A program made the position numbers and the translations under genes. Below the pieces are notes generated by a model. That model did no database searches, was not told the origin of the DNA, and was given only the letters and a program-made list of their open reading frames with translations. A DNA stretch of 35,111 bases from Williamsoniiplasma lucivorax ATCC 49196 (GTDB lineage Bacteria > Bacillota_I > Bacilli_A > Mycoplasmatales > Mycoplasmataceae): assembly GCF_000518285.1 (NCBI RefSeq), contig NZ_JADH01000015.1:1-35111 (forward strand), in the 5' to 3' direction. Every line of letters begins with the position of its first letter. Within the stretch, counting starts at the first letter, position 1. Below are positions 1 through 35,111 of the stretch, in pieces.

Positions 1-62
1 TTTTCATTTTCAAGTATTAGGTCTAGACCTTGTTCGAAAGAATCTTTTGGTTGTTTTTTCAT
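1..62 (-). CDS. 5' end of an unidentified gene (partial)
   Basis: Only the first 20 codons are inside the window; the gene runs off the left edge. It starts at ATG (60-62) and reads MKKQPKDSFEQG followed by LDLILENE. A GGAG Shine-Dalgarno lies 8 nt upstream, which supports a real start. A 7-bp inverted repeat (85-91 and 98-104) sits in its upstream region and could be an operator or part of the promoter. Too little is visible to name a family. Confidence 0.6.
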   Translation of the reverse strand, partial: MKKQPKDSFEQGLDLILENE

Positions 63-116
63 GTGTTATCTCCATTCTTCATTATTAACTTACTACAAAG
101 TTAATCGTGTGTTTTG

Positions 117-197
117 GAATTTACACAAAATTCTTTACAGACCCAAAGCAACGGGTTTGTTTTTGTTTTGGGTCTTTACCAGTTTTTGTGTAAATTC
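117..197. repeat. Imperfect 31-nt inverted repeat with a short loop
   Basis: The arm at 117-147 and the reverse complement of the arm at 167-197 agree at 25 of 31 positions. The outer 14 nt (GAATTTACACAAAA) and the inner 7 nt (ACCCAAA) are exact. The loop is 19 nt. There is no clear U-run, so it is not a standard terminator. The right arm belongs to the 50-nt repeat shared with the ftsX-like gene at the other end of the window. Confidence 0.7.
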
Positions 198-219
198 ATT
201 TTTACTTATTATTCAATTA
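170..219 (-). pseudogene. Fragment of an ftsX-like permease gene (remnant)
   Basis: These 50 nt match 35019-35068, inside the second FtsX-like gene, at 46 of 50 positions and in the same orientation. Read on the minus strand in the same frame, the segment gives NWIISKNEFTQKLVKT, against NWIMSKNEFTQKSVKT in the intact gene. Homology ends abruptly after VKT and the frame stops 14 codons later. Upstream, the frame continues with weaker resemblance. It may be a leftover of a duplicated permease or a small repeat shared by both places. Confidence 0.5.
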
Positions 220-351
220 TCACATTCTAACCTTCGATAAAACACTTGTCAGTTGATTTATCAAATCTTGATATAGTTGGTTTCAATCCAATTCCAGTTA
301 GCATTAACATAAGCAAGTTAATAGTGAATTTTCAAATTTGCTTAGAGTTAT

Positions 352-1128
352 TTAAAGACCATCATTTTCAATTGACTCTAAAATAATCATAAATAAAGAT
401 TCTAAAAGTATTGTTCTATAAAAATAACCATTAAATTTTAAATGTGATTTAATAACAAATACGTTTTTATAATCTTTTACATAATCTCTTTTGCCAGTTG
501 AAGTAATTATAAAAACCTTATTTTTATCCAATGTTTTTAAAATACCAAATAATCGTTTTGTGTCTTGACCAAATAAAATAACCAGAAAGACATCTTTATT
601 TTCACAAAAATGTTTTCTTGCTTCCATATGATTTTCTGCTTCATTTAAATAACGACAACTGTAACCTTTGCCGTTGAATAGATTCACAGCAAAACTAGCC
701 GCATTTGTTGTCGAATAAGCTGTGAAAATAGTTAGTCCTTTATTATTTTTCAATTCTTCAATGAAAGAGGTAAGAAAACATTCATTTTCTACAATATCTA
801 GAAAGAAATTTTTATAAATGTCTCTAACTAAATTAATTCCAGAAGAAAGAGAGGGTTCTTTTATTTTGGTTGTTGATTTTCTCTCATTGAAATAATGTTG
901 ATGTTCTAGTTGTAAAATCGTTTTAAATTCTTTATATCCAGAAAAACCAAGTTTTTGACAAAAAAGAGTTATTAGTGGAACAGAAACATGCGCTTTTTCA
1001 GCTAATTCCTTTTGATCAAAAAATTCTCCTTTTAGATAATTTTCCAAAATAACAGAAGCAATAATTGTTGTGCTGGTTTGTTCATAAGAGTCACTTATTT
1101 CTATTAACCTACCTAAAATACTTTTCAT
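352..1128 (-). CDS. RpiR-family transcriptional regulator (HTH + SIS)
   Basis: This 258-aa protein has an N-terminal helix-turn-helix of the RpiR type (about residues 30-75, with the pattern QKELAEKAHVSVPLITLFCQ then GFSGYKEFK) and a C-terminal SIS-like sugar-phosphate-binding fold (about 105-245). A longer TTG start at 1152 is possible, but the ATG at 1128 has AAGGAG six bases upstream and is preferred. It is the last gene after the PTS permease and 6-phospho-beta-glucosidase, separated from the latter by a terminator. By family, RpiR proteins sense phosphosugars and act on nearby sugar-uptake genes, so it probably controls this cluster. Whether it represses or activates cannot be told. The palindrome at the PTS promoter is a candidate binding site. 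Confidence 0.85.
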   Translation of the reverse strand: MKSILGRLIEISDSYEQTSTTIIASVILENYLKGEFFDQKELAEKAHVSVPLITLFCQKLGFSGYKEFKTILQLEHQHYFNERKSTTKIKEPSLSSGINLVRDIYKNFFLDIVENECFLTSFIEELKNNKGLTIFTAYSTTNAASFAVNLFNGKGYSCRYLNEAENHMEARKHFCENKDVFLVILFGQDTKRLFGILKTLDKNKVFIITSTGKRDYVKDYKNVFVIKSHLKFNGYFYRTILLESLFMIILESIENDGL

Positions 1129-1209
1129 TTTTAACTCCTTGTTTATATCCAAATTTTATTCTTTGATTAATTAGATGTAAATAAATTAAGATAATATGGA
1201 AAATAATAA

Positions 1210-1230
1210 AAAATCACTTAAAGTGATTTT
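1210..1230 (-). terminator. Terminator after the 6-phospho-beta-glucosidase gene
   Basis: AAAATCAC (1210-1217) pairs with GTGATTTT (1223-1230) around a 5-nt loop. On the minus strand the hairpin is followed by a T-rich stretch. It lies 18 nt after the glucosidase stop, so the downstream rpiR gene may be read through or have its own promoter. Confidence 0.65.
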
Positions 1231-1247
1231 TATCATTTAATAATAGT

Positions 1248-2648
1248 TTATTTTATATCATCACCATTTGATGCAATAACTTTTTTATATCAATAAAAAG
1301 AATCTTTTTTATATCTTTTTAAATCTTTTTCTTCACGATTGACATAAACTAAACCATAACGTTTTTGAAATCCTTCATGAGTAGAAACTAAATCAATGGC
1401 ACTTCATAAGTTATAACCAAATAATTCAACCCCGTCATTGATGATTAATGGAATTTGTTCAATGTGTGAACGTAAATATTTAATACGATAATCATCATGT
1501 ATTTTAAAATCATCAGTTAAGATATCTCTTGCACTTAAACCATTTTCAGTAATTATAATTGGTAAATTATAACGTGTGTGTAATGCTCTGGATGTTAATC
1601 TAAAACCAATCGGATCCATAGTTGAATATTTGGTCTTTTCTAAAAATTCATTACTTGCAATTTGAAACATATTTTCAATATTAAAAGCTCACTTTTGATC
1701 GCCCTTTTTAAATTCACTGTCTTTAACTGGGGCAGACACTGTTGTTGAACTATAATAATTAAAGGCAATAAAATCAATATTTATAGATTTAAATAATTCC
1801 ATATCACCAGGTAGTATTTCAACATTATAATTATTTTCTTTCCAATAATTTAATAAAATTGGATCGTATTCTCCTTTTGTAAAAATATCGATATGTGCTC
1901 AATTTCTTAGAATGTTAGCGTTATCTGCAGCAAGAACATCTTCTGGTTTACAAGTTTTGGGATAGACATAAGTAATGTTTGGTGCTACACCTATTTTTGC
2001 AGTATTAGATATCTTTCTCAGTTGCTTAATTGCAAGTGCTTGTGCAATATTGGCGTTATGAAAAGCTTGATATTTAGAAGTTCCATCATCAACACCATTT
2101 TCTAATTTATTTAAAATATGTTCGAACAAAATATTTAAATTTAATTCATTAATTGTTTGTCAATAATTAACTTTTGTTTTAAATTCTTCAAATAGAGTTT
2201 TAGCATATTTAACATAAGCTGGGACAACGACATCTCGATTATTTCATCCACCCATTTCACTCAATTTAATTGGCATGTCGAAATGATAAATGGTGACAAT
2301 TGGTTCAATATTGTGTTTGATCAATTCATCAATTAAGTTGTGATAAAATTTTATTCCTTTAGAATTGGGTGTTTCTTCTAAACCTGTTGGATAAATTCTG
2401 GGTCAGCTAATCGAAAATCGATAAGATTTAAATCCCATTTCAGTCATTAATGCAATGTCTTCTTTTCAATGGTGATAATGATCAGAAGCTATTTTAAAAT
2501 CAGTTTTATCAGGATGTTTTAATGAAATAAACATAGGTTCTTCTAAATCTTGGATTGAAACTCCTTTACCATCTTCATTTCAAGCGCCTTCAATTTGATA
2601 TGCGCTTGATGAGCCACCTCATAAAAATTCTTTTGGTATATTTTTCAT
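1248..2648 (-). CDS. bglA: 6-phospho-beta-glucosidase (glycoside hydrolase family 1)
   Basis: This 466-aa GH1 enzyme would split phosphorylated beta-glucosides delivered by the adjacent PTS permease into glucose 6-phosphate and an aglycone or sugar in the cytoplasm. The N-terminus shows the family signature [16 protein letters not shown]. The acid/base glutamate is E168 in TINEL (usually NEP) and the nucleophile is E368 in IITENGLS. The length is normal for GH1. Several Trp residues, including the one in FLWGG, are encoded by TGA. The ATG at 2648 has GAGGG upstream and lies only 19 nt after the PTS stop, so the two genes form an operon. The substrate (cellobiose, arbutin, salicin or similar) cannot be read from sequence. 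Confidence 0.92.
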
Positions 2649-2667
2649 ATTGTAATCCCTCTTTTCT

Positions 2668-5313
2668 TTAATTATGTTTAAATAATAATATTTCTTGTTT
2701 ATTAAATTTTGAGCTTAATTTTTCTTTTTCACCTAAATTGATGAAAACAGAATTAATAGCATTTGAGTATTTATTATAAATTTTATTTACTAATTCTTTA
2801 TTTTGGTTTTTTTCAAAAATATCTAAAATTTCTTTAACTAAGTTTTCATTACTTTGAGTGATTTGTTTAATTTCATTACTTGTTGGTAAGTTATCTTGCT
2901 TAGCTTTATAGATGAAATCTTCTAATATAAGAATTTTGTCTTCATATTTTGGGGTATTTAATTTTTCTAATATCAACTCTAATTTATGGATTGAATTACT
3001 ATTTTTTTCTATTTTGATTTTTTCATTATATAGATTGAATTTTTTAGCCAATTTTTCACTACGTGCTGTTTCCTTATCATTTAAAAGTTTAATTTTATTT
3101 GCTTTTTCTTGAATTATAGATTCTTGTTTTTCGTATAATTTTATTTTTTTTATCAGGTTTTTGTTATAAATATTTTTTAAATTTTCAATTTTTTCATTAA
3201 CTTGAGTAGTACTATCTAAATTTTGATTTTTCATAAATTTAGATAGTAATTTATTTGCTTTCAAAATACCTATTCTTTCACTTACACGGTCCTTTTGGAG
3301 TAATAAAACTAAAATTGATGAGGTGCTCATTGCAAGTATGAAACCCACAAGCATTGCGATTAATGACTTTGTGTCATGAAGAGGACCATTTGCACTCAAT
3401 AAAGAAAATCAACCACCCATGCCCGCTTTAACACCAGCATAAAATTGAACACCCATGATTCCAGCAACCAATCCACCAACTCCAGCACCAACACATGCAA
3501 ACACAAATGCTTTTGTTTTTGGTAAATTTGCACCAAACATTAATGGTTCGGTAATTCCTAATAATGCAACAGGAACCCCGGCTGTGATCATTTGTTTCAA
3601 ATTTTGATTTTTAACAATAAAATAGAGACCAATTGAAGCACCAGCTTGTGCTAAATGAGATATTGGAATCGCTGCAAAAAGTTGCAAGGTTTTAATTCCT
3701 TTAATATAAGGATCTGGGTCATTTAACATTGGAATTTGCAATATAGTTATTAAAGGCCCATGTGCACCAGTTATCACTAATGGTTGAAATATTGCTGCAA
3801 ATATACCGATTGACAATCAACTTGGCATTTTATTTACATAAGAAAAGATAAATCCAATAGTTGCTTCGAATACAGAAATCACAGGGCCTACAATAAAGAA
3901 AGCTGATACAGATGCAATTAATAATGCAAAGGTTGGTGTTGTCATCATTTGACTTCAACTAGTAAATCTTTTTTTCCCAAAAAATTCAGCCTTAACTAAT
4001 ATATAACCAACCAATGTGGAAGTTATGATCGAACCAGGTGTTGGTCCAATTTTCATTCACACATAATTAATCCCATCTATTTTAGAACTTAATAATGTAT
4101 AGCTTCATGGCAAAGCCGATACAACACCTGTGGGTCCAATATTTAGAACTCCTTTAAAAATAATTGGGGCGGTTAGTATTAATCCCATAGTCAAACCAAG
4201 TATAGGATTTCCTCCAAAATGTTTGACAGCATTGTATGTGAAAAAGATTCCCATAAACAATGTTGCTCCACCAGAAATTAAATAGACTAATTGAGTTGCT
4301 AAAGTATAAGAAGCAAAATTTGATGATGGTGAAACATTTTGAATTAATCCGGCTTGTTGCAAAACAGCTTGAATTGCATTAATTAAACCAACCCCTATTA
4401 ATGCGGGAATTGCAGGAATTATTATACCCTTAATTAAATTTAGTAAAGATTTTGAAAAATTTTGCTTTTCAGTTTTATGTTTCCAAATAAACTCTTTAGG
4501 TTTAGATAAGTTGATCAAGTATCGATCTAAACCATCTTTTATTTTTTCAACTTCACCACCAATAATTACTTGAAGCTCTGCGCCGTTTCATTTCAAACCT
4601 TTAACAATATCGATCTTTCTTATTTCCTCTTCTTTTATTAGAGATTTATTTTTGATTATAAAACGCAATCTAGTTACACAATTGTAATATTTTTCGTAAT
4701 TATTTTTTGTTCCGATTGCATTATAAATTCTACCAGCAATTTCTTCATCACGATTTTTTATAAATATCCCATTTGCCATTGATTCTTTTAAACTGAATTT
4801 TAAAATGTTTTTTGGTTTTACTATTGGTTTAATATTTTTTTCATCATATATTAATTCAGCAATTTTTTCACCTTGTTTGACAAATCCATCTTTTAATAAA
4901 TTAAATTTTCATCCTTTATTTTCATTTAAATCGATTACAATTGGTGTATCTAAACTCAAATTATGTTCTTCAATCATATTTCTATTTATTTTTACAATTG
5001 GTGTATCTAATTTTAATTCATCGTTTTCTTTGACAAAAGTTTCAAAAGGTTTACCGTTTAAAATCACTGTATCTAAGCCAATGTGAATTAATATTTTTAC
5101 ATCTTCAGACTCTAAAAAATAAGCATGTTTAGTATCAAAAATTTGCAATAATTTGCATTTTTCAAATGGTGAAAAGAATACATCTGTAGTGGGTTTAATA
5201 AAACAACCCTCACCCAACATACCTTCAGAAAAAACACCATCATTCAATTCACTTATTGGTTTTATAAGACCATCAGTAGGTGAATAAATCATAATTTTTT
5301 TATTTTCATTCAT
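2668..5313 (-). CDS. Fused PTS IIA-IIB-IIC permease, beta-glucoside type, with coiled-coil tail
   Basis: This 881-aa protein is one continuous frame when TGA is read as Trp. The order is IIA (about 1-150, with KHA His63 and active-site His77 in IHIGLDTV), IIB (about 179-255, phospho-Cys212 in NCVTRLRF), then the membrane IIC domain (about 285-675, with GITEPLMFGANLP typical of the glucoside/sucrose/trehalose group). It imports and phosphorylates the sugar using phosphate from HPr. Family members usually end soon after their last domain; here about 200 further residues, rich in Lys, Glu and Asn, look like a helical coiled coil. The A-B-C order also differs from the common B-C-A order. AAAGGAGG precedes the ATG. 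The glucosidase gene follows 19 nt later, which supports beta-glucosides as substrate. Confidence 0.92.
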
Positions 5314-5338
5314 GTCATCCTCCTTTATAGATAAAATA

Positions 5339-5386
5339 TAAGTATTAATACTTACATTTATATTTAATAATTTTTTATATTGTAAA
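5339..5386 (-). promoter_or_regulatory. Promoter and palindromic operator of the PTS/glucosidase operon
   Basis: On the minus strand, a TTTACA -35 (5381-5386), an 18-nt spacer and a TATAAA -10 (5357-5362) form a good sigma-70-like promoter. A perfect 16-nt palindrome, TAAGTATTAATACTTA (5339-5354), lies just downstream where transcription would start. That is a suitable place for a repressor. The RpiR regulator encoded in the same cluster is the obvious candidate, but this is inference. Confidence 0.5.
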
Positions 5387-5401
5387 AAAGTTAAAAAACT
5401 A

Positions 5402-5442
5402 AAGATTTAAGTACTTTAAAAATATTTAATTACTTAAATCTT
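5402..5442 (-). repeat. 12-nt perfect inverted repeat upstream of the PTS promoter
   Basis: AAGATTTAAGTA (5402-5413) and TACTTAAATCTT (5431-5442) are perfect reverse complements with a 17-nt spacer. They contain the same TAAGTA/TACTTA half-sites as the palindrome at 5339-5354. It may be an upstream operator. Because T-rich sequence follows on the minus strand, it could also act as a terminator. Confidence 0.45.
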
Positions 5443-5790
5443 CACTATAGTGTTTATACTTTATGTTTCTTCCTTTCTTACAAAACAATCATTATTGTTC
5501 TGAGAGTAAACTTACATTATCTTATGCTTTTTTGATGATATTGATTTTTTAAAAAAATAACCCTTTTATGAGGGCACATTCATTATTAATGAAGCAATGA
5601 GTAATTGAAAGGAATAAGGCAAGAAGAACCTTTTAATTTAATTACGGTCAATTGACTATATCGATTATTATCCTTGGAAATATAACACTACTAAATTAGC
5701 TCAATATTATGAATTTTACAAATCATGGGGCTAATTTCACCTAGTCAAATATTAACCCATTCCAGATTTATTTATTTAATTTGTTGAGCA
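5443..5790. other. Gene-poor region with a possible degraded transposase remnant
   Basis: No intact gene is seen here. A short palindrome (CACTATAGTG, 5443-5452) and a small hairpin (5484-5499) are present. On the plus strand around 5640-5740, broken frames read SIDYIDYY, KYNTTKLA and WGLISPSQ. This faintly recalls the C-terminus of IS3-type transposases (YIxYYN...KL...GLSPxxYR), but the frames are interrupted and the match is weak. The region lies where secY would normally follow rplO, so an old insertion or rearrangement is plausible. Confidence 0.25.
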
Positions 5791-5797
5791 AAATAAA

Positions 5798-5818
5798 AAG
5801 CAAGGTTAAACCTTGCTT
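5798..5818 (-). terminator. Rho-independent terminator of the ribosomal protein operon
   Basis: AAGCAAGG (5798-5805) pairs with CCTTGCTT (5811-5818), and on the minus strand the hairpin runs into TTTTTATTTT. It lies 12 nt after the rplO stop and shows that the transcript ends there, without secY. Confidence 0.85.
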
Positions 5819-5830
5819 GTTGATTAATCT

Positions 5831-6268
5831 TTAAATTAATGTTACTTTTCCGCCATTTTTTTCAACAGCTTGTTGAGCATTTTGTGAGATTTTATTGACA
5901 GTTAAGTTAACTTTTAATGTCAATTCCCCATTACCTAAAACTTTGACTAATTGTTTTTCGTGACGAATCACACCTTTTTCAATTAGTGTTTTGTGATTAA
6001 CTTCAGTTAATCCCAATTTTTGTAATTGATCTAAATTGATCAAAACATATTCTTTTTGATTTGGTGAAGTGAAACCAATTTTTGGTAGTCGACGGAATAA
6101 AGGAGTTTGTCCCCCTTCAAATCCAGGTCTCACACCCCCTCCAGAACGTGAGTTTTGTCCTTTGTGACCACGAGTAGCAGTTTTCCCTTTTCCAGAAGCC
6201 ATTCCACGACCAATAATAGTTTTTTTAGTTTTACTTCCTGGTGTATATTTTAATTCATTTAATTTCAT
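5831..6268 (-). CDS. rplO: 50S ribosomal protein L15
   Basis: This 145-aa protein shows the L15 N-terminal pattern [23 protein letters not shown] and the conserved glycine-rich stretch [12 protein letters not shown] followed by [13 protein letters not shown]15 is a late-assembly protein of the large subunit that contacts several 23S rRNA domains. Its length is normal. It starts 12 nt after the rpsE stop, and no L30 (rpmD) gene lies between them, as is usual in Mollicutes. It is the last gene of the operon; a strong terminator follows where most bacteria have secY. Confidence 0.97.
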
Positions 6269-6280
6269 CAGTTAGTTCTC

Positions 6281-6982
6281 CTATTTTCCTTCTTCTACTT
6301 TTGGCTGAGCTGGTTTGGCTGGTTGAGTTGGACTTGGTTGAGTTGGTTTTTTAACTCGACCAAATCTTAATTCTTGCACTTTAGCCATCGTATGCATATT
6401 AGTTAAACCATCTAAAGTAGCACGGATCATATTGATTGGGTTGTTGCTTCCTAATGATTTAGCGTAAATATCTTCGATTCCCGCTAATTCAATCACAGCA
6501 CGACTTGGTCCTCCGGCAATAATTCCAGTTCCTTGTTTAGCTGGTTTAATTAAGACGCGCCCTGCTCCAAATTGACCGATAATATCATGAGGAACTGTTG
6601 TTCCACGCAATGAGACAGTAATTAGGTTTTTACGTGCTTCTTTGATTGCTTTTTTAATTGCATCAGGGACTTCGTTAGCTTTTCCAGTTCCTAGTCCAAC
6701 TTGTCCTTTTTTGTTCCCGACAACAACAACTGCTGCGAAACGGAAGTGACGTCCACCTTTAGTAACTTTCGTTACACGGCGAATTGTGACCACTTTTTCT
6801 TCAAAGTCATCTTTGATTGGAACGGGACGTTTGGGACGGCGGTTTCCATCTTTTTTGTTATCTCTATTTGATGGTCTAGAGTTATTGAACTTACGTTCAA
6901 ATTTTTTTGCTTGAGTTGGTTTGTTTTCTTCAGTTGTCGATGTTACTTCTGCAACTTGATTTACATTCATTTCTTCAGTCAT
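6281..6982 (-). CDS. rpsE: 30S ribosomal protein S5, with N- and C-terminal extensions
   Basis: S5 helps keep translation accurate and shapes the mRNA entry channel. The core (about residues 58-215) carries [19 protein letters not shown] and [18 protein letters not shown]. The protein is 233 aa against about 166 in Bacillus. It has an N-terminal extension of roughly 55 residues rich in Asn, Arg and Lys, and a Pro/Gln/Lys-rich tail of about 20 residues. The ATG at 6982 is chosen because AAGGTGG lies 8 nt upstream; a GTG at 6994 would overlap that site. Extended S5 proteins are known in mycoplasmas. The protein sits 16 nt after rplR. Confidence 0.95.
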
Positions 6983-6998
6983 ATCTCCATCCACCTTT

Positions 6999-7349
6999 CT
7001 AGAATTTTAAGCCAGCTTCACGAGCTGCATCAGCGAAAGCTTTCACTTTTCCATGATATTGATAACCACCACGATCGAATACCACTTCTTCAATTTTAGC
7101 TGCTTTCGCTTTTTTTGCGATTTCGTTAGCGACAGTTACAGCAGCTTCAATGTTTGATTTTGATTTTAATGATGTTTTCATTGTTGAAGCACTGATTAAA
7201 GTTACTCCAGCAACATCATCAATAATTTGAGCATAGAAATTTGTGTTTGATTTAAATACATTTAATCTTGGCTTTTCAGCAGTTCCGATCACTTTTTTAC
7301 GAACACGGAAATGACGGCGTTTTCTAGCTTCTTGTTTAGTAAATTTCAT
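6999..7349 (-). CDS. rplR: 50S ribosomal protein L18
   Basis: This 116-aa protein has the L18 pattern [20 protein letters not shown] at the N-terminus and [20 protein letters not shown] near the end. L18 binds 5S rRNA together with L5 and joins it to the large subunit. Length and position are standard. It starts 18 nt after rplF and ends 16 nt before rpsE. Confidence 0.97.
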
Positions 7350-7367
7350 AATTTAATCCTTACCAGC

Positions 7368-7910
7368 CTATTTTCCAGCTGCCTTCCCTTCTTTTCTAAT
7401 GATATGTTCATTTTTGTATTTAATCCCTTTACCTTTATATGGTTCAGGTTTTTTGTATGCTCTAATTTTAGCAGCCACTTCACCAACTAATTGCTTACTA
7501 ATTCCTGAAACCAAGACTTGGGTTGGTTTGGGAACTTCGATTGTAATTCCTTGGGGAATTGCAAAGGTAATTGGGTGTGAGAATCCTAATGCTAAGTTTA
7601 AGATGCTTCCAGCTAAGTTAGCTTTGTATCCAACTCCGATGATTTCTAATTCGATTTTGAATCCATCACTCACACCAGTTAGCATTCCTTGTAATAAAGA
7701 ATTAGTTGTTCCATGAAGTTGTTTGGTGTGCTTAACTTCGTTAGCACGGGTTGTTGTTAGTTCAGTTCCTTGAACTTCGATTTTGATTAGGGGTGAAAAT
7801 TGTTGTGTTAATTGACCTTTTGGTCCTTTAATAGTAACTGTGTTGTTTTCTGAAATATTAATTTCAACTCCAGCAGGGACTGTTAATATTCTGTTTCCTA
7901 TACGTGACAT
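7368..7910 (-). CDS. rplF: 50S ribosomal protein L6
   Basis: This 180-aa protein matches L6 in length and motifs: [17 protein letters not shown] at the start and [12 protein letters not shown] near the C-terminus. L6 has two repeated domains and lies near the factor-binding site of the large subunit. It is 19 nt downstream of rpsH in the spc part of the operon. The end, EGKAAGK, is slightly longer than in many relatives but unremarkable. Confidence 0.97.
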
Positions 7911-7929
7911 ATATCTAAATACCTACTTT

Positions 7930-8319
7930 CTATCAAACAAAGGCAATCACTTCTCCACCAACTTTGTCTTGGCGAGCTTGTTTGTCTGTCATGATTCCTT
8001 GTGATGTTGAAACAATAGCGATTCCTAGTCCATTTAAAACTTGAGGAATTTCACTAGCAGGAGCATAAACTCTTAATCCTGGTTTTGAGATTTTTTTCAA
8101 GCCTTGGATCACACGAGTTTTTCCTTGATATTTCATTTCGATAGTGATTTCGTTTTTGTTTTCTTTATTGATTGCATATCCTGCAATAAATCCTTCTTTT
8201 TTAAGAATTTCAGCAATCTCGTTTTTCATTTTGCTTCCAGGCATATTTACTGTTTTTAAATATCTCTGGTTAGCATTACGAATACGAGTAAGCATATCTG
8301 CAATTACGTCTGTTGTCAT
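7930..8319 (-). CDS. rpsH: 30S ribosomal protein S8
   Basis: This 129-aa protein begins [19 protein letters not shown] and ends GGEVIAFVW, both typical of S8. S8 binds the central domain of 16S rRNA early in 30S assembly; in other bacteria it represses the spc operon by binding its mRNA. The last residue is encoded by TGA at 7933-7935, followed by the true stop TAG. Since many S8 proteins end in an aromatic residue here, this supports UGA as Trp. Standard-code translation would end one codon early. Confidence 0.97.
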
Positions 8320-8338
8320 TTTCTTCTACTCCCTTTCA

Positions 8339-8524
8339 CTATCATGATGCTTTTCTAACACCAGGAATTTGTCCTTCATATGCAAATTTTCTAAAGCATA
8401 GACGGCAAATTCCGAATTTTTTTAACACAGCATGTGGTCTTCCACAGTGATTGCAACGTGTGTAATTTCTAACACCAAATTTTTGGTGTTTAGCTTGTTT
8501 AACTTTTAATGATTTTTTTGCCAT
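8339..8524 (-). CDS. rpsN: 30S ribosomal protein S14, zinc-binding type (type Z)
   Basis: This 61-aa short form of S14 has the zinc ligands Cys24, Cys27, Cys40 and Cys43 (CNHC and CRLC). It is needed for assembly of the 30S head. It ends [11 protein letters not shown], where the final Trp is TGA and the stop is TAG; Bacillus S14 type Z also ends in KASW. The gene lies between rplE and rpsH with gaps of 18 and 19 nt. Confidence 0.97.
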
Positions 8525-8542
8525 TTTAACTCCGTTGCCTTT

Positions 8543-9085
8543 CTATTTAGAAAACGGCATTCCGATTTTTTCTAATAATGCGAATGCGTCTTCATTTGTG
8601 GTTGCGTTGGTTACGATGGTGATATCCATCCCACGTAATCTTTGCACCTTATCAAAATCGATTTCTGGGAAAATGATTTGTTCTTTAGTTCCCAGGGTGT
8701 AGTTCCCAAATCCATCAAATGAATTTTTGGGAACTCCTCTAAAGTCACGGACACGTGGTAGTGCCACATTGATTAATTTGTCAAGGAAGTCGTACATTTT
8801 TTTACCTCTTAAAGTAACTTTTGTCCCGATTGGCATTCCTTCACGTAATTTGAAGACAGCTAATGATTTTTTTGCTTTAGTGGCAATTGGTTTTTGTCCA
8901 CTAATTAAAGTTAATTCATTCATTGCTGTATCTAATTTTTTTGGATCAGTTGTTGCATCACCAATTCCCATGTTAATTACAATTTTAGTAATTTTAGGAA
9001 CTTGCATCACTGATTTGTATTGTCTCTCTTTCATTAAAGCAGAGACAATTTCGTTTTTATATTTAGTTTCTAATCTTGATTTCAT
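8543..9085 (-). CDS. rplE: 50S ribosomal protein L5
   Basis: This 180-aa protein shows the L5 pattern [30 protein letters not shown] and [20 protein letters not shown]5 forms the central protuberance with 5S rRNA and touches the P-site tRNA. Length and operon position are standard; 15 nt separate it from rplX and 18 nt from rpsN. Confidence 0.97.
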
Positions 9086-9100
9086 ATTTTTAATTGCCTC

Positions 9101-9418
9101 CTATTTTAATGTTTGTTTTGAACGGCGTGAAACACGAACTTTTTTACCATCGTGAATTTCATAACCAATTCTTGTTGGTTTGTCTTTCGCTTTTGGATCA
9201 ACATAACCGACATTTGAGATATTTAGTTTGGCAGGAATTTTTTTAATCCCACCTTCTGTATCAGTGTTTGAAGGTTTGACATGTTTTAACACTTCAACCC
9301 CTTGCACTGATACAGTCATTTTATCTTTTGAGATTCAAGTTATAGGTCCCTTTTCTCCTTTATGAGAACCGGCAAGAACTTTAACTAGATCACCTTTTTT
9401 TAATTTAGACTTAGCCAT
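9101..9418 (-). CDS. rplX: 50S ribosomal protein L24
   Basis: The full 105-aa frame starts at ATG 9418 with MAKSKLKKGDLVKVLAGSHK, the KOW-motif N-terminus of L24. It contains a TGA-encoded Trp (in PITWISKDK), so standard-code reading would see only the last 73 residues. L24 starts 50S assembly by binding the 5' end of 23S rRNA. A start codon inside the 72-residue fragment can be ruled out because the family N-terminus lies upstream. It starts 8 nt after the rplN stop. Confidence 0.97.
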
Positions 9419-9426
9419 AATTCCTC

Positions 9427-9795
9427 CTATAATACTTCTGGAGCTAAAGAAGCAATTTTAACAAAACCAGCTTCCTTAACTTCTCTCGCAATTGGGCCAA
9501 AGATACGAGTTCCACGTGGGTTCTTATCTTCTTTAACTAACACAACTGCATTTTCTGAGAATTTGATGTATGTTCCATCATCTCTTCTCAATTCTCTTTT
9601 TGTACGCACAATAACAGCTTTCACAACTGTTCCTTTTTTAACAGCACTGTTTGGTGCTGCAGCAATCACTGAACAAACAATAATATCGCCAATACCTGTG
9701 AATTTACGCACAGATCCACCTAAATTACGAATCACACGAACTTGTTTAGCGCCTGAATTATCAGCGACGTTTAATACGGATAAATTTTGAATCAT
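9427..9795 (-). CDS. rplN: 50S ribosomal protein L14
   Basis: This 122-aa protein has the strongly conserved L14 features: [20 protein letters not shown] near the start and [24 protein letters not shown]-type ending. L14 lies at the subunit interface. Length is exactly that of the family. It is the first gene of the classical spc operon, but here it follows rpsQ by 11 nt with no terminator, so S10 and spc form one run. Confidence 0.97.
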
Positions 9796-9806
9796 CTCTT
9801 AATCTC

Positions 9807-10064
9807 CTATAAAACTGCTTTTTCTATAACTTTGACTAAACGGAAGTTTTTAGTTTTTGATAATGGACGTGTTTCCATAATTTCCACTTTATCTCCGATT
9901 TTTGCTACTTGTTGTTCGTCATGTGCTTTATATTTTTTAGAATATTTAACACGTTTTTTGTAAATTGGGTGATTTTTGTAAGTTTCGACTAAAACAATAA
10001 TAGTTTTGTCCATTTTGTCTGATACAACTTTACCAGCTAATACTTTACGGCTATTTCTTTCCAT
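9807..10064 (-). CDS. rpsQ: 30S ribosomal protein S17
   Basis: This 85-aa protein shows the S17 pattern [19 protein letters not shown] and [15 protein letters not shown]17 binds the 5' domain of 16S rRNA early in assembly. Its ATG overlaps the rpmC stop by one base (TAATG), which implies translational coupling. Length is normal. Confidence 0.97.
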
Positions 10065-10483
10065 TATTCTTTAGTCCCTTCTTCTTTGTTTGTGTCAACG
10101 TCTGCGTTAGCCATAGCTGCTTCAATTGCATCCATGTCTGGAGTTGCTCCAAACTGTTCAGCTTGAAGTTTTTCCATTTGCTCACGTTGTTTTTGGCGTA
10201 CTTTTTTTCCTGATTGCTCAGCGTTTTCAACGGCTTGGTAATAATCACCTTTGACGTTGATGTTTGTGTTTTCTCCAGCTCTTCTCTTCTCAGATAAAAC
10301 TAGTTCAACTCGGGCAATTTCTTTTTTCAAATTGGAAATGCGGTGAGTTTGTTCTAGACTACCAACAGCTGCTTGGAATTTTAAAGCAAATAGTTCTGCT
10401 CTTTTATTTTCACTAATTTGGATTAGATCAATTACTGTTGAACTTCTTAATGTTTCCATTTCGCTTAATTGTTTTTTAGCCAT
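10064..10483 (-). CDS. rpmC: 50S ribosomal protein L29, with a long C-terminal extension
   Basis: L29 lies by the peptide exit tunnel, near the trigger-factor docking site. The first 70 or so residues carry the family core ([16 protein letters not shown]-like motif followed by [15 protein letters not shown]). The protein is 139 aa, twice the usual 65. The added half is charged and probably helical at first ([20 protein letters not shown]), then acidic ([19 protein letters not shown]). Long L29 proteins are known in several mollicutes. Its start overlaps the rplP stop (ATGGCTAA), and its stop overlaps the rpsQ start, so the three genes are coupled. Confidence 0.95.
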
Positions 10484-10895
10484 TTAACTCACCTCTTTTC
10501 ACAAATTTACATTTGATTGGAAGTTTATGCATTGCTAATCGTAATGCTTCACGAGCGATTTCTTCACTCACACCAGCGATTTCAAACATAACTGTTCCTT
10601 TTTTAACAACTGCTGCTCAGATTTCTGGGTTTCCTTTTCCAGATCCCATACGAACTTCAGCTGGTTTTCTTGTTAATGACATATGTGGGAAAATTCTTAC
10701 TCAAACTTTTCCATCACGTTTCATATAACGAGTCATTGCAATACGAGCTGCTTCGATTTGGTGGTCATCAATTCATGCACCATCTAGTGCCATTAAACCA
10801 AATTCACCAAAATCAACTTTTTTAGCCCCTTTTGCTTTTCCTTCATAACTAACACGGTGAGGCTTACGATATTTAGTTCTTTTTGGTATCAACAT
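10476..10895 (-). CDS. rplP: 50S ribosomal protein L16
   Basis: This 139-aa protein begins [14 protein letters not shown] and contains [19 protein letters not shown] plus [18 protein letters not shown], all signatures of L16. It contacts the A-site tRNA near the peptidyl-transferase centre. Two or more Trp codons are TGA, so it is fragmented in the standard code. The ATG at 10895 lies inside the 3' end of rpsC, a 23-nt overlap, with AAGGAGG 11 nt upstream. It ends 8 nt inside rpmC. Confidence 0.96.
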
Positions 10896-11634
10896 GGTGA
10901 TCTCTGCCTCCTTTATTAGTTCATTTTTTATCAGCAAATTTGTTATCACGTGGTTTGAAATCACGTGATTCGTTATCACGACTAGCAGCATTTTTTTCAA
11001 ATACTTCTCCGTGGTTAACTCAAACTTTTACACCAATTTGTCCATATGTAGTTTTTGCTTCATATAATGCATAATCAATGTTTGATCTTAAAGTTGTTAG
11101 TGGTACTGAACCTTCTAAATATCCTTCAGTACGAGCCATTTCAACTCCACCTAATCTTCCTGAAACAGTGGTTTTAATTCCTTTTACTCCATGAGATTTA
11201 AGTGCACGACGAATCGCAACTTTTTGCACAGTTCTGAATGAAGCACGGTTAGTAATTTGTTCTCCAATTCAACGAGCAATTAATGTTGCATTGCCATCTG
11301 GGTTATCAATAGCCACAACTTTAATGTTCACTACTGCTTTACGGTTTTTTTCAATTTTTCTAACTGCTAATGTAATGTCTTCTAAACGTTTGTTGTTTTC
11401 CCCCATTACAATAACTGGACGAGCAGATTTGATAATTAATTTAATATCTTTAGTTGTTCTTTCGATATCAATTTTTGCCACAGCGGCGTTGTTTAACATT
11501 TTTAATAATGTTTGACGAATTTTGATATCTTGATTCAATCATTTAACATATTGATCTTTTTCTGCATATCAGCGACCTTCTCATTGTCTAACAATACCAA
11601 GGCGCAACGCATTAGGTGATACTTTTTGTCCCAT
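10873..11634 (-). CDS. rpsC: 30S ribosomal protein S3, with a charged C-terminal tail
   Basis: S3 lines the mRNA entry channel and has helicase activity with S4 and S5. The frame starts [14 protein letters not shown] and contains the KH domain and [20 protein letters not shown]. It is 253 aa against about 218 in Bacillus. After the usual end (VWVNHGEVF) comes a tail of about 35 residues with repeated Arg-Asp-Asn motifs ([15 protein letters not shown]) and a TGA-encoded Trp. The tail runs 23 nt into rplP, so the coding sequences overlap in two frames. The frame was followed codon by codon to TAA at 10873-10875. Confidence 0.95.
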
Positions 11635-11645
11635 TTCTACTCCTC

Positions 11646-11981
11646 CTATTTAACATCACTTACAATGATTGTAATGTGACTTGTTCTTTTTAAAATTTCA
11701 TAAGCACGTCCATGTGCTCTTGGTCTAAAACGCTTTAGTGTTGGACCTTCGTTAACATAAACTGTTTTAACAAATAATTTGTCGGCTTCCATTCCGTTAT
11801 TATTAACTGCGTTTGCAATTGCTGAGTTTAATAATTTTAAAACCGGTTCTGAAGCTGTTTTGTTCATGTTGTTTAGAATTGCAATAGCTTGTGCTACTGG
11901 CTTTGTTCTGATTGTATCTACTACTAATCTAGCTTTTCTAGGAGAGATACGAATCATGCTTAATTGTGCTTTTGCTTCCAT
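11646..11981 (-). CDS. rplV: 50S ribosomal protein L22
   Basis: This 111-aa protein shows the L22 patterns [18 protein letters not shown] and [21 protein letters not shown]22 lines the exit tunnel; its loop region is a known site of macrolide resistance mutations in other species. Length is normal, and the gene lies 9 nt after rpsS and 11 nt before rpsC. Confidence 0.97.
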
Positions 11982-11990
11982 CTTAATCTC

Positions 11991-12257
11991 CTATTTTTTA
12001 CCTTTGTCATCACCATGACCACCGAATTTACGCGTTGGGGCAAATTCTCCTAATTTGTGTCCAACCATATCTTCAGTGACGTACACTGGGATAAATTCTT
12101 TCCCGTTGTAGACACCAAATGTATGTCCGATGAACTCAGGGAAAATTGTTGATCTACGTGATCAAGTTTTAATTACTTCTTTTTTAGCACCCATTGCTTC
12201 TACTTTTTTAAATAAGTAATCATCAGCGAATGGACCTTTTTTTAATGATCTTGCCAT
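11991..12257 (-). CDS. rpsS: 30S ribosomal protein S19
   Basis: This 88-aa protein begins [15 protein letters not shown] and contains [20 protein letters not shown] and [13 protein letters not shown]19 forms a complex with S13 in the 30S head near the A site. A TGA Trp occurs in IKTWSRRST, which explains why the gene is missed in the standard code. Spacing is 14 nt from rplB and 9 nt to rplV. Confidence 0.97.
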
Positions 12258-12271
12258 ATCTATTTTCCTCC

Positions 12272-13111
12272 CTACTTAGTTCTTCTTCTTACAATTAATT
12301 TTTGTGATGCTTTTTTCTTATCACGAGTTTGCACTCCTAGTGCAGCTTTTCCTCATGGAGTGACAGGTTTCTTACGTCCAATTGGTGTACGTCCTTCTCC
12401 CCCTCCATGTGGGTGATCATTTGGGTTCATCACTGAACCACGAACTGTTGGACGAACACCTTTTCAACGGTTACGTCCAGCTTTTCCTCAGTTTACTAAG
12501 TTGCGTTCTTCATTTCCAACTTCACCGATTGTTGCATAACATTCAGCTAAAACTTTTCTTACTTCTCCTGAACCAAGACGTAATGTGACATATTTCCCAT
12601 CATCATCTTTTCCAAGAATTTGGATTGATGAACCTGCACTACGTGCCATTTGACCACCTTTTCCAGGTCTTAATTCAACGTTGTGAATTAAAGTTCCTTC
12701 AGGAATGTTTTTTAGTGGAGCTGCATTACCAACTTTAATGTCAGCATGTTCACCAGCAACCACTTTCATTCCCACTTCCATTCCTTTTGCAAAGAGAATG
12801 TAGCGTTTTTCTCCATCAACATAATTAATTAATGAGATAAATGCGTTACGGTTTGGATCGTATTCAATTGTTGAAATTGTTCCAGCAACGTCTAGTTTGT
12901 TACGTTTGAAGTCAATAACACGGTACTTACGTTTGTGCCCACCACCTTGGTGACGAGTTGTAATATGACCATGGTTATTTCTTCCACCATTACTTTTTAA
13001 TGGTTTTAATAATGATTTTTCAGGAGTATCTGTTGTTAATACTTTGCTGTAATCAATAGTTGTCATATTTCTGCGACCATTCGTGGTCGCTTTATATTTT
13101 TTGATTGCCAT
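12272..13111 (-). CDS. rplB: 50S ribosomal protein L2
   Basis: This 279-aa protein has [12 protein letters not shown], then [22 protein letters not shown], the [14 protein letters not shown] core and the C-terminal signature [19 protein letters not shown]2 is needed for subunit joining and peptidyl transfer. Trp residues such as those in NWGKAGRNRWKGV are TGA. Length is standard. The 62-nt gap to rplW is the widest inside the operon and holds only a Shine-Dalgarno. Confidence 0.97.
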
Positions 13112-13173
13112 ATTTTATCCCTTTCTATATAGCTTGTGATTTACAATAATTTATCTATTTTGGGCAGATTTTT

Positions 13174-13458
13174 CTATAAATCGTTTAATACGTCTAATGA
13201 CTCACCATCTTTTAAAGTGATGATTGCTTTTTTATAAGCATTTGTTTTCCCAACAAAACGTCCCATTTTCTTTTCTTTTCCATCATAGTTTGCGGTACGA
13301 ATTGATTTTGTTTTAACTTCGAAAATTTGTTCGAAAGCTCTTTTAATTTCAGTTTTAGTTGCACGTTTGTCAACTTTGAATGTGTAAACACCATTTGCAT
13401 GTCCCATAAATGACTTTTCAGTTAAAACTGGTTTTTTAATAATTTCTGTAATATGCAT
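13174..13458 (-). CDS. rplW: 50S ribosomal protein L23
   Basis: This 94-aa protein has the L23 pattern [12 protein letters not shown] and [20 protein letters not shown]23 sits at the tunnel exit and is the docking site for trigger factor and SRP. Its ATG shares a base with the rplD stop (TAATG), which indicates coupled translation. Length is normal. Confidence 0.97.
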
Positions 13459-14084
13459 TATGCGTACACCTCCTCAACAGCCATAGCCGCTTCTTCTGTA
13501 ATTAATAATTTAGTTGCGTTTAATAAATCAAAAACATTTAATTGTTTGGTGTTGATTGTTTTTAAACCTGCGATATTATTTGCTGATTTGATGACTAAGT
13601 CTTCTTTTTCTTTAGTCACGATTAATACTTTTTGATCATCCATTTGAAGGTTTTTCATAACTTCAACCATTTCTTTAGTTGATGGTTTTGAAAATTCAAA
13701 TTTGTCGACAATAACTAAGTTTGCTTCTTTAGCTTTTAGCGATAATGCTGATTTGAAAGCTAAAGCTCTAACTTTTTTATTTACTTGTTTTGAGTAGTTG
13801 ATGTCTGGTGTTGGACCAAAAACAACTCCCCCCCCTCTTCATTGAGGTGAACGGATTGACCCTTGACGAGCACGTCCTGTTCCCTTTTGTCTTCAAGGTT
13901 TACGTCCCCCACCTCTAACTTCGGCACGGGTTTTAACTTTTCTTGTTCCTTGTCTTAATGCAGCTTGTTGAGAAACAACTGTATCATAAATTGCTTGTTG
14001 ATGAGGTTCAATTCCTCAAACATTATCATTTAAAGTAATGTCTTTAGTTTTTGTCCCTTGAACATTTAAAACTTGTAATTTCAT
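13458..14084 (-). CDS. rplD: 50S ribosomal protein L4
   Basis: This 208-aa protein begins [16 protein letters not shown] and contains the loop motif [20 protein letters not shown] followed by [21 protein letters not shown]4 binds 23S rRNA and lines the exit tunnel; in some bacteria it also represses the S10 operon. Three TGA Trp codons split the frame in standard reading. Spacing to rplC is 11 nt, with a GGAGG ribosome binding site. Confidence 0.97.
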
Positions 14085-14095
14085 ATTGTTCCTCC

Positions 14096-14914
14096 TTACT
14101 CAGCACTTTCTTCAGTTGCAGCTGGTTCAGCTGCAACTGGATTAGTTGCTTCCTCTGTTGGTTCAACTGTTGGTTCTGTTGCGGCAATTGTTGGTTCAAC
14201 AACTGCTTCAACTTTTGGTTCAACTGCTTCAACTTTTGGTTCAGCAACTTTTTGTGCTTCTTTTCTAATTAATAATTCTGCTGCTGCATTGGCTTTTAGA
14301 CCTTTAACATTTTGTTTAACTTGAACAAATTGTCCTTTTGGTCCAGGAATTGATCCTTTAATTAACATAATGTTGTTCGCAAGATCGATTGAAACAACTT
14401 CCAAGTTTTGGATTGTTCTTTTCGCATGTCCCATATGTCCAGGCATTTTCTTTGATTTGAAAATACGGTTAATAATGGCTCCCATTGAACCAGTTCCACG
14501 GTGGTATCCTGATCCATGACCCATTGGTCCTCTTGCATAGTTATGTCTTTTAATTGACCCTTGAAAACCTTTTCCTTTTGATGTTCCTGTTACGTCGACT
14601 AATTGACCAGCCTCAAAGATGTCAGTGGCAACAACTTGTTGTCCTTGCTCAAATCCATCCATGTTTCTGATTTCTTTTACGAAGCGCTTAGGTGCGGAAT
14701 TGGCTTTTTTAAAGTGGCCAGTTTCGGGTTTGTTTACTAAGTTAGCTCTTTTGTCTTGAACTCCTAATTGAAGTGCGATGTATCCATCTTTTTCAAGAGT
14801 TTTAACTTGTAAAACAGTGTTTGGTAAAACTTCAACGATTGTAACAGGGATTAAACGTCCATCTGTTGCAAAAACTTGAGTCATTTCTACCTTACGTCCT
14901 AAGATTCCTTTCAT
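14096..14914 (-). CDS. rplC: 50S ribosomal protein L3, with an acidic repeat tail
   Basis: L3 nucleates 50S assembly. The core (residues 1-218) shows [36 protein letters not shown] and [17 protein letters not shown]. The protein is 272 aa, about 60 more than usual. Residues 219-272 form a Pro/Ala/Glu/Val/Thr-rich tail with EPKVEAV units. Two perfect tandem copies of a 21-bp sequence (14201-14221 and 14222-14242) encode part of it. Such tails are thought to be disordered, and L3 extensions occur in other mollicutes. The gene begins 43 nt after rpsJ. Confidence 0.95.
14201..14242. repeat. Perfect 21-bp tandem repeat inside rplC
   Basis: Two adjacent identical copies, 14201-14221 and 14222-14242, encode the repeated EPKVEAV motif in the L3 tail. 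The unit is a multiple of three, so copy-number change would alter tail length without shifting the frame. Confidence 0.8.
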
Positions 14915-14957
14915 TTTTTTATCCTCCTAATGATAATCATGTATACTTTGTTGTCTT

Positions 14958-15266
14958 CTAAAGTTTAATCTCAATATCAACACCAGCTGGTAATTGAACT
15001 CTTTTTAGAGTGTCGATTGTTGTTGGTGTAGCGTTTAGAATTTCTAGTAATCTTTTGTGTGTTCTCATTTCGAATTGTTCACGTGAATCTTTATATTTGT
15101 GAACAGCACGAAGAATAGTAATGATTTGTTTGTCAGTTGGTAAAGGTATTGGTCCACGAACTTTCGCTCCAGTTCCTTCAGCAGCTTCGATGATTTTAAT
15201 GATGCTTTGATCCACAATTGCGTGGTCGTAGCCTTTGATTTTGATTCTCATTTTTTGTTCTGCCAT
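14958..15266 (-). CDS. rpsJ: 30S ribosomal protein S10
   Basis: This 102-aa protein has the S10 patterns [28 protein letters not shown] and [12 protein letters not shown]10 works in the 30S head and doubles as transcription factor NusE. It is the first gene of the operon. A longer frame up to 15338 is open, but the ATG at 15266 has AAGGAG seven bases upstream and matches the family start. Confidence 0.97.
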
Positions 15267-15618
15267 AGTATCTCTCCTTTTTTTACAATGTATTTGTTTC
15301 AACGACAACCATTTCCAGTGTGTTGTGATTGAGCACACAAAATATACATGTAATCAATAGTTTAACTTATTTTTATAGATAAAACAATATCTATTCAGAA
15401 ATCGTTTTAATAAGTAATCCTTATCAAACTAAATTAAGCTGTTTATTATCACGAAAACTTATATAAAGTGGTTGAAAAAATAACCATCTTTCTATAAAGT
15501 TAAAATTGTGGAGTATAGTACTTCTTATCAACATTTATAAATTGTAATATTTTAAAAATTAATTGAAAAAAATACTTGTATAAGGAGGATTCTGCTCTTA
15601 TATGAAAAGGAAAAAATT
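15267..15618. promoter_or_regulatory. Divergent control region between rpsJ and the AEC carrier gene
   Basis: This 352-nt non-coding region must hold the promoter of the ribosomal operon (minus) and that of the AEC gene (plus). On the minus strand, TTGTTT and TAAACT with 17-nt spacing are a weak candidate near 15360-15390. A hairpin, GTGTG...CACAC (about 15319-15339), lies in the rpsJ leader. On the plus strand, TTGAAA (15472-15477) and TATAAA (15493-15498) are 15 nt apart, also weak. No promoter is certain. Confidence 0.35.
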
Positions 15619-15640
15619 ATGAATTTTTATTCAGAAATAA
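15602..15640 (+). CDS. Possible 12-codon leader ORF overlapping the AEC start
   Basis: ATG at 15602 opens a frame reading MKRKKLWIFIQK, with TGA as Trp, and stops at TAA 15638-15640, inside the first codons of the AEC gene in another frame. The strongest Shine-Dalgarno nearby, AAGGAGG (15582-15588), is 13 nt before this ATG but 30 nt before the AEC ATG. It may be a translational leader, or simply chance. Confidence 0.25.
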
Positions 15641-16830
15641 CTACTTCAGGGCAAGCTATTGGTAATGCCTTGAGTAGTCTACTCTTTTGAGGAACTATTC
15701 TAGCCGCAACATTTGTTATTGGTTTAGGATGATTTATTCAAAAGAAAAAAATATTTAAAGAAGGTTGAGAACAACCACTTGTTAAAACACTAGTGATGAT
15801 TGGTTTACCTGCTTTGATCTTTAATTCATTTATGAAAGATATTTCAACTGAACATATCGTTAATATGCTTATGTTAATGCTTGCGGGAGTTATTTTCTTC
15901 TTTGCAATGTCAGTTGGAGCAAAATATTTATATATTAATAAAAGTAAATCAATTCAAGACACTTTATCAATGTGTATCGCTTTTGGATCAACAATTTATT
16001 TTGGGGTACCAATTGTAAAAGCGGTTTTTCCAAATAACATACCAGATGTTGAACAAGCAGCTAATATGTTTAATGTTGGTTTTTGATTATTTATGTGTTC
16101 ATGAGCTTTATTTGTTATTAAAAAACCAGTTGCTGGAATGGGACTTGATGGTAACAAATTAAAAGCTAAAGACACAAATGGTCAAGTTGTTGCCTTAGAA
16201 AATTATAAGGTGAAATGAACAGATATTAAAGGGGTTATTTTAACACCAATTATTATCTCGTTAATTGCTGGATTCACACTTTGAATTCTACAATTAATTC
16301 CAGGAATTAAGGTTATTCATGTCACAGGTAGTGGGTGAAATACATTGGCAGGAATAAAAGATGGTTATTATTCAGTCACTAGACTAGATGCTTTAATTCC
16401 AGGGTTGGCTATGATTCTAAATCTTTTAGGAGCATTACCAACACCACTTGCTTGATTAGCAGTTGGAGCAATTATTGGTAAAACTAATTTTAAAGAAGCA
16501 ATTCAAAATAAATTAGTTTGATGAACAGTTGTTCTAAGAAATTTATTAACACCAATTGTATCATTTGTCATTATTATCATTTTTGCAGCAATTGGACATG
16601 CGAGTGGCGGATTTAGTATCAACCGTATCGATTTTGTAGTTGCTGTTATGATGGCTGCTTCCCCAATTGCCACCACAATTGTCAGTTATGCAATTCTGTA
16701 CAACAAAGAAAAAGAATTAGCATCACTATCGACATCACTATCAACAGTATCTGCTGCAGTAACAATGCCGTTATGAACTATCATTGCTGTTTTCTCAGCC
16801 TATGAATTTGGTTTTGTGGCTGCCATTTAA
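15619..16830 (+). CDS. AEC-family (auxin efflux carrier-like) membrane transporter
   Basis: This 403-aa protein looks like a secondary carrier of the AEC family. It has about ten hydrophobic segments, with an N-terminal helix from residue 17, and the family-like stretches LVMIGLPALIFNSF and AASPIATTIVSYAILYNK near the end. In other bacteria AEC members export or import organic acids such as malate; the substrate here cannot be predicted. The ATG at 15619 has AAAAGGA seven bases upstream. TGA Trp codons break the frame in the standard code. The gene stands alone, divergent from the ribosomal operon, and ends at a strong terminator. Confidence 0.8.
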
Positions 16831-16855
16831 AACTTAATTTAAAGCTTTAAAAACT

Positions 16856-16892
16856 AAAATTACAACCTTAAAAAGTTGTAATTTTTTATTTT
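16856..16892 (+). terminator. Terminator of the AEC carrier gene
   Basis: AAAATTACAAC (16856-16866) pairs perfectly with GTTGTAATTTT (16875-16885), followed by a T-rich run. It lies 25 nt after the stop codon. Confidence 0.85.
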
Positions 16893-16902
16893 GTAAATAA
16901 AA

Positions 16903-16922
16903 AAGTCTTATTAGCAAGACTT
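16903..16922 (-). terminator. Terminator of the arsR/Cys-rich ORF unit
   Basis: AAGTCTT (16903-16909) pairs with AAGACTT (16916-16922); on the minus strand it is followed by TTTTTT. It closes the small arsR operon and stands back to back with the AEC terminator. Confidence 0.75.
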
Positions 16923-16960
16923 ATTTGGCATAGATTTGTTTTGTGTTGGCAAAACAAGCA

Positions 16961-16987
16961 CTAGCAGCATCCGCAATCTGGACACAT
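16961..16987 (-). CDS. Cys-rich micro-ORF after arsR (8 codons, possibly 21 with a +1 shift)
   Basis: ATG at 16987 follows AGGAGG by five bases, a very good ribosome binding site placed right after the arsR stop. The frame reads MCPDCGCC and stops at TAG (16961-16963), with Cys at 2, 5, 7 and 8. If one base is skipped at the TAG, the frame continues SACFANTKQIYAK and ends at TAA (16921-16923), exactly at the terminator stem. This would be a 21-aa peptide with five Cys. The sequence may contain a true indel, a sequencing error, or a real short peptide. The function is unknown; thiol binding of a metal or metalloid sensed by ArsR is an inference. Confidence 0.45.
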   Translation of the reverse strand: MCPDCGCC

Positions 16988-16996
16988 AAGAACCTC

Positions 16997-17284
16997 CTAT
17001 TGATTACCCACTTCATTTAAAAAGTGGCGTAATTTGCTAAATTTAGTTAGGTCAAAATCATAAATTTTTAAAGTACCTTCTTTGATTACTTTAACAAAAC
17101 CAACTTCTTCTAAAAATTTCATGTGATAAGAAAGTGTTGGTTGGGTGATGTGCAATTCTTTTAATAAATTTCTCGCACATAAACAATCAAATGACTTTGA
17201 TGTTAATAATTCAACAATTTTTAATCTGGTTGGATCAGATAAAACTTTAAACATCAAAGCATAATCATCATAATTGTATTCCAT
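16997..17284 (-). CDS. ArsR/SmtB-family metalloregulator with a Cys-x-Cys motif
   Basis: This 95-aa winged-helix repressor has the family start FKVLSDPTRLKIVELL and the recognition helix ITQPTLSYHMKFLEEVGFV. Cys34 and Cys36 (DCLCA) occupy the place of the arsenic-sensing ELCVCDL motif of E. coli ArsR, so As(III), Sb(III) or a soft metal is the likely signal. The ATG at 17284 has AGGAGG six bases upstream; a longer frame to 17350 would overlap the operator and is rejected. A palindrome overlaps its promoter, so it probably represses itself. No efflux pump or arsenate reductase gene is next to it; the only partner is the Cys-rich micro-ORF. Confidence 0.88.
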   Translation of the reverse strand: MEYNYDDYALMFKVLSDPTRLKIVELLTSKSFDCLCARNLLKELHITQPTLSYHMKFLEEVGFVKVIKEGTLKIYDFDLTKFSKLRHFLNEVGNQ

Positions 17285-17319
17285 ATAATTCCTCCTAACA
17301 TGAACATAATAACATAAAC

Positions 17320-17350
17320 ATAGATAATTATCTATATTTAGACTTATCAA
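17320..17350 (-). promoter_or_regulatory. arsR promoter with palindromic operator
   Basis: On the minus strand, TTGATA (17345-17350) and TTATCT (17322-17327) lie 17 nt apart. The -10 lies inside ATAGATAATTATCTAT, a perfect 16-nt palindrome (17320-17335). A repressor bound there would block RNA polymerase. Repeated TATGTT motifs follow toward the start codon. Confidence 0.55.
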
Positions 17351-17363
17351 TATTTATTTTTAT

Positions 17364-18350
17364 TTAAAGATGCAAGTTTGGTTTTTTGGTGCAATTAAAG
17401 CGAGCAATATTTTTTTGTAAATCGCTTTGGCTTGCTTCAGTTTTGGCTGTTTTTGTAAAGATCTTTTGAATTTCTGGATTGGCGAAAAGTAAAGGAAAAT
17501 AATTAATTTTAAGAGTTTTAAAAAGTTGATTCAAATAATCAATTAATTCTGTATATTCCAATTGTTTCCCCAACTCATTAAGGGTTGCGATAATAATTTG
17601 CTCATCTTGAGTGACATTATATAAATGTCATGGTTTTAAATTAGTCTTGATGGTTTGGGAGTTTTTAATTTCATTAACTAATTGTTCCATAATTTCTTGA
17701 GCCAGTTGTTTGTTTTCTTTTTCCAAAATTAAATGTGCTTGCACATTTAAACCAAAGCTTCCTTGCAAGTAAAAAAGACTGGTTTTAAAATCAATTAAAT
17801 CTCAATTTTGAAAATGTTTATTTTCAAAATAATAAATTGTTTGATTGTGTTTATTTTGTTCAAAAGCAAAAGGCCCAGTTTTAAAATAAAGTTTAAATTT
17901 TGACTTATTTACTTGATAATTATCACTCATCCAAACACGGTTAAAATCTAAATTAATTTGATCCACAAGATTCATGTCATCAACATCCACTGGGATTGTG
18001 CTTGGTTTAAAATGTTTTAAGTTACGGTTTCTAAAAGTAAAGATTTCTTGGAGGAATTCGTTTTGAAATTTATTTTGCTGCAGAATTTTTTGTTCAAAAC
18101 TATTTTTCGATAAACAAATAATTTGTCGATCTTTTAAATAAAGTTCAAAACGAATTAAAAAATAACCAAGATGATGAAATTGGTCATGGTGGTTATTTTT
18201 ATACCTTAATGCGCGATTTCAGTTGGCACTACTCAAAATGCCACTGGCAATTTTATTTGGTAAAACTTCAAAAATTTCATCACCAATTAAATAAAGGTCA
18301 TCCTTAGTTTGTACTTCGATCAAAACTGCTTGTTCACCAATATATAACAT
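17364..18350 (-). CDS. Conserved-looking protein of unknown function, 328 aa
   Basis: The frame was followed codon by codon from ATG 18350 (AAAGGGG upstream) to TAA 17364-17366, with TGA read as Trp at several points. I do not recognise the family. The N-terminus reads MLYIGEQAVLIEVQTKDDLY, and the middle is rich in Lys, Asn and Phe. There is no signal peptide or membrane segment, so it is probably cytoplasmic. It follows alaS by 36 nt, but a terminator hairpin lies between, so it may be only weakly co-transcribed. A short tail (ARFNCTKKPNLHL) contains its only late Cys. Confidence 0.8.
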
Positions 18351-18370
18351 GATTCCCCTTTCATTTTAAA

Positions 18371-18394
18371 ACAAATAGGCATTGGCCTATTTGT
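18371..18394 (-). terminator. Terminator-like hairpin overlapping the alaS stop
   Basis: ACAAATAGGC (18371-18380) pairs perfectly with GCCTATTTGT (18385-18394) around a 4-nt loop. The alaS stop codon (18387-18389) lies inside the stem. Only a short U-rich run follows, so termination may be partial, allowing some read-through into the 328-aa gene. Confidence 0.6.
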
Positions 18395-21074
18395 TAAATT
18401 TTCCTTGTGCAAGGTGTTTGTTTCCTCCACCTTGAGTTTTAATGCCTGGCATATTTTTGAAAAGATCAATAGCTGGATATTTGTCTTGTAATGTTTCACT
18501 AACAGCGACAATAATAAAATTCCCTTGCTCAGATTCACTCATTAAAATGATAATAACTTCAGCAAATTGATTTCTTAATTGATCAGCTAACATTTTTAGT
18601 TCTTGCATATTTAAATCATTAGCATATACCTTAATTTGTTGAATCCCATTTTCATTAATACTTGGTTCAAGATTTTGATAAGCTGCTAATTTTAAATTAG
18701 AATTTTTCAAAGCTACTTGCTTTTCAAAGAAATAAACTTTTTGTTGGAATTCTCACACCATATTTTTGAATTCTTGGATTTGTTGACGATCCATTTTAAA
18801 GTTTTCAATTAATTCAAACATTGCTTCAATTTCAGCAGCAGTTTCACTACCTTTTAATTGGTGATATTTATTCATCAATCCACGAGCATTTTCTAATTGT
18901 TCACTTCATTGTTGTTCATAATATTGAGCGACTGTTTTAAATGAAGTTAAACATTTAATACGGAAAACTCCACTACCTTTTGACTCAATCCCAGTAATGA
19001 CAAAATCTTCAATCACTTGGGTATTTTCAACATGAGTTCCACCACAAAGTTCTGATGAGAAATCACCAAATTGGACAACACGCACAATTTCATCATATTT
19101 TTCTGTAAAGAACGCTAGGGCATGATATTTATCAACTGCTTCTTGCATTGAAACGAAATGTACTTCTCTTTTAATCGCTGCTTTAATTTTTTTAAGAACT
19201 AAATTTTGGGTGGTGATTAATTCTTCAGGGGTGATATTACGATTAAAAGTAAAGTCCATACGTAAACCAAATTCATCATTATATGAACCTGATTGCATGA
19301 CTAAATCACCTAACACTTCACGCAAAGCAGCATGAATCATATGTGTTCCAGAGTGGTTTTTCATGGTGTAAATGCGTTTTTCTTGGTCCACATTTGCCTC
19401 TACTAAATCATGCATGCTTAATGTTCCTTCAACATTAACACGATGAATGTTTTGTCCTAATGGTCCTTGTTGAACATCATCAACAACTCCCATCCCTTTT
19501 AATCCTTGAATAGTTCCATGATCGGCAGCTTGCCCACCTTTTTCCGCATAGAATGGTGTTTTATCTAAAATGATGTATCCGGTAGTATCAGTAATTTCAT
19601 CAACTTGTTGATCATCAATAAACATGAAAACAATTTTACTATCTTTGTGAGTCATTTCTTGTCAACCAGTAAATTCTGAATCAACATGCATTTTAGTAAA
19701 TAATTCGTTTTGATTATCTCAAGCTTTTAATTCTTTACGACCACTACGAGCCTTTTCTTTAGCTTGATTTAACAATGCTTCAAATCCTTGCAAATCAACT
19801 TCAACATTATTGTTACGAGCAATTTCCATTGATTGTTCAATTGGAAAACCAAATGATTCAAAAAGTAGCATCGCATTTTCAGCACTGACTTTACCTTCTT
19901 TTTTAATCATTTCTTCTAACAAATCAAACCCTTTTGATAGTGTTTGTAAAAACTTAGTTTCTTCATTTTTAATCGTTTCCACAATAATCGCTTTTTTAGT
20001 TGCTAAATAAGGATAAAATTGTCCCATACTTGCAATCACTTGGTCAACTAATTGGTATAAGAATGTGTGGTTAATCCCTAATTCTCTTCCATAAATTGAA
20101 CTACGACGAATTAAACGACGAATGATGTACCCACGATCTTTATTTCCAGGAAACACCCCATCAGCAATGGCGAAAGTCACAGCACGAATATGGTCGGCAA
20201 TCACTTTGAAAGCTGTGTTAATACGTGTTTGTTTTGGATTTGGATTAGGATAATTTTCCATTGAATATTGAAAATTACCACCAACCATTTTTTCAATCGC
20301 TTGAATTGTTGGTCAAAAAATATCAGTTTCAAAATTAGTTGGTGTGTTTTGGCAAAGTGAGGCCACACGTTCCAAACCAGCACCCGTATCAATATTTTTT
20401 CTTGGTAATTCTGTATAGTTATTATGACCATCATTATTAAATTGTGAAAAGACAATGTTTCAAATTTCAATATAACGATCATTTTCCATATCTTCAGCTA
20501 ATAATTTAGTACCAAGATTTTGTGGGTCTCACTCAATTCCACGGTCATAAAAAATTTCCGTATTAGGTCCACATGGTCCTTGCCCAACATCTCAAAAATT
20601 GGTATCTCTGCCACCTTTAAAAATATGATCCGGTTTAATTCCAATAATCTCAGTTCAAATTTTGTATGCTTCTTCGTCTTCATTGAAAACTGTAATGTAC
20701 AGTTTTTCAGGATCCATGGCAAATCATTTTTCACTTGTTAATAATTCTCAACCAAACTCAATGGCTTCTTTTTTGAAGTAATCACCAATTGAAAAATTAC
20801 CTAACATTTCAAACATGGTTTGATGACGAGCAGTCACCCCAACATTTTCAATATCATTGGTACGAATAGATTTTTGGGAATTTGTTAAACGTGGTGAGGG
20901 GGGTGTTTTACGCCCATCAAAATATGGTTTTAAAGTCGCCACACCAGAATTAATCCATAGTAATGATGGATCTTCAACAGGGATTAATGAAACTGGTGCT
21001 AAAAAATGATGTTCTTTTGATTGAAAAAAATCAATTCACATTTGTCTAATTTCATTTGATGATAATTTTTTCAT
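18387..21074 (-). CDS. alaS: Alanyl-tRNA synthetase
   Basis: This 895-aa class II enzyme charges tRNA-Ala and edits mischarged Ser and Gly. The start reads [17 protein letters not shown], and the aminoacylation core has [20 protein letters not shown] and the GLERVAS motif. The editing domain shows its zinc ligands His574 and His578 (NHSGTHMIH) and Cys677 and His681 (CGGTHVENT). The C-terminal domain ends with the glycine-rich [16 protein letters not shown]. Length is normal. Many Trp codons are TGA. The ATG at 21074 follows AAGGAGG by five bases. It is divergent from the HAD gene, with a shared 185-nt control region. I see no T-box. Confidence 0.97.
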
Positions 21075-21259
21075 AAAAACCTCCTTGGTTTTTTAATTTA
21101 TTGATATTTTACCTTATTTGTTTTTTAATTCCTTAAACAAAATTTTATTTTTCCATTTTAATCTCAAAATTGTTTCTGAAAAAACTAAATTTTGGTGGTT
21201 TTAAATTATAATATTTGAGTATATAAATTTACTACTAAATAATTACCAAGGAGGTATTT
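21075..21259. promoter_or_regulatory. Divergent promoter region alaS/HAD
   Basis: Both genes have AAGGAGG ribosome binding sites at the region's ends. A plus-strand TATAAT (21207-21212) is a candidate -10 for the HAD gene, but no good -35 is at the right distance. On the minus strand TAAAAT near 21106 is a weak candidate for alaS. No riboswitch or T-box motif was seen. Confidence 0.35.
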
Positions 21260-22138
21260 ATGAAAATTGAGACATCAAAAAAACGACTTATTTTAGTTGA
21301 TTTAGATGGAACTGCTTTACAAAATGATGGCAAAACCATTCATCCCAAAACCAAAGAAGCTTTGCTCGAAGTGCAAAAACAAGGTCATATTGTTTGTCTT
21401 GTAACAGGGCGACCTGTACGTGCTTCTTTGCAATATTATCATGAATTAGGTTTAGATACTTTACTCACAAATTTTGATGGCGCACATATTTCTGATCCCA
21501 TTAAAAGAGAATTTAAACGTTTAGTTTTTTCGATTAACTATGACATTATTATGGAAATTTTAAATGATGAAATTATTAAAGATTCTATCGAAAACTTGAT
21601 GTTGCAAAATTACGATCGCGTCTTAATTTGAAAAAAAGATGCTGAATTAGAAAACTTCTTCCACTTATCTGAAATTAAACAAGATGCTGGTGAGACTTTG
21701 ATTGTTGGCCATCCTCAAGAAAATTGAAAAGGTCCTTCCACTAACATTGTGTTGAAATTAAAAGGAACCAAATATTTACATCGTGTGATTCGTAGTTTGG
21801 GTAGATTTCAAGATGCTGTAAAAATTCAAAGCGGTGTTTTGTATGGGGTCAAAACCAAAGATAAAGACCCAATTTTAACTTTAACTAACAAAAATGTGGA
21901 TAAAGGTTTTGCTGCTGAAATTCTTGCACAATATTACAACAAAGATATTCGTGATGTGATTGCTTTTGGTGATCAATTAAATGATTTTGAAATGTTAAGA
22001 AAAGTTGGAATTGGAATTGCGATGCAAAACGGGGCTTCCACTTTAAAATTTATTGCTAACGGAATTACCCATAAATCAAATGATAATGGCGGTGTTGGTG
22101 ATTACATCACTCGTTTATTAAAAGGTGAAGAATACTAA
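21260..22138 (+). CDS. Cof-type HAD-superfamily phosphatase
   Basis: This 292-aa protein belongs to the Cof/YidA-like HAD hydrolases (class IIB cap). Motif I is DLDGT (nucleophile Asp14, Asp16), motif II is the Thr in LVTGRP, motif III is Lys215, and motif IV is GDQLND (Asp238 and Asp242). Such enzymes dephosphorylate small phosphorylated metabolites such as sugar phosphates or cofactors; the exact substrate is not readable. Mollicutes often have several copies. It stands alone on the plus strand, divergent from alaS, and ends at a terminator that overlaps its stop codon. Confidence 0.9.
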
Positions 22139-22151
22139 GTATTCTTTTTTT
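22128..22151 (+). terminator. Terminator overlapping the HAD gene stop
   Basis: AAGAATAC (22128-22135) pairs with GTATTCTT (22139-22146), and the loop is the stop codon TAA. A run of seven T follows (22145-22151). It also sits against the 3' end of the convergent lipoprotein gene. Confidence 0.8.
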
Positions 22152-23598
22152 AATTTCCTTGTTCGTTAATTTTAAAATTAGGTTGGTGTGGTTGTTTCCA
22201 ATTTTTATTATTTGTAAAATCTGTACAGTTTTGAATTTGACTCACTTCTCAATTTGATAAGTTTTGGCGAAATGAAAGTGCTCCATTAAACATTGAATTC
22301 ATATTCATGACTGTTTGAGTTTCCCAACTAGCTATATCTTTATTAAACAAAATCGCATAATTAAACATCCCTTCCATATTATTAACGTTAGTTGTATTTC
22401 AAGAAGAAATATCACCATTAAATTTAATGGCTGAATTAAACATATTACTCATGTTAGTTACTCTCGCTGTGTTTCAAGCATTACCTTCACTTTTTAAATC
22501 TTGATTGAAAAATAAGGCTTGTTTAAACATGCTTTCCATATTTTCTACTCTGGAAGTATCTCATTTGGAAATATCATTATTAAATGAAACTGAATCACTG
22601 AACATGAAGCTCATGTTTGTTACATTTGAAGTAACTCAATTAGAAATATCACCATTAAATGAAACTGCTGAATTAAACATATGATTCATGTCTTCAACAA
22701 GTGATGTGTTTCAAGCATTATCGCTGGTTGTTAAATTTTGGTTGAATAAAATCGCTTGACTAAACATAAAACTCATATTTTTTACCAGTGATGTGTTTCA
22801 AGTTAAAATATCACTATTAAAAGCGATCGCACTTTGAAACATCCCTTCCATCGTTGTGACTTTCCCAGTATTTCAATTAGAAATATCACTATTAAAAGCA
22901 ATGGCTGAATTAAACATATTAGACATGTCTTGGACATTAGCAGTATTTCAAGTGATTAGGTCTTGATTAAATTCGACAGCCCCATTAAACATCGATGCCA
23001 TATTTTCAATTTGTGAAGTGTCTCAACTAGCAAGGTCATCGTTAAATTCAGCAACACCAGAAAATAAATTTTCCAAACTTTTAATGTTTGAACTAATATA
23101 ACTTGGAGCAAACATAAGATCACTTGGCATTTTGTGAGCAGTGCGGGTTTCAGTATCTCAACCAATATGAATAATTTCTTTAGTTTTATCAGGTGCACTT
23201 TCAGCAATTAAATATGCTTTGCCGAGATCATCTAAAAAGACTGTGTGATTTTCTGTTGTTTTGTTTAAAACTTGATACAAACTTAACTGACCAACATATT
23301 GTGAATAATCTGTTGGAGTAAAAGTAAATTTTTTAACTTTTTTTTCTGTATCTGCAAATTCTTCTGAGATATTCATCGCATTTGGAACATCAAGTTCTTG
23401 GCCAATTTTTTCAACTAATTCTTGAGTAGTTCAAAATTCTTCTTTGGTGAGAATGATTTGTTCTATAGCTGAATTGATAGTGCGAATATCGATTTTGGGC
23501 GGTAAACTTCGACTACATCCGATTACAGCCAGAGAAGTGATGCTTATTGTTGAAGCGATTAAACCTAGACCTCCTAATAAACTAATTAATTTTTTCAT
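22150..23598 (-). CDS. BspA-like (DUF285) repeat lipoprotein
   Basis: This 482-aa protein begins with a lipoprotein signal peptide, MKKLISLLGGLGLIAST, and a lipobox ending in Cys28 (AVIGC), so it is anchored in the membrane facing outward. From about residue 175 it carries about 11 repeats of roughly 25 residues of the DUF285/BspA type, with the pattern V-NMS-MF--A--FN-DIS-WNTS. Two repeats have a four-residue insertion before AWNT. The Trp in most repeats is TGA. Such proteins in mycoplasmas are surface antigens or adhesins. A longer in-frame start at 23625 is possible, but AAAGGGA lies 8 nt before ATG 23598. An RBS hairpin and a palindrome lie upstream. Confidence 0.88.
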
Positions 23599-23630
23599 TT
23601 GCTTGTTCCCTTTGTTCTTTTGCAAGCAAA
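23598..23630 (-). promoter_or_regulatory. Hairpin around the ribosome binding site of the BspA-like lipoprotein gene
   Basis: TTTGCTTG (23598-23605) and CAAGCAAA (23623-23630) are perfect complements; the Shine-Dalgarno AAAGGGA falls in the 17-nt loop and the A of ATG is in the stem. This fold could modulate translation. Confidence 0.35.
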
Positions 23631-23639
23631 AATTTAGTC

Positions 23640-23673
23640 TTATTTTTAAAAGTCAGCTAACTTTTAAAAATAA
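23640..23673. repeat. 14-nt perfect inverted repeat upstream of the lipoprotein gene
   Basis: The arms at 23640-23653 and 23660-23673 are perfect complements (core TTTTTAAAAGT) around the loop CAGCTA. It lies in the region where the lipoprotein promoter should be and could be an operator; no strong T-run supports a terminator. Confidence 0.5.
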
Positions 23674-23760
23674 AAACAAGTGATTAATCATTCTTGCTTT
23701 GTTCTTATCCAAAAATAATTATAAATCCTTATTTAAGAATTTTCCAAATTAAAATTAATA

Positions 23761-23786
23761 AAAACAAGCCACTTTTGGCTTGTTTT
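23761..23786 (-). terminator. Terminator of the pepF operon
   Basis: AAAACAAGCC (23761-23770) pairs perfectly with GGCTTGTTTT (23777-23786). On the minus strand a T-rich run follows. It lies 11 nt after the pepF stop. Confidence 0.85.
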
Positions 23787-23797
23787 GACATAAAATT

Positions 23798-25594
23798 TTA
23801 TTTTTTTAATAAAATTTTTAACTCTTGAAGATAAGCATCAATTGCTTTAATTAAAGGTAAATAGGTCGCTTCTTGGGTGAAATCAATACCTGCATCAAGC
23901 ATGATCTTCATTGGTTCTTGACACCCACCAGCTTTTAAAAAGTTAAGTGTGGTTTGAGTGTTACCAGCTTGAATATCTTGGTACAATTTAAAACTAGCCA
24001 CCACATCAATCGCATATTTATAGACATAATATGGAGAATGAAAGAAGTGCGAAATATAAGGCCAAACATAAGTCAGACCTTGGGTGTCGGGTTCTTGATC
24101 AAACACATCATAACCATATTCAGCACGAGTTTGGGCAAATAGCTTGCCCAAAATATCAGCTGTTAATGGTTGGTCATTTTCCACAAGTTGGTGTGCTTGG
24201 TATTCAAAGGCTGAATATTGAATTTGGGTCGTGAAGGTCCCAATTAAATCTTTAATGCGATGTTGAAGTAAATAAATTTTTTCATCATCATGAGCTGCAT
24301 GTTGATACATATAATCAAACAATAAATGTTCATTAATTGTTGAGGCCACTTCAGCTACAATAATTGGATAATTATTTAATGGATAAGGTTGGGTTTGATC
24401 AGCAAATAAGGTGTGGACTGAATGGCCAATTTCATGAGCTAAAGTATTAACCGAACCTAATTTATCATCTCAATTCATCAAAATAATTGGGTCTAACCCA
24501 GACCCACCTGTTGAATAGGCACCATGACGTTTATTTGTATCTTCATAATAATCAATTTTGTTGTTGGACCAAGCAATTTCTAATTTTTGAATATACTCTT
24601 CACCCATAATCTTTAAGGCTGCTCGAATGATTGTTTTTGCTTCTTCAACATTAAACTTACGGTCATAATTTTTAACTAATTTTAAAGAATAATCACTTAA
24701 ATAAAATTTTTCCATTTCGAAATGTTCTTTCACCAACTGCACATATTCATGCAATCCTTGATGATATTTTTTCCCGACTGCTAAAAGTTTTAAATAAGTA
24801 GCTACTGGCACTGCATCATCACTCAAGCTTGCTTGTAAAGTTGATTCATAGTTGCGAATTTGCACAGTTTCCACATCGCCTTGTAAAATCCCTTCATAAA
24901 TTGAAGCAAAAGAATGTTTGTGGTCAGTATAGTTTTTATTAAAGATTGTAGCCACTTCTAAACGGTATGCTTGCTCTTGAATTGGATCAGTATCTTCAGC
25001 AATTTCAGCCATTAAACTTTGGGTTAAAATCTGTTGTTTATTTTGATAAACAACTTCTTCATCACGACGATCAGCTGAAGCTAAAGTATCATAAAGCGCA
25101 TGAATCGCACCACGGCTTTTCCCAACTTTAGATAATAATTCTTCATCATGTTTTGTTAATAAATGCTTGGCATTTTCAAAGAATTTTTTAAATCCATACT
25201 GATATCGACTATATTCAGGATCTGAATTTAAAAAAATCATAATAGTCTCTTCACCAACTTCTTTCAGTTCTGGTTCAATAAAAGCAGTGGCAATCGTAAT
25301 CTTTTGACATTCATTATCCAATAATCCTTCCAGTTCTTGAAAGTTTTGGTTAGCTGTATCAGTATCACCATCATGTAAATACATCATCATTTTGTCCAGA
25401 ATGATTTCTAGTTCACGTTCTAATGCTAAATAACGAAAAAAGACTTCTTTTTGCTTTAAACGATTTTGAAAAAGCTGATATTCTTCAGCTTTTTCAACCA
25501 TTAATTTTAAATCTTTTTTTCATTGTTGATCATTTTGATACAAATGAGAAAAATCTCATTTGTATTCTGAGCTGGCATCTTTTCTTTTCATCAT
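23798..25594 (-). CDS. pepF: Oligoendopeptidase F (peptidase family M3B)
   Basis: This 598-aa cytoplasmic zinc peptidase cleaves imported oligopeptides to supply amino acids. The catalytic motif is LAHEIGHSVH with His387, Glu388 and His391, and a downstream Glu in IVAEVASTINE as the likely third ligand. Further PepF features are GGSGLDPIILMNW before the motif and SPYYVYKYAID near the end. Length is typical (about 600). Two adjacent ATGs (25594, 25591) are possible starts with a weak AGAAAGA site. The 14-nt gap to the preceding 228-aa gene suggests an operon with translational dependence. Confidence 0.95.
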
Positions 25595-25608
25595 TAATCT
25601 TTCTAATT

Positions 25609-26295
25609 TTATTTTTTAGCTTTTTCTTCTAATTCGGCAATTTTTTTATTTTGTTCTTCAATTAATTGGTCCATACGTTTAGTTGCTTCTTCAAAAAATA
25701 AAATTAGATTAGTTTGTAAAATCGAGAAAATATTAATTTTTTGTGCACGTTGTTCTGGTGTCATTTCTTGATTTAATTCTTTTAATTTAGTGTAAAAATC
25801 TGGTAATCCAGCATTAATCGCATTGACAATTCTTTGCATTGGCATGGCTTTGATATTGAATTCAATAAACTCATCAGTTTGCATGGCTTTCATTTTTTCA
25901 ATTGTTGAATATGCTTCTGTCTCAAAAGTGATTGCTTTGTTTTTCACTAAAATATTATAAATATCAATTAATATTTGAATATTAGTACTGTTAATTGGTT
26001 TATCTGATCATGGTTCATCATTAACTGTTAAAACATCTAAATCTTTAGTTTCAACAATCCCTAATTTATCTTTAAAAACATCATAAAGTGCTTGTTCATT
26101 CATGTCGCGATTGACCAAATCAGAAATAATTGATGCAAAGTATTTGGCATCAATTCCTAGCCCTAAATGTTGACCAGGTTTATTCGGATCTGGTCTCACC
26201 AAAAGAAAGGGAAAATTTCCACTTAAAATATTTTTACCTTCAATATCATGCATTTTTTTTGCATTATATAAAGTTCATGTTGTTAATTTCATCAT
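25609..26295 (-). CDS. Unknown protein, 228 aa, upstream of pepF
   Basis: I do not recognise this protein. It begins MMKLTTWTLYNAKKMH (Trp from TGA), has no signal peptide or membrane helix, and ends in a charged helix likely to form a coiled coil (EEATKRMDQLIEEQNKKIAE). The first half contains FPFLLVRPDPNKPGQHLGLG, which is the most distinctive stretch. GGAGG lies four bases before the first ATG (26295) and seven before the second (26292). It is co-transcribed with pepF, so a role in peptide use is possible but not shown. Confidence 0.8.
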
Positions 26296-26365
26296 AACAC
26301 CTCCATTCTCTTAATTTTACCAAACAAACTTCAACTCAATAATAAAAAATATTCAGGCATAGAAA

Positions 26366-26406
26366 AAGTGGTCTAAAACTATTGCATTCAATAGTCATAA
26401 CCACTT
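26366..26406 (-). terminator. Compound hairpin terminator of the Cys/Lys-rich small gene
   Basis: Outer arms AAGTGGT (26366-26372) and ACCACTT (26400-26406) enclose a second perfect stem ACTATTG/CAATAGT (26378-26384 and 26389-26395). On the minus strand it ends in TTTTTC. It lies about 45 nt after the small gene's stop. Confidence 0.65.
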
Positions 26407-26450
26407 ACAAGATGAAATTTAAAATATTAAATCGTTAAAAATTAACGTTA

Positions 26451-26564
26451 TTATTTTTTCTTTTTGTCGTCGTGTTTTTTTTCAGAACTTGCACATTTTG
26501 TTGAACTATTTGCATGTACTTTTTTACACAATCCGCAAATTTTTGATTCAGCCATATTCATCAT
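26451..26564 (-). CDS. Small Cys- and Lys-rich protein, 37 aa
   Basis: This short frame has its own AAGGGAG ribosome binding site six bases upstream, a terminator downstream and a candidate promoter, so it is probably real. It begins MMNMAESKICGLCKKVHANS and ends in a basic stretch, HDDKKKK. Cys10-x2-Cys13, His17 and Cys24 could bind zinc or another metal. A second ATG (MNMAE, 26558-26564 region) is an alternative start. Its family is unknown to me. A conserved-looking hairpin lies in its 5' leader. Confidence 0.7.
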   Translation of the reverse strand: MMNMAESKICGLCKKVHANSSTKCASSEKKHDDKKKK

Positions 26565-26580
26565 GTTTTTCTCCCTTCAA

Positions 26581-26633
26581 AGTGGGTTATTCAGTTTGTA
26601 GATTAAATAATCCACTAATTTAAAATAATTATA
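26581..26633 (-). promoter_or_regulatory. Leader hairpin and -10 box of the Cys/Lys-rich small gene
   Basis: On the minus strand, TATAAT (26628-26633) is a perfect -10. The leader then holds an 11-bp stem (26581-26591 with 26606-26616, 10 of 11 exact, the other pairing as G-U in one orientation) with a 14-nt loop. Its base ends four nt before the Shine-Dalgarno. This may control translation. No clear -35 is present. Confidence 0.4.
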
Positions 26634-26712
26634 TTCCTTGTATTTCAATAAAATTATTTATTGCCAATAAAAAGAAATTTTTTGAAATGAGGCATGTTTT
26701 AAAAAGTAAATT

Positions 26713-26740
26713 AAAAATGCTAACATTTGCTAGCATTTTT
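26713..26740 (-). terminator. Terminator of the Thr-Glu repeat lipoprotein gene
   Basis: AAAAATGCTA (26713-26722) pairs perfectly with TAGCATTTTT (26731-26740) 16 nt after the stop; U-rich sequence follows on the minus strand. Confidence 0.8.
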
Positions 26741-26755
26741 AATAAATTATAGATT

Positions 26756-27445
26756 TTAATTAAGCTTGGGGTTAAGTATTTCTTTATAATTGGGTTCAAA
26801 ATTAATCATCGCTTCTAATAGTTTACTATTAAGTTGATTAATGTATTCTTGAAGATTCTTTGATGGTGCTGAATAAAGCAATAAAATAACTTCTAAGTGT
26901 TTATCTTGCATGATTTTAAACAATTCTGGTTTGCCATTACTTTGCAAAGCTCCTAAAAGAATTGCATCCCATAATGTTAATTCAATCTCAGTTGTGTCAG
27001 CTAGATTCAGTTGATCAAATCCTACAATTGCTTTTAATAGTTTTTTATTAGCCAATTCAACTTCATTATTTTGATGACTAACTCTAGTGTTTTGGTTGTC
27101 ATAAACTACTTTTGCTTCATCTCTAGTTTGTCGTAAATGTTCAACTCATGGTTTACCGCTTTTTGAAATCAATTCATTTGCTTTTTGAATTTTAGTATTC
27201 AAAGCTTTTAAATCTGTTCCTTGTAACTCTTCTAATAGTGGGTTGTCTATTTCAGTTTCTGTTTCAGTTTCTGTTTCAGTTTCTGTTTCAGTTTCTGTTT
27301 CGGTTTCTGTTTCAGTTTCTGTTTCAGTATCTGTTGGGTTAGTTACTTGTACTTCAGTTTCTTGATTATTAGTGCAAGCAATAGCAGTTGATGCAGCAAC
27401 ACTAACCATACCAAGCGAACCTAATAAACTTAATAATTTTTTCAT
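26756..27445 (-). CDS. Lipoprotein with a Thr-Glu dipeptide repeat
   Basis: This 229-aa protein starts with MKKLLSLLGSLGMVSVAAST and a lipobox ending in Cys24 (TAIAC). Mature residues 25-40 are followed by 13 uninterrupted Thr-Glu pairs, then a soluble, mostly helical domain of about 165 residues with no family I recognise. The repeat probably forms a flexible, negatively charged stalk that lifts the domain off the membrane. A TGA Trp splits the frame in the standard code. AAAAGGA precedes the ATG. It is a lone gene with its own terminator. Confidence 0.85.
27251..27328. repeat. Microsatellite of 13 hexanucleotide units (Thr-Glu)
   Basis: On the plus strand TTCAGT and TTCTGT alternate, giving a 12-bp higher-order unit, with one synonymous variant (TTCGGT, 27299-27304). 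Every unit encodes one Thr-Glu pair. Slippage would change stalk length without breaking the frame. Confidence 0.9.
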
Positions 27446-27640
27446 TGTAATTTTCCTTTTCTAATAAATATTTACTTTTCTTTTGTCAAAATAATTTTTC
27501 TTAAATGAACATCATTTTTCCAAACATAATGAGATAATATGTTATTTATTTTAAAAAAACAACCCAAAAAATGCTGAAAATTGAGCAAAATCACCTAAAA
27601 ATAAGTAAAAATTTAGTTTTTTGATGATTTATTGGCAAAA
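27446..27640. other. Non-coding region upstream of the Thr-Glu lipoprotein gene
   Basis: Very AT-rich. It must contain the lipoprotein promoter; TATTAT near 27537 is a weak -10 candidate. Nothing else was recognised. Confidence 0.3.
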
Positions 27641-27670
27641 ATGACTCTAGTAAGGTTTTACTAGAGTCAT
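27641..27670 (-). terminator. Terminator of pepA
   Basis: ATGACTCTAGTAA (27641-27653) pairs perfectly with TTACTAGAGTCAT (27658-27670); on the minus strand TTTTT follows. It lies 63 nt after the pepA stop. Confidence 0.85.
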
Positions 27671-27733
27671 AAAAATTAGTTTAATTGGTTTGTTTTTAAC
27701 TAAAAAACAAATAGCTTTATAGATTTAAAATGA

Positions 27734-29083
27734 TTATTTATTTAACATTTCAAATAGTGTTTTTAACATGATTGCAGTTCCACGACCTTTTTGATCAGCG
27801 GTTCCAGCAATATCTAAATGAATATATGGTTTTTCTTCAGCAAAGGCATTTAAGAAAGCAGCAGCAGTTGAACTTCCAGCTTCTCTTCCTTTTTCTGAAT
27901 TAGTTAAATCAGCAATTGGAGTAGCTTGCATCATTTCTAAATGTTCTTCAATTAAAGGTAATCTTCAGATGCCTTCACCTGAAATTTTTGCTGCTTGTTC
28001 AACTTCATTATATAATTCATCATTTGTTGAAAAAGCACCAGTGAATCAATGTCCTAAAGCAATAGTAATTGCTCCAGTTAAAGTTGAGGCTTCAATAACA
28101 CGATCAGCATTTAATTGACGGATTGCATAAGTAATTCCATCAGCTAAAACTAGACGTCCTTCAGCATCAGTGTTATCAATTTGAACAGTTTTACCATTCA
28201 TTGATGTTAAAACTGATTCAGGCATTGTTGCACTACCTCCAATGCGGTTATCTGTAAACATTCCAATGGCTACGACATTTGCTTTGGCTTTGGCTTTAGC
28301 TAAAGCCATCACAGTTGACAGCATAATTGCTGCTCCAGACATATCAAATTTCATACCATCCATAAATTGTGATGGTTTTAAATTATATCCTCCCGAGTCA
28401 AAAGTGATCCCTTTTCCAACAAGTGCAGTTTTGGGTAATTGAGCATCACTAGTGTATTCTAAAATCACCACTTGCCCTTCAACAGATGAACCAGCATTGA
28501 CACCAACAAATAGTCCCATACCCAGTTCTTTAGCTTCTTTAATTCCTAAAACTGTGGCTTTAACACCAGGAATTTTTTTAGCATCTTCAATAATTTTTTT
28601 AGCAAAGTAAACTGATGTCCCAATGTTTGGTGGGGTGTCTTGTAACATTCTAGTGTAATTCACCATTTCTGCTTTAATTTCTTGAATTGCTTTAATTTCA
28701 GTAAAGTTTTCTTTAGTCATTAAGTTATAAACAACTTTGTTGTCTTCTTTTTTACTTTTTAATGAATAGCTGTTAAAACTATGAAAATCAATAGTTTCAA
28801 AAATTGTGTTAAAAACAATTTTTGGTTCTAATTCTTTAGCAATCGCCAAAAATGAAGCTAAGTCCACATTAACATTCATTTTGTTAGTTGCTACAAAATT
28901 AGTCAATGCTTTTTTTAGTTGTTTACGGCGATCAGCTGTTTTCTCATTTAACACCATATAAATTTTGTGTTCACCACTAATAAATGTAGTTTTAGTATCA
29001 TCAGCTAAAACAAATTTGGGTAAATTTTTTTCACTAATGGCAACTAAAGTAATTTCTTCTTGGTTTGTGTTTAAATTAATCAT
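27734..29083 (-). CDS. pepA: Leucyl aminopeptidase (peptidase family M17)
   Basis: This 449-aa enzyme removes N-terminal residues from peptides using two metal ions, finishing the breakdown begun by PepF. The signature NTDAEGRL is at residues 304-311, and the metal and substrate site VGKGITFDSGGYNLKP and KFDMSGAA lie before it. The M17 N-terminal domain is shorter and more divergent, as often in mollicutes. TGA Trp codons interrupt it after ALGH. AAAGGAG precedes the ATG. It has its own promoter and terminator. Confidence 0.95.
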
Positions 29084-29117
29084 CGTTAAATATCTCCTTT
29101 ATGCTTAATTGTTTTTG

Positions 29118-29126
29118 ATTATATCA
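29118..29126 (-). promoter_or_regulatory. Extended -10 promoter of pepA
   Basis: On the minus strand TGATATAAT is a perfect extended -10 element (TATAAT at 29118-29123 with TG one base upstream), 35 nt before the pepA ATG. An AGAC/GTCT hairpin with a T6 run upstream may terminate the ftsX-like transcript. Confidence 0.55.
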
Positions 29127-29152
29127 TTTCAAAAAAGACATGGATAGTCTAT

Positions 29153-32100
29153 CTATAAAACTGCAAAGGCATTTTTTGGCGATTGCTGCTTAGTGTAAAA
29201 ATAAATTGCCACACCAACTAAACATGAGAATGCTATGACACTCGCTAATGCAATTGCCACGAATTCACCACTTCAAACAAATGGAGCTGCCAAACCAATA
29301 TTGGCATACATAAATTCAGAAACCTTGGTTAAAATAATTCATGATACTAAAATGCTTGTTAAAATAGCGAGTAGTGATGAGAGGAAGTAACCACTAATTA
29401 AATACATATTAATATCATTTTTACAATATCCCATTGCTTTAAATAATAAAATAATTTCACGGTTTTCTAGCAAGGCTAAAATCGTAATAATGAGTGAAAT
29501 AATCACAGCAATCACACTACTTAAAGCGATTGCAATCATAATGATGCCCATAAATGGTCTAGTGAGTGTTTCAAGTTGTTTAGTTGCAATATTAAATTGG
29601 AAGGCATTGCTCATCAAACTAGTCATATATCTGGAAATGTTATTGGTTTGATTACCAAAATAATCTTGAATGAAACCACCAGGCTTAGCATGATCGTGTT
29701 CACTAAAAATTGGTAAAGTTAAATATTCCATTTGCATTGGGATCTCATTTTGTGAAAAATAAGAATTACTAATGCCTGTTGGTTGATGATCTCTAATTTT
29801 TTCATAAATCTGTTTATAATATTCAGCTAAAGTTTGGTGAGCAACAGAATTTCGGTTAGTGTTCGTAATTAAAGACAAGTATTTAAACAAACTTGCTTGG
29901 GCAACATAAACAGATAATTGAATCCCATCTTCAACAATGATTTTATTTACTTTTAAATGTAAAGTATTGCTGATTAAATATCTGGTCGCAGAGTTTCAAC
30001 GGCTAATCCCAATTGAAGGTAATCCATCTAAAGTAATTGGAAATTCATCGCCTGGTTTTAAGTGGGCATAATCTGCATAATGTTTAGAAATGTTGACTTT
30101 TAACACTTTCTCATTGTACTTACCATTGACAATGTCCTTTTCAGTGGATGAATCATAGTGAAAATGTTGGTGTGAATCTTGATCGTTTTCAAAGGCCATG
30201 AAATTCAAACCTAAACCAATAGTTTGGTCAGTAGCATTACTTGCATATACACCCCATTGTTTACCACTTTGCATTGATTGAGCTTTGTTTTGACCAACAA
30301 TGTTACCAAACATAATATTAATTCCGTCAAATCAAGGTTGTTCTTTTTTCATTTTAATTAATCGATTGATCATCTCATTAAGTCCATCAACAAATTCTTG
30401 AGCATCTTCTGGACTCATTCGATAAATATTTTGTAAAATTTCTTTGATTTTTTCCATCAAGCGTTCTTGGCTTTCTGGATTTTTGATCATATCTTCTACA
30501 AAACGATTAACGACTGTTTTGGGAATGTAACGGTCTTTTAATCCACCTTGAAAAATTTTCATAATTTTACCAAGGGGTAATTCATAAAGATCAATCGCTT
30601 TTTTAGAATCAATATCACTCGGATCAATCACTTTATACGCTCTAACTGGCTGATAGTCAGGATTGTGCGAACGTTCACTTGGTAGTTGATTCATACTAAA
30701 TAGTGGTAATGAACGATTAAAAATAATTGATTTGTATGGAGCATTTCAATTTTCATATTGCTTAATCGATTTTGGTAAAGAGCTTGAAAATTGAAATGCA
30801 AACAAAATGACTGTAAAAGCAATCGTTAGAATTAAATAGGAAATCGAATTTTTATAAACATTTTTAAAAATAAAAGTGATGCCAATTCGGGCTTTACCAT
30901 TTAATCCACGGGTGAGAATTTTTAATCTCATATGTAATCTGGAAATTGATTTACCAACACCCATAGTTTGACTACTTAATAATTTGGATTTAATAATACT
31001 TCAATTAATTGCAAAGAAAGCGGCAACATTAATTGCAATTAAAGCAACAAAAATTCCCAAGAAAACAAATCCACCAGCTCAGAACCCATGATAAAAATTC
31101 AAATGTTGATAAGAAATACTCATAATCAGGTCTTGAATGCTAAAAGAAAGGAAAGCACTCAAGATTATTCCACACGAAAGTGGTACAACCAACGCCAAAG
31201 TTGTTAATAGAGATAATTCGGCATTGTTAACTCCTAAAGATTTTAAGAAAAATAATGTTTTGCGTTGTAATAAAATTATTTGTTGACTAATAAAGAAGAA
31301 AATGACAAATAGTAGAATTAAAATCAATGAAGCAATCACAAATGTTAAAACAATAAAGATGTTGTATGTCGTCATCAATGTTTTAGTAGTTTCATATTTT
31401 TCTCAATAAGTTGAGGTTTGTAATTCCACATTTTGATCTCAACTAACTTTTGACATCATTTTTTCTTGAAATCATTCTGAAAATTCTTTTTGTCCTCCCG
31501 CGATAGAAGTTTGGTCTAAAAATCTCAATGGGAATTTATTTAAATTGAAGGTTTTGGACATATATCAATAAACATCTTCAGGAAAAGATTGAATAGATTT
31601 TCAAAGTTCAAAAGACATTTTATTAATTGTTTGCACCGGTAAGTAAAATTGTAATAAATTTGGTCTAATAAAGATATTACTTGCATTAATATTGGTACCA
31701 GCATAAAGCAAATTGTATATTATAGCATCCTCTTTATCACCCATTTTAACTTGATAAGTTTCACCTAATTTCAAGTTAAGTTTGTTGGCTGTTTTTTGTT
31801 GGGTGTAAAAAAACATTCCATATTTATCACTATCTTTTTTCAAATAGTCTTCATATTCTTTGCTTGAAAAATCAACTGAGCTTTTATAAACAATTTTATT
31901 AAAATCATTTTCATAAAATAATCTTGAATTAGGCATTTTAGCCTCTGAACCAACACCGATTGTTTCAGCAATATCATCGCCATAAAAACCTTCATAAATA
32001 TCTTTCATTCATGTATTAGTTGCTAAAACTTCAGCATTTAATTTTTCATCACTACCTTCAAGTCGCAAATGATGAGTATAATTTCTTTCTAATTGAAAGG

Positions 32101-32725
32101 AAAATTTTTGCTTATTTTCTGGTTGCTGCAAATACTCATTAATAATAAATGCTATTTGAATATTATTTGTTTTAAAATTGCGTTTAAAGAGATTACTGAT
32201 TCATTCAATGAAAATATTTAGCTCATTTGTTGGTGTTTTTGGGGATGGGGCTAAAGTTTTCAATGTTAATAAGTATGGATTTTTAGTAAAAGCACTTTTA
32301 GAAAGAGGGGTAATATTACCACTAAAAAAAGCAAAATATTTATAAAGGTCTTTGCCAATTGGTTCAATTTCTGTTCGGAAATGTGGGCTAACACGTTGAT
32401 TAAATTCTTCTTTATTTGCATTAACAACACTCAAAAAAAAATTAAACATTGGTTGACTGGTGCGTTCTTGTTGAATAAATGATGTTTGATATTTGGGATC
32501 CAACTCTGGTTCATCAAATAAATATCTTTGTGGTGAAAAACGTGCATTAACCAATCTGTTTTGGTGAACAGTTGTACTAATATCTGAGATATAAAGCGAA
32601 ACAAAAGAAATCAAACCTAAAGATAAGGAAATTGCCAAAATAAAAAATAAGGTAAATGAAAGATACAAAGGCCAATGACCTAAGAAATCTTTTAAAGTTT
32701 GTTTAAAAAATAATCTCAATTTCAT
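29153..32725 (-). CDS. Giant FtsX-family (MacB-like) ABC permease, 1190 aa
   Basis: All pieces lie in one frame when TGA is Trp. The N-terminal helix (about residues 15-45) is followed by a large outside domain (about 46-450), three helices (about 452-575), another helix (about 624-646), a second outside domain (650-1055) and three C-terminal helices, the last ending in KNAFAVL. The permease segments carry FFFISQQIILLQRKTLFFLK and SLIITILALLEN, typical of FtsX domains. Such proteins work with an ATPase in lipoprotein or peptide export or cell-envelope tasks. No ATPase gene is in the window. The start has AAGGGG upstream. A paralogue lies directly upstream. Confidence 0.85.
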
Positions 32726-32750
32726 GAAAAAACCCCTTCTTTAATTTGAT

Positions 32751-32756
32751 ATTATA
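32751..32756 (-). promoter_or_regulatory. -10 box of the first ftsX-like gene
   Basis: A perfect TATAAT on the minus strand, 26 nt before the ATG, preceded by GGG. No good -35 was found, so confidence is limited. Confidence 0.4.
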
Positions 32757-32766
32757 CCCAAAAAAG

Positions 32767-32796
32767 AAAAATTCTATTGAGAATAATAGAATTTTT
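32767..32796. terminator. Terminator after the second ftsX-like gene
   Basis: AAAAATTCTATT (32767-32778) pairs perfectly with AATAGAATTTTT (32785-32796). It is 40 nt after the stop of the upstream permease gene and could work in both directions. Confidence 0.7.
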
Positions 32797-32835
32797 AAAT
32801 ATAAATTTTTAAAACCATTTTTATAAAATAAATTA

Positions 32836-35111
32836 CTATAAAACTGCAAAAGCATTTTTAGGTTGTTGTTTTCGGCTATAAATGGTGATTGTTCAACTAA
32901 TTAAACAGAAGAACCAAACAACTGCTAAAATAGCCGTAAAAATAAAGTCTAAATGCCAAGCAAAGTTTAAGTCCATCTTAATTGACACAGCATGCATAAA
33001 TTGCATACCAACTTTATTTAAGAGTAATGTAGAAATCCCGACAGCAGTCATGGCTGCTAGAATGATCGAGACTAGATAACCACTAATTAAATATAAATTG
33101 ATTTCTCGTTTTGAATAACCAATCGCTTTAAACAAGAGAATTACTTTTTTGTTTTCTAAAAGCGCCAAAATAGTAATAATTAAAGAAATGACCAATGCAA
33201 TAGCAATCGAAAAAGCAATAGCATTATTTAAAATTCCTAACATGGGAGCAACGCTTGGATAGAGTTTTTGAGTCACAAGATCAAAAATTAATAAATCACT
33301 AGTAGCACTTTGCAGATATTTTTTGGAATCTTCTTTTGCATAATAATCTAAAATGTGACTCCCAACCTGATTAGGATCATTATCTGCTTGTTTGTCTGAA
33401 GTTTTGTTTGTTTGCTTCAAAATCGGTAATGTGAAATATTCTAATTGTGTTGGTAATCTTTTGCTTGAATAATATGAATTGCTCACATATTGATCCGGCA
33501 TATCATCAGCAATCATTTGATATTGTTCTTTTAAAATACCACTCATCGTATCCAACTGATTAGTTGTTAATGCTAAATATTTAAATAAAGCAGTTTGTGG
33601 CACATAAACATTTTCTAAAATAGTTTCTTCTTCAACTATTTGATCAACTTGCAAAATAATTTTTGGAGAAATTCCATGAGAAATCACGTCATCCCGTTGA
33701 TCAATTCTTTCTAGACCGATGTTTTTTAACTCTAAACTAATTTCATCACCTGATTTTATATTTGTTCGCTTAGCAAGGGTTTGAGAAATGTTTGCTTTAA
33801 GCGCCAAATTTACAATTTCAGGTTCATTAGTTTTTAATTGTCTTGAGATAATTGGTTGTTCATTTTGATCATACTGAAAATGTTTGTATGAATGGTCATC
33901 ATTTTCAAAACCAATAAGATTTATTTTTCGAGCTGATTTGGCATGTCAAGCTTTAGTTGCATAAACTCCCATCTCATTTTTGCTGTTATTAGGCTTAACA
34001 ACTTTACCAAAAACAACATTTAAACCATCAAATTCTGGATTGATTTTTTTTAGTTTAATAAGTTTACCCAATAATTCTTCAATGATAGTTTTTATACCAT
34101 CACTTTTTGACTTGTCATTGCCATTCTTGGGTTTTGCTGGGTTATCTTCATTAATGATATCTATCATCTTTTGCATCATCGCTTTAACCGTTTCTTTTGG
34201 CAAATATGTTTCGTCCATTTTTGTTGTTAGAGTGTTGATAATGTCATCTTCGTCGGTGTTTTGCCAAAAGGCTAAATCTAATGGAATTAACTGATTCAAC
34301 TCTTCTTGGGAAATAGTTTGATAAGAATCGATAATTTTTGGAGAATTATCGACACTAAATTCTTTATTTTGATGAACAACATTAAACAAAGGTAAAGCAT
34401 GATTGAGTTTAATTGATTTAAAAGGTGCATGTCAATTTTCATAACTTTTAACAGCTCCTCAAATGGAACCATTAAATTGCAAGGCAAAAAACAAAACCGT
34501 AAAAGCCAAAGTTAAAAAAAGATAGGAAACGAAATTTTTATAAACATTTTTAAAAGCAAAGGCAAAACCAATCCTTGTTTTACTATTTAATTTGCCGGTT
34601 GTTCATTTCAACTTTTGTTGAAAAGTTGAAATGCCTTTAATTGCACCCATGCCAGATGTTTTTAACACTTTGGATTTAATAATAAAAATATTAACTAAAT
34701 AAAACCCAATAACATTAATCACAAATAAAATAATTAATGGTAAAAACAACATCGGTTCAATAGTAAAGAAGGGGTGATAAAAAATTAAATTATCATAAGT
34801 CACTTCCATGATAATGTTTTGCAAGAGCAAGGATACAAAAATTGATCCAATAAAACCAACCACAACTGGAGCACATAATGAAAGGGTAGTTAAAATTGAT
34901 AATTCAGAATTATTGACACCTAAAGATTTTAAATAATACAAAGTTTGTTGATGCATTAAAATAATTTGTTGACTAATAAAGAAAAAGATTAAAAATATTA
35001 AAGCTAAAATGAATAATGGGGTCTTTACGGATTTTTGTGTAAATTCATTTTTACTCATTATTCAATTACGACCCTCCCTTCAAACATTATATAAAAGTGA
35101 GCCAGTGCAGA
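32836..35111 (-). CDS. Second giant FtsX-family permease (5' end outside window)
   Basis: About 758 codons of the C-terminal part are visible, parallel to the neighbouring permease: helices with FFFISQQIILMHQQTLYYLK, then SYLFLTLAFTVLFFALQF, an outside domain, and SLIITILALLENKKVILLFK before the same final KNAFAVL. The frame is open to the right edge, so the ATG at 35058 is internal, not the start: upstream codons read LLYNVWREGRNWIM with TGA as Trp. The region before the first visible helix is shorter than in the paralogue. Positions 35019-35068 are copied at the left end of the window. The two genes look like an old tandem duplication. Confidence 0.82.

Follow-up and report, generated by a model that had tools for sequence, protein, structure and literature searches.

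What an arsenic-type repressor controls in a reduced mollicute genome devoid of arsenic pumps is the question raised by a short locus of Williamsoniiplasma lucivorax ATCC 49196, lying within the 35,111-nucleotide stretch of DNA analysed here (hereafter, the window). A first-pass annotation had described an ArsR with a Cys34-x-Cys36 motif, a 16-nt palindrome, a micro-ORF reading MCPDCGCC behind an AGGAGG and a terminator proper to the unit, all of which we could read directly in the sequence (Table 1; TGA encodes Trp in this organism). The -10 box, which had been placed inside the palindrome, needs to be moved: in the best promoter match the palindrome holds a -35-like TAGATA and an extended -10 (TGtTATTAT) follows just past it, although this match is itself weak, with four promoter-consensus matches found against 3.6 expected. 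The terminator hairpin went unflagged by a simple consensus scan. The AEC-family transporter gene (15619-16830) was rejected as a member of the unit, being convergent on the opposite strand and not found beside arsR in the relatives examined. Our main proposal, which we consider probable, is that we have here a minimal metal(loid)-response unit in which ArsR acts on a promoter-overlapping palindrome and a metallothionein-like peptide is its partner; the peptide would be translated, induced by As(III) and able to bind metal.

Table 1 Features of the arsR/micro-ORF locus in the window (TAG at 16999-16997 and 16963-16961 for arsR and the micro-ORF, respectively)
Feature	Position	Strand	Characteristics and basis
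arsR, 95 aa ArsR/SmtB-family repressor (ATG 17284)	16997-17284	minus	Cys34-Leu-Cys36; recognition helix TQPTLSYHMK; PF01022, NF033788, PDB match, tree
ArsR operator, perfect 16-nt palindrome ATAGATAATTATCTAT	17320-17335	none	sole exact copy in the genome; upstream of arsR
Candidate promoter TAGATA - 17 nt - TATTAT, extended -10 TG, overlapping the operator	17306-17334	minus	consensus match only
Shine-Dalgarno (SD) AGGAGG of the micro-ORF	16993-16998	minus	overlaps the arsR stop; GGAGG also ahead of the relatives' micro-ORFs
Micro-ORF MCPDCGCC + TAG (ATG 16987), 4 Cys in 8 codons	16961-16987	minus	positional counterpart of the relatives' 21-28 aa Cys-rich micro-ORFs
Possible relic, 3' half of a longer micro-ORF: CLFCQHKTNLC, then (C)AAATAA	16921-16960	minus	in frame past the TAG; compare CK-TAA in the congener
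Terminator hairpin AAGTCTT-gctaat-AAGACTT + T-run, closing the unit	about 16896-16922	minus	fold -12.9 kcal/mol

The evidence supports a repressor of the arsenic type that descends from within Bacillota ars operons. The window ArsR matches PF01022 at 44.5 bits (cut-off 22; 1.4e-11) and NF033788 at 62.9 (cut-off 55), and its Cys34-Leu-Cys36 aligns with the CAC of ars-operon ArsRs, the alpha3 CxC thiol site of Bacillota ArsR. Its best PDB match is an arsenic-responsive ArsR (6j0e), and several of its closest annotated plasmid genes encode As(III)-sensing ArsR. Scanning GTDB genomes for the operator, and then for an SD and ATG, led to many Bacillota ars operons in which the operator precedes either arsR (CGELCACDLLEHF) or arsD (AMCCSTGVCG), with arsA, acr3 and arsC further downstream in several of them. 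In the tree, the mollicute ArsRs group together (94/93) and nest beside the ArsR of a clostridial ars operon (91/90), with no change in the recognition helix. The tree sample was picked by operator and therefore contains no CadC/SmtB outgroup, so that the placement establishes ancestry within ars operons and does not thereby exclude other ions. The assignment to the arsenic type made from the window is thus supported by operator, recognition helix and phylogenetic position alike, and such a repressor would be released by As(III) or Sb(III).

Efflux is regarded as the way in which arsenic operons act, and the lack of a pump that had been remarked on from the window extends across the genome. 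ArsB (PF02040) occurs in none of the 60 family genomes, Acr3/SBF (PF01758) has no match in the window's genome and none above the cut-off in the family, and the four P-type ATPases aligned from the window's genome carry no CPx motif, the motifs there being of PE type. We read the locus as an ars unit reduced to a sensor and a metallothionein-like micropeptide.

Relatives of the window ArsR were present in 19 of the 320 genomes of the order, 13 of them within the window's family (relatives are labelled by genus, g1 being the window's genus and g7 and g9 other genera of the order; G000 is the window's genome). We show that a Cys-rich micro-ORF with a GGAGG adjoins arsR in 12 of these 13 family genomes, the window included. 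The sole exception is G154, in which the neighbour of arsR encodes a P-type ATPase that has a CPC motif and whose N-terminus is His-rich. The ArsR-linked peptides of the relatives have 21-28 aa and 6-8 Cys (e.g., MLGFNSLCTCEVCTCTNCQCGK); a g1 congener (L002) encodes MCNCNCKCNDCTCASNGTSCK, and the ten g9 genomes encode peptides such as MLRVSLGCTCEVCTCTDCKCGK and MLNISSVCENKSCTCENCTCEVCTCESC. Their pN/pS values of 0.56 and 0.33 are based on few changes and constitute weak evidence. MCPDCGCC itself was absent from all relatives searched, and ArsR, operator and micro-ORF are all missing from two other g1 genomes. The idea that a thiol micropeptide is the partner of ArsR therefore stands as far as the pairing goes, which is kept in relatives, but the conserved product is a metallothionein-like peptide of 21-28 aa and not the octapeptide; the signalling role also suggested for it found no support. 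At nine g9 loci (L004, L005 and L007-L013), a gene for a lipoprotein with a CPHC-like CxxC motif runs divergently from arsR, and the micro-ORF has rpmG (L33) as its divergent neighbour. An apparent micro-ORF next to arsR in one Eubacteriales MAG (L122) was rejected as an out-of-frame reading within a larger oxidoreductase gene.

The position of the operator differs with the gene layout. In the two g1 genomes with the operon layout, both genes share a strand, with the micro-ORF 3' of arsR and the palindrome ahead of arsR. In g9, where arsR and the micro-ORF converge and the latter has an upstream region to itself, the palindrome ATATAGATAGTTATCTATAT, in part tandem and with one mismatch in two loci, precedes the micro-ORF in all ten loci; no ArsR operator was found ahead of arsR in these ten. 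Because the operator tracks the micro-ORF through two different layouts, the micro-ORF is likely the target of ArsR. The exact operator ATAGAYANNTRTCTAT occurs in 11 of the 60 family genomes, 10 of the 11 being arsR/micro-ORF loci; an extra operator match in G202 was discarded as a terminator stem.

Metallothioneins are regarded as rare in bacteria, with a length of about 50-70 aa. The ArsR-linked peptides of the relatives share the features of this class in being very small, Cys-dense and built on CxC/CxxC motifs, and they would be expected to bind metal(loid)s; judged by sequence, such a peptide looks like the smallest bacterial metallothionein. Eight of the relatives' peptides gave no Pfam or NCBIfam match at E up to 1, models of known bacterial metallothioneins included, and the 8-aa window peptide is too short for such a search. 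Micro-ORFs combining an SD with CxCxxCxC were found by pattern in 32 of the 320 order genomes, 23 being in frame and short, against 0 for a reversed-pattern control. All seven g7 genomes encode a 36-37 aa peptide with 11 Cys. Among the six 36-aa members, none of the 11 Cys varies although their codons alternate synonymously between TGT and TGC, and pN/pS is 0.11; because of this invariance and low ratio, the g7-type peptides are very likely translated, with their cysteines under selection in g7. The g7 locus is a candidate for a second, ArsR-free mini-metallothionein system. In the same genomes (L029-L035), the micro-ORF lies near 1539 and a divergent gene near 1651-1971 codes for a putative DNA-binding protein that carries a Cys-rich tail and has no confident Pfam match.

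Further Cys-rich reading frames turned up in the course of these searches. Other genera of the order (L021, L024-L027, G311 and G313) carry 24-30 aa CxC/CxxC micro-ORFs with an SD, no arsR nearby and unrelated neighbours; G099 and G102 have such micro-ORFs in several copies, one beside a transposase-like gene; and a distant member of the order (L194; G299 C5) has a small, very Cys-rich ORF with an SD, MSCNCCNSCNCCNSCNCYNDSNSSCCCNDSKNK. The window's genome also encodes a 283-aa membrane protein without a Pfam match (L185:709-1560; G000 C6) that ends in a metallothionein-like tail, CQCLNCACQHCAC. No separate micro-ORF with a GGAGG was present among its CxCxxCxC matches, one of which is out of frame in an apparent transketolase. 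We set aside matches in eight genomes that were out-of-frame readings, several within a GGLHGVGAS-type topoisomerase motif, as well as three outside the order that proved to be ordinary hydrophobic N-termini when read in frame. In a Chloroflexi MAG (L119:3487-3558; JAMCZK010000049.1), the micro-ORF MFAKDEELAVIGDGGCCGGTGCC lies behind a similar operator and is convergent with a different ArsR; as a possible independent analogue, it hints at more than one origin of ArsR-controlled thiol micropeptides.

Points against our main proposal are the window peptide itself, which is not conserved and has only 4 Cys, the weak pN/pS signal of the ArsR-linked peptides and the CPC ATPase next to arsR in G154; several other readings of this ORF must also be weighed. 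With just eight codons and a sequence found in no relative, it might be a chance reading frame; we consider this highly improbable, given that the window holds one SD-led ORF with at least 4 Cys and at least 20% Cys, where 300 first-order shuffles yield a mean of 0.0, and that a Cys-rich micro-ORF sits at the same place in 11 relatives. Equally slight is the chance that it serves as a leader peptide, acting on a downstream gene through its Cys codons or through metal binding. Short Cys-rich upstream ORFs do act as leader peptides for other metals, but such a role is disfavoured in the window and in g9 because no same-strand gene follows: beyond the micro-ORF come the terminator and then the convergent transporter gene in the window, and a convergent arsR in ten relatives. 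A weightier alternative, to which we give somewhat less than even credence, is that the window micro-ORF is no longer functional. On this reading, a 21-aa micro-metallothionein was cut to a useless 8-mer by a nonsense codon together with a 1-nt insertion, and ArsR represses only itself; the window locus would be a relic, with the reading of the family unaffected. Past the TAG, the same frame continues with TGC codons as CLFCQHKTNLC (3 Cys in 12 codons, p about 0.007), and, once one extra C is disregarded, the 20 codons from the ATG to the last Cys and the AAATAA behind them agree with the 21-aa ORF of the congener; the absence of MCPDCGCC from every relative points the same way. However, when the window ORF is read through the TAG and aligned without gaps to that of the congener, the match is suggestive but falls short of significance (17/54 nt, p 0.21; p 0.15 for the overlap of Cys), and it is for this reason that we hold the window copy to be only probably a shortened derivative cut by the in-frame TAG. 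Moreover, SD, operator and arsR are all intact, and with four thiols the peptide could still offer one possible site for As(III) or a metal ion.

The identity of the ion is a separate matter. Under our main proposal, ArsR would sit on the promoter-overlapping palindrome and repress both arsR and the micro-ORF; once its CxC site has captured a soft ion, in all likelihood As(III) or Sb(III), ArsR would be released and the short Cys-rich peptide made. In the relatives, the CxC/CxxC thiols of the 21-28 aa peptide would then bind the ion and keep it in the cytosol, such sequestration standing in for the usual pump. That the ion sensed and bound is instead Cu(I), Cd(II) or Zn(II), as in SmtB/SmtA or BxmR/BmtA, seems to us rather unlikely, yet it merits attention: known bacterial metallothioneins bind Zn, Cd or Cu (PMC12193353, PMC10612145), CxC/CxxC arrays are generic soft-metal ligands, and the close ArsR homologue beside the CPC ATPase of G154 leaves room for Cu, Zn or Cd in place of As. 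What argues for arsenic is that operator and recognition helix are the same as those of Bacillota arsR from arsD/arsA/acr3 operons, bearing in mind the operator-drawn tree sample without CadC/SmtB, together with the arsenic-responsive PDB match and the As(III)-sensing plasmid homologues. The boldest version of the proposal, which we regard as doubtful and offer tentatively, is that Mollicutes swapped the arsenic pump for a gene-encoded thiol micropeptide, with an ars-type repressor having the smallest known bacterial metallothionein as its sole target, tuned to As(III)/Sb(III), and the window octapeptide being a still active, single-site version.

The pairs smtB-smtA of Synechococcus and BxmR-bmtA of Oscillatoria, in which a repressor of the ArsR/SmtB family likewise stands over a gene for a small Cys-rich peptide (PMC12193353), are the functional precedent. 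SmtA (56 aa) and PmtA (about 70 aa) adopt zinc-finger-like folds and use His ligands (PMC12193353, PMC10612145), whereas the peptides described here have 8-28 aa, no His and no Pfam/NCBIfam model, and the ArsR and operator are of the arsenic-operon type. The canonical Bacillota ars operons (arsR-arsD-arsA-acr3-arsC) share with this locus the type of ArsR (CxC, TQPTLS[YH]HMK) and the operator; in contrast, pump, chaperone and reductase are missing here, and the only target found is the Cys-rich micro-ORF. According to one published account, genes for sequestration had not been found in the ars operon (PMC12093948). Our own literature search, of incomplete coverage, returned no published description of mollicute metallothioneins or of an ArsR-controlled micropeptide of this kind. 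In length, Cys number and CxC/CxxC spacing, the peptides resemble the short copper metallothioneins of fungi, for example the one from Neurospora crassa with about 25 aa and 7 Cys, but the latter are fungal and copper-induced, and common descent is without evidence.

Taken at this strength, a reduced genome appears to keep an arsenic sensor and its operator, paired with a peptide that in relatives has 21-28 aa and falls below the usual annotation cut-offs. If this is true, encoded metal-sequestering micropeptides would have been overlooked across Mollicutes, and arsenic tolerance by means of an ArsR-controlled sequestering peptide would be directly testable.
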